From contig JABDMH010000152.1 in assembly GCA_013001595.1 (NCBI GenBank), positions 1-64,000 of the forward strand: a DNA stretch of 64,000 nucleotides. The letters run 5' to 3'. Position 1 is the stretch's first letter, and each line of letters begins with the position of its first letter. The position numbers and the translations under genes are program-made. Source of the stretch: Saprospiraceae bacterium (GTDB taxonomy: Bacteria; Bacteroidota; Bacteroidia; Chitinophagales; Saprospiraceae). The notes under the pieces were generated by a model. It did not search any database. It was not told where the DNA came from and saw only the letters and a program-made list of their open reading frames with translations. Below are positions 1-64,000 of this stretch, one piece after another.

Positions 1-1
1 C

Positions 2-121
2 TTTGGGCATTACCATCACACCAGCGATGATGACATGGATGTCATTGATCGCAACACACTTCGAGCTGTGGGACAAGTGGTATTGGCCCTACTGTACAAG
101 GAGAGTGTGGATGCCATTTGA
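2..121 (+). CDS. M28-family metallopeptidase, C-terminal end (partial)
   Basis: Only the last 39 codons are in the window; the gene enters from the left and stops at TGA 119-121. The translated tail contains HYHTSDDDMDVIDRNTLRAV and then VVLALLYKES. This resembles the end of M28 (aminopeptidase Y/S-like) zinc peptidases, where the His of a HTxxDD-type segment is the last metal ligand and an 'IDxxTL' helix follows. The assignment rests on this short piece alone. Nothing can be said about the start, signal peptide or other ligands. Confidence 0.65.
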   Translation, partial: FGHYHHTSDDDMDVIDRNTLRAVGQVVLALLYKESVDAI

Positions 122-344
122 GAGGGAAAAGAAGTAGAAAAAGTAAAAGAGGGACAAGAGGTAGAAAAGGGCTATTGTCGCTGTGAATTTATTCGCAGTG
201 GGAAAATGGTCTAAAAGAGATAGGTAAAAAATGTAGAATGGCCTGCCATAAAGGCAAAGCGAATTGTAATCCTTCATAGCAAAAACATTTGGACGTGATC
301 TACAATGCAACTATATTTGCAGGCCGTCGTCAGAAGGTCTCTAG

Positions 345-422
345 GGGCGATTAGCTCAGTTGGTTCAGAGCACTTGGTTTACACCCAAGGGGTCGGGGGT
401 TCGAATCCCTCATCGCCCACCA
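345..422 (+). tRNA. tRNA-Val (anticodon TAC)
   Basis: A full cloverleaf can be folded. The acceptor stem GGGCGAT (345-351) pairs with ATCGCCC (412-418). The anticodon arm CTTGG-TTTACAC-CCAAG gives anticodon TAC. The T arm reads GGGGG-TTCGAAT-CCCT(C). The 3' ACCA (419-422) is encoded in the DNA, so CCA does not have to be added. TAC reads GTA/GTG valine codons. Confidence 0.96.
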
Positions 423-451
423 AGAGTTGGTAGAAATACCAACTCTTTTTT
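422..451 (+). terminator. intrinsic terminator of tRNA-Val
   Basis: A perfect 11-bp stem AAGAGTTGGTA / TACCAACTCTT (422-432 with 437-447) closes on a GAAA tetraloop and runs straight into six T residues on the + strand. The 5' arm begins on the last A of the encoded CCA. The T run overlaps the stop codon of the convergent yfhO-like gene, so the two 3' ends are fully packed together. Confidence 0.9.
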
Positions 452-2954
452 ATGTCACTTCACCTTGTGCACCAGCCAGACTCGAATCTGTTTTTTTCCT
501 GTAACGATAACCCCAGAGACCTGCTAGGAGCATTAGAACGAAAAAGGCGATCTTGCTGGTAAGAGCAGCTAGTGGGTACCATTGCGAAGCATACTTAAGC
601 TCAATGGTATGTAAACCCTTTGGTACAATGATAGACTGTACCAAATGATTGGTTTTATATATGTTGGAAACCAGCTCCCCATCCAAATAAACTTGCTGAC
701 TTTCAGGAGCATATAACTCCGACAAGACGAAAAGTCCAGGTGCCTCAGCTTCAACGGTATAGGTGACATGATCGATGCCTTGAGAAACTAGATCCACCTT
801 GCTGCGTGAGGCTGCCAGTACCTTTTCAGTTGGAATGGTTTCTAGGATTGCGGTTCTCCGAAGATCCAGATTTGGCTGATTTAACATCTCTAGCCGTTCT
901 CGATCATCTTCCACCACTTTATATCCATCAACAAAATACCCACGTTCTACATTAAACTTGTATCGATACACATATTTACCACTGGGATCGGTGTGTTCAG
1001 GCCGTAGGTTGGGATGGTCTATCTGCGTATTACTCAGCACATACTTGACATTCAGGGCATCCAACACATTCCAGTTAATGGGAAGGCTGCCATCAAGCTT
1101 TTGATGAAGATTATTGTAATAGACTTCATAGGCATATTTGTTCATCTGCAACTCCAGTCCTCCCCCTATCGTCTGCACATGATAGGGCAATCCCAGATTT
1201 CCTGAAGCAAAAGGCATGACTCGATATAGGGCTGCATCAGCATGTAAAAAATCTATGGCTGACGTGCCTGCTAAATATTTGTCGTGAAAGGAGCCCGAAG
1301 AAATAGCGCCCACTCCGTAACGCGTATTCTGGTATCCCAAATCTACAATGGTCAATACCACAATGGCCCAAGCAGCCGTAGAAGTAGACACTCTACGGGC
1401 CTTTGCCAAAGCAAGTGCGCCCAATCCGGCCGCCATCAAGAGTGCTATCCTAATGACATCTCCATAAAAAAGACCTTGACGGATCTCTCGCATCAACTGT
1501 AGGGCATTATCCGCTATGTTTTGGCCTGGCTTCTCAAAAGAAAGTATGGAACCAATCAAGATGATAGCAAATAACAATCCAGCGGAAACCCATACTAGTT
1601 TTTGGAAACTTTGGCGATGCGCCTCTCTTACCTTTTGTTGAGTCAGATGTTTTATCGAGTTGATACCATATACTGCCAGAATGGGCAATAAGGCATTGAC
1701 AGCAGTAAAGCTGGTCGTTGGTGTGCGAAAATTCTTAAAGAATGGTAGGACCGCATAGCAAAGACTATAGAAAGGATCTGCATTCGTACCCATGGCCCAG
1801 ACCAGCATCAAAATGAGCAAGATAAGAAGTGACTTCTGAAACCAAGATGGACGGGATAGCAGACCAAGCAATAGCAGCAATAAGGGCAATATGCCCAAGT
1901 AGTAAAATGAAGTGTTGAAAGGTGCGGGTCCCCAGTAGGTAGCTATGACCTTCTGGTTGAAGCGTCTGGCCAGTGCAGGGGTGAGTCTGTGGTCTGAAGT
2001 ACCCCCTACTGCATGAGGCACCACCACAGTCAGCATCTCCATGGGATCAAATGACCATTCAGCAACAAAATCTTTGGCCACTCCAGATGACGTAGTCTCT
2101 CCTGGTCTATCTAGCCGTTCAACTTGGCCACCACGTACACTATCCGCAGCAAATTTGCCCGCCAACAGCAATGGTTGAGCAGCCAACAGCAGTGCTGCCA
2201 CACCAGCAATAGCAAAAGCTGCCACAGGTCTGATCGATACTTGCCAAGACTCCTTTCGTGAAGTGCTCCAAATATGTGCGACCAAGATGACGACTACGAT
2301 CACACCGGCATAGAAGCTCACCTGATAGTGACCCGCCCGCAGCTGCAATGCTACTGCCAGTGCCAGACCCAATATATGCACCAGGCTATTCTTAGTCAAC
2401 ACTGCCTTGGTACCGAGAATAATCCAGGGTACGTACATGGCCGCTTCATACTTGGTCAAGTGGCCAGCAATAATCAAAGACTTCTGATATGGAAGCAGTA
2501 AAAACAGTGCTGCACCAAAAAAGGCAGATAGTTTGCTCTGTCTTAGAAAACGTAGCAAGAAGTACATACCCATTGCCCCGACCATGCTAAAAACCAAAGG
2601 AAATGTGAGAACGTCACTTAATACATGCAAATAAAAATCTGGGCTAAATAGAGATCGGGGCAAATAGAAGACATTGGGCATGCCACCCCAAGGATAAGGA
2701 TTCCATTGCAGGGTCTCACCGCTGAGTTGCATATATTGCAAGATCTGGTGATTATTCACAATCTCTGCTATTGTGTCACCAGTGGGATACATCATACCAG
2801 ATAAAATCAATGGATGATACAACATGATCACCATGATCAGCAGCCCTAAGAAGGCAGCTACTTGCCATTGCCAGGTCCATGACGAATCAGGTATTTCCAC
2901 CTTTCGCGATGCAGCCGTCTTGCGTTTCGGTTTCAGTTTCCTTTTCCTTGCCAT
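450..2954 (-). CDS. YfhO-family integral membrane protein
   Basis: About 834 residues with many hydrophobic segments and a C-terminal domain of roughly 200 residues that is probably extracytoplasmic, followed by one last membrane helix near the end (FFVLMLLAGLWGYRYRKK). This matches the YfhO (PF09586) architecture, multi-pass proteins thought to act in sugar transfer to cell-wall or surface polymers. I use the ATG at 2954 (MARKRKLKPKRK), which gives a short positively charged N-terminus before the first helix. The longer frame to 2987 needs a GTG start. The protein stands alone, convergent with tRNA-Val, and shares the direction of the upstream polymerase gene. The exact substrate cannot be told from sequence. 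Confidence 0.85.
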   Translation of the reverse strand: MARKRKLKPKRKTAASRKVEIPDSSWTWQWQVAAFLGLLIMVIMLYHPLILSGMMYPTGDTIAEIVNNHQILQYMQLSGETLQWNPYPWGGMPNVFYLPRSLFSPDFYLHVLSDVLTFPLVFSMVGAMGMYFLLRFLRQSKLSAFFGAALFLLLPYQKSLIIAGHLTKYEAAMYVPWIILGTKAVLTKNSLVHILGLALAVALQLRAGHYQVSFYAGVIVVVILVAHIWSTSRKESWQVSIRPVAAFAIAGVAALLLAAQPLLLAGKFAADSVRGGQVERLDRPGETTSSGVAKDFVAEWSFDPMEMLTVVVPHAVGGTSDHRLTPALARRFNQKVIATYWGPAPFNTSFYYLGILPLLLLLLGLLSRPSWFQKSLLILLILMLVWAMGTNADPFYSLCYAVLPFFKNFRTPTTSFTAVNALLPILAVYGINSIKHLTQQKVREAHRQSFQKLVWVSAGLLFAIILIGSILSFEKPGQNIADNALQLMREIRQGLFYGDVIRIALLMAAGLGALALAKARRVSTSTAAWAIVVLTIVDLGYQNTRYGVGAISSGSFHDKYLAGTSAIDFLHADAALYRVMPFASGNLGLPYHVQTIGGGLELQMNKYAYEVYYNNLHQKLDGSLPINWNVLDALNVKYVLSNTQIDHPNLRPEHTDPSGKYVYRYKFNVERGYFVDGYKVVEDDRERLEMLNQPNLDLRRTAILETIPTEKVLAASRSKVDLVSQGIDHVTYTVEAEAPGLFVLSELYAPESQQVYLDGELVSNIYKTNHLVQSIIVPKGLHTIELKYASQWYPLAALTSKIAFFVLMLLAGLWGYRYRKKTDSSLAGAQGEVT

Positions 2955-3024
2955 AAGCTTTGCTCCCGTAAAATACTGAACAGACACTGGATTTCAACTA
3001 AAAGAACCACCTAAAGGGATGAGC

Positions 3025-5949
3025 TCATAAATCGGCCTTATTGGCCTGCAGCAGCACTGCGTCCGTTACAGTGAGCATGGCATAGGCGTGCTCTACGGTG
3101 ACCTTGCCTTGCAAGCGATAGAACCCGGGTCTTAGGCAGCCATGTCGCTCTAGTATTCTGGGAAAATGAACCGTATCGAAATATTCATCACATTCATCAA
3201 TCCAGGTGGCAAAACACATGTGCCCACCACCAGCAGTAGTAACGGGTTTTTCGATGAGGTAATACCCCAACATCTCCACGATCAAATGCTGATGCTGTAC
3301 CATTTGCTTTGCCACTATCCTCGCACGACTAGCTTTGCCCATATACCTATCGAAGGGTCTGGACAAGGCAAAACCCAACAATGCAACCTCCTCAGTAGCG
3401 TCATCGGCAGGTACTTTGCTGTCCACAGGCAAGGATACAGTCTGTTGACCGCTTTCTGCAGGAAAGAGACTCTGCTGTCTATGTGGCGTATAGTGCCTAA
3501 GTAGGATGCCATACAATCTGGTCTTGTCCTGTGCCAGCGTGCGGAAGGCACCAATGCGTATCAAGAGATCCAACTGACCAAAGGGTAGCGATACACGTGA
3601 CAGGAAATCCGGAAAGTCAGTAAAACATCCAGCGCTACGAGCAGCGAGGAGGAGCTGCAAAGTTTTGTATCTGATCTTTTTGAGATGCTTGAATCCCAGT
3701 AAGATTCGGTTGCTGATCAAGGTGCTGCCAGATCCAGTGCGATTGATGCAAGGTGGCTCAACCACTGCTCCCAACCTCCGCGCTTCGTGGACATAGCACT
3801 CGGTCGGATAAAAGCCCCCAGCGCAATCAATGACCGCCATAATGAACTGGAGGGGAAAGTGTGCTTTAAGATATAGACTCTGTAGGCTCTCGACAGCATA
3901 AGAAGCAGAATGAGCTTTGCAAAATGCATAGCCACTGAATGAGGCGACCTGTCGCCATATTTCCTTGATATCGGCTTCTCTGTGACCCTTGGCCGCTGCA
4001 CCTGCATAAAATTTTGCTTGCAGTGCGGTTAGTTCCTTCTGGAATTTGCGCTTACCCGTCATGAGCCGGCGCAGCATATCTGCCTCGTGCATATCAAAGT
4101 CGGCAAAAAGATGCACCATCTTCATGACGTCCTCTTGGTACACCATAATCCCATAGGTGTCGGCCAGGTGCTCTCGAAAGAGTGGATGAAGGTTGCGAGC
4201 CAATGGTTTGCCCAGATGACTATCGATATATCGTTGCATCATTCCACTCTTGGCCACTCCTGGACGGATGATGGAGCATGCCGCGATCAGTTCTTTATAG
4301 GTGCGACATTTCAGCTTGGCCAGGAGACCACGCATGGCAGGTGACTCGATGTAGAAGCAGCCGATACATGCACTGTCTTGCAGTAACTTCTGCACCTTGG
4401 AATCTGCTTTGATGCAGGCCATGTCTCGAATACCCGCAACATCAATCTTCCCGTGTGTCCATTGGATTGCCTTCTGCACATGACTGAGACCACGTTGGCT
4501 AAGGATATCCAATTTATGATAACCCCATTCAGATGCATGATGCATATCCATCATTGTTACTGGAACCCCCTTGGGCATCATTTTGAGAGCAGTGGTATAA
4601 GACAACGGCTTGCCACCGATGATGATGCCACCCACGTGCATGCCGAGGTGACTGGGATACATTCGCAATTGATGACCGATGGCAAAAATCTTTTTGGCCA
4701 TAGGATGATGCTTTGCATCAGACCACGGTTCCTGAACGATCATGTCTTGCTCAGACTTGCTTAGTCCCAGCACACTGCCAATGCTGCGAACAAGCGACTT
4801 CCCCTTGTACCTTTGGTAGGTGCCCAGCACGGCAGCATGATCTGGGGTATACTTATCAAAGACGTATTGCCATACATCATCTCGATCGAAGTGACTGAAA
4901 TCAATATCAAAATCGGGAGGCTGCTCTCGGTACGGATTGATGAATCGCTCAAAATATAGATTGAGTTCGATGGGATCAACATCAGTAATGAACAGGCAGT
5001 ATGCTACCACCGAGTTTGCTCCGCTGCCCCTTCCTACGTAGAAGAATTTCCTTCTTCTGGCATACCTGACGATATCCCAGGTAGTGAGAAAGTAGCACTC
5101 CAAGTTCAATCGTTCGATCAGGTCAAGCTCTGCCTTTAACCTAAGTGCCACAGTCGGATGATTTGCAGCATATCTTCGTGCCCTCCCCTTCCAGGCCAAG
5201 GCTCGAAGACGCACCAAATCTTCCCATCGGTCTGCACCAAAATTTGGGCGATTGACACAAAGTCCCTGGTCAAGATTGAAGTGAGTCTCCTCCAAAATAC
5301 GGGCTGCATTGCGAAGTAGCCATGGCGCATGTTGAAACTTTCTACCTAGCTTGTCAAGTGCGACCATATGTTCGGACGATGCTGCAGTTTGGTTCCGCAG
5401 CGGGTGTCCCAATAATTTCTTTTCACCAATAGCCCGTAGTATTTGGTGAAGATGATGTTCTCCAGGCTGTGCCAAGGTAATGGGATGCCAGGCCACCTGC
5501 TTCTGACACTGTAATGAACCCGGTATTGCAGATTTCTGAGCAAAGACCTGCGTGGCCTTTACCAATTGATATTCATGGGGAGCAAGATCTCGCAAACGGC
5601 AGGGCAGTTTCGGATAGAGGACTATACAATTAGAGATGCTGGGTCTCATAGGCAAAGCCTTCTGATGTACAGAATTCCTATTCAATAGTTGGTGCAAAGC
5701 ATGCATCCCATGTGCATTCTTTGCCAGCACGATGTATAGGGTCCGGCCATTTTGCCAGAATTCTGCCCCTATGGATGCAGCGATGCTTGCATTACTGCAC
5801 AGCCGATGAAATTCGACTGCGCACGCACTGTTGTTGATATCAGTCAGTGCCAGAGCAGTCACACCACAATCGACGGCCTGCTGGACCAGCTGCGCTGGAC
5901 TCATCAGGCCATAGTGATAGCTATGGTAGGTGTGGCAATTCAAAAACAT
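3025..5949 (-). CDS. short DNA polymerase III alpha subunit (DnaE; error-prone/ImuC-like)
   Basis: About 974 residues, C-family polymerase. The order is an N-terminal PHP domain (FLNCHTYHSYHYG...ALTDINNSACAVEF), the palm with GRGSGANSVVAY and the catalytic PDFDIDF motif near residue 370, a third acidic position in YHKLDIL, then fingers, helix-hairpin-helix and a C-terminal OB-like region. The start chosen is the ATG at 5949, giving MFLNCHTY, which is the usual N-terminus of short Bacteroidota DnaE proteins; the longer frame to 6006 needs TTG. PHP metal ligands look lost (NCHT rather than HxHT; TDINN rather than TDHxN), so proofreading by this domain is unlikely. QQSLF near residue 815 resembles a beta-clamp-binding motif. 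Being much shorter than a replicative DnaE and next to a LexA-like gene, it is probably a damage-tolerance polymerase. No Y-family polymerase lies beside it. Confidence 0.88.
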   Translation of the reverse strand: MFLNCHTYHSYHYGLMSPAQLVQQAVDCGVTALALTDINNSACAVEFHRLCSNASIAASIGAEFWQNGRTLYIVLAKNAHGMHALHQLLNRNSVHQKALPMRPSISNCIVLYPKLPCRLRDLAPHEYQLVKATQVFAQKSAIPGSLQCQKQVAWHPITLAQPGEHHLHQILRAIGEKKLLGHPLRNQTAASSEHMVALDKLGRKFQHAPWLLRNAARILEETHFNLDQGLCVNRPNFGADRWEDLVRLRALAWKGRARRYAANHPTVALRLKAELDLIERLNLECYFLTTWDIVRYARRRKFFYVGRGSGANSVVAYCLFITDVDPIELNLYFERFINPYREQPPDFDIDFSHFDRDDVWQYVFDKYTPDHAAVLGTYQRYKGKSLVRSIGSVLGLSKSEQDMIVQEPWSDAKHHPMAKKIFAIGHQLRMYPSHLGMHVGGIIIGGKPLSYTTALKMMPKGVPVTMMDMHHASEWGYHKLDILSQRGLSHVQKAIQWTHGKIDVAGIRDMACIKADSKVQKLLQDSACIGCFYIESPAMRGLLAKLKCRTYKELIAACSIIRPGVAKSGMMQRYIDSHLGKPLARNLHPLFREHLADTYGIMVYQEDVMKMVHLFADFDMHEADMLRRLMTGKRKFQKELTALQAKFYAGAAAKGHREADIKEIWRQVASFSGYAFCKAHSASYAVESLQSLYLKAHFPLQFIMAVIDCAGGFYPTECYVHEARRLGAVVEPPCINRTGSGSTLISNRILLGFKHLKKIRYKTLQLLLAARSAGCFTDFPDFLSRVSLPFGQLDLLIRIGAFRTLAQDKTRLYGILLRHYTPHRQQSLFPAESGQQTVSLPVDSKVPADDATEEVALLGFALSRPFDRYMGKASRARIVAKQMVQHQHLIVEMLGYYLIEKPVTTAGGGHMCFATWIDECDEYFDTVHFPRILERHGCLRPGFYRLQGKVTVEHAYAMLTVTDAVLLQANKADL

Positions 5950-5999
5950 ATGATTCGTTCTAGTCACTGTATCCTTTACCTCACATGTAGAGATGAAAT

Positions 6000-6023
6000 T
6001 CGACAATGGCGAATAAATGTCGA
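6000..6023. promoter_or_regulatory. inverted repeat upstream of the DnaE gene (possible operator)
   Basis: TCGACA (6000-6005) and TGTCGA (6018-6023) form a perfect 6-bp inverted repeat with a 12-bp spacer, in the 154-bp gap between the divergent DnaE and GxxExxY genes. A second pair of half-site-like words, TTGTCA and TTGTCA-A, lies at 6052-6064. The size and spacing suit a dimeric repressor such as the S24 regulator encoded at 6564. Binding is inferred only. Confidence 0.35.
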
Positions 6024-6103
6024 TATTTTCGTCTTATTTTTGCCGATAATCTTGTCATTTGTCAAAATTTCCTTGTATATTGCTTTACTCAATCGAATAA
6101 ACC

Positions 6104-6535
6104 ATGTCCCAAAATTCCACCATGACCGTTGAACTGAGAATATCACAGTTGATACTACAAGTTGCTTTTCGCATGCATAAGGACTTAGGTCCAGGACTCT
6201 TGGAAAGCACTTATCTACATTGTATGGCCTATGAGTTGTCTCAGTTAGGTCTAACGGCCGCTCTCTGTAAAGAAATGCCATTGCAGTATGACAACCTTAA
6301 TCTAGACATAGGTTATCGAATACCCTTACTGGTAGAGAAGCGCGTGGTCGTTGACATCAAATCCCATAGCTTCACGGATCTGCATGAAGCACAAATGAAA
6401 ACCTATTTACGTTTGGCCCAATGTCCATTGGGATTGCTCTTTAATTTCAACCTAATATCGCTAAAGCATGGTGTAAGACGTATTGTCAGTAAAGAATCCA
6501 GTCAACATGGCCCGCTACTGAAGTCTGCCATTTGA
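6104..6535 (+). CDS. GxxExxY protein (PD-(D/E)XK nuclease-like fold)
   Basis: 143 residues. The signature G31-L-L-E34-S-T-Y37 defines the GxxExxY family (TIGR04256). It is followed by LVEKRVVVDIKS (E78, D84, K86) and HEAQMKTYL (H94, Q97), which follow the usual family pattern and look like a PD-(D/E)XK-type active site. The end, LGLLFNFN, is also typical. The family is widespread and its molecular role is not established; nuclease activity is a fold-based inference. It is divergent from the DnaE gene and 28 bp upstream of the LexA-like regulator, so it may be co-transcribed with the latter. ATG 6104 is used; an in-frame ATG at 6122 is the alternative. Confidence 0.85.
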   Translation: MSQNSTMTVELRISQLILQVAFRMHKDLGPGLLESTYLHCMAYELSQLGLTAALCKEMPLQYDNLNLDIGYRIPLLVEKRVVVDIKSHSFTDLHEAQMKTYLRLAQCPLGLLFNFNLISLKHGVRRIVSKESSQHGPLLKSAI

Positions 6536-6553
6536 TACTTCATTGAATGCAAA

Positions 6554-6565
6554 ATATGATCATAT
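6554..6565. promoter_or_regulatory. 12-bp perfect palindrome over the regulator start codon
   Basis: ATATGATCATAT is perfectly self-complementary and its last two bases are the first two bases of the ATG at 6564. A site here would let a dimeric repressor block its own gene. It does not share sequence with the inverted repeat at 6000-6023, so at most one of the two is likely to be the regulator's true site. Confidence 0.25.
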
Positions 6566-7316
6566 GTTGAGCGAAAACATTCGATACCTCCGCAAAAAGG
6601 ATAACCTATCTCAGCAGCAACTCGCAGAGAAACTTTCCATACCACGTACTACTCTGGGTGACTACGAAAGAGGTCATACGGAACCGAGCATGGATACTCT
6701 AATACACATTGCTGGAATTTTTGACATCAGCATCGATGCCTTATTGAAAGAACGATTGGCGCACCTGGATCTAGAAGTTTTACGGACAGACAATTTTCGC
6801 GTGTTGGCGATCTCCGTGAATGACCAGAATCGACAAAATATCGAATTCGTTTCCACCAAGGCCAGAGCGGGTTATTTGGAGAGTTTCCAAGATCCTGACT
6901 ACATCAAAGAACTACCTAAGATGTATTTCCCTAGCATTCCCGAAGGGAGCTACCGGGCCTTTGAAATACAGGGAGATTCCATGGTTCCGCTGGATTCAGG
7001 TTCAATTGTAGTTTGCTCATACGTAGAACAACTCGAAGAATTAAAAAATGATCGTACTTACGTAATTGCTACCCACCTTGATGGAATCGTCTATAAGAGG
7101 GTACTGATCAATCCTGACAAGACTTCTTTGACTGCAATATCTGACAACCCCACTTATCCGCCTTACAAAATACGCTACCAAGATATTGCTGAAGTATGGA
7201 GTTACTATGCCCACATTTCCTTCACGGATACAAAAAAGGCTGTGGAGCATGCGATTGATGAACGCATATCAGATATTCAGGAAAATGTACAATTTATTAA
7301 AGAGCAGATGTCCTAG
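6564..7316 (+). CDS. XRE/S24 LexA-like transcriptional regulator
   Basis: 250 residues from ATG 6564 (MLSENIRYLRKK); an extension to TTG 6543 is not needed. Residues about 1-60 are a Cro/CI-type helix-turn-helix (LSQQQLAEKL...TTLGDYERG). The C-terminal half is an S24 peptidase domain. The nucleophile is Ser139 in GDSMVP, the general base is Lys178 in IVYKRV, and an Ala102-Gly103 bond in KARAGYL matches the LexA/UmuD/CI self-cleavage site. All parts needed for RecA-triggered autocleavage are therefore present. In Bacteroidota such regulators often accompany DnaE and Y-family polymerases; here a short DnaE gene lies just beyond the GxxExxY gene. I infer a DNA-damage-responsive repressor of this locus. 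Confidence 0.9.
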   Translation: MLSENIRYLRKKDNLSQQQLAEKLSIPRTTLGDYERGHTEPSMDTLIHIAGIFDISIDALLKERLAHLDLEVLRTDNFRVLAISVNDQNRQNIEFVSTKARAGYLESFQDPDYIKELPKMYFPSIPEGSYRAFEIQGDSMVPLDSGSIVVCSYVEQLEELKNDRTYVIATHLDGIVYKRVLINPDKTSLTAISDNPTYPPYKIRYQDIAEVWSYYAHISFTDTKKAVEHAIDERISDIQENVQFIKEQMS

Positions 7317-7448
7317 GTTGACCTCCCCACTCCGTCATTAAGTAAATGAAGGTTCTTTCGAGAGACGGAACCAGCAAAATTCATTCGTATTTTCTCATCA
7401 AGCAAAAGCCTAGTAGATTAGGCTCCGCTTACAAATATTGTCAATACT

Positions 7449-7817
7449 ATGTCATGTTTAGAAAACGCCAATAAACTACAGCAGATGATGGCCGAAGGCC
7501 AGACCATGGAAGCCTTTGAAAAATTTTATGCCGATGATGTCGTCATTGTTGAAAAACCCACAGGAGAGGTACGCAATGGTAAAGATGCGCAACGCAAAGC
7601 CATCCAAGACTGGTTTGGAAGCGTCAAAGAAATGCACGGTGGAGGGATCGGTGCGATTACCAGCAATGAAGATGATCAAGTGAGCTGTGTCGAAAGTTGG
7701 TTTGATATCACCTTTCAAGATGGAAATCGTGTGAAAATGGAAGAGGTTGCAGTGCAAGAATGGAAGAACGATCAAATCGTCAAGGAATCCTTCTATTACA
7801 GTATGCCCAGTCAATGA
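7449..7817 (+). CDS. SnoaL/NTF2-like protein
   Basis: 122 residues with the profile of the cone-shaped SnoaL-like/NTF2 fold: an N-terminal helix (LQQMMAEGQTMEAFEKFYADDV), a strand with VIVEKPTGEVRNGKDAQRKA, and a C-terminal sheet ending in KESFYY. Such proteins bind small ligands or act as isomerases, cyclases or hydrolases; the substrate cannot be predicted. It stands alone. The ATG at 7449 follows a 132-bp gap with a small hairpin (AGCCTA/TAGGCT, 7407-7424). Confidence 0.75.
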   Translation: MSCLENANKLQQMMAEGQTMEAFEKFYADDVVIVEKPTGEVRNGKDAQRKAIQDWFGSVKEMHGGGIGAITSNEDDQVSCVESWFDITFQDGNRVKMEEVAVQEWKNDQIVKESFYYSMPSQ

Positions 7818-7827
7818 ATTGACAGCG

Positions 7828-7874
7828 AAAAGGGAAGCTGAGGGCTAAGCCGTCAATTTCCCTTTTCTCCCAAT
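7828..7874 (+). terminator. possible terminator after the SnoaL-like gene
   Basis: AAAAGGGAA (7828-7836) can pair with TTCCCTTTT (7858-7866), enclosing a 21-nt loop, and a T-rich stretch follows at 7873-7878. An alternative pairing of ATTGAC (7818-7823) with GTCAAT (7852-7857) competes with it. The stem is AT-rich at its ends and the U tract is set back, so this is only a moderate candidate. Confidence 0.4.
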
Positions 7875-8292
7875 TTTTTGAAAACTGTATCTATGAAGAC
7901 TGCTCATCAGTCAGACACCCTCCTACTTCTGAGATGATTACATTTTTCCCCTGCAGCAGTTGCAATGACCAGCGATTGAGTCGATATCATCAGGGAGGAT
8001 CATCCCGATTTCTGGTCCAAATCTCATCAATCCAGCAGAGCCAACTCCGAGTTCTATCCGAACTCAATATGTTTAACCTTTCTGGTGTTCTTTGATGTGC
8101 CAATTTAAAAACTTAACTCCTTGAATAACCATCTTAGATTGGCATCAATTTAAGCCAATCGTTGCGGATGCTTACAAAGAATCACTATCCACGTACGACA
8201 GAATCAATCTAACCCGATGGTCCATCAAATCTACTACTACCTATAAGCAAAGATCCAATCCACTGCAATCGGAATTGCTTATTTTCGTCCTC
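7875..8292. other. intergenic region without a recognised gene
   Basis: No credible reading frame was found on either strand. It holds two hairpins: GAGTTC-tatcc-GAACTC (8049-8065) and GATTGGC with a 10-nt loop and GCCAATC (8137-8160). Neither has a T tract. I see no clear TAnnTTTG promoter for scpB; TATTTTCG at 8279-8286 is a one-mismatch version 6 bp before the scpB start. Confidence 0.4.
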
Positions 8293-8889
8293 ATGGATAA
8301 ACTAATATTACATATTGAAAGCCTGATTTTCACTACTGAGCAACCCATAAGCAAAGAAGAAATCATAGCTTGCCTGGAAGCTTGTTTTGAAACGGACATC
8401 AATGAAATCGAAGTGGAAGAAGCGCTGCTTACTCTGCAAGAAAAATATGGTAGCGAAGATTTTTCTTTTGAACTGAATGAGATCAATGGAGGCTTTGTCT
8501 TTCTAACCAAGGGTGCCTATCATAATGTGATTGGCCAATACCTTAAAATCAATACTCGCAAGATGTTGTCAAAAGCAGCATTAGAGACCCTAGCCATCAT
8601 AGCTTACAAGCAGCCAGTGACAAAGAGTGAGGTAGAAAGCATACGAGGAGTTGGTTGCGATTACACCATTCAAAAACTTCTCGACAAGGAACTGGTTGCC
8701 ATCACTGGTCGCAGTGAAGGGCCGGGCAGGCCTCTGCTTTATTGCACAAGTGAACGCTTTATGGACTATTTTGGTTTAAATGATTTGAACGATCTTCCCA
8801 AACTAAAAGATTTCCAGCAACCCGATAGTGAAATTGGAAGTTCTACAGAGATTGTTGAAGAAGCTATTCGCAACACTAGTCAAAATTAA
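8293..8889 (+). CDS. scpB: segregation and condensation protein B (ScpB)
   Basis: 198 residues. Two winged-helix domains, with the strongly conserved core LSKAALETLAIIAYKQPVTK followed by IRGVGCDYTIQKLLDKELV and GRSEGPGRPLLYCTSERFMDYF. This is the kleisin-partner ScpB, which binds ScpA and the SMC ATPase in the bacterial condensin that organises and segregates chromosomes. The ATG at 8293 (MDKLILHIESLIF) is used rather than the TTG six codons upstream. The C-terminal tail after FGL is acidic and poorly conserved. The next gene begins 4 bp after the stop, so the two are probably co-transcribed. scpA is not in the window. Confidence 0.95.
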   Translation: MDKLILHIESLIFTTEQPISKEEIIACLEACFETDINEIEVEEALLTLQEKYGSEDFSFELNEINGGFVFLTKGAYHNVIGQYLKINTRKMLSKAALETLAIIAYKQPVTKSEVESIRGVGCDYTIQKLLDKELVAITGRSEGPGRPLLYCTSERFMDYFGLNDLNDLPKLKDFQQPDSEIGSSTEIVEEAIRNTSQN

Positions 8890-8893
8890 ATGC

Positions 8894-9421
8894 ATGGATG
8901 TTGATCAGAAACCACTTATAAATCGAGTCGCAGCTAGTAGCCTTGTCACCGTAAACTTGGAAGACTTCTATCCAACCGATGAAATTAAGTCTTTCGATTT
9001 GACCGACTATCTCTGGAAGGGTCTTATCCTAAAAGAAAAGGAATTTCGTGCGGAATTGCAATCACACGATTGGACCCAATATAACAACCGTTACTTGTGC
9101 GTATATTGCTCTGCCGACGCCATCATTCCGGTGTGGGCCTATATGCTTATTGCTCGCTATGCAGAGCCGGAAGCTTTAGATCTCTATTGCGGCACTCAGG
9201 AAGAGTTCTTGCACACCTTTTTTCATGACGCACTGCAATCTTTTGATGTCCAAACGTTGAAGGATAAGAAGGTCGTCATCAAAGGCTGTAGCAATAAACC
9301 TGTTCCAACTTCGGCCTACTTTGAACTCACCAAAGTGCTTCGTCCTCTGGTACAGAGTATAATGTATGGAGAACCTTGCTCAACAGTGCCGATTTACAAG
9401 AAGCCCACAAACAGTGCATAA
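8894..9421 (+). CDS. DUF2480 family protein
   Basis: 175 residues from ATG 8894 (MDVDQKPLINRVAASSLVTV), matching DUF2480, a family largely confined to Bacteroidota. Recognisable features are the N-terminal 'LINRVA.S.L.T.NLEDFYP' block, the central AIIPVWAYMLIA and the C-terminal GCSNKPVPTSAYFELT. The protein is soluble and the function is unknown. It starts 4 bp after scpB. The longer frame from 8828 would overlap scpB by 62 bp and is not needed. Confidence 0.88.
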   Translation: MDVDQKPLINRVAASSLVTVNLEDFYPTDEIKSFDLTDYLWKGLILKEKEFRAELQSHDWTQYNNRYLCVYCSADAIIPVWAYMLIARYAEPEALDLYCGTQEEFLHTFFHDALQSFDVQTLKDKKVVIKGCSNKPVPTSAYFELTKVLRPLVQSIMYGEPCSTVPIYKKPTNSA

Positions 9422-9480
9422 GTAGTCTGTTTTACTTTGAATTATGTATTTTTAGCATATATAGAAAACTACATACCAAC

Positions 9481-10419
9481 ATGATACACTCATTTAGATC
9501 TTGGTTCTACGGAATCGCAATCATACTGATCGCCTTTATTTTCTACGCATCAACTGACTCAAACGAGGAAAAGGTAGGCGATGTTGCCATAACGGAAAGT
9601 CCAAATCTGGATGGAAAAGGTCTGCCACAAATTATCAAGCCGATTCTTCTGGACAAGACCTATTCCGTCGCAGGAGAACCACTACCTGCTGATAATTTCG
9701 ATGTTATGGAACGGCTAGATCGAGAGTTTCTGGTCAATTCGTACTGGCACTCTAGTACCTTACTAAACCTAAAAGCAGCCAAGCGATATTTTCCCATCAT
9801 GGAGCAAGTATTAGCTCGGGAAGACGTTCCTGAAGATTTTAAATATGTAGCTGTCATAGAAAGCAATCTGCGCAACGTCACGTCACCAGCTGGGGCTAAA
9901 GGGCTATGGCAATTTATGCCCAGTGTAGCAAGGGGCTATGGTCTTGAACTAAGTCGTGAAGTGGACGAGCGATATCACCTAGAAAAATCTACCCGGGCAG
10001 CTTGTGCATTGATCAAAGACTATAAGAAAAGATTCAATACCTGGACCAACGCCATGGGCGCATACAATATGGGTGAGACCAGGTTTGCCAAAGAGCAATC
10101 TATTCAAAAAATGGACTCTTATTATGATATGAATTTTGGTGCCGAGACGGGAAGGTACTTGTTTCGGATTTTAGCAGTCAAAGAAATCATGGAACAGCCA
10201 CAAGATTTTGGATTTTACCTGGAAGACCTTGACCCACTGTACAAACCCCTTACCGATTGCAACATGGTTAAGGTGGATAAGACCATTGCCAACCTGGGAG
10301 AGTTTGCGAAAGAGCATGGTACGACGTATCGAATGCTGAAGGTTTATAATCCTTGGCTAATTTCTAGCAGGCTAACGGTGGCTCCTGGAAAAACTTATGA
10401 GATAAAAATCCCCATCTAG
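9481..10419 (+). CDS. lytic transglycosylase (SLT domain), membrane-anchored
   Basis: 312 residues. An N-terminal hydrophobic segment (WFYGIAIILIAFIFYAS) is a signal anchor or signal peptide. The SLT catalytic domain covers about residues 95-230. It contains the catalytic Glu in YVAVIESNLRN, then SPAGAKGLWQFMPSVARGYGL and GAYNMGETRF. The C-terminus (LGEFAKEHGTTYRMLKVYNPW...GKTYEIKIP) resembles a degenerate LysM peptidoglycan-binding repeat, as in MltD-type enzymes. It cleaves the MurNAc-GlcNAc bond forming a 1,6-anhydro end. It ends 5 bp from the convergent dsbD stop; a short hairpin (TAGAT/ATCTA, 10417-10431) covers both stop codons. Confidence 0.92.
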   Translation: MIHSFRSWFYGIAIILIAFIFYASTDSNEEKVGDVAITESPNLDGKGLPQIIKPILLDKTYSVAGEPLPADNFDVMERLDREFLVNSYWHSSTLLNLKAAKRYFPIMEQVLAREDVPEDFKYVAVIESNLRNVTSPAGAKGLWQFMPSVARGYGLELSREVDERYHLEKSTRAACALIKDYKKRFNTWTNAMGAYNMGETRFAKEQSIQKMDSYYDMNFGAETGRYLFRILAVKEIMEQPQDFGFYLEDLDPLYKPLTDCNMVKVDKTIANLGEFAKEHGTTYRMLKVYNPWLISSRLTVAPGKTYEIKIPI

Positions 10420-10424
10420 ATCTT

Positions 10425-12917
10425 TTATCTAAGGCCAATGGCTGAAGAATTGTCCATTTCTTCAAAAGCCTCTAAGCCACATTCGAGGAAGGCCGCATAC
10501 TCATCCGCATCTGGTGTATATCCAACCGGGTTGTTCAGCAATTTTCCGTCCGGAGATAAAAGTACGTAATAGGGCTGTGAATTGTTATTGAAATACTGGG
10601 CTTGGAATGCCGCCCATTTATGTCCATAATTTCTCATCTTCTTAGTACGCTCTTCCTCCGGTAGGTCGATTTTTTCATCGACATATAGGGAAATGAGTAC
10701 GAAGTCATCTCTTAGTTTTTCATTAATTCCCTCTTTAGGCCAAACATGTTCTTCCATCTTCCTGCAATTCACACATGCATGGCCGGTGAAATCGATCATC
10801 ATTGGCTTATTGACCTTCTTGGAATATGCAACTCCTTCAGATAGATCTTTGAAACAATCCAAATTGTTGGGACATTTTTTGGGATACAACCAACTGTAAC
10901 CCGCCGGAGGTGCGAGGCCACTGAGCAATTTTAGGGACCTGAAAGATCCACGCTCTTCATCAACCATAAAACCTGAGGCCAAGTATACAGCAAATGCCAT
11001 TGAGAGTATACCCGTACTCCCTCTGAGAAAAGATAGCTTCCTCACTGGACTATCATGTGGAAATTTCAGGCGGCCGAACAAGTATAAGCCAAGTGCAACA
11101 AAGATGATGATCCAAATAATTAGGAAAGGCTCGATCTTTAGTAATCCCCATCGAGTCACCAAATCTGCATTCGATAAAAATTTAAACGCAGCTGCAAGTT
11201 CCAAGAATCCAAGGGTCACCTTTACCGTATTCAGCCAACCACCAGATTTTGGCAACCCTGAAAGCCAGCTGGGAAATGCAGCAAATAAAGCAAAAGGCAA
11301 AGCCAAGGCAAGGCCAAATCCACCCATACCGGCTGTAAGTTGCATAGCACCACCCTCAGAAGTCAGTGCTCCTGCCAAGAGCGAACCGAGAATGGGACCA
11401 GTGCACGAGAAAGATACAAGTGCAAGTGTCAAAGCCATAAAGAATATGCCAATGACGCCTCCCACACTCTCGGCATTGCTCACTCGATTCGTCCATCGAC
11501 TTGGAATGGTCAACTCATAGTAACCAAAGAACGAAAAAGCGAAAAACAAAAAGATGAGGAAGAATGCTATGTTCAACCATACATTGGTAGAAATGTCGTT
11601 AAGAATACCTGGATTAACAGAGTCAAGCAAGTGAAATGGTATGCTGAGCACGAGATACACCAAGAGAATGAAAAAGCCATAAAGAACTGCTCTATGTACA
11701 CCCCGACGTTTATTTTCACTTCCCTTGGTGAAAAAACTGACCGTCAGTGGAATCATAGGAAAAACACATGGGGTAAAGAGTGCGAGCAAACCACCGATTC
11801 CACCAAGTAGGAAAATGTTCCACAAACTCTTAGATTTTACATTGGCTGTAACAATATCTCCGCAGTCAACTACTGGTTTGTCCAATTCTATAACCGGTAA
11901 GGGAAACAGACCAGACTCTAAGTTCACTTCGCTCAGTTCCTGCCCATCCATCGTGACAATTTGTTGTTGAGGATCCAACTCGAAAGACACCGGCAATGGA
12001 AAAATACATTTAGATACGTCACAAGCCATAAATGTGACCTCCCCGGAGACAGGTCCATTGAGGTGTGCCACTGAATATCTGAAGTCCGCCTCGTGCTTCA
12101 CCTTGGTCACCAATATGCCGTCAAAGAAGTCATCTTTCTCTTTTACCACGTCAGCGGCAATCATTTCTGGAATGATTTTCTCTTCACCGATCCAAAACTC
12201 AGTAGGAATAGGTCCATCTCCTTCCATTTCCTGACCATAAATATGCCATCCGTCCTGGATTTTAGCCGAAAAGACGACCTCATCCTTAGACTTATCATAG
12301 GAAGCGCTCCATTTTACTGGTTCCAGGATAGCATCTGATGTCTCCTGACCAGTGACCCCTTCAACACTCCCAAACGGGTCTGCAGTATTAGACTCTTCCA
12401 ATTCAAATTTAGCAGGTGGGCTTTCGGTGGTCGTCTCTTGGTCACCTACAGTATTTTCTATGGCGGGACTAAGTTTCAGCTCAAAGTCAACATCGGTGGG
12501 TGGAAGACAGCGTACGTCATCGCAAGTCATGTAGTTGATGTATCCGGCAATGGAAGTATTTGGTTGTGCGCGTAACTCCTGTTCTATGACATACTCCTCC
12601 ATGAATTTGATGACATTCATTTCGAATAGATCATCAAATCCTTCCTTCTTCTTTCCAGACTCAACCGCCTCAGCCAATGACTCAAAGCCATCAGGATCAC
12701 TGTAATTTATGGTAGTAGCCACAGGCCCCTCATCACTCTCCAAATATTGAGAATAGACAGCCCATCCCTTGTCAATTTCGGCACTAAAAACCAGCTTGTA
12801 GCGGTCACCTTCCAGATGTGTATAGTCCACATGCCAAGTGACTGGGGTATGTATTTGACCATTGGTCAGGAAAAAGAGCAGTGAAAAAAACAAGGTGAAG
12901 GTAGCACGTAATTTCAT
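10425..12917 (-). CDS. dsbD: thiol:disulfide interchange protein DsbD with two N-terminal sensor domains
   Basis: About 830 residues from ATG 12917. A signal peptide (MKLRATFTLFFSLLFFLTNG) is followed by two tandem DsbD-alpha-like domains. Each ends with a CX4C pair, CDDVRC and CDVSKC. A multi-pass CcdA-type membrane domain follows (LFTPCVFPMIPLTVSFF and SFSCTGPILGS carry the paired membrane cysteines). The C-terminus is a thioredoxin domain with CVNC at 715-718. DsbD carries electrons from cytoplasmic thioredoxin across the inner membrane to periplasmic disulfide reductases or cytochrome c maturation. The usual layout has one alpha domain, so the duplication is unusual. An upstream extension to 13031 needs a non-ATG start and would precede the signal peptide. 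Confidence 0.92.
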   Translation of the reverse strand: MKLRATFTLFFSLLFFLTNGQIHTPVTWHVDYTHLEGDRYKLVFSAEIDKGWAVYSQYLESDEGPVATTINYSDPDGFESLAEAVESGKKKEGFDDLFEMNVIKFMEEYVIEQELRAQPNTSIAGYINYMTCDDVRCLPPTDVDFELKLSPAIENTVGDQETTTESPPAKFELEESNTADPFGSVEGVTGQETSDAILEPVKWSASYDKSKDEVVFSAKIQDGWHIYGQEMEGDGPIPTEFWIGEEKIIPEMIAADVVKEKDDFFDGILVTKVKHEADFRYSVAHLNGPVSGEVTFMACDVSKCIFPLPVSFELDPQQQIVTMDGQELSEVNLESGLFPLPVIELDKPVVDCGDIVTANVKSKSLWNIFLLGGIGGLLALFTPCVFPMIPLTVSFFTKGSENKRRGVHRAVLYGFFILLVYLVLSIPFHLLDSVNPGILNDISTNVWLNIAFFLIFLFFAFSFFGYYELTIPSRWTNRVSNAESVGGVIGIFFMALTLALVSFSCTGPILGSLLAGALTSEGGAMQLTAGMGGFGLALALPFALFAAFPSWLSGLPKSGGWLNTVKVTLGFLELAAAFKFLSNADLVTRWGLLKIEPFLIIWIIIFVALGLYLFGRLKFPHDSPVRKLSFLRGSTGILSMAFAVYLASGFMVDEERGSFRSLKLLSGLAPPAGYSWLYPKKCPNNLDCFKDLSEGVAYSKKVNKPMMIDFTGHACVNCRKMEEHVWPKEGINEKLRDDFVLISLYVDEKIDLPEEERTKKMRNYGHKWAAFQAQYFNNNSQPYYVLLSPDGKLLNNPVGYTPDADEYAAFLECGLEAFEEMDNSSAIGLR

Positions 12918-13128
12918 GAGGTATAGTCTTTCATCAATCATGCCAACTAGGCAAGTATTGTAACGCCTGCCAGATCTCTTTTCATATAAAAGCCCTTGGA
13001 AAAGCCATCTGTTTGTAAAAACAAGACTCAATAGACAATGGTTGCCATAGATGGTGAATAGCCGTTCCCATTAGTCTCCTTAATATCATTCAAGAAAATG
13101 CCTTCGGAAACATAACGTTGACACCATC

Positions 13129-14100
13129 CTACACCACATACTGAAATAAGAGTGCAGTGACAAAGAGAATGAAGTGCAGGATTTCAGCAAACTGCTTTTC
13201 CAGTGACAAAAACATGGCTCCCATCAAAACAGCCAGCGGAACAGACAAAAACAATAAACTTGAGACATCTGTATTGACCACAAATACGGTAAGTAGGATG
13301 GCACTCACCAGGGAGAGGAAAATAACCGAGATCTTCTTTCGAACATGGATATTCAGGCCTCTCCCAAAACTATTGGCTGTGGCCAATGCAATGATGCTGG
13401 TCATGGCATAAATGCCGATTATGACATAATCTTTCCAGTCGTAGTAGCCCAGCATATCCAGCAATGCGAAATTGCCTACAAAATGATCCTTCAATAGATC
13501 ACCTAGATGATCGGTTAAGTAGACTACAGTAGCCAATAGTATGTACGGCACCAGGGCACCGATCGTGGCCCGAGTAAAGTCTTTTGTTTTGAAGGTCCTT
13601 AGGTATAGAACGCTGATGCAACCGACGGGAAGGAAAATGATATATGGAAAATAAAATAGACTGGCTAGGCCAGCATAAAGACCCACATTAAACATTTTGA
13701 GTGGCAGTTCAATATTACGTGTTTGACTAAACACCTCCATATACATGGTAATGATAAAGGTGTTTGCCAACAATGCGGGGTACAAAGGCATCATATTGAT
13801 ACTCAGCGATGTCAATAGGACATAGAATAACCCGGGGAACAATGAATTTATGCTGGTCAGCCGATTGAGGGCGACCACTCTATTAATTTGGATGGCCTGG
13901 AATATGATCAGCGCAATGGCGAAAAACTTTATTAGAAGGCTATCGATACCTATGGCCTGATATAAATACCTGGAAAGAATACCAGGTTTCATCTCGAATA
14001 TTGGTGCATCAATGAAAAACCATGAGATTCTCAATAAGATCAAATACAATAACAGGAAGATATTGTAGATGAATAGATTCTTGCGAAATAATTCTAACAC
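13129..14100 (-). CDS. DUF6427 family membrane protein
   Basis: About 323 residues with roughly nine or ten hydrophobic helices and a basic N-terminus (MLELFRKNLFIYNIF). It matches uncharacterised Bacteroidota membrane proteins of the DUF6427 type. No catalytic motif is visible. The start is a GTG at 14098-14100; the next in-frame ATG (before KPGILSRYLY) would delete the first helix. A candidate promoter lies 63 bp upstream. The 211-bp gap to dsbD suggests separate units. Confidence 0.75.
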   Translation of the reverse strand: MLELFRKNLFIYNIFLLLYLILLRISWFFIDAPIFEMKPGILSRYLYQAIGIDSLLIKFFAIALIIFQAIQINRVVALNRLTSINSLFPGLFYVLLTSLSINMMPLYPALLANTFIITMYMEVFSQTRNIELPLKMFNVGLYAGLASLFYFPYIIFLPVGCISVLYLRTFKTKDFTRATIGALVPYILLATVVYLTDHLGDLLKDHFVGNFALLDMLGYYDWKDYVIIGIYAMTSIIALATANSFGRGLNIHVRKKISVIFLSLVSAILLTVFVVNTDVSSLLFLSVPLAVLMGAMFLSLEKQFAEILHFILFVTALLFQYVV

Positions 14101-14162
14101 AGGTGAAAGATCTTATAAAGCGCGCAATGGGTATAACCAAAGTCCTATTGGGACCGGCTGGG

Positions 14163-14192
14163 CAAAGATAATTTTATCTCACGTACTATAAA
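14163..14192 (-). promoter_or_regulatory. candidate promoter of the DUF6427 gene
   Basis: On the minus strand TATCTTTG (14163-14170) matches the Bacteroidota -7 element TAnnTTTG, and TTTA (14189-14192) sits 18 bp upstream as a near match to the -33 TTTG. Transcription would start near 14156 and give a leader of about 55 nt before the GTG. Confidence 0.45.
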
Positions 14193-14548
14193 GCGCGGGG
14201 TAATGGGCAGATGTTTCGGCCTCTGCCTGGAGCCACTGCTTCTTATTGGTTGCTCATAATCAGACTTCGCGCTGAAGCTACCTCAGGTGAATCAGAATTG
14301 AATTTGTCAAGCGGTCCTTCTCAAGACGATCTGTCTTACCTTTGTATCTTCGTCCAATCATTCTCAGTGAAACACAGATATATGCTGACCCTGCGAGTCA
14401 AATCTATGTTAACCTTATACCTCGATACTGGGTTATATATGATACATAAACTATGATCGAATAGTGATGCATAAAAGAAGAAGTTGGGAACTACCGTTTT
14501 CCAGTCGGGGTTGGACTGAGATCATTTCTTTGCAGCGATATATGCACC
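14193..14548. other. intergenic region upstream of the polyprenyl synthase
   Basis: I find no gene here. TACCTTTG at 14337-14344 (+) matches the -7 element, but no good -33 lies 19-21 bp upstream; if used it would give a leader of about 200 nt before the ATG at 14549. An 81-codon open frame on the + strand (14211-14456) has no family resemblance and is probably chance. Confidence 0.35.
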
Positions 14549-15532
14549 ATGCATAGTCCTGTACTCAAACTCTCCCACATCAAGCAGCCGATTGCTGCAG
14601 AGATGCAGACTTTCGAAGGCCGGTTTCGCGAGGCTATGCGCAGTAAAGTGGCACTATTGGACCGCATTACTTACTACATAGCTCATCGTAAGGGAAAGCA
14701 AATGCGGCCTATGTTCGTACTACTGTCAGCTAAACTCCTAGGGCAAATCAATGACTCTACCTATACTGCTGCATCTATGGTAGAATTGCTGCATACCGGC
14801 ACGCTTGTGCATGATGATGTCGTCGATGATTCTGACAAACGCAGGGGATTCTTTTCCATCAATGCCCTATGGAAGAATAAAGCTGCTGTTTTGGTTGGAG
14901 ACTACTTTCTCTCTAAGGGCTTGTTAATAGCACTGCAGTCGGAGGAGTACAAACTACTTCAAATCCTTACCGAGGCGATCAAGAAGATGAGTGAAGGGGA
15001 ATTGCAGCAAATGGCCAAAGCACGGAAAATGAACATCGATGAGGAAACCTACTACGAAGTAATCCAGAAGAAAACAGCATCATTTTTCGCTGCGGCATGT
15101 ACTGCAGGAGCAGCCAGCGTATGTGATGACCAGGATGCGCTTGATAAAGTGCATCGATTTGGAGAACTGATAGGCATGGCTTTTCAGGTAAAAGATGACC
15201 TATTTGATTATGGACAGAAGAAATTAGGTAAGCCGATAGGTATAGATATTAAGGAGAAGAAAATGACCCTACCTCTAATCTATGCCTTACAACAAGGGAC
15301 AAGTGCTGAAAGAAGACATATCATATATCTGGTTAAAAATCGCACACACAAAATGAAGTATGTGCAAGAGGTCATTGATTTTGCCATTGAGAAGGGTGGG
15401 CTCACCTACGCAACATCAAAAATGAATGCGTTTCGAGGAGAAGCACTGGAACTGTTACATACTTTTGAAGAAAACGAAGCACGATTGGCACTTGAACAAC
15501 TCATCATGTTTGTGACCGAGCGCAGCAAGTAA
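14549..15532 (+). CDS. polyprenyl diphosphate synthase (trans, long-chain type)
   Basis: 327 residues. The first aspartate-rich motif is HDDVVDDSDKRRG (D89, D90, D93, D94) and the second is FQVKDDLFDYG (D216, D217, D220). These Mg-binding motifs condense IPP onto allylic diphosphates. Two alanines (residues 74-75, TAAS) and M77 lie upstream of the first DDxxD rather than bulky aromatics, which fits a long-chain product such as the menaquinone side chain. GKQMRPMFVLLSAK holds the IPP-binding KxxRP-like segment. It is convergent with murA, 12 bp apart. In the same window IPP supply is represented by mevalonate genes. The chain length cannot be fixed from sequence. Confidence 0.93.
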   Translation: MHSPVLKLSHIKQPIAAEMQTFEGRFREAMRSKVALLDRITYYIAHRKGKQMRPMFVLLSAKLLGQINDSTYTAASMVELLHTGTLVHDDVVDDSDKRRGFFSINALWKNKAAVLVGDYFLSKGLLIALQSEEYKLLQILTEAIKKMSEGELQQMAKARKMNIDEETYYEVIQKKTASFFAAACTAGAASVCDDQDALDKVHRFGELIGMAFQVKDDLFDYGQKKLGKPIGIDIKEKKMTLPLIYALQQGTSAERRHIIYLVKNRTHKMKYVQEVIDFAIEKGGLTYATSKMNAFRGEALELLHTFEENEARLALEQLIMFVTERSK

Positions 15533-15544
15533 ATCATATGGTGG

Positions 15545-16861
15545 TTAGGGTGAAACCCGTGCTATCTGGGCACCAATGGCATTTAATCGTTCATCGATGC
15601 GTTCGTACCCACGGTCAATCTGATTGATGTTTCGGATTACACTTGTGCCCTTGGCAGATAGTGCGGCAATCAAAAGTGCCACACCTGCACGAATATCTGG
15701 TGACGTCATTTCTATTGCCCTAAGGGGATATTGTCGATCTATACCTATCACAGTAGCGCGATGTGGATCACAGAGTATGATCTGCGCACCCATATCAATC
15801 AATTTATCTACGAAGAAAAGTCTGCTTTCAAACATCTTCTGATGAATAAGCACACTTCCTTTTGCTTGAGTGGCGGCGACCAGGGCAATGCTCATCAAGT
15901 CTGGAGTAAAACCAGGCCATGGACTGTCGTAGATTGTCAAAATTGAGCCATCAATAAAAGTCTGAATTTCGTAGTGCTCCTGCGATGGGATGAGTAGATC
16001 ATTTCCTTCTAACTGGACTTCTATCCCCAACTGACCAAATATCCTGGGTATGACACCAAGCTCAGCATAATGAACATCCTTTATCCGCAATTGAGACTGA
16101 GTGAGTGCTGCCAAACCAATAAAACTTCCGATCTCGATTATATCCGGCAGGATGGTATGCTCAGTACCATGTAGGTATTCGACTCCTTCTACCTCCAATA
16201 AATTTGACCCTATACCTGAAATCTTGGCTCCCATCCTGTTGAGCATCTTACACAGCTGCTGCAGATAAGGTTCGCAAGCTGCATTATAGATTGTAGTCTT
16301 TCCCTTAATCATGGCCGAAGCCATCACGATGTTGGCGGTTCCGGTCACAGATATCTCGTCCATGAGGATGAAGGTACCCTGCAAGTGCTTCCCTTCCAGG
16401 AAGTAATGATCATGTTGATCATCGTATCGAAACTCTGCTCCCAGCTTGGTAAATCCCTGGAAGTGCGTGTCCAGTCGGCGACGACCAATTTTGTCACCAC
16501 CTGGCTTAGGGAGAAATGCCTTCTTGAAGCGTGCCAACATTACTCCCATTAACATTACTGATCCGCGAATGCTTTTAGCTTGCTGCTGATAGGCATCTGA
16601 GGCAAGAAAATCAAGATCTACCTCTACAGCTTCAAATCGGTAGGTTCCTTTACTAAGTCTATCCACTTGGCATCCCAGACCCTCAAGTAGACTCAGCATT
16701 TTCTTAACGTCTTCAATTTCCGGCACATTATTGAGCGTGACGACTTGATCAGTCAACATGGTGGCACATAGCACCTGAAGCGCTTCATTCTTCGCACCCT
16801 GTGGTGTGAGGGTGCCGTCCAGCAAGGCATTCCCTTCGACGACAAAAATTTCTGAATTCAT
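15545..16861 (-). CDS. murA: UDP-N-acetylglucosamine 1-carboxyvinyltransferase (MurA), Asp-type active site
   Basis: 438 residues, the full MurA length. It adds enolpyruvate from PEP to UDP-GlcNAc, the first committed step of peptidoglycan synthesis. GAKNEAL carries the conserved Lys24-Asn25. SPDIRAGVALLIAAL and IDRGYERIDERL near the C-terminus are typical. The PEP-loop reads PGGDKIGRRRLDTH, so the position of the usual catalytic Cys (E. coli Cys115) is Asp123. MurA with Asp at this place (as in Mycobacterium and Chlamydia) remains active but escapes covalent attack by fosfomycin; I recall GGDKIG as common in Bacteroidota. It is the last gene of a leftward run of four. Confidence 0.95.
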   Translation of the reverse strand: MNSEIFVVEGNALLDGTLTPQGAKNEALQVLCATMLTDQVVTLNNVPEIEDVKKMLSLLEGLGCQVDRLSKGTYRFEAVEVDLDFLASDAYQQQAKSIRGSVMLMGVMLARFKKAFLPKPGGDKIGRRRLDTHFQGFTKLGAEFRYDDQHDHYFLEGKHLQGTFILMDEISVTGTANIVMASAMIKGKTTIYNAACEPYLQQLCKMLNRMGAKISGIGSNLLEVEGVEYLHGTEHTILPDIIEIGSFIGLAALTQSQLRIKDVHYAELGVIPRIFGQLGIEVQLEGNDLLIPSQEHYEIQTFIDGSILTIYDSPWPGFTPDLMSIALVAATQAKGSVLIHQKMFESRLFFVDKLIDMGAQIILCDPHRATVIGIDRQYPLRAIEMTSPDIRAGVALLIAALSAKGTSVIRNINQIDRGYERIDERLNAIGAQIARVSP

Positions 16862-16899
16862 ATGGAGAATATGAGAACGGTGCTTAGTGCAGTAGCCGA

Positions 16900-17553
16900 C
16901 TATCGCTTACGTTTTTTATAGCTAGATCGACCACGAGACTTATTGGAATTGCGTCTCTTTTTACTCCTACTGGGAGATTGTTCGAGCGGAGTCGGAGCAC
17001 CCAAGATGTCCAGATTGGTATTATCTGGCAGGTTAAGCTTACCCTGCGAGATCATCTTAATGTCCGACTGGATGTTGTCATCGCTGACATAATGATCTCT
17101 ATTCCAATTGCGATATGCGAGTTTCATATAGGCAGCAATGATATGGACAAAGCCCTCTTTTTTGGGCCCATCTTCCATATCAATGGCTTTCTCTATCATC
17201 GCCGTAATATTCTTGCCATAATGTCTATAAGAGATCCTAGACTGGCTATAAGGTAGCGATTCCGGTTTGACATATTTTTCAGAAGGATCGGGCTTATTTC
17301 CTTTATCGTCAACCACATCTATTTCAAAATCTGCAATGCGAAAGAAATGCTTCCAAAGTTTGTCCTTGTAGTTTTCAACATGCCTGGCCTGAGGTACCAT
17401 TTGATTCATAAGTTCGATGATCGCATCCGCTATTCGCTGCCTTTTGGCTGGGTCTTCTATTCTCTTGGCATAGGCTATCATTTCCTGAATGTGTCTGCCA
17501 TACTCTGGTATTTCGAGTTTAGATCGTTGCGAATTGTATTCAAAAGTTGCCAT
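16900..17553 (-). CDS. DUF4290 family protein
   Basis: 217 residues. The N-terminal part (EYNSQRSKLEIPEYGRHIQE, then two helical stretches with IADAIIELMNQMVP) matches DUF4290, a Bacteroidota family usually found directly upstream of murA, as here. The C-terminal tail is very basic (SRSKKRRNSNKSRGRSSYKK), which suggests nucleic-acid binding, but no function is known. It begins 8 bp after the DUF4270 stop and ends 38 bp before murA, so it sits inside an operon. Confidence 0.88.
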   Translation of the reverse strand: MATFEYNSQRSKLEIPEYGRHIQEMIAYAKRIEDPAKRQRIADAIIELMNQMVPQARHVENYKDKLWKHFFRIADFEIDVVDDKGNKPDPSEKYVKPESLPYSQSRISYRHYGKNITAMIEKAIDMEDGPKKEGFVHIIAAYMKLAYRNWNRDHYVSDDNIQSDIKMISQGKLNLPDNTNLDILGAPTPLEQSPSRSKKRRNSNKSRGRSSYKKRKR

Positions 17554-17561
17554 GATTGAAA

Positions 17562-18908
17562 TTAAAGGTCAGTATATGTAATATTAAGTCTTGCACCGGA
17601 GTTGGCTTTGGTGCCGACAACGATGGATCTACTGGGAATGGATCCCTTGAAAAGATTGGAAATCAGCATTGTTTGGCTCACCTCGCCACGTGCCATTTTC
17701 TGCATATGCCTGGTCACATTGAATGAATATAGTACTTGACCAGCATCGTTCGTCATTAGTGCTCCGCCAAATAATGCATCAAGATCGCGATTATAAAGTA
17801 GAGTGCCAATATCTTCTATTATTTCTTGTTGTCCATCTTCTTTGAGCTCTTCTATAATCAGCTGCTCGATTGGTGGGTATGAGGCCGTATCGGCAGATGC
17901 CAAATAACCAAGCGGTAATGTCAAGTTAGCGTTATTGATAACTGCTGATTCTATGCCATTAAGATCTCTAACATCTATCCTGATCGAGGGACCACCCATG
18001 GATTGGACCATCAACAGTGAATCCAATGATTGTGGATTCTCCAATGCATCTTCGGCTGGACTACCAGCAAAATCATGGCGATAGGTGTTGACTGCAACCA
18101 AGTTTTGCAGCACGGGAAAACGCATCACCTTGGCGGTGTCATTTTGAGAATAGTACAAATTGAGTCTAGTGAGTGGATTAAACATATCAAAGTGCACCAT
18201 CATCCCTGCAGCAGCATTGGGTTTGACCATAAGGCCCATAAATTTTTGGCGAAAGATCTCATTAGATGCGAAGTCATCAACAGATAAATCCAGTAGTAGT
18301 TTTCCCAAAGCATCATCAGATTCAGATAGCCTCAAGCGAAAATGGGGTATATATTGTACAGTATCGTGTCCGTTACCATTACTGAGAGGCTCTGCTATCT
18401 GGAGTGAGTCTTTGTAATTCGGTTGAAAAAGACCTGAACTCCCCAGTAGCTCATTACCATCGCTGATGGTACTATTGGTATAATAAACGGAATCCCTAAT
18501 AAGTTGCTGCGCCAAGGCATAGACTTCCAAATCCACTAGCTCCACAACGGAACCATAAGTTTTATTTATTGTATCGTATGCCATGGATAATACCACGGAA
18601 TCTAATTGTGCACTAGCAAAATTGGGTTCCTCTTCTATTCCAACTTGAAAGCTAATATTTGCCTCCACCAGACCAAAAATAGGGTCATTCAATTTTCCGG
18701 CCACGTGAGTAGGAACAAGTGTCTCATTAACTTGCCAGGTAGGAGCTTGAGAATCAGTCATCATGGAAGCTGAGATCGGCACAGAGTCAAAAAAGATTCC
18801 GATTTTATCCTCTTCTTCTAAAAACGATCCTAGGTCGTTTGGCTTATTGCAGGCCAAAACAATCAACAAAGTTCCTAAGTAGCTTAGGATAAAAAACCAT
18901 CTTGTCAT
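17562..18908 (-). CDS. DUF4270 lipoprotein
   Basis: 448 residues. The N-terminus MTRWFFILSYLGTLLIVLAC ends in a lipobox (V-L-A-Cys), so it should be a lipid-anchored exported protein. The body is rich in beta-strand patterns (LDSVVLSMAYDT, LNLYYSQND, ARLNITYT at the C-terminus) typical of DUF4270, a Bacteroidota family of unknown function. It lies 30 bp after the glycosyltransferase-like gene and 8 bp before DUF4290. This neighbour order recurs in the phylum, from memory. Confidence 0.85.
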   Translation of the reverse strand: MTRWFFILSYLGTLLIVLACNKPNDLGSFLEEEDKIGIFFDSVPISASMMTDSQAPTWQVNETLVPTHVAGKLNDPIFGLVEANISFQVGIEEEPNFASAQLDSVVLSMAYDTINKTYGSVVELVDLEVYALAQQLIRDSVYYTNSTISDGNELLGSSGLFQPNYKDSLQIAEPLSNGNGHDTVQYIPHFRLRLSESDDALGKLLLDLSVDDFASNEIFRQKFMGLMVKPNAAAGMMVHFDMFNPLTRLNLYYSQNDTAKVMRFPVLQNLVAVNTYRHDFAGSPAEDALENPQSLDSLLMVQSMGGPSIRIDVRDLNGIESAVINNANLTLPLGYLASADTASYPPIEQLIIEELKEDGQQEIIEDIGTLLYNRDLDALFGGALMTNDAGQVLYSFNVTRHMQKMARGEVSQTMLISNLFKGSIPSRSIVVGTKANSGARLNITYTDL

Positions 18909-18938
18909 AAACTGATTTAATGCTACTTTTTTGTACGC

Positions 18939-19763
18939 CTATGAGTCTAAGAGCTCCTTATAGAAATCTAAATAGGCCGACAGGTAAACGTCTGTTTCCT
19001 GAGCTTCCAAAGTTGGTTTGTCAAGCCCTGAAATCGTCTTTTTAACGTTATCGTTAAGTTCTTCGCTGCCCATGATGAGTGCATCTGAAAATTCACTAGC
19101 ACCTTGATGTAGGGCTATGCCTTTACCATTTTGATAAGCCTTTAGATCGCCTGGTTCCAAATCATTTATTGAGGCCTTCTCAGCAAAACGATCAGACAGT
19201 GATCCATCACTACCATTGCCATTGTAGATGCTGTTGTAAAGTGAGTAGATCACTTTGGCATCTTTGAATATTGGCTCATTATGATATGCCACCTTAAGAT
19301 AGAAAGGTATTAAACTGGTCATCCAGCCATGGCAATGTATCAAATCGGTAGCCCATCCAAATTTTTTCACAGTTTCCAGCACGCCCTTACAGAAAAAGAT
19401 CATTCTATCCGTATTGTCATCAAAAGGCTTTCCTTTATCATCTTCAAATACCTGCTTGCGCTTGAAGAACTCCTCATTATCTAAGAAATACACTTGCATT
19501 CTCGTGCCGGGAAGTGAGGCTACCTTTATAATCAGTGGATAATCGTCTTCATCGACGATAATGTTCATACCAGATAGTCTGACTACCTCATGAAGTCGAT
19601 GGCGACGCTCATTAATGGTTCCAAAACGTGGCATCAGTACACGAATCTCCATACCATGCTCTTGGATATACTGAGGCAATCGCCTGGCAATTGCCGAAAT
19701 CTCTGACAATGTGGTATAAGGCTCCATCTCCTGCGTCACGATCAACACACGCTTCTTGCTCAT
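18939..19763 (-). CDS. GT5 (glycogen/starch synthase) N-terminal domain protein
   Basis: 274 residues, about half of a glycogen synthase. It matches the N-terminal Rossmann domain of GT5 enzymes: RVLIVTQEMEPYTTLSEISA in place of the usual 'EV.P..K.GGLADV', then IRVLMPRFGTIN, DRMIFFCKGVLE and LIHCHGWMTSLIPFYLK. The C-terminal GT-B domain with the catalytic and ADP-glucose-binding residues is absent, and the Lys of KxGG is replaced (TLSE). The usual synthase reaction is therefore unlikely unless a partner supplies the second half. Short proteins of this kind recur in Bacteroidota next to DUF4270. It is the promoter-proximal gene of the operon leading to murA. Confidence 0.8.
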   Translation of the reverse strand: MSKKRVLIVTQEMEPYTTLSEISAIARRLPQYIQEHGMEIRVLMPRFGTINERRHRLHEVVRLSGMNIIVDEDDYPLIIKVASLPGTRMQVYFLDNEEFFKRKQVFEDDKGKPFDDNTDRMIFFCKGVLETVKKFGWATDLIHCHGWMTSLIPFYLKVAYHNEPIFKDAKVIYSLYNSIYNGNGSDGSLSDRFAEKASINDLEPGDLKAYQNGKGIALHQGASEFSDALIMGSEELNDNVKKTISGLDKPTLEAQETDVYLSAYLDFYKELLDS

Positions 19764-19812
19764 AAGCCAATCTGTTTATAACTTAAAGATCATCAATACT
19801 TTAAAAGGACTG

Positions 19813-19820
19813 CAAAGATA
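19813..19820 (-). promoter_or_regulatory. candidate -7 element of the GT5-DUF4270-DUF4290-murA operon
   Basis: TATCTTTG on the minus strand matches TAnnTTTG and lies 50 bp upstream of the first ATG of the operon. No convincing TTTG is seen 19-21 bp further upstream. Confidence 0.5.
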
Positions 19821-19884
19821 CTAAAAATTGGCATTTTCGGATAAGATTGACTGCAAAAAGGACTGTTAATGAAATCAAAAACAC

Positions 19885-21141
19885 CTAGCTAGACATCGCA
19901 ACCACTTGCATGATCCATGCGCAGATGATTGCTCCATAGGTGCCTAGGGCATAACCTAAAACTGCCATCAATACACCGACGGGGGCCAATGACGGACTGA
20001 AAGCGGATGCTACCACGGGAGCAGAAGCAGCTCCACCTACATTGGCCTGACTCCCCACTGCCACGAAGAAGAAAGGAGCACGAATGAGCTTTGCCACTAT
20101 GATTAATGAGGCTACATGCACACTCATCCAGATAAGACCCACTGCGAAGAGGCCCAGGTTATCGAAGACTTCTGCAATGTTCATGTTCATACCAATCGTA
20201 GCGACTAAAAAATAGATGAACACACTTCCCCATTTTGAAGCACCAACTCCCTCTAGTGATTTTAGCTTGGTAAAGGACAATAACAACCCAATCGTAGTAG
20301 AGGTAACAATGAGCCAGAAAAAGGGTGACATCAGTGAATCTAGACGTAAGGCTTGCAACACAGAAGCGTAAGATTGCATCAGTGGTGCAATTTGATCGGC
20401 TACGATGTGAGCGATGGCTGTACCACCAAATGCAATGGCAAGAAGTACAAAAAGATCGATTACGGTCGGTATGGTCTCTATTCCTGCTCGGTAGTCTTCT
20501 ACGCGTCTTTTAAGGTCATCAATAGCTGTAGTATCTGCTTTTAACCAGGTATCGATGCGCCGGGTGATATTGGCTCCATAGAGTAAAAATCCCATCCAAA
20601 TGTTAGCTACCACAACATCGACTACCACCATCGTACTAAACAGCTTGTCACTAACTTGGAAGATTTCCTTCATCGCAGTTTGATTGGCTCCACCACCAAT
20701 CCAGCTGCCTGCCACGGTACTCAATCCACGCCAAAGATCTTCGGTAGAGGCTGAAATAACCTCAGGCCAGATATTGAGGATAATCAGTAGGGCTATGGGG
20801 CCACCCAGTATGATGCCTGCCGTTGCCGTAAAGAACATGATTAGTGACTTTGAGCCTAGATTCAATACTCCCTTCAAGTCTATACCGAGGCATAATAAAA
20901 TCAAACTGGCAGGTAAAAAATAACGGGATGCAACAAAATATAGGTTAGATTCTTCTCCAGAAATCAAACCCAGAGGCCAATTCAGGAAGGCCGGTATAAA
21001 ATAACAGAGCAGTAAGGCCGGCACATATCGATAAAAAGTCTGCCAACCTCGTCTCTTGCTACTGGCAGTCACAAAAATCAAGGCCAATACTGTCAACAAG
21101 ATACCGGCAACAATCGCATCATTGGAAAACCATGGTCTCAT
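19885..21141 (-). CDS. DUF819 family membrane protein (YjcL-like)
   Basis: 418 residues with about eleven hydrophobic segments. It matches DUF819 (PF05684): WRGLSTVAGSWIGGGANQTAMKEIF in the first half and VGSQANVGGAASAPVVASAFS in the second half are the paired G/N-rich re-entrant-like motifs seen in the family and in related transporter folds. The internal similarity of the two motifs suggests an inverted-repeat transporter. The substrate is unknown. The frame begins MRPWFSNDAIVAGILL at ATG 21141. It stands 60 bp downstream of rnr and may be read through from it. Confidence 0.85.
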   Translation of the reverse strand: MRPWFSNDAIVAGILLTVLALIFVTASSKRRGWQTFYRYVPALLLCYFIPAFLNWPLGLISGEESNLYFVASRYFLPASLILLCLGIDLKGVLNLGSKSLIMFFTATAGIILGGPIALLIILNIWPEVISASTEDLWRGLSTVAGSWIGGGANQTAMKEIFQVSDKLFSTMVVVDVVVANIWMGFLLYGANITRRIDTWLKADTTAIDDLKRRVEDYRAGIETIPTVIDLFVLLAIAFGGTAIAHIVADQIAPLMQSYASVLQALRLDSLMSPFFWLIVTSTTIGLLLSFTKLKSLEGVGASKWGSVFIYFLVATIGMNMNIAEVFDNLGLFAVGLIWMSVHVASLIIVAKLIRAPFFFVAVGSQANVGGAASAPVVASAFSPSLAPVGVLMAVLGYALGTYGAIICAWIMQVVAMSS

Positions 21142-21201
21142 AACATTAGTGATCTTTGGACAAAATATGCATCGATTCTTGAAGCACCACCATAGCTAGG
21201 C

Positions 21202-23364
21202 TCAGTCGAGTCCCTCTCCATCTGCAATCTCCATGTCTACCTCGAGGTCATCGATGTTGACATCAACAATCTTGACCTTAATCTCTTGTCCAATCTTTAT
21301 GACTTGTGCGGAATGCTGCCCAATCGCCTTCATGCGATTTTCCGCAACATCGAATGGTTCACTCATGGTATCAAAACCGATCAGTCCATCGATTTGTGTC
21401 TCCTTCAGAGATATAAAGAGGCCCCTCTCAATCATACCACTTACTATTCCTATGAAAACCTGTCCAATACGTTCTGCGATGTATTCCACTTGTTTAAACT
21501 TAATGGATTCTCGCTCGGCCTCCTGAGCCTTTCTTTCCTGATTGCTAATGTGTCGACACATTCTTTCCAAATCCGATTTATCCAAACGCGCGATTGCGTT
21601 AAGATTCTTTTCGAGAATCCGATGTACGAGCACATCTGCATACCTTCTGATGGGAGAGGTGAAGTGGGAATAGTGATCAAACCCGAGACCAAAATGGCCA
21701 ATATTCTCCGTGCTGTAGATTGCCTTGGACATGGTTCGCACAGCAAACGGCTCAGCAAAAGCGAGCACTTCATCCTTGCGAGCTTCTTCCGAAAGACGAT
21801 TGAAGGATTCCTTAATTTTTCGTGGCGACTGGAGGTCAAACTGGAATCCCAACTCTTTGAGAAATAGTGCGTACTCCTCTAGTTTCTGCTCATCAGGTTG
21901 GTCATGAATGCGGTATACAAACGGGATTTCTAGCTCTTCCTTCTTCTTGATAAACATTGCCACTTCCCTATTGGCCAAAAGCATTAGGTCTTCTACAAGC
22001 TTGTGTGTATCCATCCTCTCCTTGGTAAAGATTGAGATGGGATGGTTGAGTTCGTTTAATTCAAACTGAACTTCGGGCGACTCAAATGCTATTGAACCCT
22101 CATTCAATCTGCGGTCTCGTAAGATCTTGGACAATTTATTCAGAGCCTGCAGCTCCTTTGCCAAATCGCCCGAACTACCATCAATGCTTGCCTGCGCCTC
22201 TTCATAAGAAAACCTACGATCAGAATGGATGATCCCCTTCCCAAACCATCGCTTAATTATGTTAAAGTTTTGATCAAAATCAAAGACGGCCGAAAAGGTC
22301 AGAGAGTCTTCATTTGGTCGCAATGAACACAGCTCGTTGGACAAGATTTCAGGGAGCATAGGCGCCACTCGATCCACAAGATATACGGAGGTAGCGCGTT
22401 TGTAAGCTTCTTTGTCCAGTTGTGTGCCAGGCTTTACATAGTGGGTCACGTCTGCAATATGCACCCCGACCTGTACATGTCCATCATCCAAAAAGTCAAT
22501 TGACAGGGCATCATCAAAATCTTTGGCAGTGGCCGGATCAATTGTCAATGTTACGGTCTCTCTAAAATCTCGACGACGGTCTACCTCTTCTTGAGAAATG
22601 ATGCGAGAGAGCTTTGCCGCCTCCTGCTCAACTACTTTTTGAAATGAGATATCAAAACCATGATTGACTAAGATGGACTGCATCATTACTCCGTGGCGAT
22701 CCGTCTTATCCAATACCTTGGTCACTCGCCCAATTGGACTTTGATTAACCCGCTCGGGCCACTGAGCAATCTCTACCATCACCTTGTCGGTATCTTTGGC
22801 ATTGCCTTGTTCTTTAGGATACACGATGATGTCGAAAGGTGTCATGCGATCATCAGGTATGACAAAGGCAAAGTTCTTGTTCTGCTGAAAATCACCTATA
22901 AACTTCTCCTGTGATCGTTCTAAGATCTTAACTACCTTCCCTTCAGGTTTCCTGCCTCTCCTACTGGTTAGTTGAACCCTGACCTTGTCGCCATTCATGG
23001 CCAATTTCAACCTTTTGGCTGACACATAAATATCTTGATCCAGACCTTCACAAATGATGTAGCCTGCTCCAGATCTTGTCAGATCGACGTATCCGTCATA
23101 AGCCTCCGTTGGTTCTTGCACATCATTGGATTGATGACGCAGCCACCGGTATTTGTCGTCTTTTACATTTTGGATTTTACCTTTCTCTGCGAGCCTCTCC
23201 AACACTGCTTCCACTGAATCTCTTGTATTCTTAATTTTCAGTTTCTTAATGAGTTGTTTGGCGTTGAGTCGTTTTTTTGGCTGTCGTTCCAAGGCTTTTG
23301 CTAAAATGAATTCAAGCTTCTTTGCGGGCAGTTTATTGCCCTTAACTTTGTTGGTTTTTACCAT
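21202..23364 (-). CDS. rnr: ribonuclease R
   Basis: 720 residues. Domains in order are an N-terminal winged helix (about 10-70), cold-shock domains (about 75-240), the RNB catalytic domain (about 265-590) and a C-terminal S1 domain. TIDPATAKDFDDALSI carries the four conserved catalytic Asp, and HYSHFTSPIRRYADVLVHR is the RNB signature. The enzyme degrades structured RNA 3' to 5' in turnover, tRNA/rRNA quality control and trans-translation. The acidic C-terminus (DLEVDMEIADGEGLD) lacks the long basic tail of E. coli RNase R. It starts 24 bp after the unknown gene at 23389-23895. Confidence 0.95.
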   Translation of the reverse strand: MVKTNKVKGNKLPAKKLEFILAKALERQPKKRLNAKQLIKKLKIKNTRDSVEAVLERLAEKGKIQNVKDDKYRWLRHQSNDVQEPTEAYDGYVDLTRSGAGYIICEGLDQDIYVSAKRLKLAMNGDKVRVQLTSRRGRKPEGKVVKILERSQEKFIGDFQQNKNFAFVIPDDRMTPFDIIVYPKEQGNAKDTDKVMVEIAQWPERVNQSPIGRVTKVLDKTDRHGVMMQSILVNHGFDISFQKVVEQEAAKLSRIISQEEVDRRRDFRETVTLTIDPATAKDFDDALSIDFLDDGHVQVGVHIADVTHYVKPGTQLDKEAYKRATSVYLVDRVAPMLPEILSNELCSLRPNEDSLTFSAVFDFDQNFNIIKRWFGKGIIHSDRRFSYEEAQASIDGSSGDLAKELQALNKLSKILRDRRLNEGSIAFESPEVQFELNELNHPISIFTKERMDTHKLVEDLMLLANREVAMFIKKKEELEIPFVYRIHDQPDEQKLEEYALFLKELGFQFDLQSPRKIKESFNRLSEEARKDEVLAFAEPFAVRTMSKAIYSTENIGHFGLGFDHYSHFTSPIRRYADVLVHRILEKNLNAIARLDKSDLERMCRHISNQERKAQEAERESIKFKQVEYIAERIGQVFIGIVSGMIERGLFISLKETQIDGLIGFDTMSEPFDVAENRMKAIGQHSAQVIKIGQEIKVKIVDVNIDDLEVDMEIADGEGLD

Positions 23365-23388
23365 TGTTGGGTGAAAATATTTGTTTGA

Positions 23389-23895
23389 TTATTGCTCCTC
23401 GAGCATATGTAATATATCACCTGTGCTCGTGAGTTCTAGTTGATAAGTCCGGCTATCTAAAGGATCGTAGTGCCGATCAGCAGCCTCCTGGATGCCTTCA
23501 GCTACGGTAATTAGCCCATCCTCATCGATGGTCGCTATTCTTCTAAGGATACTTTCCCCGTTTGACTTGGTTCCGGCAATTACCTTACTACTGATCCTTC
23601 TGCCTGATCTTTCAAAGGTAGTCAGAATATATTCATACTCCATCAATGATGCACGCCAGTAGACCAGCGCACTAAAGCGTCCTTCTGTTGGCAGCTTAAA
23701 ACAAGCTATGTATTCTGTAAATCCATCTTGGTCTTGCTCATGATCTGTACTTAGGAACGTGGCGATCAAACCAAGCGGAATGGGTTTGTTTTCTTTAGAA
23801 AAAATGTGGTGGGTTTCGACGGACAGTGTTATCGGAAGGTCAATCTTGGGGAAGAAAGTTGCCAACGCACTAAATTGCTGCCTGATCTTTGCCAT
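23389..23895 (-). CDS. hypothetical protein
   Basis: 168 residues that I do not recognise. It is soluble, with no signal peptide or membrane segment, and mixed alpha/beta by eye. Two stretches read as paired beta strands (EYIACFKLPTEGRFSALVYW and YEYILTTFERSGRRISSKVI). One possibility is a regulatory or ligand-binding domain, but there is no motif to support a function. It lies immediately upstream of rnr in the same direction (24-bp gap), which implies co-transcription. The ATG at 23895 begins MAKIRQQFSALATFFPKIDL. Confidence 0.65.
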   Translation of the reverse strand: MAKIRQQFSALATFFPKIDLPITLSVETHHIFSKENKPIPLGLIATFLSTDHEQDQDGFTEYIACFKLPTEGRFSALVYWRASLMEYEYILTTFERSGRRISSKVIAGTKSNGESILRRIATIDEDGLITVAEGIQEAADRHYDPLDSRTYQLELTSTGDILHMLEEQ

Positions 23896-24000
23896 AAGGG
23901 TACAAAATTGCGAAAAATCCTAATGGACTTTGAAGAAGCAAAACTATGATTTTAGAATCATTCTAAATAGCCTGCTGTATTGAGACACTCCTACAGACTA

Positions 24001-24032
24001 TTTGTTTCATATGCAGATAACAGATAGATTTG
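24001..24032 (+). promoter_or_regulatory. promoter of the sdhCAB operon
   Basis: TTTG (24001-24004), a 20-bp spacer and TAGATTTG (24025-24032) form a full match to the Bacteroidota vegetative sigma consensus TTTG/TAnnTTTG. The start should fall near 24039, giving a leader of about 26 nt to the sdhC ATG at 24065. Confidence 0.8.
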
Positions 24033-24064
24033 CTCGAATCAGTTTCATATCGTAATCCGTAACT

Positions 24065-24754
24065 ATGTCTTGGTTTACAAACTTTTTAACATCTTCAATA
24101 GGGAGAAAGCTATTGATGAGCCTAACCGGTCTTTTTCTCATCATTTTTCTGCTGGTGCACTTGATCGGAAATTTGCAGTTGCTCATTGATGACGGGGGAG
24201 AAAAGTTCAATCTTTATGGTAAGTTTATGACCACTAACCCCTTAATAAAGACCGTTTCCTACGGATTATACTTCTTTATCCTTCTGCACACAGTACAGGG
24301 CATTATACTGATGATCAATAACCGGAAGGCGCGAAATAGCCGATATGCGGTCTATGCCGCCAAAGCCATCAGCCCATCACCTACAGCATCGAGATACATG
24401 GGGCCTCTAGGTGTTGTCATCTTGATTTTTATCTTAATTCATATGTGGCAATTTTGGTTTCAGATGAAGACCGGGGCATTAGATTTGGTCACTTACTCAG
24501 GAAATGAAGCTGTAAAAGATCTATATACTCCTGTTGCCTATGCATTTAGTCAATGGTGGTATGTAGTTTTTTATGTGATCAGTATGGTAGTGATTGCCTT
24601 TCATCTGAGCCATGGTTTTCAGAGTGCATTTCAGTCCCTCGGAATCAATCATAGGAAGTACAGTCCTTGGATAAAAAATATTGGGATCGTATACTCAATT
24701 CTTATACCCGCGGGCTTTGCCCTCATTCCCATATACTTTTTCTTATTTAAGTAA
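24065..24754 (+). CDS. sdhC: succinate dehydrogenase cytochrome b subunit
   Basis: 229 residues with five membrane helices, the single-subunit type-B anchor (b558 type) of succinate:quinone oxidoreductases. Likely haem ligands are the His in LLVHLIGNLQ, FFILLHTVQG, LILIHMWQFWF and AFHLSHGFQSAF, which would hold two b haems as in the Wolinella and Bacillus enzymes. It passes electrons between the iron-sulfur subunit and menaquinone in the inner membrane. It is first in the sdhCAB operon, 9 bp before sdhA. Confidence 0.94.
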   Translation: MSWFTNFLTSSIGRKLLMSLTGLFLIIFLLVHLIGNLQLLIDDGGEKFNLYGKFMTTNPLIKTVSYGLYFFILLHTVQGIILMINNRKARNSRYAVYAAKAISPSPTASRYMGPLGVVILIFILIHMWQFWFQMKTGALDLVTYSGNEAVKDLYTPVAYAFSQWWYVVFYVISMVVIAFHLSHGFQSAFQSLGINHRKYSPWIKNIGIVYSILIPAGFALIPIYFFLFK

Positions 24755-24763
24755 ATATAAAGC

Positions 24764-26761
24764 ATGAGTCTACATAGTAAAGTGCCACCAGGTGAGCTCG
24801 CTGAAAAATGGACAAATTATCGATCTTCCATGCCACTGGTTGCCCCTAACAACAAGCGAAGACTTGAGGTAATTGTGGTAGGAACAGGTCTAGCTGGTGC
24901 CTCAGCAGCAGCTTCATTAGGAGAACTGGGGTATCAGGTAAAGTGCTTTACATTCCATGATAGCCCACGCAGAGCACACAGTATAGCCGCCCAAGGTGGG
25001 ATTAATGCAGCCAAGAATTACCAAAATGATGGAGATAGTGTCTATCGCTTGTTTTATGATACCATAAAAGGTGGTGACTATCGATCTAGAGAAGCTAATG
25101 TGCATCGGCTTGCTGAAGTCTCAACTGATATCATTGATCAATGTGTTGCTCAAGGGGTGCCGTTTGCAAGAGAATATGGTGGACTGCTTGCCAATAGGTC
25201 ATTTGGCGGTGTGCAAGTATCAAGAACCTTCTACGCTCGTGGACAGACCGGACAACAACTACTAATCGGTGCATATCAGGCCCTATCTCGCCAGATAAAC
25301 TCTGGTGCGGTCAGCATGTATAATCGTCATGAGATGCTAGACTTAGTGGTTGTAGATGGTAAGGCCAGAGGCATTATTGCCAGAAATTTACTCACTGGCA
25401 AACTGGAGAGATTTGCTGCGCACTGCGTTGTTTTAGCTACTGGGGGTTATGGTAATGTCTATTATCTATCAACCAACGCTATGTGTTGTAATGTGACTTC
25501 TGCCTGGAGGGCAGTAAAGCGTGGAGCCTATATGGCCAATCCTTGCTTCACCCAAATTCATCCTACATGTATTCCCGTTTCTGGTGACTACCAATCCAAA
25601 TTGACGCTTATGTCAGAATCGCTGAGAAACGATGGGCGGGTATGGGTGCCTAAAGAGAAAGAAGATGTTGATGCCATCAGGAATGGTAACACTAGACCAG
25701 AGGATCTACCGGAGGAAAAGAGAGACTATTATCTAGAACGGCGATATCCGGCCTTTGGTAACTTGGTTCCCAGGGATGTTGCATCGAGAGCTGCCAAACA
25801 AGCCTGCGATGAGGGAAAAGGAGTCAACCAAAGTGGCTTGGCAGTATTCTTAGATTTTGCCGATGCCATTGAGCGATATGGTCGGTCAGAAGCTAAATCG
25901 CAAGGACTCGAGAACCCTAACAACAGCGACATAACAAAACTGGGCGAGGGGGTAGTAGAAGCCAAATACGGCAATTTGTTTGAGATGTATGAGAAGATTA
26001 CCGGAGACAATCCTTACAAGACCCCCATGATGATCTATCCGGCAGTGCATTACACAATGGGCGGATTATGGGTAGACTATAATTTGGAATCAAACCTGCC
26101 AGGTTTATTCGTACTAGGTGAAGCCAACTACTCTGACCATGGAGCCAATAGACTTGGGGCATCAGCACTTATGCAAGGTCTAGCTGATGGCTACTTTGTG
26201 GTACCATATACCATCGGCACCTTCTTATCAGATGAAATACGTAATCCTGCCATCAGTACTGATCAGCGTGCTTTTGAAGAGGCAGAACAAGCTACACGTG
26301 ATAGATTGAATAAATTGATATCCGTAAAAGGCAATCAAACCGTGGAAGCCTTTCATCGCAGACTAGGCTTAATTATGTGGGAATACTGTGGTATGTCACG
26401 CAATGCCGATGGTCTGCGCAAAGGTCAGAAGATGATACAGGAACTACGCGAAGAGTATTGGAATGACGTATTGGTACCGGGCAATGCTGACGAGTTTAAT
26501 CCCGAATTGGAAAAAGCTGTCCGAGTAGCTGACTTTATGGAGATGGGAGAAATGATGATGGAGGACGCCCTCAATCGGGATGAATCTTGTGGTGGTCACT
26601 TTAGAGAAGAATATCAAACCCCTGAGGGTGAAGCCTTGCGTAGAGACGATGAGTTTACCTATGTAGCTGCATGGGAATGGGTGGAGAATGCAGACTCTGT
26701 GTTACATAAAGAAGAATTAACTTTTGAAAACGTAGAATTGAAAACCAGGAGCTACAAATAG
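24764..26761 (+). CDS. sdhA: succinate dehydrogenase flavoprotein subunit
   Basis: 665 residues. An N-terminal FAD Rossmann motif ([20 protein letters not shown]) is followed by the FAD-attachment segment [14 protein letters not shown], whose first His is the covalent flavin ligand. [20 protein letters not shown] and [20 protein letters not shown] carry substrate- and flavin-binding residues. It oxidises succinate to fumarate in the TCA cycle, or the reverse. The long form matches type-B SQR flavoproteins. It is flanked closely by sdhC and sdhB (9 and 26 bp). Confidence 0.96.
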
Positions 26762-26787
26762 GGTTATATAATCAAAGAAGAAGCATT

Positions 26788-27531
26788 ATGCAGTTAACAC
26801 TGAAAATTTGGAGACAAGCACCGGGCAATGGACAAGGAAAGTTTGAGAACTATAATGTAGTGGCCAATGAGCATATGTCTTTTTTGGAGATGCTAGATGT
26901 GCTTAATCAAGATCTGATCGAATCCGGTAAAGACCCTGTTGCTTTCGAGCATGATTGTAGAGAAGGTATTTGCGGAACTTGCAGTATGGTAATCAATGGT
27001 CGACCTCATGGTCCGTTGCAGGGTACCACGGTTTGCCAACTGCACATGCGGTTTTTTAAGGATGGAGACACCATTACTATTGAACCATGGAGAGCGGCTT
27101 CCTTTCCTATAGTAAAAGACCTCGTAGTCGATAGAAGTTCTTTTGATCGGATCATTCAAGTAGGAGGATACATTTCAGTCAACACAGGGCAAGCGCCGGA
27201 CGGCAATGCTATACCAGTAGAGAGAGGAGAGGCGTCCAAGTCTATGGATGCTGCTGCCTGTATAGGGTGTGGTGCCTGTGTAGCCGCCTGTCCCAATGCA
27301 TCAGCCATGCTCTTTGTGTCTGCGAAAGTTTCGCACCTCGCCCTCCTACCTCAAGGTGAAGTCGAAGACGATAAGCGAGTGACTGCCATGGTCAATCAGA
27401 TGGACAAAGAAGGCTTTGGCAATTGTTCAAACGTTGGGGCATGTGAAGCTGAATGTCCAAAAGAAATATCCATAGCCAATATCGCTCGACTAAATCGTCA
27501 GTATCTGCGAGCTTCCTTATCAGGAGAATAA
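26788..27531 (+). CDS. sdhB: succinate dehydrogenase iron-sulfur subunit
   Basis: 247 residues. [20 protein letters not shown] and the following VC supply the plant-type [2Fe-2S] cysteines. [15 protein letters not shown] binds the [4Fe-4S] cluster and [15 protein letters not shown] completes the [3Fe-4S]/[4Fe-4S] sites. The subunit wires electrons from the SdhA flavin to the SdhC haems/quinone. It ends the operon; the downstream gap carries two palindromes. Confidence 0.96.
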
Positions 27532-27554
27532 GATGAGTTCCAATTCATCTAGAT

Positions 27555-27570
27555 TTTAACATATGTTAAA
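27555..27570. promoter_or_regulatory. 16-bp perfect palindrome after sdhB
   Basis: TTTAACAT and ATGTTAAA are exactly complementary with no spacer, 24 bp past the sdhB stop. It is too AT-rich and lacks a T tract, so it is a poor terminator; a protein-binding site is more likely. No partner protein is suggested by the neighbours. Confidence 0.4.
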
Positions 27571-27605
27571 CCGGAGAAATTGAGCATTTGTGGGAGAATG
27601 TTTAG

Positions 27606-27625
27606 ATGTAAATAATTTACATTTG
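27606..27625 (+). promoter_or_regulatory. inverted repeat overlapping a -7-like element
   Basis: ATGTAAAT-A-ATTTACAT (27606-27622) is a perfect inverted repeat with one central base. Its right arm overlaps TACATTTG (27618-27625), a TAnnTTTG match on the + strand. No TTTG lies 19-21 bp upstream. The next protein gene (asnS) is convergent, so any transcript would be non-coding. Confidence 0.3.
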
Positions 27626-27833
27626 TATCAAATCTACCCATGAACCGTGGTTCCCTCTGGAAGGATAAGAAATCCCATAGTGTTATGATCTCATATCTAT
27701 GACATATCCAATTTCCGGGGGGGATCTTTTTTTGGACCTACTTACATCCAGTACTTGATACTTACATCGTCCCACGATATCTCCGACTATTATAAGAATT
27801 GGTCGACCCCTGTAGGAAAACACTGCAAATAAG

Positions 27834-29267
27834 CTAGAAGTTTGCATTGCCAGGTGTACGCGGAAAAGCTATAACATCGCGGATATTGGACATACCTGTG
27901 ACAAACTGAACCAACCTTTCAAAACCCAGTCCATAGCCTGCGTGTGGGCAGGTCCCAAATTTGCGGGTATCCAAATACCAGTATAGTTCTTTCACGGGAA
28001 TATCCATCTCTGCCATGCGTGCTTTTAATGCGTCTAATCGTTCCTCGCGCTGAGATCCTCCTACGATTTCGCCTATGCCTGGAAAGAGAATATCCATGGC
28101 ACGAACGGTCTTATCATCGTCATTCATCCGCATGTAGAATGCTTTGATATCCTTAGGGTAATCTGTTAATATTACAGGTTTTTTAAAGTGCTTCTCCACG
28201 AGATAACGTTCATGTTCAGATTGTAAATCGGCTCCCCACTCCTCGATCACATAGTTGAACTTCTTCTTCCTGTTGGGTTTGGAATTTCTCAAAATATCGA
28301 TGGCTCGCGTATAGGTAAGTCGTTCAAAGTCGTGTTCAACAATAAACGCCAACTTTTCAAGAAGTGACCACTCTGATCGCTCTTGCTTAGGTTTGGATTG
28401 CTCTTCCTTGACAAACCGATCATTCAAAAATGCCAAATCATCATTACATTCACGTATGACGTAACTCACCACATACTTTAGCATGGCCTCAGCAAGATCC
28501 ATGTTGTCGTCCAGGTCACAGAATGCCACTTCTGGTTCGATCATCCAAAATTCGGCCAGATGCCGAGAAGTATTCGAATTCTCTGCCCTAAAAGTGGGGC
28601 CGAAAGTATATACTTTCCCCAATGCAAGTGCTCCTAGTTCAGCTTCCAGTTGACCAGACACCGTCAGGTTCGTCTCTCTTTCGAAAAAATCCTGCTTGAA
28701 ATCAATGGATCCCTGCTCCTTCATGGGTACTTTATGTAGATCAAGTGTAGTGACCCGAAACATCTCACCAGCACCCTCTGCATCTGAAGCAGTGATGACC
28801 GGTGTATGCAAATAGTAAAAGCCCTCATCATTGAAAAACTTGTGAATGGCAAATGCCAGTGCATGACGCACGCGAAATACTGCACCAAAGGTGTTGGTTC
28901 TAAATCTCAAATGTGCGATCTCCCGAAGAAACTCCATGCTATGTCTCTTGGGCTGGAGTGGATATTTTTCAGGGTCAGCCTCCCCATGAATAGTTATGTC
29001 ATCAGCTACCAATTCGACTGATTGACCTCGACCTTGCGAGGGCACCAAGGTGCCATGAGCTTCTATGGCTGCTCCAGTATTGATACGCTTAAGGATCTCC
29101 GGATCGGTTGTCTCCCGATCCACCACAACTTGAAGGGTTTTAATCGTTGAGCCATCACTCATGGCGATGAACTGATTGTTTCTAAAAGTCCTTACCCATC
29201 CTTGTATGACCACCTGCTCGTCTATCGGCTGTGTTCTAAGTAGTTCAGCGATCCTTCTTGCTTTCAT
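27834..29267 (-). CDS. asnS: asparagine--tRNA ligase
   Basis: 477 residues, class II synthetase. It has an N-terminal OB anticodon-binding domain ([21 protein letters not shown]), then motif 2 ([25 protein letters not shown]) and motif 3 ([27 protein letters not shown]). It charges tRNA-Asn with asparagine. Distinction from AspRS is based on overall length and the motif-2 sequence [12 protein letters not shown]; a non-discriminating AspRS is much less likely. A promoter-like word lies 32 bp upstream. Confidence 0.95.
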
Positions 29268-29298
29268 AGGGCGATTGATCCTTTTGTTAAATGATAGG

Positions 29299-29306
29299 CA
29301 AAATTA
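29299..29306 (-). promoter_or_regulatory. candidate -7 element of asnS
   Basis: TAATTTTG on the minus strand fits TAnnTTTG and lies 32 bp before the asnS ATG. A -33 element is not obvious. Confidence 0.45.
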
Positions 29307-29338
29307 GGGATTTTGGTATTGGTATTCGCCTGAATACA

Positions 29339-31045
29339 CTAAGGATCTTTGTCCAACTGATCAATTATCCGCACCGCTTGACCATAGGTAGACACCATTC
29401 TTTCTGATTCATTTCCGCCGGCATAGATGGCAAAATCACAGCGTTGTAGCAAGTCTGAAACCAATTCCGTGAGCTTTTCATATTGGGCATATTGCGCCAG
29501 GGTAGCAATGATTGATTCCTTTGAAAGTTCAGCATTCGGTATATCCAGCTTCGAACCTATAAATTGTTTGACGCTAAAAGCTATCTCCTCATAAAATTCC
29601 CCCGCTTTCCCTGCCTTCATCAATTCCTTTGCTTTGGCCAATCTAATATGTGCCATATTTCTTGGGTCTGCCAGTGGTGTTTGCTCTTTAATTTTGTGCT
29701 TCGTGTGGAAATAAAATGCAACAATTCCCAGCAACGGTGCCAAAGCAATGAGCCAATACCAGGGCTTGGTTACCCAGATTGAACCAGTTCTTCGCGAGTT
29801 GGTACTAAGCATTAGGGGTGCCAACTCTTGGCCAGACTGCGACCTTTCCTGATCTCCAGACACTTGGTTGGGGTGCATACCTTTACTCACAAGTATCGAA
29901 AAAGAATCTTTATGAGTAATATAGACCCGCTTCCTGGGATCGAAATGGGTGAACGCCGGTTTGATTTCATAGCGCCCAGGTTGCTCTGCGGTAAGCAAAT
30001 ACTCAATGGTCTTTACTCCGCGGATGGAGTCATTTCCATTAATCATCTTCTCATCTATTGTCTTTGGATCATATTGGTCTAAGCCCTTAGGAAGCACCAA
30101 ACCTGGAGGACGAACCGTTTTTACATCTCCATTGCCGACCAATTGAAGTCGCAAAGTGAGGGCATCGTCTGTCGTAATTTGGTCCTTTGACAGTGTAAAG
30201 CTGGGCTTAAAGTGTCCGACCGCTCCCGAAAAATTTCCAAGCGCTCCATCATATGCCGACTTGACAAAGAGTGTAATGCCATCAGAGCTCAAATTCCTTG
30301 TCTTCAGGCTAAATGAAGAGAAAAAACTTCTGCGCCTTGCTTTGTCAGGTATCCCTATCCGAACCACAAGTGGCTCAAATTCAATCTTGCCACTTTGCTG
30401 CGGAAACACTGCGACTTTGCGTAAAACTTTAGTACTGTACTGCACACCATTGATCACCTCTTTGACTACTGGTTCTCGAAACGCATCCAGCACCTGTGAA
30501 TAACAACCATCGTAGCTACTTTCTGATAGGATATTGTAATTCTCAATATTGATCTGTGTATAGATCTTATACCAAATGACAATTTGTTGCCCAATATATG
30601 CCTGTCCAGCATCAACTTCTGCGCGAATAAAAATATCTGGCGCCTGTACATCTTCATTACTAGCTGCTGGATCACGAGCTTTGACCACTTGGATCTGAAT
30701 CGGATTCGTACGTAAGGTTTTACCCTTCACCTGGATGGATGCCGGACCAATCTTTATTGTTCCTTCTTGTGTGGCCAGCAATGTATAACTATATCCTACC
30801 GAAGTACTTGACCGACCATTGATGAAGGTCGATCTGAAAGATTGTGATGGCCCACTGATTACCTGGCTATTGGGAAACTCAGGGGCCTGAAAAGCCTCAC
30901 CTTCTGCATTCTGTAAGGTAAAGGTGACCGTAAAAGAACCTCCTGCAACAACCTGCTTTGCATCAACCTGTGCAGTAAAACTGACCTGCTGAGCTGTGAT
31001 CAGCAATGTATGTAGAAAAAGGATTGTGATTAGCGTTATCCTCAT
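29339..31045 (-). CDS. batD: BatD family protein
   Basis: 568 residues. A signal peptide (MRITLITILFLHTLLITAQQ) is followed by a large extracytoplasmic beta-rich region. It has the BatD repeats, for example FQAPEFPNSQVISGPSQSF and the SVGYSYTLLATQEG strand. Then come one membrane helix (WYWLIALAPLLGIVAFYFHT) and a cytoplasmic helical tail. This is the BatD layout (PF13584) of the aerotolerance operon, a MoxR-linked envelope stress system whose molecular role is unresolved. It is the last gene of the operon and abuts the preceding stop codon with no gap. Confidence 0.92.
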   Translation of the reverse strand: MRITLITILFLHTLLITAQQVSFTAQVDAKQVVAGGSFTVTFTLQNAEGEAFQAPEFPNSQVISGPSQSFRSTFINGRSSTSVGYSYTLLATQEGTIKIGPASIQVKGKTLRTNPIQIQVVKARDPAASNEDVQAPDIFIRAEVDAGQAYIGQQIVIWYKIYTQINIENYNILSESSYDGCYSQVLDAFREPVVKEVINGVQYSTKVLRKVAVFPQQSGKIEFEPLVVRIGIPDKARRRSFFSSFSLKTRNLSSDGITLFVKSAYDGALGNFSGAVGHFKPSFTLSKDQITTDDALTLRLQLVGNGDVKTVRPPGLVLPKGLDQYDPKTIDEKMINGNDSIRGVKTIEYLLTAEQPGRYEIKPAFTHFDPRKRVYITHKDSFSILVSKGMHPNQVSGDQERSQSGQELAPLMLSTNSRRTGSIWVTKPWYWLIALAPLLGIVAFYFHTKHKIKEQTPLADPRNMAHIRLAKAKELMKAGKAGEFYEEIAFSVKQFIGSKLDIPNAELSKESIIATLAQYAQYEKLTELVSDLLQRCDFAIYAGGNESERMVSTYGQAVRIIDQLDKDP

Positions 31046-31582
31046 CTAGATCTTTGTCTCCTTTAGCTTTTTTTTCTTCTTTGGGGCTGGTCTCTGCATT
31101 CGGTTTCGACCAAACCAGGACGGTAAGCCCATCTTGTCATCGGCAGTAATTCTCGTATCTCGACGAATGCCATCGGGGTTGGGCAAACAAGCAATGTCAA
31201 TGGGTGGAGATTCCCAGGTTGTATCGTTGGTAACATAATATGCCGGCTCGAGCGTAGTGACTCCCGCCTCCGTTGGACTTAACAGATAACTATATGCAGC
31301 CGATTGTGAAGACATACCATTCACAAAGCTCATGTTGGTACTCTGGCTAGGACCACCCACTTTTTCAAATCCAGCAAATGAAGGAGGTTCGAACGTACCG
31401 TTGATGTTCCTTGCCTCAAACCGGATTTCGAAAGTACTTCCGACTAAGACTGTATCCGAACTGACAAGAACTTCGAAACTCTGGCCCTGTTGCTGACCAT
31501 GTAAATGAGTACAGGCCAGGATAAAAAGTAAGCTCGATACTATTCTCATAATACTGCGACTTGGTTTGACAATGATTTGCAT
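31046..31582 (-). CDS. small BatD-like exported protein
   Basis: 178 residues. It has a signal sequence (MRIVSSLLFILACTHLHGQ; possible but non-canonical lipobox around Cys) and one BatD N-terminal domain. FEPPSFAGFEKVGGPSQSTN and SQSAAYSYLLSPTEAG mirror the first domain of the neighbouring BatD. It ends in a basic tail (RPAPKKKKKLKETK) with no membrane helix. It looks like a shortened duplicate of batD that lacks the second half. ATG 31582 and ATG 31549 are both possible; the latter puts the signal peptide at the very start. It lies between batC and batD, 13 bp after batC. Confidence 0.82.
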   Translation of the reverse strand: MQIIVKPSRSIMRIVSSLLFILACTHLHGQQQGQSFEVLVSSDTVLVGSTFEIRFEARNINGTFEPPSFAGFEKVGGPSQSTNMSFVNGMSSQSAAYSYLLSPTEAGVTTLEPAYYVTNDTTWESPPIDIACLPNPDGIRRDTRITADDKMGLPSWFGRNRMQRPAPKKKKKLKETKI

Positions 31583-31595
31583 TTACTATGTATAC

Positions 31596-32315
31596 TCACC
31601 AGTCTTTGCCACCCTTCTTTGTCTCTTTTCCCCTCTTGCGCATTTTCTCCTGTACTTTCCTATCCTCTTCTTCGATGATCTCAAGAAGTTGCATGGCTTG
31701 TTCCTTGGTTAATTTTTGTTCCTGCTCAGCTGCTTGCTGTTGCTCTTTAGCCTCATCCTCATTCGAAGAACCTGGCTGCTGTTGCTGCTGTTGTTGCTGT
31801 TGCTGATTCTCCTGTTGTTGATCTTGCTCTTGATTCTGTTCTTGATCTTGTTGTTGCTGTTGTTGCTGTTGTTCCTCAATCCTCATTTCTTGCAATGCCA
31901 GCATAAGATTCTGCTTTGCCTCCAGATTATTGGGAGAGACTTTCAATGCCTGTTTATAGGCATGGACGCTTTCCTTAAATTTCTTGTTTTGGAAATGTGC
32001 ATTGCCCAGATTGTAATAGGCATTTGATTTCTTTGCAGGATCGCCGATCATGGATGCAGCTTTCTCATATTGAGCTACAGCCTCATCATACCGCTCTTGG
32101 TTATAGATTGCATTGCCCAAATTATAGGTGCTGCGCTCATTTGGCTGTAAAATATTAGCTTTTCGATAAGCCTCCTCAGCAGATACGAAATCCCTATCGT
32201 AATATTCCTTATCGGCACTTCGCCTCAATTTATGAGCTTGAGCTTCTTGTGCCCCTATCTGACCTACAAATACCAAAATTATGGAGATAAAAACAAACCG
32301 ATAATAATTAGACAT
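31596..32315 (-). CDS. batC: BatC-like TPR protein with glutamine-rich linker
   Basis: 239 residues from ATG 32315 (8-bp overlap with batB). A signal sequence (FVFISIILVFVGQIGAQ) is followed by three or four TPR units (AEEAYRKANILQPNERSTYN, DEAVAQYEKAASM, SVHAYKQALKVSPNNLEAKQN). A low-complexity stretch has eight and ten consecutive Gln separated by D/E/N/Q. The C-terminus is charged and helical and ends RGKETKKGGKDW. BatC/BatE TPR proteins are thought to scaffold Bat complexes at the membrane. Q-rich tails occur in the family, but the long uninterrupted runs stand out. Confidence 0.88.
   Translation of the reverse strand: MSNYYRFVFISIILVFVGQIGAQEAQAHKLRRSADKEYYDRDFVSAEEAYRKANILQPNERSTYNLGNAIYNQERYDEAVAQYEKAASMIGDPAKKSNAYYNLGNAHFQNKKFKESVHAYKQALKVSPNNLEAKQNLMLALQEMRIEEQQQQQQQQDQEQNQEQDQQQENQQQQQQQQQQPGSSNEDEAKEQQQAAEQEQKLTKEQAMQLLEIIEEEDRKVQEKMRKRGKETKKGGKDW
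31776..31871 (-). repeat. CAG/CAA trinucleotide tract coding the BatC poly-Gln
   Basis: Two codon runs, ten CAG/CAA codons (31776-31805) and eight (31848-31871), flank a mixed D/E/N/Q segment. The codons alternate CAA and CAG, so the DNA is an imperfect repeat. Slippage could change length in frame by multiples of three. Confidence 0.85.
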
Positions 32316-33324
32316 ACGCACTAATTTTCTTCCAAAGACGATTGTCAAGCACCCACTGTAGAAGGATTAGGAGGATGGCCATTCCCAAAAACCACTGAAA
32401 AAAGCTTTCGTATTCTGCAAAAGAACGCTCCTCAAACTCTTCTTTTTCTAAGTTGTCTATCCTTTCTTCTAATGCATTTATAACTGCTGATGTTCCGTTC
32501 AATCTAAAAAATTGTCCACCCCCTTGCTGAGCTACATCCCGAAGTAGTCCTTCATTCATTTTCGTCTGAATGGGCTGGCCTGAAGCATCCCTCTTCCAAT
32601 CTCTTGCGCCCCTGACTATAATGGGTATAAAAGATCCTTGTTCCGTACCGATACCGACCGTAAAAATCAGCATACCATTGCTGTGTGCATTTGCTGCGGC
32701 CGCTATGGCATCGGCATCATGATCCTCCCCGTCACTGATTATGATTAGGGATTTATGAAGCTTGCTTTCCTCGCCAAAGCCTTCTTCGGCAGTCTGGATT
32801 GCCTCACTTAAAGCCGTACCCTGATTTGCAGCCAGTCCTGGATTAGCGGCTTTGACAAATACCTGAGCAGCCGCATAGTCTCTTGTCAATGGCATCTGTA
32901 AGTACGCATTGCCCGCAAATACAATCAATCCAATACGCTCGCCCTTTAATTTATCAATGAGGTCAAATGCAAATTTTTTAGCCACTTCCATGCGGCTTGG
33001 AGCCACATCTTCACTGAACATGCTATTAGAAATGTCCAGTGCAATGAAAATATCAGTACTCCTTGCCTTCACCTTCTGACGCTTGGCTCCCCATTGCGGG
33101 TTTGCCCATGCAATGACAAGGGTTAGAAAGATGAGCAGAGATAGTATCTGCGTCCATCTGCGTATCTGAGGATGGTGGTGAATGTTTAGTTGCTGTACTA
33201 AAGTTACATCTCCAATACGTGCCTCTTGCTTACGATACCAGATCCAAGATGCATATAGCAGAATGAGTAATGGTATTACTCCGAATAAATAGTATAAATA
33301 TTGTGGATGCTCGAACCTAAACAT
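32308..33324 (-). CDS. batB: BatB, von Willebrand A domain membrane protein
   Basis: 338 residues. Two N-terminal helices (YYLFGVIPLLILLYASWIWY and ILSLLIFLTLVIAWANPQWG), a VWA domain (about 90-280) and a C-terminal helix (FFQWFLGMAILLILLQWVL). The metal-ion-dependent adhesion site is intact, with DxSxS as ALDISNSM, the Thr in NQGTALSEA and the Asp in ISDGEDHD. It pairs with BatA in the aerotolerance operon. It starts 1 bp after batA and overlaps batC by 8 bp, indicating translational coupling. Confidence 0.92.
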   Translation of the reverse strand: MFRFEHPQYLYYLFGVIPLLILLYASWIWYRKQEARIGDVTLVQQLNIHHHPQIRRWTQILSLLIFLTLVIAWANPQWGAKRQKVKARSTDIFIALDISNSMFSEDVAPSRMEVAKKFAFDLIDKLKGERIGLIVFAGNAYLQMPLTRDYAAAQVFVKAANPGLAANQGTALSEAIQTAEEGFGEESKLHKSLIIISDGEDHDADAIAAAANAHSNGMLIFTVGIGTEQGSFIPIIVRGARDWKRDASGQPIQTKMNEGLLRDVAQQGGGQFFRLNGTSAVINALEERIDNLEKEEFEERSFAEYESFFQWFLGMAILLILLQWVLDNRLWKKISAYV

Positions 33325-33325
33325 A

Positions 33326-34336
33326 TTAAGGATATGTGCGGAAAAATGTCAGTTGCAAAATTAGATGTATCAAAAAAATACCGAGCCCAATACGTAAGAA
33401 AGTCGAAAATTCATCGCTATACCTCCTGAAAGTGGTGACTTCCCGCTCCGTTTTTTCAAGTTTGTCAATTTCATCATACACGTTCTGCAGCGCTTCGGCA
33501 GAAGTAGCCCGAAAGTACTGACCACCGGTGGTTTCTGCTATTTCTTGTAACAAAGGCTCATTTATCATGACACGTGCATAATCAAATACATATGAACCAT
33601 CACTGCGTTTTCCTTGAGGAGTTAGAGCCATGCCTTTACTACCGACTCCGATGGTATAAACTGTAAGATCAAGCTCTCGGGCCATCTCTGCTGCGGTCAG
33701 TGGCTTTATATAACCCGTATTGTTATCTCCATCAGTGAGCAGAATGACTACTTTGCTTTCGGCATCACTGCGTTTAAGTCGATTTACGGCTGTCGCTAGT
33801 CCCATCCCAATGGCCGTACCTTCTTCCAAGAATCCGCACTGTAGTTGGGATAAAAACCGCTGAACAATGCGGTGATCGGACGTCAATGGACATTGAGTAA
33901 AACTCTCACCAGAAAAGACGACTACACCGATGCGATCAGTGCCCCGCTTTGCGACAAATTCTGCAGCCACTTTCTTGCTCACTTCTAGCCGATCAGGGCT
34001 AAAATCTTTGGCCAACATGCTGCTTGATAAGTCGAGCGCTAGAATAATATCAATACCTTCAGCAGTTACTGCTTCTTCTTTGAGAGAAAGCTGGGGACGA
34101 GCTAGTGCCAAGATCAGTAGTGTCAGTGCCAGCCAACGCAACACAGGTAAAAAGTACAAGACTTGAGTACGCCAAGATCGCCTATGGACCAGACTCTCCA
34201 CATTTCCAATCCTTAAGGATGGTTTTTGTTCTTCTGGCCGCCTGAAATATCTCAGGTAGACCATTATAGGAATAAACAATAGTCCCAAAAGAAACCAAGG
34301 ATCCTGAAACTCGATACTTCTGAGAAAATCAATCAT
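33326..34336 (-). CDS. batA: BatA, von Willebrand A domain membrane protein
   Basis: 336 residues from ATG 34336 (MIDFLRSIEFQDPWFLLGLL), the usual BatA N-terminus; the frame further upstream overlaps another gene. Two N-terminal helices, a VWA domain with an intact metal site (ALDLSSSM, EEGTAIGMG, LTDGDNNTG) and a C-terminal helix. BatA is a core subunit of the MoxR-associated envelope system. It overlaps the previous gene by 8 bp. Confidence 0.93.
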   Translation of the reverse strand: MIDFLRSIEFQDPWFLLGLLFIPIMVYLRYFRRPEEQKPSLRIGNVESLVHRRSWRTQVLYFLPVLRWLALTLLILALARPQLSLKEEAVTAEGIDIILALDLSSSMLAKDFSPDRLEVSKKVAAEFVAKRGTDRIGVVVFSGESFTQCPLTSDHRIVQRFLSQLQCGFLEEGTAIGMGLATAVNRLKRSDAESKVVILLTDGDNNTGYIKPLTAAEMARELDLTVYTIGVGSKGMALTPQGKRSDGSYVFDYARVMINEPLLQEIAETTGGQYFRATSAEALQNVYDEIDKLEKTEREVTTFRRYSDEFSTFLRIGLGIFLIHLILQLTFFRTYP

Positions 34337-35243
34337 CGGATTCTTTGATTTCTTCCACCACCCTGGTGGTACGGACAAAATGTTCGGCCAGCTCCATGAA
34401 TCGTTGATGTATATCCACACTGGGTTTAGCCTTGGCAAATTTTATTAGGTCTGCCATATTGAGAATTTCTGCAAGATCCTTCGTCAGGTCTGACGAAATC
34501 TCTTCATTACGCATGTCAGAAAGTATTTCCTCCGTAGTAGATTCCATAGCTAATATCCCAAATCTGCCTTCTAGATACACTCGAATGATCCTAGTCAATT
34601 CAGATTGGTAAGCTTTGATTTTGCCTGACTGCCAAAGTTTTTGCTGCTGCAATTCTGCCAGTTCTTTCAGTGCTTTCTCATGAGCAGGAATCGGTATCTC
34701 TACAATGACCTCAGGTGGGGTGGATCGTCTCTTCATTCGCCAAACAAACCAAACCAACAGCAGAGCCAATAGCAACCCGATCAGGTAAGGAGCCACATCT
34801 CGAAAGGATAATGGCTCTCGGATGATCGTTTTGATCGGAGCAAGCCCGGTTGAGTCCACCATAATCCCGTTGACTTCGACCGCTAAGTCATTGGAATAGA
34901 TGGTATCACTTACATCTTCGTATCGAAATATGAGCTCCAAAGGTGGGAGTTGAATATATCCCGTATCGTAAATCGCATATGCGAGATCTTGTCTGTAGAT
35001 ATTCCCTTCGGCTTGCCACTGTTGTGGTGTCAACGTTTCAAATCCTGTTTCTTCCCATGTTCGAAATGAGATGGTATCCAATTGCATATTAGGTGTACCT
35101 TGAACACTTAAGCTCAGTATATGCTGATCGCCTATCAACATCCTATTGGTATCTAGCCTGCCCTCAAAGGTTACTTGCGCCGTTATACAGAGGGGAAGAA
35201 GAAAGAAGAACAGCGCGTAAATCCATCTGTATTGGCCATTCAT
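34329..35243 (-). CDS. Bat-operon single-pass membrane protein (BatD-like/DUF4381-like)
   Basis: 304 residues. A signal peptide (WIYALFFFLLPLCITAQ), an extracytoplasmic beta domain of about 120 residues, one membrane helix (VAPYLIGLLLALLLVWFVWR) and a helical cytoplasmic tail (ALKELAELQQQKLWQSGKIK...YLEGRFGI). This tail pattern is shared with proteins between DUF58 and BatA in other Bat operons. The cytoplasmic tail resembles that of BatD (FYEEIAFSVKQFI...), so it may be a second BatD-type partner. The ATG overlaps the DUF58 stop (ATGA) and its own stop overlaps batA. Confidence 0.82.
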   Translation of the reverse strand: MNGQYRWIYALFFFLLPLCITAQVTFEGRLDTNRMLIGDQHILSLSVQGTPNMQLDTISFRTWEETGFETLTPQQWQAEGNIYRQDLAYAIYDTGYIQLPPLELIFRYEDVSDTIYSNDLAVEVNGIMVDSTGLAPIKTIIREPLSFRDVAPYLIGLLLALLLVWFVWRMKRRSTPPEVIVEIPIPAHEKALKELAELQQQKLWQSGKIKAYQSELTRIIRVYLEGRFGILAMESTTEEILSDMRNEEISSDLTKDLAEILNMADLIKFAKAKPSVDIHQRFMELAEHFVRTTRVVEEIKESDD

Positions 35244-36109
35244 CTAGCTCGCTTTTTAAAGAATCGATGAAGAGCTATGATGTAGGATTCACGAGCATCC
35301 AAACTTAAGAGGTCTGCTCCACACCGATTGAACAAATTTTGCAAATTGAATTCCTTCTTAGCAAAAGCCTCTTCGTGTGCTTTCCTGATAGATCGGTCAT
35401 GTGTATCCACCACTAAGCGCTGGCAGGTCTCTGCATCCATCACTTGTAACAAGCCAGCAAATGGCAGTGACTTTTCAAATGGATCGTGTAGGTGCATGCC
35501 GACAATATCATGCCTTCGTGCAGCAACTTGTAGAGCTTTGTCAAAGTCACTGGTAAAGAAGTCACTAATGACAAAACATATGCTTTTCTTTTTCACCAGA
35601 TTGCTGAAATATTGTAACGCCTCACTTACATTTGTGTTTACACCTTCAGAAGGTTGCTCAATCAATTCCCTGATTATCCGCAGTATGTGCTTTTTTCCTT
35701 TTTTAGGAGGTATGTACATTTTTACTTCATCTGCAAACAGAATCATGCCCACTTTATCATTATTGCTCATCGCAGAATAAGCCAAAATAGCCGCAATCTC
35801 AGTGATAAGATCACGGCGTATATAGGCATGGGTACCAAACATTGATGAAGGACTTACATCCACAAGCAGCATTACGGTCAGCTCACGTTCTTCCTCGAAT
35901 ACTTTGACATGTGGCACACCTGTTCTTGCAGTAACGTTCCACTCGATATTCCTAACATCATCCCCAATTTGATAATCTCGAACCTCACTAAAGGACATAC
36001 CCCTGCCTTTAAACGCACTATGGTACTCTCCTGAGAAGAGTTCTTTGCTGATGCCCTTTGTCTTAATCTCAATCTTTCTGACTTTCTTCAGCAATTCACT
36101 GGTTTCCAT
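35240..36109 (-). CDS. DUF58 domain protein
   Basis: 289 residues. GEYHSAFKGRGMSFSEVRDY then GDDVRNIEWNVTART is the DUF58 signature. The following part is a VWA-like fold with MLLVDVSPSSMFG (DxSxS) and FVISDFF. DUF58 proteins are partners of MoxR ATPases and are encoded next to them, as here (11-bp gap). It lacks signal peptide and membrane helices, so it should be cytoplasmic. Confidence 0.93.
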   Translation of the reverse strand: METSELLKKVRKIEIKTKGISKELFSGEYHSAFKGRGMSFSEVRDYQIGDDVRNIEWNVTARTGVPHVKVFEEERELTVMLLVDVSPSSMFGTHAYIRRDLITEIAAILAYSAMSNNDKVGMILFADEVKMYIPPKKGKKHILRIIRELIEQPSEGVNTNVSEALQYFSNLVKKKSICFVISDFFTSDFDKALQVAARRHDIVGMHLHDPFEKSLPFAGLLQVMDAETCQRLVVDTHDRSIRKAHEEAFAKKEFNLQNLFNRCGADLLSLDARESYIIALHRFFKKRAR

Positions 36110-36120
36110 GCTCTTAAGGT

Positions 36121-37119
36121 TTAGGGTACTTCCACAGCATTTAATATCTCTTTGATCACATCTTCTTGAGATATGTTTTCTGCCTCAGCTTCATAGGTAA
36201 GCCCCAAGCGATGTCTTAATATATCATGGCATACGGAGCGCACATCTTCGGGTATAACAAAACCACGCCGCCTAATAAAGGCCATCGCTTTTGCGGCCAG
36301 CCCTAGATTGATGGTGGCCCTGGGGCTGGCCCCATACTGAATAAGAAGATCGAGCTGATCTAATCCATATTGCTTGGGATCACGAGTTGCAAACACAATA
36401 TCTAGGATATATTGCTCAATTTTATCGTCCATATATACCTTACTGACTACCTTTCGAGCTCTTATCACCTCTTCCGGCGACACCCTGCTTTCTACTAGTC
36501 CAAATCGCTCATCATTGAGATTGCGGCGCATGATCTCCCGCTCATCTTCTTTGGTAGGATAATCGATCTTAACTTTCAACATGAAGCGATCCACCTGTGC
36601 TTCAGGAAGTGGATAGGTGCCTTCTTGCTCAATGGGGTTTTGGGTAGCCAAGACTAGAAAAGGCTCCTCCAATCCGTAGCTTGAGTCTCCGATGGTCACT
36701 TGGCGTTCCTGCATAGCTTCCAGCAAAGCACTTTGCACCTTGGCTGGTGCCCGATTAATCTCATCTGCCAAGATGAAATTGGCAAAGATGGGACCCTTAC
36801 GAACCGTAAAATCTGCTTCCCTTGGATTGTAGATCAAAGTCCCTATTATATCAGCCGGCAATAGATCTGGAGTAAACTGAATGCGACTGAATTTAGCCTG
36901 TATAGCTGAAGCCAAGGTCTTAATGGCTAGAGTCTTTGCAAGCCCCGGCAAGCCCTCCAAAAGGACATGTCCCTTAGTCAGTAGGCCAAGCAGCAATCTC
37001 TCCATCATGTATTCCTGACCCACGATCACCTTTCTGGTCTCCGTAAGTAATGTTTCCACAAAGGCACTTTCAATGTAGATTTGCTTATTGAGTGCTTCAA
37101 TGTCTAGATCAGGCTGCAT
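36121..37119 (-). CDS. MoxR family AAA+ ATPase
   Basis: 332 residues. Walker A is LLEGLPGLAKT, Walker B is FILADEINRAPAK, sensor 1 is LATQNPIEQEGTYPLPEAQ, and arginine-finger/sensor-2 segments follow (QVDRFMLKV, YGASPRATINLGLAA). MoxR ATPases act as chaperones that mature VWA-domain partners. It is the first gene of the eight-gene run moxR, DUF58, BatD-like, batA, batB, batC, BatD-like small, batD. No clear TAnnTTTG element was found in the 158 bp upstream. Confidence 0.94.
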   Translation of the reverse strand: MQPDLDIEALNKQIYIESAFVETLLTETRKVIVGQEYMMERLLLGLLTKGHVLLEGLPGLAKTLAIKTLASAIQAKFSRIQFTPDLLPADIIGTLIYNPREADFTVRKGPIFANFILADEINRAPAKVQSALLEAMQERQVTIGDSSYGLEEPFLVLATQNPIEQEGTYPLPEAQVDRFMLKVKIDYPTKEDEREIMRRNLNDERFGLVESRVSPEEVIRARKVVSKVYMDDKIEQYILDIVFATRDPKQYGLDQLDLLIQYGASPRATINLGLAAKAMAFIRRRGFVIPEDVRSVCHDILRHRLGLTYEAEAENISQEDVIKEILNAVEVP

Positions 37120-37277
37120 AGCTTGGTCTTTTTTACGTTATGAAAAAGGAAAGCACAATGCCTTGAGTAGGTCCGAGAATTCATCCATTTGGACAAAAGC
37201 AGGGAATTCAAGACAAAGGCCCGTAAAAGTGGCAATTTTTAGGCAATTTTCATGAATTTACATTGCTATCCATAGAT

Positions 37278-37952
37278 ATGAACCCTATGAATAACGCTCA
37301 TTCCAGTTCGGTCGTATTATCCATACTAACTTGGATACTAGCGATTTCCATGGGCATACCCATATTGGGAACTGCACAAGTCCATCCAAGCACAAAACCG
37401 GTTTCCCACATCCATCAATTGAAACAAGGAGTGTTGATCTTTGGTGCACCAGACCAGCGCAAGAAAATTGAATTTCTGCAGATGCATCTGTCCTCAGATC
37501 AGATTTCTCCAAAAGAACGGGAGCGCACAGAAGAACTACTCATGCAAACAAAATTGGAGAGAGATAGCTTTTACAGAGCATTGTGCAGTGCCGTTCAAAC
37601 ACACTACACCTTTTCAGAATATGTGGTCACCCAAGCCCATTTGATGGGAAGTGTCAAAGACAGCATATTGATTACCTGGCAAGATCAAGGGCGTCAAGCT
37701 GAGATCTTCTTTGTCAGAAGGGGCTCTGTAGAGAGTGGCGCTGATGCCCTCATTATTACAGACGTCAATGGGAAAGTACTGAGTCGTCCCTTTCCTTATT
37801 ATGTGCGGACCACCAAGATCTCCGCTCTATTCGAAGCTTTTTTTGGTTCGGCTGACATAACTTGGAAGGACTTAAACATTGTCATAGAAAAACTTGATAA
37901 AAAACTACATGTTCATCATACCAAAGTGAACCGTAGATCTACTCGATTTTAG
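37278..37952 (+). CDS. conserved Bacteroidota exported protein of unknown function
   Basis: About 224 residues from ATG 37278 (MNPMNNAHSS); ATG 37287 is also possible and the TTG at 37263 unlikely. A signal peptide ends near GIPILGTAQ. HQLKQGVLIFGAPDQRKKIE, the central helices, and the C-terminal RPFPYYVRT...NIVIEKLDKKLH resemble an uncharacterised Bacteroidota family (recalled, not searched). No active-site motif is evident. It reads opposite to moxR and its last 14 bp overlap the 3' end of the convergent WD40 gene. Confidence 0.7.
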   Translation: MNPMNNAHSSSVVLSILTWILAISMGIPILGTAQVHPSTKPVSHIHQLKQGVLIFGAPDQRKKIEFLQMHLSSDQISPKERERTEELLMQTKLERDSFYRALCSAVQTHYTFSEYVVTQAHLMGSVKDSILITWQDQGRQAEIFFVRRGSVESGADALIITDVNGKVLSRPFPYYVRTTKISALFEAFFGSADITWKDLNIVIEKLDKKLHVHHTKVNRRSTRF

Positions 37953-38865
37953 TCGCTGTTTCCCAGACACTAATCGAGCGATCATCACTGGCGGCATATA
38001 GTCTGACTCCGTCTGGAGACCACATCAGGTGATTCACCGAATTAATATGACCGTCGAATTTTGCTGCATCCATTGACTGATGTAGTGTCAAGTCATTGGC
38101 ATCCCATAGACGAATCGTTTTATCGCGACTTGCAGTGGCTAGCCATGGTCTGGATGGATGAAGTGCCAATGAATTTATTGTATACCAATGGGCATTGATG
38201 TCTGCTACTAAAGAAATTGGTCCTGACAAATCCCACTTCTTTAGGTGTGCATCCCTTCCTCCACTATATAGAAATTGACCACATTGGGAAAAAACCACTG
38301 CAAATACAGAATTATCATGAGCATCCTCGATGACATCGATCACCTTTCCAGAGGCGAGGTGTAGGATATAGATTTGGTTGTCGCTCGCCGCCACCGCCAG
38401 GATCTGATTGTCTGGAGCCAGTGCAAAGTCCCTGAGCTTTGCTTCGGATAGGCGTATAGACTCCGAAATCTCTAGATCTTCTAGATGCCATATGCCCATC
38501 CTGCCGTCTCCACCCGCGGTCAATAGCTTTCCATCATGGATTAAAAGGTCGTAGATCCCCCCTTTATGAAAAATTAGATTTCTCGCCTTGTTCTGAGCTG
38601 TGGGATCTATGAAGTAGAGGTTGCCAGAAAAGGCTCCCGCCATAAGGCAGTTCGTATCGGAAATCTCCCTGATCGTAAAAACTTGGTCACCCACCTCCGC
38701 CAACAACTTTCCATCCTGGTGATCTGCGGTTGGCCACTTCACAATCCAACCATCTCCCGCCCCTGAATATAAATAATCACCCTGGAGACTGGTGTCCAGG
38801 CCATAAATAGAGCCTTTATGTCCTGTCAGTTTTGTTTGAAGGGTTAGCCGTAGGTTCTCATGCAT
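37939..38865 (-). CDS. WD40 repeat protein
   Basis: 308 residues from ATG 38865 (MHENLRLTLQTKLTGHKGS), long enough for one seven-bladed propeller. Recognisable blades include TGHKGSIYGLDTS...GWIVKWP, GGIYDLLIHDG..GRMGIWHL, DNSVFAVVFSQCGQFLYSGG, and the final INSVNHLMWSPDGVRLYAAS...RSISVWE. No other domain or signal peptide is present, so it should be a cytoplasmic scaffold. The partner is unknown. Confidence 0.88.
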   Translation of the reverse strand: MHENLRLTLQTKLTGHKGSIYGLDTSLQGDYLYSGAGDGWIVKWPTADHQDGKLLAEVGDQVFTIREISDTNCLMAGAFSGNLYFIDPTAQNKARNLIFHKGGIYDLLIHDGKLLTAGGDGRMGIWHLEDLEISESIRLSEAKLRDFALAPDNQILAVAASDNQIYILHLASGKVIDVIEDAHDNSVFAVVFSQCGQFLYSGGRDAHLKKWDLSGPISLVADINAHWYTINSLALHPSRPWLATASRDKTIRLWDANDLTLHQSMDAAKFDGHINSVNHLMWSPDGVRLYAASDDRSISVWETATKIE

Positions 38866-38995
38866 GGTGAAAAAATATCTAAAATTCAAACGCCTCCCGT
38901 GTCAGTTAGCGGGTCTAAAGGTAGAAAGACAAAATCATTAGTTTTGATCTTGGTTGAAGCCATGAGATTACATCTTATAAAAAAATGAACCAATA

Positions 38996-39652
38996 GTGCC
39001 ACTCATACTGAAGGAAAAAATACGGGAAGAAGGAGTATTTGGCATCTGGGAAATTGATGAAACGGATGCATTTTTCGAGGCACTACTGGACCTTAGTCAA
39101 GAAGAAAGCCGGGAGGTCCAACAACTAAAATCAAGAAGAAGGACCGAATGGTTGGCAAGCCGATGGCTTTTACATATTATTTCGGGAAGGGCTGCCCGGG
39201 GCATCTTGGTTAAGGATGAATTTGGCAAGCCTTATATTGCAGGCAGCAATTGGTACATATCGATCAGTCATACCCATCAATACACTGCTGCAATAGCGGC
39301 ACCATTCTTGGTAGGTATAGATATACAAGTCAGGGTTGAAAAAATAACCCGAATTGCGAAGAAGTTTCTTAGTGCTCATGAAGCCGAGAATGTGACGGGA
39401 CAGCGACCTATTGACTACATGCACATTTATTGGGGCGCAAAAGAATGTCTTTATAAAGCCTACGGACGACGAGTACTTGACTTTAAAAAGGACTTGAGAA
39501 TTGATGCTTTCAACATTGAGCTCGAACGTACATCCGGCGCCATTCTGAAAGGTAAAAATCAACGATTTGATTTACACTTTAAAGTGCACAAACCATATAT
39601 TTTAGTTTTAGCCTTAGAGAATAATTCGAATGAAGCTCATATACAGTCTTAG
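38996..39652 (+). CDS. 4'-phosphopantetheinyl transferase family protein
   Basis: 218 residues. YISISHTHQYTAAIA, VGIDIQ (Mg-binding Asp) and WGAKECLYKAYG (the WxxKE.xxK motif) identify the Sfp/AcpT-type fold, which moves phosphopantetheine from CoA to a carrier-protein serine. The substrate carrier is unknown and no synthase genes lie nearby. The start is GTG at 38996; the only ATG just upstream (38985) closes after three codons. TAGTTTTG (38939-38946) is a possible -7 element. The C-terminus overlaps the next gene by 23 bp. Confidence 0.9.
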   Translation: MPLILKEKIREEGVFGIWEIDETDAFFEALLDLSQEESREVQQLKSRRRTEWLASRWLLHIISGRAARGILVKDEFGKPYIAGSNWYISISHTHQYTAAIAAPFLVGIDIQVRVEKITRIAKKFLSAHEAENVTGQRPIDYMHIYWGAKECLYKAYGRRVLDFKKDLRIDAFNIELERTSGAILKGKNQRFDLHFKVHKPYILVLALENNSNEAHIQS

Positions 39653-40058
39653 CTTACTCTTCATACTTTCAGCTTGCTCAGAGTCAGATCAGTCGTCAGG
39701 ATCGAATGCTGCTGAATCTGATGACTTTGAGGCGTTTTACCAACGGTTTCATGCAGACAGCCTATTTCAAATGGAGCACATTGCCTTTCCATTGGCAGGA
39801 CTTCCTATCCATGCAGACTCACTCGAAGATGCCAGATCGTTTTTCTGGCAAGAGGACAATTGGGTCCTCCATCGCGCTTTTGATGAACGCCTAACTGGAT
39901 ATGAAAGGAGTAGAAAAAGGTTTGGATCGAACATTATTATCGAGACCATCGTCCAAAAAGACACCGATATAGGCATGATTCGGCGATTCGCGAAAATGGA
40001 CGATGAGTGGATACTTATCTATTATGCTGCAATGAATCAATTCGAACCTAACAATTAA
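39630..40058 (+). CDS. small lipoprotein, possibly DUF4348-like
   Basis: 142 residues. MKLIYSLSLLFILSAC is a lipoprotein signal with lipobox L-S-A-Cys, followed by a Ser/Asp/Glu-rich linker. The segment DFEAFYQRFHADSLFQMEHIAFPLAG resembles the DUF4348 domain of Bacteroidota lipoproteins. The likely location is periplasm-facing on a membrane. It overlaps the phosphopantetheinyl transferase 3' end by 23 bp in another frame, so the two are probably coupled. Confidence 0.75.
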   Translation: MKLIYSLSLLFILSACSESDQSSGSNAAESDDFEAFYQRFHADSLFQMEHIAFPLAGLPIHADSLEDARSFFWQEDNWVLHRAFDERLTGYERSRKRFGSNIIIETIVQKDTDIGMIRRFAKMDDEWILIYYAAMNQFEPNN

Positions 40059-40154
40059 AAGTATCAGGCTACTTGAGCGAAAGCCGTAATTACAACCGAG
40101 ATCTAAGGGAAATCAGTACAGGCCACTAGTGTCGTTTCACCTCTTGCGCGTAGT

Positions 40155-41120
40155 CTAATAATAATTTCCGTCTCGAAGAAAATCTCTTACATACTGTTTC
40201 ACTCCCTGTTCCAACGAATGAAAAGGCACCGTGTAGCCTTGGCTCAATAGCTTATCCATTTTGGCCTCGGTAAAGTATTGGTACGTATCTCGAATGTCAG
40301 CAGGAGTATCAATAAATTCAATACTTGGATCTTGGTCCATCGCGTGAAAAGTAGCCCTTACGAGGTCCAAGAAAGTCCTTGCGTGGCCTGTGCCGGCATT
40401 GTACAAACCATCAGCAGGTCGACGCTGCATACAAAATATGCAGATTGATAGTATGTCTTGAACATAGATAAAATCCCTGCTTTGATGACCATCCTTGACA
40501 TCTGTTCGATGCGACCGAAAAAGGCGCATGCTGCCTGTTTTCCGGATTTGGTTGAAGGCGTGAAAAATCACGCTCGCCATCCGATCTTTATGGTACTCAT
40601 TAGGACCATATACATTGAAAAACTTTAACCCTTGCCATGCCGGAGGCTGGTGATCTTGCGTCAAAGCCCATTTATCAAAATCATTTTTAGATTGACCATA
40701 TGGATTCAAAGGGAGGAGCTTCTTGATGATTTCGTGGCTATCTGCATAGCTGAAGAACCCATCGCCATATGTAGCAGCACTTGATGCATAAGTCAACGGA
40801 ATACCAAACTCAGCACATTTTTTCCACACAGACTTGCTGTAGTTCAAATTTAATCTATCGAAAATACCTCGATCCTTCTCAACGGTATCTGTTCGTGCTC
40901 CCAGATGGAAAATATGCTGAACAGATCGATGATTGGCATCGATCCAATCTGCAAAGTCATTTCTGTGCACGATGCCATGCAGACGCTTGTTATTTAGGTT
41001 TTTCAATTTGTTAGGAGATGAAAAGTCATCAATGGCTATCACATCCTCAAATGATAGTGCATTCAGACGCCCAATGAGACAACTTCCAATGAAGCCAGCT
41101 GCGCCCGTTACCGCAATCAT
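40155..41120 (-). CDS. hldD: ADP-L-glycero-D-manno-heptose 6-epimerase
   Basis: 321 residues. The Rossmann motif VTGAAGFIG (residues 4-12) binds NADP, and NPYGQSK gives the YxxxK catalytic pair. YASSAATYGDG and KFFNVYGPNEYHKDRMASVI are characteristic of HldD/RfaD. The enzyme epimerises ADP-D,D-heptose to ADP-L,D-heptose for LPS inner core. I use ATG 41120, whose ATGA overlaps the gcvP stop; the frame to 41150 would start inside gcvP. No other heptose genes are nearby. Confidence 0.9.
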   Translation of the reverse strand: MIAVTGAAGFIGSCLIGRLNALSFEDVIAIDDFSSPNKLKNLNNKRLHGIVHRNDFADWIDANHRSVQHIFHLGARTDTVEKDRGIFDRLNLNYSKSVWKKCAEFGIPLTYASSAATYGDGFFSYADSHEIIKKLLPLNPYGQSKNDFDKWALTQDHQPPAWQGLKFFNVYGPNEYHKDRMASVIFHAFNQIRKTGSMRLFRSHRTDVKDGHQSRDFIYVQDILSICIFCMQRRPADGLYNAGTGHARTFLDLVRATFHAMDQDPSIEFIDTPADIRDTYQYFTEAKMDKLLSQGYTVPFHSLEQGVKQYVRDFLRDGNYY

Positions 41121-43960
41121 TGGTAGCTTTCTATAGGCGGGCAAGTACATACCAGCGTCCGATCACCATAGACATTATCAACCCGCCGTACGGCAGCCCA
41201 GAATTTATGCCCAGACCTAAGCCAAGGAAGGGGAAAGGCGGCCTTTTCACGTGAATAGGGATAGGTCCAACTATCGTCACTAACAGATTCTATGGTATGT
41301 GGAGCATGAACCAGCACATTAGACTCAGCAGGATATTCACCACGAGCTATCTCATCAATTTCAGCCTTTATGGCGATCATCGCTTCGCAAAAACGATCTA
41401 GTTCTTCGAGATCTTCGCTCTCCGTGGGTTCAATCATCAGAGTTCCTGTGACTGGAAAAGACAAGGTTGGTGCATGAAAGCCATAGTCTATCAAACGCTT
41501 TGCCACATCCTCTGCGCCCACACCCAGACTTTTAAAGGGCCGCAAATCTAAAATTAGTTCGTGTGCACAATATCCTGCAATACCCAAATACAAGATATCA
41601 TAGTGCCTACTTAATCTATGACTGATGTAGTTGGCATTTAATATCGCGATCTTAGAGGCAGCTGTTAGTCCTTCCTCACCAAGCATCTTGATGTATCCAT
41701 ATGAGATGAGAAGTATGCTCGCACTGCCATAGGGCGCAGCAGACACAGCTGTGCTCTTGCGCTTCGAGGATGCTCCTGTGTATACATGACCAGGTAAATA
41801 GGGGCTGAGCTTTTCGTTGACGCAGATTGGACCCATACCTGGTCCTCCACCGCCATGAGGTATGGCAAAAGTCTTATGTAAGTTGAGGTGGCAAACGTCT
41901 GCTCCTATCAAACCTGGGCTTGTGAGCCCCACCTGGGCATTCATATTTGCCCCATCTAAGTATACCAGGCCTCCATGTTCATGAATAAGTCGACAGATTT
42001 CGCTGATGGACTCTTCAAATACTCCATGCGTAGACGGATAGGTGACCATCAATGCTGCTAGAGCAGGAGCATGGATCTCCAGCTTTGCCTGGAGGTCATC
42101 TAGGTCAATGTTACCATCTTCATCACACGTTACAATGACTACTTTCATCCCGGCCATTACTGCACTGGCAGGATTGGTACCATGGGCAGATGATGGTATC
42201 AGGGTTACATTTCTCTGATGCTCACCATTCGCCTGATGATAGCCTCGAATAGCCATCAATCCTGCATATTCGCCCTGCGCTCCTGAATTTGGCTGGAAAG
42301 AACAGGCAGCCAGCCCGGTTATCTCACATAAATCCCTGGCCAAAGATGATATCATTTCTAGGTACCCTTTCGCTTGGTCCAATGGGGCAAAAGGATGCAT
42401 GTGTGAAAACTCTGGCCATGTCAGTGGCATGAGTTGGCTGGCAGCATTGAGTTTCATGGTACATGATCCCAATGGAATCATGGCATGTACTAAGGAAAGA
42501 TCTTTGTTCTCGAGCGACTTCATATATCGCATGAGCTTCGTCTCCGTATGGTACCTGTTAAAAATCGGGTGTGTTAGGATGTCAGAATCACGTCGGTGCT
42601 CCTTGGGAATGGCCATTTCATCGAAGTCCAATGCTATACTGGAGTTTTTTCCAGTGAGCACATTACAAAGTATTTGTAGATCATGCAACGATGTGGACTC
42701 GTCGATCGAGACCTGAATCGCATCCTGCTGGAGGAATAGATTTAGATCCGCCTCTCGGGCTCGTCGCAATATTCCTTCCAAGGTGGCCTCGTCCTCTTCA
42801 ATTCTAAGCGTATCAAAAAAGGATTGGTGAGCCACCTTGATGCCGTCTGCAGTTAGCTTTTTCCCAAGGACATTGGTCCTTTTTGCAATCGTAGCCGCGA
42901 TATCCCTAATACCTACAGGCCCATGATAGACTGCATACATGGAGGCCATGATGGCCAATAGTGCCTGGGCTGTGCATATGTTGGAGGTAGCTTTTTCTCT
43001 GCGAATATGCTGTTCTCTTGTTTGCAAGGCCATGCGCAATGCCGGAGTTCCATTGATGTCTTTGGATACACCTATGATTCGTCCAGGAATCTGGCGTTTA
43101 AATCTTTCATGGGTTGCGAAATAGGCGGCATGCGGTCCCCCAAATCCCAGAGGTACACCCATTCTTTGCGTACTACCTACCGACGCATCTGCTCCCCACT
43201 CGCCTGGTGGTGTTAGCAATGCGAGTGAAAGTATATCTGCAGCTACTGTTATAAATGCACCAGCCGAATGTAGCTGATTGACCAGATCTCGATAATCTTC
43301 AATGGCACCGGCACCATTGGGGTACTGTACTAGAGCTCCAAAGACATGATCATCAATCGTAAAGGCCTTCCAGTCTCCAACTAGTATCCTGATTCCCAGT
43401 GGAGCAGCCCTGGTCTTCAATACATCAATGGTCTGGGGAAAGACATGCTGATCAACTAGAAAGACATCTGCCGCTTGGTCATCATTCCGTTTATTGCGTA
43501 TGGAATAGAACATACTCATAGCCTCTGCTGCTGCAGTAGCTTCATCGAGCAATGAAGCATTGGCAATGGGCAATGCAGTCAGATCGCTGACCATTGTTTG
43601 AAAATTGAGCAATGCCTCAAGGCGGCCTTGAGCAATCTCTGCTTGATATGGTGTATATTGAGTATACCAGCCGGGATTTTCCCAAATATTACGTTGGATG
43701 GGCGCCGGCGTGATAGTGCCATAATATCCTTGGCCGATATATGATTTGTTCAACTTATTTTTCTTCGCCAGTTGTCGCAAGTGTAGGTGATAATCAAATT
43801 CAGGTCTTGCCGGAGATATGTCCAATGGTCTTGAACTCCTAATGCTTTTTGGTACAGTCAGATCTATAAGTGTATCGAGATCATCCAATTGCAATACCTC
43901 AAGCATCGTTGCTATTTGAGAGGAATCAGGTCCGATATGTCTATGTGCAAATTTTTTCAC
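41117..43960 (-). CDS. gcvP: glycine dehydrogenase (decarboxylating), P-protein
   Basis: 947 residues, the single-chain P-protein. The N-terminal FAHRHIGPDSSQIATML is standard. NLHKTFAIPHGGGGPGMGPI near residue 695 holds the PLP-binding Lys. SLVHAMIPLGSCTMKLN and SFQPNSGAQGEYAGL follow the family. It decarboxylates glycine and passes the aminomethyl group to lipoylated H-protein. gcvT and gcvH are not in the window. It is co-transcribed with hldD through a 4-bp overlap, which is not a functional pairing I know. No glycine riboswitch was seen upstream. Confidence 0.96.
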   Translation of the reverse strand: MKKFAHRHIGPDSSQIATMLEVLQLDDLDTLIDLTVPKSIRSSRPLDISPARPEFDYHLHLRQLAKKNKLNKSYIGQGYYGTITPAPIQRNIWENPGWYTQYTPYQAEIAQGRLEALLNFQTMVSDLTALPIANASLLDEATAAAEAMSMFYSIRNKRNDDQAADVFLVDQHVFPQTIDVLKTRAAPLGIRILVGDWKAFTIDDHVFGALVQYPNGAGAIEDYRDLVNQLHSAGAFITVAADILSLALLTPPGEWGADASVGSTQRMGVPLGFGGPHAAYFATHERFKRQIPGRIIGVSKDINGTPALRMALQTREQHIRREKATSNICTAQALLAIMASMYAVYHGPVGIRDIAATIAKRTNVLGKKLTADGIKVAHQSFFDTLRIEEDEATLEGILRRAREADLNLFLQQDAIQVSIDESTSLHDLQILCNVLTGKNSSIALDFDEMAIPKEHRRDSDILTHPIFNRYHTETKLMRYMKSLENKDLSLVHAMIPLGSCTMKLNAASQLMPLTWPEFSHMHPFAPLDQAKGYLEMISSLARDLCEITGLAACSFQPNSGAQGEYAGLMAIRGYHQANGEHQRNVTLIPSSAHGTNPASAVMAGMKVVIVTCDEDGNIDLDDLQAKLEIHAPALAALMVTYPSTHGVFEESISEICRLIHEHGGLVYLDGANMNAQVGLTSPGLIGADVCHLNLHKTFAIPHGGGGPGMGPICVNEKLSPYLPGHVYTGASSKRKSTAVSAAPYGSASILLISYGYIKMLGEEGLTAASKIAILNANYISHRLSRHYDILYLGIAGYCAHELILDLRPFKSLGVGAEDVAKRLIDYGFHAPTLSFPVTGTLMIEPTESEDLEELDRFCEAMIAIKAEIDEIARGEYPAESNVLVHAPHTIESVSDDSWTYPYSREKAAFPLPWLRSGHKFWAAVRRVDNVYGDRTLVCTCPPIESYQ

Positions 43961-44037
43961 CGGCGAGTTAGCTTTTCTGACAAACCTCGACTAGTGCACA
44001 TGCGCTGGTTGCTCTATGCCTTGTCGTAAGTAAAGCT

Positions 44038-44045
44038 CAAATATA
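44038..44045 (-). promoter_or_regulatory. candidate -7 element of gcvP
   Basis: TATATTTG on the minus strand fits TAnnTTTG; it would give a leader of about 70 nt. No -33 TTTG is visible at the right distance. Confidence 0.35.
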
Positions 44046-44131
44046 TTGAAAAGACATATATTAATCTGCAATGTAGATTGATAAGAAAAATGCAATTGAT
44101 ATCTAGCTGTAGGAATGCTGAAGGGGGAACA

Positions 44132-45394
44132 CTAAGACAATGAAAAAACCTTCTTGACCGTGTCGACCATATCAAGTTTCTCCCAGGTGAACGTCTCAAC
44201 CTCAACCACCTTGGTCTTACCATTCATTCCCACTTCGACTTTCTTCTTTCCGGGCTTTCTTCCCATATGTCCATAAGCAGCGGTCTCAAAATAGATCGGA
44301 TTTTTTAGTCCGTAGCGTTCGACTATGGCACCAGGTCTGAGATCAAAAACTCTCAGCAATTTTGAGGCGATTTCACTATCATCAAGTCCTGCTTTAGTGC
44401 AGGTACCGTAAGTATTAACGAATAGCCCAACGGGCTTTGCAACACCAATGGCATACGCTACTTGAACCAGGCAACGTTTGGCGAGGCCTGCTGCCACAAG
44501 ATTCTTGGCTATATGTCTAGTGGCATAAGCCGCCGAGCGATCTACTTTGGAGGGATCTTTACCAGAGAAAGCACCTCCACCATGGGCTCCTTTACCTCCA
44601 TAAGTATCCACTATGATTTTTCTTCCGGTCAAGCCAGTATCGCCATGCGGACCACCGATCACAAATTTACCGGTAGGATTGACGAAGAGTTTGTACTGGA
44701 CATCAAATAATCTTTTGATGCGAGCAGGCATTCCCTTAATCACTTTGGGGATCAAAATCTCCCGGACATCCTTTTTGATTTTAGCCAGCATCTTACGCTC
44801 TGACCCAAAATCATCGTGCTGGGTAGAAATGACGATCGTATCTATGGCCAGTGGCTTATGGTCCAGGCTGTATTTAATGGTCACTTGAGCTTTGGAGTCC
44901 GGTCGTAAGTAGGTCATCTCCTTTCCACGCTTACGAATAGCAGATAGCTGCATTAAGAGTTTATGCGAGAGCTCCAATCCAAGAGGAATGTATGATGATG
45001 TCTCATTTGTTGCGTAACCAAACATCATACCTTGGTCTCCCGCTCCCTGCTCCTTATTTTTCTTTGTATCTACTCCTTGAGCTATATCGGGAGACTGCTC
45101 GTGTATAGCTGAAATGACACCGCAAGAATCGGCATCAAATTGGTATTCCGACTTGGTATACCCTATCTTCTTAATAACTTCCCTCGCAGTTTTCTGTACA
45201 TCTACATAAGCATTGGATCTAACCTCACCAGAAATTACCGCTAAGCCAGTGGTGACCAGGGTTTCACAGGCCACCCGAGAATCTGGATCTTGCTGAATAA
45301 ACGCATCCAGTATGGCATCAGAAATCTGATCAGCCACCTTGTCAGGATGTCCCTCAGAAACAGACTCCGACGTAAAGAGATAGGACTTTTCCAT
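44132..45394 (-). CDS. metK: S-adenosylmethionine synthetase
   Basis: 420 residues. [19 protein letters not shown] opens the ATP/methionine site, [17 protein letters not shown] is the ATP-binding motif and [19 protein letters not shown] the phosphate-binding loop. It makes SAM from methionine and ATP. A small insertion and a basic segment near the C-terminus ([20 protein letters not shown]) make it longer than the E. coli enzyme (384). It has its own promoter and no SAM riboswitch in the short leader. Confidence 0.97.
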
Positions 45395-45422
45395 AATTTT
45401 AAATCATCGTTTTGCGATTGCG

Positions 45423-45452
45423 CAAAGTTAGTTTTTCCTCATCACCAGAAAA
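45423..45452 (-). promoter_or_regulatory. promoter of metK
   Basis: On the minus strand TAACTTTG (45423-45430) matches the -7 element, with TTTT (45449-45452) 18 bp upstream as an approximate -33. The start would be near 45416, about 22 nt before the ATG. Confidence 0.6.
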
Positions 45453-45460
45453 CTAATGCA

Positions 45461-46069
45461 CTATTTAATTTCGCAGGTAAACATTTCTTTTCCTTCCAGG
45501 TATCCAACCAACTCATCACCGATTTGAACCGGCCCGACACCCGCCGGTGTTCCGGTAAAGATCAGATCACCCATTTGCAGTTTAAAAAACTGGGAAATAT
45601 AAGTGATGAGATAGTCAAAGTCGAAGATGAGATCGGCAGTGTTACCTTGTTGCACTATTTCACCGTTTTTAGTGAGATGAAAGCTCAAAGCATGAGGATC
45701 ACGTGCTCCCAATGGCATGAAGGAGCTTACAACCGCAGAATGATCAAATGCTTTAGCAAGTTCCCAGGGGTGTCCCTTGGATTTTAATTCACTTTGTACA
45801 TCACGAGCGGTAAAATCAATGCCCAAACCCACCTCTTGATAATATCCGCTGGCAAATGCTGGTTGTATGTGTCGACCATTTTTGCTAATTTTCAGTATGA
45901 CCTCTACTTCGTGCTGAAGATCTTGAGTAAACGCTGGATAGTAGAAAGGCTTGTTGTTCAGCAGAAGTGCAGAAGGAGGTTTCATAAAAATCAAGGGTCG
46001 AGTTGGCACCGGATTATTCAATTCTGATGCATGGTCTCGATAATTCCGGCCAATGCAGATAAGCTTCAT
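45461..46069 (-). CDS. fumarylacetoacetate hydrolase (FAH) family protein
   Basis: 202 residues. CIGRNYRDHASEL at the N-terminus, HEVEVILKISK (metal-binding Glu pair), GLGIDFTARDVQSELKSKGH and LIFTGTPAGVGP are FAH-fold signatures. Such short members are acylpyruvate hydrolases or oxaloacetate tautomerases/decarboxylases with a Mg site. The exact substrate cannot be set. It follows trpS by 6 bp. Confidence 0.92.
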   Translation of the reverse strand: MKLICIGRNYRDHASELNNPVPTRPLIFMKPPSALLLNNKPFYYPAFTQDLQHEVEVILKISKNGRHIQPAFASGYYQEVGLGIDFTARDVQSELKSKGHPWELAKAFDHSAVVSSFMPLGARDPHALSFHLTKNGEIVQQGNTADLIFDFDYLITYISQFFKLQMGDLIFTGTPAGVGPVQIGDELVGYLEGKEMFTCEIK

Positions 46070-46075
46070 ACCAAG

Positions 46076-47080
46076 TCAGAATTTTACATTGAGCAATCCA
46101 ACCAGTTCTTTCACTTCCTTCAAGGTTTCCTGTGCCTTCGAGCGGATGGTGGCACTGCTCTCCTTTATTATTGCCTTTATTCTTTTCTTATCCTTTTCCA
46201 ATTCCTGCCTGCGTTCACGCAGTGGATCCGTCATATTGACAAGGGCATCCGAAACTAGTTCTTTTAGCTTACCATATTGCAATGATCCATTTTGATATGT
46301 GGTCATCATTTCGTTATAGGGCTCCTCTCCGCCGCTGGCCTTCAAAAGACTAAACAAATTACTTACTCCCTCACTCATCTGGTCGGACGAAACTCCGGTA
46401 TCAGTTACGGCAGCACGTATTTGTTTGCGGATTCTATTGGGCTCGGCAAACACATCGATGTGATGCTTTTCTCCAAGGCTTGCGCTCATCTTTCTGCTGG
46501 GATCCGCAGTCGACATTACTTTGGGAACTTCGGTGAATAGGGCCTCCGGAGCCGTGAAATATTCCTTTCCAATGGTATGATTGAAGCGCTGTGCAATGTT
46601 GCGAGACAATTCCAAGTGTTGTTCTTGATCTTTACCCACAGGGACATAATCCGCCTGGTAGATGAGAATGTCAGCAGCTTGCAACACTGGATAAGTATAA
46701 AGTGCACTGGAGATAAAATCAGTCTTGCTTTCAGTCTGGACCTTCAGACTTTTGTCTTTGAATTGGGTCATGCGGGAGAGCTCACCATAGCTTGTCATGG
46801 TATTGAGAATCCAAAAAAGCTCTGCATGCTCTGGTATCAGGGATTGAATAAATATACACTCCGGTTTGATTCCGCAGGCGATTAAATCAAAAGTGAGCTT
46901 CCAGGTTGCTGGCACTAGCTTTTTTTCATCATAAGGCATAGTCATGGCGTGATAATTGACAATGCCATATAAGCACTCATATGAATCTTGTAAATTTGCC
47001 CAGTTCTTGACTGCTCCAAAGTACCTACCAAGATGTAATTTGCCCGTGGGTTGTATGCAGGATAAAACCTTCTTTTTCAT
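46076..47080 (-). CDS. trpS: tryptophan--tRNA ligase
   Basis: 334 residues. CIQPTGKLHLGRYFGAVKNW includes the HIGH-like motif (HLGR), VGKDQEQHLELSRNIAQRFN lines the Trp site, and RKMSASLG is the KMSKS loop. It charges tRNA-Trp. It sits between ridA (10 bp upstream) and the FAH gene (6 bp downstream), so ridA-trpS-FAH form an operon. Confidence 0.96.
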   Translation of the reverse strand: MKKKVLSCIQPTGKLHLGRYFGAVKNWANLQDSYECLYGIVNYHAMTMPYDEKKLVPATWKLTFDLIACGIKPECIFIQSLIPEHAELFWILNTMTSYGELSRMTQFKDKSLKVQTESKTDFISSALYTYPVLQAADILIYQADYVPVGKDQEQHLELSRNIAQRFNHTIGKEYFTAPEALFTEVPKVMSTADPSRKMSASLGEKHHIDVFAEPNRIRKQIRAAVTDTGVSSDQMSEGVSNLFSLLKASGGEEPYNEMMTTYQNGSLQYGKLKELVSDALVNMTDPLRERRQELEKDKKRIKAIIKESSATIRSKAQETLKEVKELVGLLNVKF

Positions 47081-47090
47081 TTGATTTGAA

Positions 47091-47477
47091 TTAGTTGATT
47101 AGGTCAACGATGACCGATATTTCAACATGAACAAATTTTGGAAGGTTGGCAACCTCAACTAGCTCACGAGCTGGTGCAGTTTTTTCATCAAAGTACTCTG
47201 CATAGATCATATTTATGCGGTCGTACAACTTCATATCCTTGACAAAAACGCTACATTTTACTACATTTTCCAATGAACGTCCAGACTCCTGCACGATCGC
47301 TGAGAGGTTTTTCATCACTTGGTGTGTTTCTGCCTCTATGGTCTCCGTTACGAGTTTACCAGATACAGGATCCAAAGCGATTTGTCCAGATACAAACAAT
47401 AGATTGCCTGTTTTTACTGCCTGACTATATGGACCTACAGGTGCTGGCGCTCTATCTGAATAGATAATTTCTTTCAT
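47091..47477 (-). CDS. ridA: RidA family 2-iminobutanoate/2-iminopropanoate deaminase
   Basis: 128 residues. APAPVGPYSQAVKTGNLLFVSGQI and APARELVEVANLPKFVHVEI match RidA, with the key Arg in PARELVEV (E. coli Arg105). The trimeric enzyme hydrolyses reactive imines formed by PLP enzymes such as threonine dehydratase. It is first in the ridA-trpS-FAH run. Confidence 0.95.
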   Translation of the reverse strand: MKEIIYSDRAPAPVGPYSQAVKTGNLLFVSGQIALDPVSGKLVTETIEAETHQVMKNLSAIVQESGRSLENVVKCSVFVKDMKLYDRINMIYAEYFDEKTAPARELVEVANLPKFVHVEISVIVDLIN

Positions 47478-47500
47478 TTATTAGTACTTACCGGACATAG

Positions 47501-47533
47501 AAAACTCTTTCCCGTAGCTACAAGAAAGAGTTT
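47501..47533 (-). terminator. hairpin terminator after rpmF
   Basis: AAACTCTTTC (47502-47511) pairs with GAAAGAGTTT (47524-47533) over a 12-nt loop. It lies 26 bp downstream of the rpmF stop on the minus strand and 24 bp upstream of ridA. The following T tract is short (TTTTC), so efficiency is uncertain. Confidence 0.55.
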
Positions 47534-47558
47534 GTTGATGCTAAAATTAGACTAAAAA

Positions 47559-47753
47559 TCAATCTTCGTCCTCGACAGCTTGAACTAAAACCTTCCCTTT
47601 GTAATACAAGCTTCCATCTACCTCGTAAGCCCTATGATAAAGATGTGGTTCTCCTGTGGTCTTACATATAGTCACACCAGGTGATGTCAACTTTTTGTGT
47701 GTTCTGCGCTTGCGTTTACGCTGCTTTGATATTCTACTCTTAGGATGTGCCAT
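47559..47753 (-). CDS. rpmF: 50S ribosomal protein bL32
   Basis: 64 residues. MAHPKSRISKQRKRKRRTHK is the classic bL32 N-terminus. CKTTGEPHLYHRAYEVDGSLYYKGK has only one Cys, so the zinc ribbon (two CxxC) of many bL32 proteins is absent, as I recall for other Bacteroidota. It follows yceD by 19 bp, the usual pairing. Confidence 0.96.
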   Translation of the reverse strand: MAHPKSRISKQRKRKRRTHKKLTSPGVTICKTTGEPHLYHRAYEVDGSLYYKGKVLVQAVEDED

Positions 47754-47772
47754 GACACGTAATTTATTTCTT

Positions 47773-48291
47773 TTATAATTTAAGTTTCTTCAAATCTTGC
47801 CAAACGGAATCATCCGCACTTCCACTTGGCGCCTCTGGTGCTAAATACTTCAATACATCTTTATTGCATGGAGCATTTTCATCAACATCACAATCATACG
47901 TCCGGACCATCGGAAGTGACAAAGAAATCATTTCATATATGATCGGAGCCAAATTCAATTTTTCCTCACTGCTAGAGAGATATAAAATCTCAGCATCGTC
48001 TTCCAACACTGTCCCGACAAGCTTTACCATCAATGAGGCTTCACCTTCTATCGGCAGGTCTATTACCTCTGCACATCGATCGCAACTGGTCTTCACCGAG
48101 CCCTTATGGGATATGGCGATGGTCAAGTGATCGGATCGTCTGATGATGCCAGCTTGTGCATCAATTGATGACGCACCGATCATTGATTGTTCAAAGTGTT
48201 TGAAAAAATGCTCATCGAGGTGATAGGTCCATACTTGCTCATTCTCTTTCAAGTTTCTGAGCAGGATACTGAATCCTTCCAACTCCTTCAT
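47773..48291 (-). CDS. YceD/DUF177 family protein
   Basis: 172 residues from ATG 48291 (MKELEGFSILLRNLKE). SCDRCAEVIDLPIEGEASLMV is the DUF177 core with a CxxC, and DLAPIIYEMI-like sequence (NLAPIIYEMISLSLPMV) followed by C-D-x(3)-E-N-A-P-C closes the domain. YceD is encoded upstream of rpmF in most bacteria and is linked to 23S rRNA accumulation. The candidate promoter lies 24 bp upstream. Confidence 0.92.
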   Translation of the reverse strand: MKELEGFSILLRNLKENEQVWTYHLDEHFFKHFEQSMIGASSIDAQAGIIRRSDHLTIAISHKGSVKTSCDRCAEVIDLPIEGEASLMVKLVGTVLEDDAEILYLSSSEEKLNLAPIIYEMISLSLPMVRTYDCDVDENAPCNKDVLKYLAPEAPSGSADDSVWQDLKKLKL

Positions 48292-48314
48292 TACCAAAGA
48301 ACTTTAAAGTGGCG

Positions 48315-48322
48315 CAAAGATA
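48315..48322 (-). promoter_or_regulatory. candidate -7 element of yceD-rpmF
   Basis: TATCTTTG on the minus strand fits TAnnTTTG and would give a leader of about 17 nt. The expected -33 TTTG is not evident. Confidence 0.5.
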
Positions 48323-48599
48323 TAAACTTTAACCCGGATTATTCAGTAGAAATCTACTTTGGCTTGAAATGCCTTTCAAAACATACTTTCCTTTGGTTCA
48401 CTCAATTGTTGTAGCAGTTACATCGATCAAATCGCGCAAAATAGCAATTCAGTGCTTTGTCAACACTCGATAAGGCGTTTCAACGCATGAAGAAGAAATA
48501 ACCGATTCAATTTTCCGGGATGGATACTGAAATAACCCGAGAATCTGAGCTACTGCCCATATGCCTAATTAAGATAGGGTTTTAAGTGATTCGCGAACA
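48323..48599. other. intergenic region between yceD and tatA
   Basis: No gene, strong hairpin or repeat is seen. I found no terminator for tatA here. Much of the sequence may be the promoter region of the yceD-rpmF unit. Confidence 0.4.
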
Positions 48600-48827
48600 T
48601 CAGTCCTTTTTGGCGCTTTCAGCCTTATTTTTCTCGTCAATTTCCTTCATCCCTTCTTTTAATTCCGTCTCGATGGTAGCGCGAGCATTGTTGAATTCCT
48701 TGATGCCTTTACCCATTCCACGCATCAGTTCAGGAATCTTTCTTCCACCAAATAATAGCAGAATAGCAAATAAGATGATGATGACTTCGGGACCACCTAG
48801 CGAAAAAAGTAATATGATCGAACTCAT
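48600..48827 (-). CDS. tatA: Sec-independent translocase protein TatA/E
   Basis: 75 residues. One N-terminal helix (EVIIILFAILLLFGG) is followed by the hinge and amphipathic helix RKIPELMRGMGKGIKEFNNA and a charged tail. This is the pore-forming component of twin-arginine translocation. tatC is not in the window. The start ATG is at 48827. Confidence 0.94.
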   Translation of the reverse strand: MSSIILLFSLGGPEVIIILFAILLLFGGRKIPELMRGMGKGIKEFNNARATIETELKEGMKEIDEKNKAESAKKD

Positions 48828-48968
48828 GATATTCTAGTTTTTAAAGAGCTTATAAAGTTACGAATAATTCGCGGACTATGACGCAGTCCCAGATGCATGA
48901 GTGAACCTGCACAGTTTTGTATTTCGGATACCTATCACCTGTCAGCAAATGCGGTAAAAATTTGCTGC

Positions 48969-50096
48969 CTAGGGCTTAAGCACAATTAATCGCTTGGTGA
49001 TCAGTTTATTTCCATTGCCGTCGACCAGGCTGTATAGATAGGTTCCTTTCTCCAGTTGACCAATTTCCAATTCTATGGTTTGTGTCCCCGATAGATCATA
49101 TGTCCGTTCAAAAAGTCGCTTGCCAAGGATGTTATAAAAGTGAATTTCATATCGACCTGGCTTGATGTCAAATACTTTAAACCTCACCGTCGAAAAGGCT
49201 GGGTTGGGATACGCATACAGCCACTGACCAGCTGTTGACGTTGTATAGTATTGTGCCTGATATGGTTCAGCCATGTATTTTACAAAAATTGGTTGTTCAA
49301 GTTGGTCGGCATATACCACAGCTACCGGTTGTGGATAGTCGTCGCTGACAAAATAAAAGGTGATCGGTTGGTACAGCGTAATCAGAATCTCCTGGACTTC
49401 GGCATCTGCCTCTTCCCACACTGCCCCAGTTCGCTTGACAAATATGCTATGTAATGTCTTATCCATAGCCTTGATTCTTCCCACCTCATACTGACCACCT
49501 GGTATCTGGATTTTACCTTTTCCGTCTGCTGCATATTCACGCAAGACTTCGGCATCCCAACGAATGGAGTCCATACTTTGAGGCAATCTATCTCTAACTG
49601 ATACAGGAAGTTGTTCAGTGCTAAATGACCTAGTTAGGGTAACGTGTACATGTCTATTTGCCCCATAAGGTAACTTCGGCAAATAATCGATCGTATTTTC
49701 AGAATAGTGCCAATTGCCAGATATAGCTCTGGTACCCAAGTAGAAACGGGATCCACCCAAATGCACCAGGTTTGACGTCTTTTTACCAAAGTAGGATTCT
49801 CGACCATCTTGATCAACAAATACCATTGCACTACCTGCAAAGGAAGCTTGGGTTGCTCTTTCTGATGGGTCATCCACGGTTATGTATTCAATGTAGGGCG
49901 CTTTCAGGCTGCTAAAATTCCAAAAGACGTTTGTACCAACCGTGCTGGCATTAATATGCTTGGGCAATTCGTCAATGAAATAATATAAGGTGTCACCAAT
50001 GGAGGGTAATACCTGCGCTACACTATATCCATAGGACCCGCAGGTAATCAATGTAATCCATACCAATAAAGATCTAAGTCTATGAAAAATTCTCAA
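48969..50096 (-). CDS. exported protein with T9SS type A C-terminal sorting domain
   Basis: 375 residues. A signal peptide (SLLVWITLITCGSYGYSVAQ) is followed by a beta-rich body of unknown function. The last 85 residues are a type A sorting domain: AYPNPAFSTVRFKVF, YNILGKRLFERTYDL, LEKGTYLYSLVDGNGNKL, ending in KRLIVLKP. Cargo with this domain crosses the outer membrane by the type IX system and is usually anchored or released at the cell surface. The body has repeated W/Y-rich strands but no catalytic motif I recognise. Its ATG overlaps the ABC exporter stop (ATGA). Confidence 0.88.
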   Translation of the reverse strand: MRIFHRLRSLLVWITLITCGSYGYSVAQVLPSIGDTLYYFIDELPKHINASTVGTNVFWNFSSLKAPYIEYITVDDPSERATQASFAGSAMVFVDQDGRESYFGKKTSNLVHLGGSRFYLGTRAISGNWHYSENTIDYLPKLPYGANRHVHVTLTRSFSTEQLPVSVRDRLPQSMDSIRWDAEVLREYAADGKGKIQIPGGQYEVGRIKAMDKTLHSIFVKRTGAVWEEADAEVQEILITLYQPITFYFVSDDYPQPVAVVYADQLEQPIFVKYMAEPYQAQYYTTSTAGQWLYAYPNPAFSTVRFKVFDIKPGRYEIHFYNILGKRLFERTYDLSGTQTIELEIGQLEKGTYLYSLVDGNGNKLITKRLIVLKP

Positions 50097-51910
50097 AATG
50101 CCTGAAGTTCTACAAATTTCTTGTATTCACCATCTCTGTCCATGAGTTCCTTATGCCGACCTCTTTCAATGATCCTGCCATGTTTTAAAACCAAAATGAT
50201 ATCTGCATGCTGAACAGTAGAAAGTCTATGTGCAATGACGATTACGGTTCTTCCCTTTACAATATCTGCCATAGCTGCTTGCACTATCTGTTCAGATTCA
50301 CTATCCAATGCAGAAGTGGCTTCATCTAGGATCAGGACACTGGCATCCTTCAAGATGGCACGAGCTAAAGTCAAACGCTGTCTTTGTCCACCACTGAGTT
50401 TGACCCCTCGATCTCCAACTATGCTATCGTACCCGTGCTCACTAGACATAATGAAATCATGCGCATGCGCAACCTTTGCAGCTTCCATCACCTCTGAATC
50501 AGACTTACCTTCCAAACCAAAGGTTATGTTGTTGCGAATTGAATCATTGAAAACGACCGGTTCTTGAGAGACGATGGAAGACAAAGCACGTACTTGATCT
50601 AGTTGTAAGGATCGCAAGTCACGATCATCGAAGAGTATGGCGCCCTGGCTGACGTCATAGAACCGATTGAGCAAATCTATGATGGTAGTTTTTCCTGCAC
50701 CAGACGCACCCACAATGGCGACCACTTTGCCCACTGGAATATCAAAAGAAATGTCCTGTAAGACCCACGGCTCGTGTGCCGCATAACGAAAACTCACGTC
50801 CTCAAAACGAATTCCTCTTTGTAGGGAGTCAATCGGAGCTGAAGAAACTTCCTCTACAATATCATTTTGTGTATCCATAACCTGCTGGATGCGCTCTACG
50901 GCAGCCAAACCCTTCTGAATATCATAATATGCTTTGGAAAAAGACTTTGCCGGCTCAATAACACTAAAGAAAGCAAAGATGAAGGCAAAGAATGTGCTTG
51001 GTTCCAAAGAATCGCTGAAGACCAGACCTGAACCATACCATAGCAACACCGATACCGTAACGATGCCCAAGAATTCAGAAAGTGGACTAGAAAGATCCCT
51101 GCGCCAAAGAATTCGATTAAGCAACTGCTTGAATCCATGATTTTGCCTATCAAAATGTTTTGTGAAGTATCCCTCTGCTCCGAATCCCTTGATGATCTTT
51201 AGTCCGGAGATGGTTTCGTCGACGGAAGATATTATGCTCCCTAATATACCTTGAGCCTTGGTAGAGTTCTTTTTCAGCGTACGCGAAATCCCCCCGATAA
51301 TTAAGGCCGTGAACAGAATCAATACAAAGACAAAGATGGTCAGGCCGGGACTCACATAAAGCATAAACCCTATGCACCCCAGAATGATCAGTGGAGACTT
51401 AACCAGTACTTCGACCACATTTAGAATGCTATGCTCAACCTCTTGTACATCGGTAGAAAATCGGGCGATCAGATCTCCCTTGCGCTCCTGACTATAGTAA
51501 GACATCGGTAGGTCAAGAATCTTTTGATACAGATCATGTCGAAGATCTTTTACGATGCCATTCCTTACCGGTACTAGAAATGCCAGTGATAAATAGCGAA
51601 ATAGATTCTTTAAGAAGAAAATCGTGACCAACGTACCGCATATATAGAGCAGGGCGGTCTGTTTTCCAAAGTCAATGATGAGCTTACTATATTGATATTT
51701 CGACCATTCACCAATATTATCTATTGATAATGTCAAGGGAACCTTTTCTGTAACGTAATCTACTTGCTCAAATAGAATTTCGAAGAATGGAATGATGGCC
51801 GGTATGCTCACTACTGTAAAAACAGCTACCAAGACATTACAGACAATGTTGCCAGTGACCTGAGCTCTGTAGTTCGCTAGATTTTTAAACAGTTTCCAAA
51901 ACGTACCCAC
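50093..51910 (-). CDS. MsbA-like ABC exporter (fused permease and ATPase)
   Basis: 605 residues. Six membrane helices lie in about the first 330 residues. The nucleotide-binding domain has Walker A VGASGAGKTT, the Q loop IVSQEPVVFN, signature LSGGQRQRLTL, Walker B SVLILDEATSALD and H-loop VIAHRLSTVQ. Two such half-transporters dimerise. The layout is that of lipid A flippase MsbA or a multidrug exporter; the family alone does not settle which. It lies 64 bp after pyrH and overlaps the T9SS gene by 4 bp. Confidence 0.9.
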   Translation of the reverse strand: MGTFWKLFKNLANYRAQVTGNIVCNVLVAVFTVVSIPAIIPFFEILFEQVDYVTEKVPLTLSIDNIGEWSKYQYSKLIIDFGKQTALLYICGTLVTIFFLKNLFRYLSLAFLVPVRNGIVKDLRHDLYQKILDLPMSYYSQERKGDLIARFSTDVQEVEHSILNVVEVLVKSPLIILGCIGFMLYVSPGLTIFVFVLILFTALIIGGISRTLKKNSTKAQGILGSIISSVDETISGLKIIKGFGAEGYFTKHFDRQNHGFKQLLNRILWRRDLSSPLSEFLGIVTVSVLLWYGSGLVFSDSLEPSTFFAFIFAFFSVIEPAKSFSKAYYDIQKGLAAVERIQQVMDTQNDIVEEVSSAPIDSLQRGIRFEDVSFRYAAHEPWVLQDISFDIPVGKVVAIVGASGAGKTTIIDLLNRFYDVSQGAILFDDRDLRSLQLDQVRALSSIVSQEPVVFNDSIRNNITFGLEGKSDSEVMEAAKVAHAHDFIMSSEHGYDSIVGDRGVKLSGGQRQRLTLARAILKDASVLILDEATSALDSESEQIVQAAMADIVKGRTVIVIAHRLSTVQHADIILVLKHGRIIERGRHKELMDRDGEYKKFVELQAF

Positions 51911-51974
51911 GGATCAACGGATTGTGTAATGTCGTAGTAAAGGTACGATCAAAAAGCCAATGGTCTGATGTAGA

Positions 51975-52688
51975 CTAGGTGGAGACGATGGTGCCGACAG
52001 GTTCGCCAATGGCAATACGTTTGAGGTTGCCCTCTTCCATTATATTGAACACTATGATGGGCAGATCATTTTCCTTGCACAGGGTGAAGGCGGTCATGTC
52101 CATCACTTTCAGGTCCATCGAAATAACTTCATCGAATGATAAGCGATCGAATTTTTCGGCATCATTATTTAACTCCGGATCAGCAGAGTAAATGCCTTCC
52201 ACCCTAGTCCCCTTTAATATAACGTCTGCAGCGATCTCATTAGCCCTGAGCGCAGCAGCAGAATCGGTGGTAAAGTACGGGCTTCCAGTCCCGGCTGAGA
52301 AAATCAAAACCCTACCTTTCTCCAGGTGCCTAATGGCCCGACGCCGGATATAGGGTTCGGCAATTTCTTTCATTTCTATGGCTGAAATAAGTCTGGTGTA
52401 CACACCCAACCCTTCCAGGGCACTCTGAATGGCCATACCATTGATCACAGTGGCCAACATACCCATATAGTCTCCTTGCACCCGTTCTATCCCAGATCCG
52501 CTGGCTTGCAATCCGCGAAAAATATTGCCGCCACCAATGACCACTGCAACCTCTACCCCCAAATCTCGCAAGTCCTTGATTTGGCGGGCATAATGAGAGA
52601 GGCGTAGAGGATCGATGCCAAAGGATTGATCTCCCATCAGGGTCTCTCCACTTAACTTCAAAAGTACCCGGCGGTACAATAGTGCCAT
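51975..52688 (-). CDS. pyrH: UMP kinase
   Basis: About 237 residues. [28 protein letters not shown] and the [21 protein letters not shown] segment mark the bacterial hexameric UMP kinase, which makes UDP. ATG 52688 ([15 protein letters not shown]) is closest to the usual start; an in-frame ATG at 52700 adds four residues. A strong terminator sits only 3 bp (or 15 bp) upstream of the start, so expression must rely on read-through or a promoter inside tsf. Confidence 0.95.
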
Positions 52689-52702
52689 ATCAGAATACAT
52701 TT

Positions 52703-52735
52703 AAAAAAAAAGCGAATCAATAATTTGATTCGCTT
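52703..52735 (-). terminator. intrinsic terminator between tsf and pyrH
   Basis: An 11-bp stem AAGCGAATCAA/TTGATTCGCTT (52710-52720 with 52725-52735) with a four-base loop is followed, on the minus strand, by nine T residues. It lies 15 bp after the tsf stop and just 2 bp before the first possible pyrH ATG. It ends the rplM-rpsI-rpsB-tsf transcript. Confidence 0.9.
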
Positions 52736-52749
52736 CAATCTATAATTTC

Positions 52750-53586
52750 TTATCCCAGCGTTACATGCCGGAAACCGACGACGGTTAGTTCATCATCTAA
52801 ACCAGATAAATAGTCCTTGACCGACAGCTTATTGTCTTTTACAAAAGTTTGATTCAGTAGGGTATTCTCTTTAAAAAACTTGTTGAGCTTACCCATAGCG
52901 ATCTTTTCGAGAATGGCATCAGGCTTACCTTCCATTCGAGCTTGCTCCTTACCAATCTCTATTTCTTTTTCAATAATTGACTGATCGACGCCATCCTTAT
53001 CTAAGGCCACGGGTTTCATGGCCGCCACCTGCATGGCAACATCTTTTCCAGCACCTTCAAAATCACTGCCTGCTTTATTTAGACCAACGACTACACCAGC
53101 CTTATACCCCATATGGATATAGGAAACCACCTGAGGTGCTTCCAATTTTTCATAGGCAGCCAATTCGATTTTCTCACCAATCTTCCCCACTTGCTCAATT
53201 ACTTTCTCACCAATGGTAAGGTCTCCTATTTTTTCTTGCTGAAGGGCCTCTGCATCGGCAGGAAAAGTACTTAGTGCAATTTTGGCAAGCTCTTGCGTCA
53301 AGTCTATGAACTCTTGGTTCTTGGCGACAAAATCAGTTTCGCAACTTAGTTTTACAATGACACCCTTCTGTCTGTCATCTGATACCAAGGCGATAACGAC
53401 ACCTTCTTTGGCTTCACGCTCAGCACGCTTCAAGGACAGCTTTTGACCCTTTTTCCGCAAAATTTCGATGGCTTTTTCAAAATCACCATCAGCTTCTGCC
53501 AATGCCTTCTTACAATCCATCATGCCAGCACCTGTCTGGTCTCTTAGTTTTTTGACATCTGCTGCTGAAATCTTTACCTCACTCAT
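52750..53586 (-). CDS. tsf: elongation factor Ts
   Basis: 278 residues. VKKLRDQTGAGMMDCKKALAEA is the N-terminal UBA-like domain. LSCETDFVAKNQEF is the TDFV motif that opens the EF-Tu nucleotide site. It regenerates EF-Tu-GTP during translation. It follows rpsB by 40 bp, the universal order, and precedes a strong terminator. Confidence 0.97.
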   Translation of the reverse strand: MSEVKISAADVKKLRDQTGAGMMDCKKALAEADGDFEKAIEILRKKGQKLSLKRAEREAKEGVVIALVSDDRQKGVIVKLSCETDFVAKNQEFIDLTQELAKIALSTFPADAEALQQEKIGDLTIGEKVIEQVGKIGEKIELAAYEKLEAPQVVSYIHMGYKAGVVVGLNKAGSDFEGAGKDVAMQVAAMKPVALDKDGVDQSIIEKEIEIGKEQARMEGKPDAILEKIAMGKLNKFFKENTLLNQTFVKDNKLSVKDYLSGLDDELTVVGFRHVTLG

Positions 53587-53626
53587 ATCTTATTGGAATT
53601 AATTCGAATTTTAGAATATTAAGTTG

Positions 53627-54352
53627 CTAACCGGCAGTTGTACTCTGCACTTCTTCCTTAGATTTTTTGCGCTCTTCCAATCCTTCTTTGATGCACTCAG
53701 TTAGATAATTCGTAATGATGCGAATCGACTTCGAAGCATCATCATTGGAAGGAATCGGATAGTCTACCAAATTCGGATCAGAATTGGTGTCCACCATTCC
53801 GTAGGTTTTCATGCCCAGTTTCTGGGCCTCGGCGAGTGCAATATGCTCATGATGTATGTCCACCATGAAGACCGCATGGGGTAATCTGTTTAGACCAGCG
53901 ATTCCTCCCAACACCTTTTCCAATTTATCTCGTTCTCTAGTCAAGGTCAATCGCTCCTTTTTGGTAACGCTAGTAAGGGTACCATCTCCCAACATACGAT
54001 CTATGTTGTTCATCTTCTTGATCGACCTTCTGATCGTTGAGAAATTTGTCATCATTCCACCCAGCCAACGCTCAGTTACGAAAGGCATATTGACGGACAA
54101 TGCCGCATTCTTAACAATGTCCTTGGCTTGCTTCTTAGTAGCGACAAACAATATTTTACGCCCCGACTTGGCCATTTGTTTGAGAGACCTTCCTGATCTT
54201 TCAAGACATTCCAAGGTCCGGTTGAGATCTACGATATGTACACCTTTCCTCTCCATAAAAATGTACGGCTGCATCTTGGGATTCCACTTGCGCTTCAAGT
54301 GTCCAAAATGTACACCAGCATCTAACAATTCGCTATAGGTTGGTTTTGCCAT
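53627..54352 (-). CDS. rpsB: 30S ribosomal protein uS2
   Basis: 241 residues. LLDAGVHFGHLKRKWNPKM at the N-terminus and FVTERWLGGMMTNFSTIRRS are uS2 signatures. VDTNSDPNLVDYPIPSNDDA carries the conserved second motif. It binds the head-body junction of the 30S subunit. It is third in the operon, 29 bp after rpsI. Confidence 0.97.
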   Translation of the reverse strand: MAKPTYSELLDAGVHFGHLKRKWNPKMQPYIFMERKGVHIVDLNRTLECLERSGRSLKQMAKSGRKILFVATKKQAKDIVKNAALSVNMPFVTERWLGGMMTNFSTIRRSIKKMNNIDRMLGDGTLTSVTKKERLTLTRERDKLEKVLGGIAGLNRLPHAVFMVDIHHEHIALAEAQKLGMKTYGMVDTNSDPNLVDYPIPSNDDASKSIRIITNYLTECIKEGLEERKKSKEEVQSTTAG

Positions 54353-54381
54353 TTTCCTGGTCTTTTCTGTGTGCTTAAATA

Positions 54382-54768
54382 TTATCGTTTACTAAACTGG
54401 AAGCTCTTACGTGCCTTGGGCTTTCCATATTTCTTACGCTCTACTACCCTGGCATCACGCATCAGGTACTTCGCGTCCTTCAATGGTTTTCTATTGTCCT
54501 CATTGATCTTGCTGAGAATACGTGAAATACCAAGTCGCACAGCTTCAGCCTGTCCCTTAAATCCACCGCCAGACACATTCACCTTCCAGTCATAGACATT
54601 TTCACCCTCTATTAGGCCAAATGGTGCCAATACTTTATTGTGTATATGGGGTTGAGTAAAATATTCCTTTAGATCCTTGCCATTGATTTCGATCTTGCCT
54701 TTACCACTGGCAGCATAGACCCTGGCAACGGCACCTTTTCTTCTACCTATCGCATTTATAATCTCCAT
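54382..54768 (-). CDS. rpsI: 30S ribosomal protein uS9
   Basis: 128 residues. AIGRRKGAVARVYAASGKG at the start and VERKKYGKPKARKSFQFSKR at the end are typical; the basic C-terminal tail contacts P-site tRNA. It begins 6 bp after rplM, as in most bacteria. Confidence 0.97.
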   Translation of the reverse strand: MEIINAIGRRKGAVARVYAASGKGKIEINGKDLKEYFTQPHIHNKVLAPFGLIEGENVYDWKVNVSGGGFKGQAEAVRLGISRILSKINEDNRKPLKDAKYLMRDARVVERKKYGKPKARKSFQFSKR

Positions 54769-54774
54769 ATCGAA

Positions 54775-55218
54775 TTAAAATTTAAAAGATTCTGGCTGTT
54801 GAGCCTGGTGAGGATGGTTTGGTCCGCTATACACAAATAGCTTCTTAATCATTTGACGCCCCAAACGATTTTTGGGCAGCATACCTTTCACGGCTTTTTC
54901 TACGATCTGCTCTGGTCTCTTAGCAAGAATCTCACTGGCCAATTTCTTCTTCTGTCCTCCTGGGTACCCCGAGTAGCTCAAATACACCTTCGAATCCCAT
55001 TTGCGGCCAGTAAATCTTATCTTTTCAGCATTGACGACAATAACATTGTCACCACAATCAACATGCGGTGTATAGGATGCCTTGTGCTTGCCCTTTAAGA
55101 CATGTGCAATGCGTGAGCATATTCTTCCTACAGTTTCTCCTTCTGCATCCACCACAAACCAGCTGCGCTTTACATCTTCCTTGCGCGTCGAGGGTGTCTT
55201 AAAACTTAGTGTATCCAC
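54775..55218 (-). CDS. rplM: 50S ribosomal protein uL13
   Basis: 147 residues. RSWFVVDAEGETVGRICSRI, then DNVIVVNAEKIRFTGRK and MLPKNRLGRQMIKKLFVYSG, are standard uL13 segments. It is an early 50S assembly protein and leads the rplM-rpsI-rpsB-tsf operon. Its promoter is at 55273-55280. Confidence 0.97.
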   Translation of the reverse strand: MDTLSFKTPSTRKEDVKRSWFVVDAEGETVGRICSRIAHVLKGKHKASYTPHVDCGDNVIVVNAEKIRFTGRKWDSKVYLSYSGYPGGQKKKLASEILAKRPEQIVEKAVKGMLPKNRLGRQMIKKLFVYSGPNHPHQAQQPESFKF

Positions 55219-55272
55219 GATAAAATATCTTTAAGATGACTGAACTAAATCCGTTTCTTATCAAAGTGCGGG

Positions 55273-55280
55273 CAAATGTA
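55273..55280 (-). promoter_or_regulatory. promoter (-7 element) of the rplM operon
   Basis: TACATTTG on the minus strand fits TAnnTTTG; an uninterrupted T/A-rich block lies upstream where the -33 is expected. The transcript would start near 55266 with a leader of about 48 nt. Confidence 0.6.
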
Positions 55281-55521
55281 TACTTTTTTTCTACAAAAAA
55301 ACACATTCATCGCAAGAAAAATCCATTTTGGAAAAGTGTAAGTCCCTGAAAAACAGTCGAATTTTCGCTCAAGTTTTTTGGTGGACTAGGAGTAAGAACA
55401 TCAGTGCCAGAAAAAATACACCCTGATCACTAAACCCAAGATTCATCGAGCTGTTATAAGACCGTTTTGTGGATGCAGGTCAATTTCTACAAGTCCTCTC
55501 TCATTGGATGTGAGTTATACA
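55281..55521. other. divergent intergenic region between rplM and the mevalonate genes
   Basis: No protein gene is seen. The left end is A/T-rich and belongs to the rplM promoter. TACATTTG at 55518-55525 (+) is a second -7-like word just upstream of the stronger promoter at 55522-55553, but it has no matching -33. Confidence 0.4.
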
Positions 55522-55553
55522 TTTGGGCCGTCGAAGGAAGCTCGCTACCTTTG
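55522..55553 (+). promoter_or_regulatory. promoter of the fni-mvaA operon
   Basis: TTTG (55522-55525), a 20-bp spacer and TACCTTTG (55546-55553) form a full match to the phylum consensus. The start would be near 55560, giving a leader of about 56 nt to the TTG at 55616. Confidence 0.75.
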
Positions 55554-55573
55554 CTGTACCGTCGATGGAAGCT
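55528..55573. repeat. 15-bp direct repeat around the mevalonate promoter
   Basis: CCGTCGAAGGAAGCT (55528-55542) and CCGTCGATGGAAGCT (55559-55573) differ at one base and are 31 bp apart, about three helical turns. The first lies between -33 and -7; the second covers the expected start site. This placement suits binding of a regulator in tandem. Confidence 0.6.
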
Positions 55574-55615
55574 GTACTGCACATTTGATATAACATTTAG
55601 AGAAAAGAAAACGCC

Positions 55616-56638
55616 TTGAAGGAGGATAAACAGAGCATACGGAAGCGCAAAACGGATCATATCCAGATGGCTTTTGAAGCACAGGTATCTCGAGAAGAGT
55701 TGGATACAAGATTCGCCTACGATCCGATGTTAAGCAGTCATCCAAAACAAGGATTGGAGTCTATCTCGTTTTTAGGTAGGCACCTTGCATTGCCCATCTG
55801 GGTAAGTAGCATGACCGGTGGAACAGAACTAGCCGCGAAAATCAATCGGAACCTCGCTCGAGCATGTGCGGAGTTTGGCATGGGAATGGGTTTGGGTTCT
55901 TGTCGTTCCTTGTTGGAAGGGAACGACCGATTGAGTGACTTCAATGTTCGTCACATCATTGGTGAAGATCTGCCTTTATATGGAAACTTAGGCATTGCCC
56001 AGGTAGAGCAACTGCTAAAAGATCGAAAGTTCCATGCATTCGATGATCTAATCGATAGACTGCAGTTGGATGGATTGATTATTCATGTCAATCCCCTTCA
56101 AGAGGCACTTCAGCCTGAGGGAGATTCCATCAATGAGGTTCCCCTAGAGACCATCAAACGGCTCATAGACTGCACTTCTTGCAGATTGATTGTGAAAGAG
56201 GTGGGACAAGGATTTGGCTACAATAGCCTAAAAGAAATGTTCCAGCTACCCTTGGCCGCGATTGATTTCGGTGCCAGTGGTGGCACTAACTTTGCACTTT
56301 TGGAAATGATGCGAAGTGACGATTATGGATTGGCCAAGCATCTGGGTCCTTTATCTCGAGTAGGGCACAGCGCTGAGCAAATGGTGCAATACACCAATAG
56401 AATTTGTGATGAGTTGGGAGACCTTCGCCTATGCCCTTCTGTGATCGTAAGTGGCGGAGTAGCGAATTTTTTAGATGGCTTCTACTACATCAGCAAACTC
56501 AGCATACCAGGTATTTATGGTCAAGCATCGGCATTTTTAAAACATGCGATGCAAGATTACCAGTCGCTACATGACTATGTACAAGCTCAGTCCATGGGCT
56601 TGGACTTGGCCAAAGCTTATTTAAGTATTAAAGCATGA
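55616..56638 (+). CDS. fni: type 2 isopentenyl-diphosphate delta-isomerase
   Basis: 340 residues. RKRKTDHIQMAFEAQV, LPIWVSSMTGGTELAAKINR, and IDFGASGGTNFALLE (FMN phosphate site) define the FMN- and NADPH-dependent IDI-2. It interconverts IPP and DMAPP. Start codon is TTG 55616: an in-frame TAG at 55598-55600 blocks extension and the next ATG (codon 18) would remove the conserved RKTDH segment. Its stop overlaps the mvaA ATG (ATGA). Confidence 0.93.
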   Translation: MKEDKQSIRKRKTDHIQMAFEAQVSREELDTRFAYDPMLSSHPKQGLESISFLGRHLALPIWVSSMTGGTELAAKINRNLARACAEFGMGMGLGSCRSLLEGNDRLSDFNVRHIIGEDLPLYGNLGIAQVEQLLKDRKFHAFDDLIDRLQLDGLIIHVNPLQEALQPEGDSINEVPLETIKRLIDCTSCRLIVKEVGQGFGYNSLKEMFQLPLAAIDFGASGGTNFALLEMMRSDDYGLAKHLGPLSRVGHSAEQMVQYTNRICDELGDLRLCPSVIVSGGVANFLDGFYYISKLSIPGIYGQASAFLKHAMQDYQSLHDYVQAQSMGLDLAKAYLSIKA

Positions 56639-57987
56639 CTAAGGGTAAACCAATAAGTGGATTCTCCAAGTTGTCCAAACGAGGCAAACTCAAATGGATC
56701 GTGGAAAACTTTTTTATCGATCCGGAACGTGTGATGAAGGAGTTAACCTCATTCTGGTTACCTGATCAGGAAAAACAAAAGGTGTTGGACCGATTTAGTG
56801 AAAACACGATTAGTAATTTTCACCTACCCTATGGCGTAGCGCCAAATTTTGTGATCAATGGGAGGACCTATTGTGTTCCAATGGTTACGGAAGAAAGCTC
56901 TGTCGTGGCGGCAGCAGCTAAGTCAGCTAAGTACTGGTTCTCTCGAGGGGGTTTTACTGCTGAAGTATTGTCAACCAAGAAAATCGGACAAATTCACTTC
57001 ATCTGGCCTGGCGATATCAAGGTCATTGAAAGCCGCCTGGATGATCTCCGGGATCGTATGTTGTCTGAGGCAAAATCTTTGACCTACAACATGGAGCGAA
57101 GAGGTGGAGGCGTCGGTGATTTTACGTTGGTCGATTTTTCAGATCAGGTGGAGCACACCTACCAATTGAGAATCTCTTTTGAAACAGCAGACTCAATGGG
57201 TGCCAATTTCATCAACTCAGTGCTTGAAAGCTTTGCCAAGACATTTGTCTACTCGATACGGGGAAACCATCAATTTGGCGAAGATCGCCATCGGATCGAG
57301 GTGTTGATGGCCATCCTCTCAAATTACAGCCCATCTTGCTTAGTTCGATCTTCGGTATCATGTGGCATCGAGGAGCTGGGTAGTTTTGGCAACTATTCAG
57401 CACATGACCTCGCCAAACGATTTGAGAAAGCCATAAACATTGCTCGTGTAGATCCCTATCGTGCCACTACCCACAACAAAGGTATTTTTAATGGTATCGA
57501 TGCCGTTGTTCTGGCAACCGCCAATGACTTTAGAGCTGTAGAAGCCAATGGACATGCCTATGCAGCTAGATCTGGCTCTTATCAAAGTCTTACTCAATGT
57601 ACGGTTGGCGACGGAAAGTTTACCTTTTGGATTGAGCTTCCATTGTCAGTAGGTACCATCGGAGGACTGACGAAGCTTCATCCCTTGGCAAAGCACTCCT
57701 TGGAACTGCTAGGTAATCCCACAGCCAAAGAACTCATGCAAATCATCGCCTCAATGGGTTTGGCTCAGAATTTTGCAGCCATCAAGTCTTTGATCACTAC
57801 CGGCATCCAACAAGGCCATATGCAGATGCATCTGGTAAATATTTTGTCTCATCTCCAAGCTTCGGAAGCAGAAATCAAAGCTGCCCTAAAGCACTTTGCA
57901 AATCAAACCGTTTCCCAAGCTGCAGTTCGTGATTTTCTATGCATCTTGCGCAGCCCGGTTGGCGACCATTCATCTTCTCGAGGATAA
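56635..57987 (+). CDS. mvaA: hydroxymethylglutaryl-CoA reductase (class II)
   Basis: 450 residues. Catalytic residues fit class II HMG-CoA reductase: Glu86/Glu87 in PMVTEESSVVAAA, Lys282 in THNKGIFNGIDAVVLATAND with its Asp289, and His395 in GIQQGHMQMH. It makes mevalonate from HMG-CoA when biosynthetic, or the reverse when catabolic. Next to an IPP isomerase and a GHMP kinase, biosynthesis is far more likely. It is translationally coupled to fni by a 4-bp overlap. Confidence 0.95.
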   Translation: MTKGKPISGFSKLSKRGKLKWIVENFFIDPERVMKELTSFWLPDQEKQKVLDRFSENTISNFHLPYGVAPNFVINGRTYCVPMVTEESSVVAAAAKSAKYWFSRGGFTAEVLSTKKIGQIHFIWPGDIKVIESRLDDLRDRMLSEAKSLTYNMERRGGGVGDFTLVDFSDQVEHTYQLRISFETADSMGANFINSVLESFAKTFVYSIRGNHQFGEDRHRIEVLMAILSNYSPSCLVRSSVSCGIEELGSFGNYSAHDLAKRFEKAINIARVDPYRATTHNKGIFNGIDAVVLATANDFRAVEANGHAYAARSGSYQSLTQCTVGDGKFTFWIELPLSVGTIGGLTKLHPLAKHSLELLGNPTAKELMQIIASMGLAQNFAAIKSLITTGIQQGHMQMHLVNILSHLQASEAEIKAALKHFANQTVSQAAVRDFLCILRSPVGDHSSSRG

Positions 57988-58115
57988 ACCTATTGACTTA
58001 GAATGAGTTATCGAAGAGCTCCTCGTTTTAATGACTACAATGTTGCATGATATGCCTTGGGCCCTAGAAAAGGGCAATACATCTTGAAAAGAAAAATATA
58101 ATAAAAATTTAATAC

Positions 58116-58133
58116 GACCTAGGTCTAAATTTG
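58116..58133 (+). promoter_or_regulatory. palindrome abutting a -7 element before the GHMP kinase gene
   Basis: GACCTAGGTC (58116-58125) is a perfect 10-bp palindrome directly followed by TAAATTTG (58126-58133), a TAnnTTTG match. The expected -33 TTTG is missing. The start would be near 58140, about 22 nt before the GTG. A regulator bound to the palindrome would touch RNA polymerase, either blocking it or replacing the missing -33 contact. Confidence 0.5.
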
Positions 58134-58161
58134 TATTTTGCAGTCCTATCAAACTTAACCC

Positions 58162-59109
58162 GTGCCTCCAAAGCATTCATTCCGTGCGAACGGTAAGGTA
58201 TTACTCACAGGAGAATATCTCGTACTAGATGGAGCCCTCGCCCTGGGTATTCCTCTATCTGTGGGTCAGCGCATGCAGGTCAGCGAAGGCAGTGGTTCTG
58301 AGATTGTTTGGGAGAGTTTAAGACCCAACGGAGAGCAGTGGTTTACCGGTAGATTCGACTTGTTTGGATTTGATCCCATAAAAACCAGTGACGAGGCCGT
58401 TGCCTTACGTTTAAAAGAGATCTTTGAGTCTGCCGTCAGACTTAATAGTGATTTTCTTTCGAAATGGAAAAAATATCGGGTTCGCACAGAAATGGACTTT
58501 GAGCCAGAATGGGGCCTAGGCAGTAGCTCTACTTTAATCACATGTATTGCAGCTTGGGCTGATGTAGATCCATATGATCTGCTGGAGACTACTTTTGGAG
58601 GCTCAGGATATGACATCGCCTGTGCCATGTCCGATCATCCTGTCTTATATCAGTCTGATGATTTGGCCATCGATGTGCAAGATGCGGCATTCTCTCCCAG
58701 ATTTTCTGATAATCTATATTTTGTATATCTGGGCCAAAAGAGAGATACGCGTCTAGCTGCCAGGGAATATGCAGAAAAGAAAGTATCGTCCAAGGACATA
58801 AATGAGGTCAGTACCATCAGTAGATCTATTTGTACAGCTAACAACCTAAGTGAGTTTGACAGTCTATTGAAAGCCCACGAAGAGCTCATTGGTACCGTTC
58901 TGGGCAAAAAACCTGTTAAGCAAGATCTATTTGATAACTATTGGGGAGAAGTCAAGTCATTGGGTGCCTGGGGAGGTGATTTTGTACTTGCCACAAGCAG
59001 CAAGTCTGCGACCGAAACTGAAGCGTACTTCAAAAACAAAGGTTACCACACCTTTTTTCCATATAAGCAGCTTGCACTATGCAAGGCAGGTGTCAATGAG
59101 CAAGCTTGA
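58162..59109 (+). CDS. GHMP kinase family protein (mevalonate-pathway kinase candidate)
   Basis: 315 residues. The N-terminus ANGKVLLTGEYLVLDGALAL is the substrate-site motif of GHMP kinases, GLGSSSTLITCIAAW is the ATP-binding motif, and a GGSGYDIA segment is a feature of the Bacteroidota mevalonate-cluster kinases. It probably phosphorylates mevalonate or phosphomevalonate. It starts with GTG 58162 just downstream of its own promoter-like element and 174 bp after mvaA. The family does not distinguish the two substrates, and no decarboxylase is in the window. Confidence 0.85.
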   Translation: MPPKHSFRANGKVLLTGEYLVLDGALALGIPLSVGQRMQVSEGSGSEIVWESLRPNGEQWFTGRFDLFGFDPIKTSDEAVALRLKEIFESAVRLNSDFLSKWKKYRVRTEMDFEPEWGLGSSSTLITCIAAWADVDPYDLLETTFGGSGYDIACAMSDHPVLYQSDDLAIDVQDAAFSPRFSDNLYFVYLGQKRDTRLAAREYAEKKVSSKDINEVSTISRSICTANNLSEFDSLLKAHEELIGTVLGKKPVKQDLFDNYWGEVKSLGAWGGDFVLATSSKSATETEAYFKNKGYHTFFPYKQLALCKAGVNEQA

Positions 59110-59199
59110 CAGACTACCTGAACCCTGATTCGCCCCTTTCATTCGATGTCCACTCCCGATGAACTTTAACATAGATGAGAGTGTTTCATAATATTCACC

Positions 59200-59207
59200 T
59201 ATTTTTG
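59200..59207 (+). promoter_or_regulatory. candidate -7 element of nfu
   Basis: TATTTTTG fits TAnnTTTG and lies 25 bp before the nfu ATG. No -33 TTTG is found at 19-21 bp. Confidence 0.4.
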
Positions 59208-59232
59208 TTAACGAAAAGGGGATCAAAAAACT

Positions 59233-59844
59233 ATGGAAACACTCTCTAAAAGTCCGGTAATGCTCTATACGGAGCAAACTCCTAATCCAGAATCTCTGAA
59301 ATTTGTTACTAATCGGATGCTGTACAAGGGTACTGCTGATTTCAGGGAAGCCGAACTGGCCCTAGATTGGAGTCCCTTGGCTACCGCCCTATTTGAATTG
59401 CCTTATGTGAGGGGGGTATACATCTGCAATAATTTTGTGACCATAACCAAGGAACTTGCTTTTGCTTGGGAGGACATCATGCTGCTGCTGAAGGACTTCA
59501 TCAAGAACTATATTGATGAAGGTGGTGAAATCGTAAAAGAGGGCTTCGAAGAAGAAAAAAATCGAATAGAGGAAGAAACAGGAACGGCGTACCAATATAC
59601 TGGTGACGAAGCAGAACTGGTACAAAAGATCAAAGAGTTGATTGATACCTATGTTAAACCTGCCGTTGAGATGGATGGGGGTAATATCGAGTTTAAATCC
59701 TTTGATAAAGGAAAAGTAACCGTTATATTGCAGGGGTCTTGTAGTGGATGTCCCTCATCAACCGTTACCCTTAAAGCAGGAATTGAAGGAATGTTAAAAA
59801 GAATGATCCCAGAAGTCACTGAGGTGATATCTGAAATGGGATAA
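59233..59844 (+). CDS. Nfu-type Fe-S cluster scaffold/carrier
   Basis: 203 residues. An N-terminal Nfu domain (YTEQTPNPESLKFVTNRMLY) precedes a C-terminal NifU-like domain with the cluster-binding CSGC pair (Cys170, Cys173) in QGSCSGCPSSTVTLK. An acidic linker (EEEKNRIEEETG) joins them. Such proteins transfer [4Fe-4S] clusters to targets such as aconitase or the SdhB-type subunits. It is monocistronic, ending at a strong terminator. Confidence 0.94.
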   Translation: METLSKSPVMLYTEQTPNPESLKFVTNRMLYKGTADFREAELALDWSPLATALFELPYVRGVYICNNFVTITKELAFAWEDIMLLLKDFIKNYIDEGGEIVKEGFEEEKNRIEEETGTAYQYTGDEAELVQKIKELIDTYVKPAVEMDGGNIEFKSFDKGKVTVILQGSCSGCPSSTVTLKAGIEGMLKRMIPEVTEVISEMG

Positions 59845-59877
59845 GAATATCCAAGAATTGGGTTTTGGGTGTATTTT

Positions 59878-59918
59878 ACGGCAGCGCTTTCTCCAAGAAA
59901 GTTGCTGCCGTTTTTTTT
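59878..59918 (+). terminator. intrinsic terminator after nfu
   Basis: An outer stem ACGGCAGC/GCTGCCGT (59878-59885 with 59904-59911) and an inner stem CTTTCT/AGAAAG with a short loop are followed by eight T residues. Confidence 0.95.
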
Positions 59919-59945
59919 AGATCGTAATAATAGAAATACATAACT

Positions 59946-60740
59946 ATGTCAGAGAAAGAGCTTAAGCTGCTTACCATGCAGGTTTTGCCCATTGCAGATG
60001 AGGCAGCGCAGTTCATAAAAGGTCAATATGGAAAGGTAGGCAGCAAAGACATTGAAGAGAAATCTCGTAACAGCTTAGTTTCGTTTGTCGATAAGCAGGC
60101 TGAAAAACTCTTGGTAGAGAGACTAAGCACCCTTTTACCCGATGCGACTTTTCTCACCGAAGAAGATACGATCATCAACGATAGATCAAATCTCGTCTGG
60201 ATCGTCGATCCACTTGATGGAACCACTAATTTCCTACAACAGATCCCGTTTTTCTCAGTCAGCATCGCCCTGGAACATGAGGGCACCATGGTCTTAGGCG
60301 TGGTGCAATCTATCCTTCAAGGTGAAACATTTTATGCCTGGCAAGGAGGTGGAGCATTTTGTAACAAGACACCGATCAAAGTAGATGATCCAAAAGGCTT
60401 AGACCAAACCGTCCTAGCCACAGGCTTTCCTTATGCCCATCGTACAGAAGCCTATTTACAGACCTTACAGGAATTCCTGGTCGAGGTGCAAGGCTTGCGA
60501 AGATTGGGATCAGCGGCCCTCGATATGGCCTACGTAGCTGCTGGGCGATTTGGTGCATACTATGAGTTTAACTTAAACATTTGGGATGTGGCCGCCGGCG
60601 CGACCATCGTGAGAGAAGCGGGTGGAGTGGTCAGTGGTTTTTATGACTCTGACGGCTGGAAAAATGGCAAGTACGTACTTGCTAGTGCACCTTCCATCAT
60701 TGACGATATGCGATCTGTTATTGCTCGTCATCATCCCTAA
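59946..60740 (+). CDS. inositol monophosphatase family protein (SuhB-like)
   Basis: 264 residues. EEDT (Glu72/Glu73), WIVDPLDGTTNF (Asp88, Asp91) and NIWDVAAGATIVREAGG are the metal-binding motifs of the Mg-dependent, Li-sensitive phosphatases. The substrate may be an inositol or other sugar phosphate; 3'-phosphoadenosine phosphatase (CysQ) is an alternative. It lies alone between the nfu terminator and the ABC permease. Confidence 0.93.
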   Translation: MSEKELKLLTMQVLPIADEAAQFIKGQYGKVGSKDIEEKSRNSLVSFVDKQAEKLLVERLSTLLPDATFLTEEDTIINDRSNLVWIVDPLDGTTNFLQQIPFFSVSIALEHEGTMVLGVVQSILQGETFYAWQGGGAFCNKTPIKVDDPKGLDQTVLATGFPYAHRTEAYLQTLQEFLVEVQGLRRLGSAALDMAYVAAGRFGAYYEFNLNIWDVAAGATIVREAGGVVSGFYDSDGWKNGKYVLASAPSIIDDMRSVIARHHP

Positions 60741-60850
60741 GGCCATAATCCATATGTGTCATAGGGTAATCCAACAGCCTTACATCGGTTTTTTATCGTT
60801 GCTCATCTAATCTCTAATCAACTTGATTTTTTGATTAATACCTTTGAATT

Positions 60851-62095
60851 ATGCGATCGACATGGGTGGAGATCATCTTCGTGGCTTTAGATTCCGTCAG
60901 AGCTAATCTGTTAAGGTCAGTTCTTACACTATCGATCATCGCTTTTGGAATCATGGCTCTTGTTGGTATCCTTACTGCCATAGACAGCATTCTATTTTCC
61001 ATGACCGATAGCTTTTCTGGTCTAGGCGCAAACTCCTACAGCATACAACCAAAAAGTCTGGTCATTAAAAGCAATCGTAGGGGAAGACGATCAAAACGCG
61101 GCGAACCCATTACTTTCCAGCAAGCCATGAAATTTAAAGAAACCTTTGACTTTCCCGCCAGTGTTTCTGTTTCCTATCGAGGTACTCGAAATGCCGTAGT
61201 AAAGCACAGCAATGAGAAGTCAAATCCCAACATCGTCCTGAGGGGGGTAGATGAGAATTACCTCGATGTTTCTGGGCTCGATCTGGCAGCAGGAAGGAAT
61301 TTCACAAAAGGAGAAGTGCAAAATGGCACGCCCAAAGCAATCATTGGGAAAGACATTGTAGCCGTACTATTCAGGGACAATGAAGACGCTGCGTTGGACA
61401 AAGTAATTGCGGTAGGAAATATCAAATATCGTGTAATCGGTGTATTGGCATCCAAGGGATCGAATATGGATCAGAGTGAAGATAAACAGGTTTTAGCCCC
61501 AGTCACAAATGTAAAGCGATACTACGGCACCCTTCGAACGAATTATAACGTAAAGGTCGGTGTGAAAAACGCCCTAGATATCGATGATGCGATATCAGCT
61601 ACCACTGGGATCTTCCGAAATATTCGAAAGATGCGCATTGGCCAAGACAATGATTTTGAAATATTTAAGAGCGATGGAATTCTTGATTTACTAAAGGAAA
61701 ACACCTTCTATCTACGCATGGCAACCATTGCCATCGGTTTGATCACCCTGCTAGGAGCAGCGATAGGACTGATGAACATCATGCTGGTCTCTGTGACCGA
61801 GCGTACTCGTGAGATCGGGATACGCAAAGCCATCGGTGCCAATAGGAGAAGTATCCTGGTACAGTTTTTAACGGAAGCCGTGATCATCTGTCAGATGGGT
61901 GGTGTAGTGGGTATATTCCTGGGTATTATTATTGGCAATATCGTCACCCTGTTGATTGGCGGCCGCTTTCTCATACCCTGGGCATGGATGCTGCTAGGTA
62001 TATTTATTTGCATGCTGGTAGGTCTGATATCGGGACTCTATCCGGCACTCAAAGCCTCAAGGCTAGATCCAATTGAGGCTTTGCGACACGAATAG
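60851..62095 (+). CDS. MacB/FtsX-family ABC transporter permease
   Basis: 414 residues. One N-terminal helix ([20 protein letters not shown]), a large extracytoplasmic MacB-PCD domain (about 50-270) and three C-terminal helices ([20 protein letters not shown]...). [20 protein letters not shown] and the C-terminal [16 protein letters not shown] are FtsX-domain signatures. It would act with a separate ATPase in lipoprotein or peptide export or in mechanotransmission; no ATPase gene is adjacent. TACCTTTG ends 4 bp before the ATG, so a very short or absent leader is possible. Confidence 0.92.
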
Positions 62096-62172
62096 GTCTT
62101 TCCTTCTCAAGGGAATCCTACTCTCTCATAATCAGATTACACTTCTGCATATATGTCTTTACCTTTGACCAT

Positions 62173-64000
62173 ATGATAGCTGAAAACCAGTCCAAAATCA
62201 AGACTTCAGATGCATTCCAAAGAGCTTATGATAGCCTCAATACTGCCCAAAAAGAAGCCGTTGAAGCAATAGATGGCCCTTTGCTTGTCGTGGCTGGTCC
62301 CGGCACCGGTAAAACCCAGATTCTTGCTTTACGCATTGGTAATATTTTAGCCAAAACCGATACACAACCCGGTAATATACTCTGCCTTACTTATACAGAT
62401 GCAGGTGCTGTGGCCATGCGGGCACGATTGCTAAAGTTCATTGGTCCCGATGCATATCGAGTGCAGGTACATACCTATCACTCTTTTTGCAATAAAGTGA
62501 TCCAAGAAGACCAAGATGTGTTTTCAGAGTATCTAGAGCTTCATCACATCACCGATCTGGAAAAAGCACAGATGCTCCGAGGCTTCATCGATCGGTTGGA
62601 CCATACGAACCCATTGAAACGACTAAGGGGAAACATGTATGCGGAGGCCAACCGCATGGATGATCTCTTTTCCCTAATGAAACGGGAGTCCTGGCGCCCA
62701 GAATTTCTGTTGGAGGCCATTGAGAAGGAATATAACAGCATCGAAAAGGATCCTGACAATTACTATAAAATAACACGCCAAGCATATAAGGTAGGTGACA
62801 AAAAACCCAACTACCATAAGAAAATGAAGCAAATGCAATTGCTTGCTGCTGCGGTGGAAGCTTTTGTGCCATTTCAAGAAATGATGCATGAGGCAGGAAG
62901 GTATGATTTTGACGATATGATCCACTGGGTCAAAACCATGTTTCAAGAAGATGAAGGATTTAAATCACAATACCAAGAACGTTTTCTCTACGTCCTGGTC
63001 GATGAATATCAAGATACCAATGGTGCTCAGAATGAAATCATCAAACTGCTCTGTGACTTTTGGGAAAGGCCCAACCTATTTGTGGTTGGGGATGATGACC
63101 AGGCCATTTTTCGGTTTCAAGGAGCCAACATCTCAAATCTCATCAACCTATATCGATCTTACGACCCCAAGGTGGTAGTACTTACCGAAAACTATCGGTC
63201 TACTCAAGTCATCCTAGATCATTCGGGTGCATTGATCAAGAACAATGCGGAACGCATTACCTCACAGATACCGGGCATCGAAAAGAAACTAATTGCTCAG
63301 TCCCGAATTGAAGCTGTTCATCCATCTATTCGCAAATATCAAAACGTGGTTCAAGAAGAGGCGGCTTTATTTGAGACGCTCAAGCACTTTCATCAAAGGA
63401 AAGTGCCACTGAATGAGATTGCAGTAATCTATCGGAAACACAGTCATGCCAGCAATCTGGTCAAGGCACTTAGTCAAGAGGGCATACCGTTGAGCATCAA
63501 GCAGCGGATCGACATTTTGAGCGAGCCCCTGGTACAGAACATCGAAAAGATTTTGACCTACCTGCACAATCAGTACGAGAGACCAGGCAGTGAAGAAAGT
63601 CTTTTATTTGAAATGATGCACTATCGCTTCTTTGATCTTCAGCCTGTTGATGTAGCAAAGTTGGCAACGTACTGCTGGGAAAATCGCAGCATGCGCAAAT
63701 TGAGGTATGCAATCCAAGATGAGAACCTACTGACAGATTTATCTCTTAAAGATCCTGATTCTTTTCTGACATTCGGAGCGCTCTTGACCGATTTAGAAAA
63801 GAGTATTCCACATGTGACCCTCCAGGTATTGTTTGAGCGGGTGTTGAAAAAAGCCAATGTCTTCAGGGAAATTATGTCTGGTAACCACCGGACCTATCAA
63901 ATACAAGTGATTGGTACTCTTTTCAATCATCTAAAAGCTGAATGCCAGCGCAATCCAGATCTCGATTTGGAAACCTTTCTTGATATACTCGTTCAAATGC
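62173..64000 (+). CDS. UvrD/Rep-type ATP-dependent DNA helicase (partial)
   Basis: The frame runs open from ATG 62173 to the window edge (609 codons). LNTAQKEAVEAIDGPLLVVA and GPGTGKTQILALRIGNIL hold the Q motif and Walker A. ILCLTYTDAGAVAMRARL is motif Ia, VLVDEYQDTNGAQNEII is motif II, FVVGDDDQAIFRFQGAN is motif III and LTENYRSTQVILDHS is motif IV. This is superfamily 1A, 3'-5' polarity. A long insertion (NYHKKMKQMQLLAAA) before motif II is like larger UvrD homologues that end in a PD-(D/E)XK nuclease; the C-terminus is not visible. TACCTTTG ends 5 bp before the ATG. Confidence 0.93.
   Translation, partial: MIAENQSKIKTSDAFQRAYDSLNTAQKEAVEAIDGPLLVVAGPGTGKTQILALRIGNILAKTDTQPGNILCLTYTDAGAVAMRARLLKFIGPDAYRVQVHTYHSFCNKVIQEDQDVFSEYLELHHITDLEKAQMLRGFIDRLDHTNPLKRLRGNMYAEANRMDDLFSLMKRESWRPEFLLEAIEKEYNSIEKDPDNYYKITRQAYKVGDKKPNYHKKMKQMQLLAAAVEAFVPFQEMMHEAGRYDFDDMIHWVKTMFQEDEGFKSQYQERFLYVLVDEYQDTNGAQNEIIKLLCDFWERPNLFVVGDDDQAIFRFQGANISNLINLYRSYDPKVVVLTENYRSTQVILDHSGALIKNNAERITSQIPGIEKKLIAQSRIEAVHPSIRKYQNVVQEEAALFETLKHFHQRKVPLNEIAVIYRKHSHASNLVKALSQEGIPLSIKQRIDILSEPLVQNIEKILTYLHNQYERPGSEESLLFEMMHYRFFDLQPVDVAKLATYCWENRSMRKLRYAIQDENLLTDLSLKDPDSFLTFGALLTDLEKSIPHVTLQVLFERVLKKANVFREIMSGNHRTYQIQVIGTLFNHLKAECQRNPDLDLETFLDILVQM

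Follow-up and report, generated by a model that had tools for sequence, protein, structure and literature searches.

Organization of the locus

What is a GxxExxY protein doing beside a short DnaE polymerase and an XRE/S24 regulator, in a locus that has no Y-family gene? The question is raised by a window of 64,000 nucleotides from a Saprospiraceae bacterium (the whole stretch of DNA analyzed), in which a dnaE2 gene on the reverse strand and GxxExxY and XRE/S24 genes on the forward strand surround one divergent promoter (Table 1). A first-pass annotation had described these three genes, and all of them were confirmed at their positions. A domain scan of the genes near dnaE2 returned a PTPS-related membrane protein, GxxExxY, S24 and a SnoaL-like protein; neither imuA nor imuB was found among the scanned neighbors. 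The annotation had also remarked that the expected Y-family gene is missing. This is true of the window locus, and also of the interval between S24 and DnaE in sister loci, but not of the genome, where a search for imuB/dinB with PF00817 found DinB on C156 and C92, neither of them on the window contig.

Table 1. Features of the locus, in window positions
Feature	Position	Strand	Basis
dnaE2-like error-prone C-family polymerase, 974 aa	3025..5949	-	Pfam pol III alpha domains
Predicted operator GTCGATATTTTCGTC in the shared promoter region (dyad GNCGA-N5-TCGNC)	6019..6033		Motif scan
GxxExxY (PDDEXK_3) protein, degenerate PD-(D/E)xK site	6122..6535	+	PF13366, TIGR04256
XRE/S24 repressor, putative Bacteroidota non-canonical LexA	6564..7316	+	HTH_3, Peptidase_S24, conserved self-cleavage residues
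SnoaL-like (NTF2-fold) gene	7449..7817	+	Domain match; 3' of S24 in the window as well as at three sister loci

Relatives of the window DnaE start with MFLNCH or MYLNCH, so the listed TTG at 6006 is unlikely to be the true start of dnaE2; the ATG at 5949 gives the length in Table 1. The probable start of GxxExxY is the ATG at 6122, with the ATG at 6104 as an alternative, and that of S24 is probably the ATG at 6564 instead of the TTG at 6543.

The trio is also found in G004 and G003, and the GxxExxY-S24 pair in G001, whose contig ends before any DnaE could appear, so that GxxExxY is not here by chance. Overall, GxxExxY adjoins S24 in four of six genomes of the genus and in four lineages beyond it. 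The chromosomal neighbors of the locus are kept across the genus and, in part, in an outgroup that has no GxxExxY, although for the window itself this conservation rests on one shared neighbor gene. The dispersed cassette that the annotation had considered was given up: a dispersed or mobile element was rejected on the conserved neighbors, and the usual DinB-DnaE2 cassette is separate and complete.

The XRE/S24 regulator and its predicted operator

The window S24 protein matches HTH_3 (1.1e-15) and Peptidase_S24 (1.2e-7) above cut-off and is 68 and 70% identical to its counterparts in the other trio genomes. Ala109-Gly110, Ser146 and Lys185 are invariant across eight aligned S24 proteins; we take Ala109-Gly110 to be the cleavage site and Ser146 and Lys185 to be the catalytic pair. 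By sequence, the protein belongs to the non-canonical LexA type of Bacteroidota, and induction by DNA damage is expected from its family.

S24 also resembles phage repressors (phrog_4, 3.7e-25), as it would if it were a prophage repressor in a prophage remnant; according to excerpts of PMC8565304, however, Bacteroidota SOS regulators in general have this resemblance. No phage-type gene was found beside S24 among the scanned window ORFs, the dyad described below is common to repair genes, and the chromosomal neighbors are conserved across species; a prophage origin was rejected on these neighbors, and we regard it as hardly credible. An anti-phage system was also rejected: PADLOC gave no match for GxxExxY, the SnoaL-like protein or DnaE, and S24 matched through its helix-turn-helix half.

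The palindrome GTCGATATTTTCGTC, which lies in S24's own promoter and whose dyad recurs before other repair genes in genomes with this repressor clade, is predicted to be the operator. The exact operator occurs at one site in the window (0.02 expected) and at the cassette in 7/7 genomes scanned, the majority of them used in deriving the motif, and the looser pattern GNCG-N7-CGNC lies upstream of 38/99 S24 genes compared with 1.6 in shuffles; both of these counts are partly circular because we recognized the dyad by eye in such loci. The latter count comes from a census of 100 S24 proteins with an A6 score of at least 235, of which 99 had 100 bases upstream. Two results played no part in deriving the dyad. 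GNCG-N7-CGNC precedes DnaE2 in 12 of the 17 genomes that carry this S24 clade and in 0 of the 10 that do not (4e-4; 11/16 without G114, which was counted as S24-bearing although its S24 scores 194.8 bits; no start was found for 4 of 31 DnaE loci). The exact site precedes a PA0069-type radical SAM gene in four of seven genomes, one such site being on C156. At L190, the listed ORF overlaps the operator, and its match to radical SAM begins about 15 nt in; the sequence of L210 opens only 23 bases ahead of the operator, with its upstream neighbor out of view. This sharing of a predicted operator with other repair genes supports the SOS-like character proposed by the annotation.

The looser pattern was present within 450 nt upstream of 6/9 cassette-linked GxxExxY genes and of 0/27 other copies; L136 and L175 had no match in their 450 nt, the flank of L122 is limited to 46 bases, and two further matches belonged to the window's own gene recurring in other loci. 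Genome-wide, the exact operator occurs 25 times over seven genomes versus 16 for a control pattern, a small excess with many sites inside genes, and a one-mismatch scan of the window's genome was at chance level (70 versus 64 for the control).

The shared dyad GNCGA-N5-TCGNC differs from the published motifs CTAA-N5-TTAG and GGA-N5-TCC. Because paralogues with diverged operator motifs are reported in PMC8565304, the window dyad marks a sub-branch of non-canonical LexA.

The DnaE2 polymerase and a second cassette

The window DnaE matches PF07733 (1.6e-57), the finger domain (2e-35) and PHP, and has the traits of DnaE2 (ImuC): it is a short C-family polymerase with a degenerate PHP site (His lost) and intact catalytic Asp, both Asp motifs, PPDFDIDF and KLDIL, being kept. 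A beta-clamp-like motif, QQSLF, is located at residue 825. QxxLF is present in 3/3 GxxExxY-linked DnaE proteins and in 7/93 others, where the 7 count one locus twice (L044 and L347) and the 93 contain other repeats; some DnaE2 proteins linked to DinB have the motif too, and it is missing from the DnaE of G116, although this protein belongs to the same DnaE group as the window's.

In the DnaE tree, from which fragments shorter than 380 aa and the replicative DnaE of L130 were left out, the window DnaE2 falls into a separate, fast-evolving, DinB-less group of 6 of the 46 rows with a branch support of 100. The proteins of the two other trio genomes are 47 and 42% identical to it. We took 40 DnaE2-type loci and left out a few fragments (e.g., G013, G014 and G024). 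In a wider search of 398 genomes of the family and 395 of the phylum, a profile built from the three trio members themselves scored these at 1823–1885 and the next protein at 1312; the score does not delimit the group, because G116, a member without GxxExxY, scores only 1187. No further GxxExxY neighbors of DnaE were found among the loci returned (at most 30 per search). Long-branch attraction is possible in the DinB-less group, whose branches are long. The annotation's premise of a usual place for such DnaE genes beside DinB stands outside the Saprospiraceae (DinB within 1.5 kb at 22 of 25 loci), but it is weak within the family (8 of 27 next-best loci, some with short flanks), where DnaE2 away from DinB is common.

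The window's genome carries at C92 a canonical cassette, separate and complete, with S24 divergent from DinB-DnaE2. Its dyad, TCTATCCTAGATAGA, has the pattern TCTAT-N5-ATAGA and differs from that of the window; no regulon was read for this pattern because it is below control genome-wide in 6/6 genomes. Only the C92-type S24 was seen in G002 and G005 of the genus, perhaps due to incompleteness. As far as sequence can tell, the genome thus has a second SOS-like cassette in the window locus, one that lacks PolY.

The window DnaE2 might nevertheless pair with the DinB of C92 as an ordinary DnaE2B-PolY-RecA mutasome, which would make GxxExxY irrelevant to the polymerase. Such a pairing is favored by a Y-family match in 12/12 relatives examined, by an S24-DinB pair elsewhere in genomes G001–G004, G066 and G116, and by the frequent separation of DnaE2 from DinB in the family. 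However, that DinB already sits with C92's own DnaE2, the dyads of the two cassettes differ, and the window DnaE2 belongs to a separate fast group and has its own clamp motif. We consider the pairing unlikely.

A degenerate nuclease under purifying selection

The window GxxExxY protein matches PF13366 (1.5e-29) and TIGR04256 (2e-30), both above the curated cut-off. Its three orthologues are also above the Pfam cut-off and are 44, 51 and 46% identical to it. Searches of the PDB by sequence and of PHROGs returned no match. The best structural matches of the predicted model (pLDDT 89, pTM 0.81) are PD-(D/E)xK nucleases, with a top Z of 8.8 (4ic1_G) and a best Foldseek E of 5.3e-3; with Z below 9, these matches are middling and support the fold, not a RecB/Cas4/Hjc-like subfamily. 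The protein is thus predicted to keep the PD-(D/E)xK fold.

The active site is altered. In the window protein, Asp is changed to Pro and Glu to Asp, and the catalytic D/E/K positions of the four orthologues read D-Q-K, D-N-K, P-D-K and P-Y-gap, so that each is without at least one residue. The 32 other copies are nearly all intact (D in 30, E in 32, K in 31; 2 short rows of 38 were left out). Four-fold synonymous sites are near saturation among the orthologues, compared with amino-acid identities of 43–63%. By this comparison of substitutions, the GxxExxY of the window lineage is under purifying selection, as a conserved putative pseudo-nuclease.

The PD-(D/E)xK superfamily has known examples of rearranged active sites, and the window protein keeps a D-x-K and the Glu of GxxExxY. 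Cassette-linked GxxExxY could then be a damage-induced nuclease whose window copy still cuts through a rearranged site, formed by the Asp of its DIK motif with another acidic residue for the lost Asp; five other cassette-linked copies (G118, G167, G024, G231 and G014) do keep D, E and K. This reading seems improbable to us, in that the orthologues lose other residues (Glu is replaced by Gln or Asn, or by Tyr with the Lys lost as well) and conservation tracks the fold, not the active site. Because the five copies are catalytically intact, association with a cassette is not enough to mark GxxExxY as an adaptor.

Association of GxxExxY with the S24 clade

If the S24-dnaE2 pair is truly SOS-like, GxxExxY could still be a passenger that came to lie downstream of the shared operator, its nuclease activity lost and the gene kept, for example, for translational coupling of S24 or for an old defense role. 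GxxExxY copies are scattered (4 in the window's genome; 30 of the 40 genomes searched have matches), outgroup loci are without the gene, and, with 28 nt between its end and the likely S24 start, it could simply set S24 translation. In Portibacter strains, which have this S24 clade, the locus carries DinB and no GxxExxY. On the other hand, GxxExxY is a neighbor of this S24 clade in four or five lineages, and more than one GxxExxY subfamily is involved (S24 fragments below 200 aa were left out of the S24 tree, and rows below 100 aa were dropped from the GxxExxY tree, 38 to 36). At L136, it lies downstream of S24. GxxExxY is the second commonest family beside S24 after DinB (8 versus 17 loci, 4 of the 8 from one genus; the next family, whose tested member is SRAP, has 6), in a census where neighbors can be missed at the 7 of 100 S24 genes with less than 700 bases upstream. 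Purifying selection on a dead protein also speaks against a mere passenger, an explanation that we find possible but rather less than probable.

In the gene-order comparison that the annotation had proposed as a test, GxxExxY recurs with S24 and a short DnaE or DinB, which supports this part of its reading. The comparison does not bear out a simple replacement of DinB by GxxExxY, since the sister loci of G066 and G116 lack both; because these loci are without GxxExxY, the gene is not fixed in PolY-less cassettes.

Proposed mechanism

The reading that we favor, and rate somewhat above an even chance, sees in the window locus a translesion cassette of new composition that is induced by DNA damage, with a pseudo-nuclease accessory and an S24 repressor cleaved through RecA. 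By analogy with the family, RecA filaments would induce self-cleavage of S24 at Ala-Gly. Loss of S24 would derepress dnaE2 leftward, GxxExxY-S24 rightward and perhaps the SnoaL-like gene, and, elsewhere, the PA0069/SplB-type radical SAM gene. GxxExxY would no longer cut DNA and may assist the PolY-less DnaE2 by binding DNA or protein, through a GxxExxY-DnaE contact that we infer. DnaE2 itself may reach the sliding clamp via its own QxxLF motif, without a Y-family partner.

A broader and more doubtful proposal is that GxxExxY has been recruited repeatedly to Saprospiraceae SOS cassettes and that, in one lineage, a dead partner took the place of the Y-family hub, leaving a PolY-less mutasome with DnaE2 directly bound to the clamp. 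A PolY-less DnaE2 cassette with its own clamp motif questions the need of DnaE2 for PolY or an ImuB hub. GxxExxY proteins are common and functionally blank, and the link to a damage-type operator gives the family a testable setting. GNCG-N7-CGNC is a candidate SOS box for Saprospiraceae.

Comparison with known systems

We found no paper joining Saprospiraceae, the SOS response and LexA. In the literature searched, GxxExxY is hardly mentioned, and in no paper on SOS as judged by titles; a word search of the main text of PMC12926913 did not find it, and Saprospiraceae are unnamed in the main text of PMC8565304. As described in parts of the latter (Sanchez-Osuna et al. 2021), the Bacteroidetes non-canonical LexA network shares with the window an XRE/S24 gene that is divergent from a polymerase gene and has a palindromic operator in its own promoter. 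Also common to both are SplB-type radical SAM, SRAP (COG2135) and DinB/DnaE as targets or neighbors, and paralogy with operator divergence, which that study describes for Weeksellaceae. The window differs from that account in GNCG-N7-CGNC, in a GxxExxY gene in the operon and in having no Y-family gene.

The DnaE2B-PolY-RecA mutasome of Bacteroidetes, as presented in excerpts of PMC12926913, likewise has DnaE2 without ImuA/ImuB beside it, and the C92 cassette fits this description. The window cassette differs in its lack of PolY and in a DnaE2 from a separate fast group with QxxLF; a few DnaE2B without a partner are mentioned in the same excerpts. The window GxxExxY protein agrees with the family GxxExxY/PDDEXK_3 (TIGR04256, PF13366) in passing both cut-offs and in its predicted fold, and differs in the degenerate active site of four orthologues and in a gene fixed in an SOS-type operon. 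Finally, ImuA-ImuB-DnaE2 offers an analogy, in which an error-prone DnaE2 and a damage-type regulator would again be joined by a dead partner, the ImuB polymerase there and a nuclease here; the window locus is without ImuA/ImuB, and the fold of its partner is unrelated.

Recurrence of GxxExxY genes beside S24 repressors

The DnaE of the window was searched against 60 genomes, its own among them, and 40 loci were fetched. The trio in which DnaE is divergent from GxxExxY-S24 was present in two of the 40, L042 (genome G004) and L052 (G003), both from the same genus, and a fourth genus member, G001, carried GxxExxY-S24 at a contig end (L112). A profile built from the three S24 proteins found matches at E 1e-30 in 135 of the 398 genomes of the family, a count that includes the more distant S24 type of contig C92, and yielded 48 named loci. 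When the direct neighbours of 100 distinct S24 proteins of the window's clade were counted, DinB was the commonest (17 loci) and GxxExxY the second commonest (8 loci), followed by a third family with 6 loci, whose tested member is SRAP, and by several with 4, including SnoaL-like genes. Genes of this SRAP (SOS response associated peptidase) candidate family lie directly beside this S24 clade in L126 and five other loci. The eight GxxExxY-S24 loci are those of the four genus members and of G118, G167, G024 and G231; their arrangements outside the genus are listed with the features of the window. In addition, G014 (L175) has an intact copy of another subfamily that precedes a DnaE2 gene in the same orientation.

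Features of the window locus and arrangement of related loci
Feature	Source	Position (nt)	Strand	Remarks
tRNA-Val (tac)	Window	345-422		Near left end
Short DnaE gene	Window	3025-5949	-	974 aa from conserved start MFLNCH at 5949
Exact dyad site	Window	6019-6033		GTCGATATTTTCGTC
GxxExxY gene	Window	6122-6535	+	Divergent from DnaE; precedes S24
XRE/S24 regulator gene	Window	6564-7316	+	Likely start 28 nt beyond GxxExxY gene
SnoaL-like gene	Window	7449-7817	+	After S24
SRAP-family gene	L126	6944-7669		Beside S24
GxxExxY-S24 pair	G118			DinB <> GxxExxY-S24
GxxExxY-S24 pair	G167			DinB <> GxxExxY-S24, order as G118
GxxExxY-S24 pair	G024			At contig end
GxxExxY-S24 pair	G231 (L136)			S24-GxxExxY

On the S24 tree, the GxxExxY-linked loci occupy four or five places, and L113 adjoins the window's group. 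On the GxxExxY tree, in which many branches are weak, the cassette label switches five times, with the G167 copy closest to the four genus orthologues (82/63). These scattered positions indicate that more than one GxxExxY subfamily has been recruited into the cassettes. GxxExxY genes are abundant, with 48 matches in 25 Saprospiraceae genomes (about 1.9 per genome). For 100 loci with two neighbours each and an assumed 4500 or so genes per genome, and with insertion preference ignored, about 0.1 (0.08) GxxExxY-S24 cases are expected by chance, versus four or five independent ones observed. Repeated co-occurrence of GxxExxY with S24, proposed as a test in the first-pass annotation, was found, with either a short DnaE or DinB nearby.

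A second cassette and the absent Y-family gene

The genome is 6.2 Mb and 99% complete, and the window is its contig C7. It has three DnaE genes, namely the replicative one (C75), a canonical DnaE2 (C92) and that of the window, and a search for imuB/dinB revealed two Y-family genes, on C156 and C92. The C92 cassette is canonical, with S24 divergent from DinB and DnaE2 next; its S24 and DnaE2 proteins are 35% and 39% identical to those of the window. A Y-family match was present in all 12 relatives examined. Consequently, the missing Y-family gene of the first-pass annotation holds for the window cassette and not for the organism.

Predicted operator and regulon

The divergent regions have in common the dyad GNCGA-N5-TCGNC, of which the 64 kb contain just one exact copy, the window site, against an expectation of 0.02. 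Seven genomes contained 1 to 6 exact sites each, and their total is not striking (25 versus 16 for a control pattern). An exact site lies at the cassette in 7/7 genomes, which is partly circular because most of these loci served to derive the dyad. In four of the seven (G000, G003, G066 and G166), an exact site directly precedes a radical SAM gene of the PA0069 family, whose proteins presumably fall in COG1533; the loci are L190, L214, L236 and L239. SplB-type radical SAM genes (COG1533) are conserved in the published Bacteroidetes SOS network (PMC8565304).

The looser dyad GNCG-N7-CGNC precedes 38 of 99 S24 genes, versus 1.6 in shuffles. It also precedes DnaE2 in 12/17 genomes with this S24 clade and in 0/10 without it, at loci not used to derive the motif (hypergeometric 4e-4, a rough value because the genomes are related). 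DnaE2 genes with an S24-type dyad upstream and no DinB within 1.5 kb occur in Saprospiraceae loci L350, L351, L355, L356, L358, L360, L361 and L363-L367. Such DinB-less loci point to a regulon that is split over several loci. The looser dyad was found at most 450 nt upstream of six of the nine cassette-linked GxxExxY genes (window, L042, L052, L112, L113 and L245); it was not found within that distance in L136 and L175, and just 46 nt of upstream flank was available for the scan in L122. It preceded none of 27 other GxxExxY copies, a count that leaves out two further hits to the gene of the window itself. The C92 cassette has a different dyad, TCTAT-N5-ATAGA, for which no genome-wide enrichment was found. 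Because the two dyads differ, the S24 paralogues of the window and C92 appear to run separate circuits.

Polymerase group and clamp motif

In a tree of 46 rows, six DinB-less DnaE proteins are set apart by a branch whose SH-aLRT support is 100, three with GxxExxY (window, L042 and L052) and three without (L247, L246, which is cut by a contig end, and L210, whose upstream neighbour lies outside the sequence). Their end branches of 0.63-0.96, versus a median of 0.33, indicate that these proteins evolve fast, and the grouping may reflect long-branch effects. Elsewhere, the DnaE2 behind DinB in L080 (G028) reads as two adjacent ORFs, of 450 and 624 aa, which do not group as sisters in the tree. 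A QxxLF motif is present near residue 825 in 3/3 GxxExxY-linked DnaE proteins versus 7/93 other DnaE2 rows (about 8e-4, kinship ignored), and was not found in the DinB-less DnaE of L247. QxxLF serves as the beta-clamp consensus in PMC12926913, which suggests that the GxxExxY-linked DnaE proteins may bind the clamp directly.

A conserved, probably inactive nuclease fold

At the Asp, Glu and Lys positions, the four genus orthologues of GxxExxY read D-Q-K (G003), D-N-K (G001), P-D-K (window) and P-Y-gap (G004, with Cys for the gap in another alignment). Of 32 other copies, 30 retain Asp, 32 Glu and 31 Lys; in the five other cassette-linked copies all three residues are intact. The four orthologues keep fold residues instead: the Tyr of GxxExxY, TYL and NF. 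Likeness at their four-fold synonymous sites (21-31 per pair) is 0.24-0.35, near the random 0.25-0.29, while amino-acid identity is 43-63%, which indicates purifying selection. An AlphaFold model from 34 sequences (pLDDT 89.4, pTM 0.81) has an alpha-beta-beta-beta-alpha-beta core, and among solved structures it most resembles PD-(D/E)xK proteins of the Cas4, restriction and Hjc types, with Z reaching 8.8. Taken together, the degenerate site, the selection and the model imply that the window protein is probably a conserved pseudo-nuclease, its fold kept and its catalysis lost.

History of the locus

Beyond S24, L042, L052 and L112 have in common O-antigen ligase-like and OmpA-like genes (Pfam-tested in L042); no gene there was common to these loci and the window. 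Beyond DnaE, the window and L052 have the same membrane-protein gene (40% identity). G066, which has no GxxExxY, has the OmpA-like gene and three more in common with L052. Given these common genes, the history is most simply explained by a PolY-less S24 <> DnaE2 locus that kept its position and that GxxExxY entered in the genus ancestor; less simply, GxxExxY may have been lost in G066. The SnoaL-like (NTF2-fold) gene directly follows S24 in four loci (window, L085, L246 and L247) and looks like part of the older state; we know of no link between it and SOS.

Proposed mechanism and comparison with known systems

Among open-licence papers, none joins Saprospiraceae, the SOS response and LexA, none joins PA0069 and LexA, and to our knowledge none describes GxxExxY in SOS cassettes. 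The locus combines a regulator, a common dyad, divergent genes and a GxxExxY gene that is degenerate but conserved, and the sequence supports its regulatory part well. By analogy with the LexA family, RecA-stimulated self-cleavage of S24 would lead to derepression. With less confidence, GxxExxY may serve DnaE2 as a non-cutting accessory that binds, for example, the polymerase or damaged template DNA. Chief among the rival explanations is that GxxExxY is a passenger, retained for its effect on S24 translation or on other grounds. Overall, the locus is real, conserved, SOS-like and of new composition. Its DnaE has intact polymerase motifs (PPDFDIDF and KLDIL) and a degenerate PHP site, like DnaE2.
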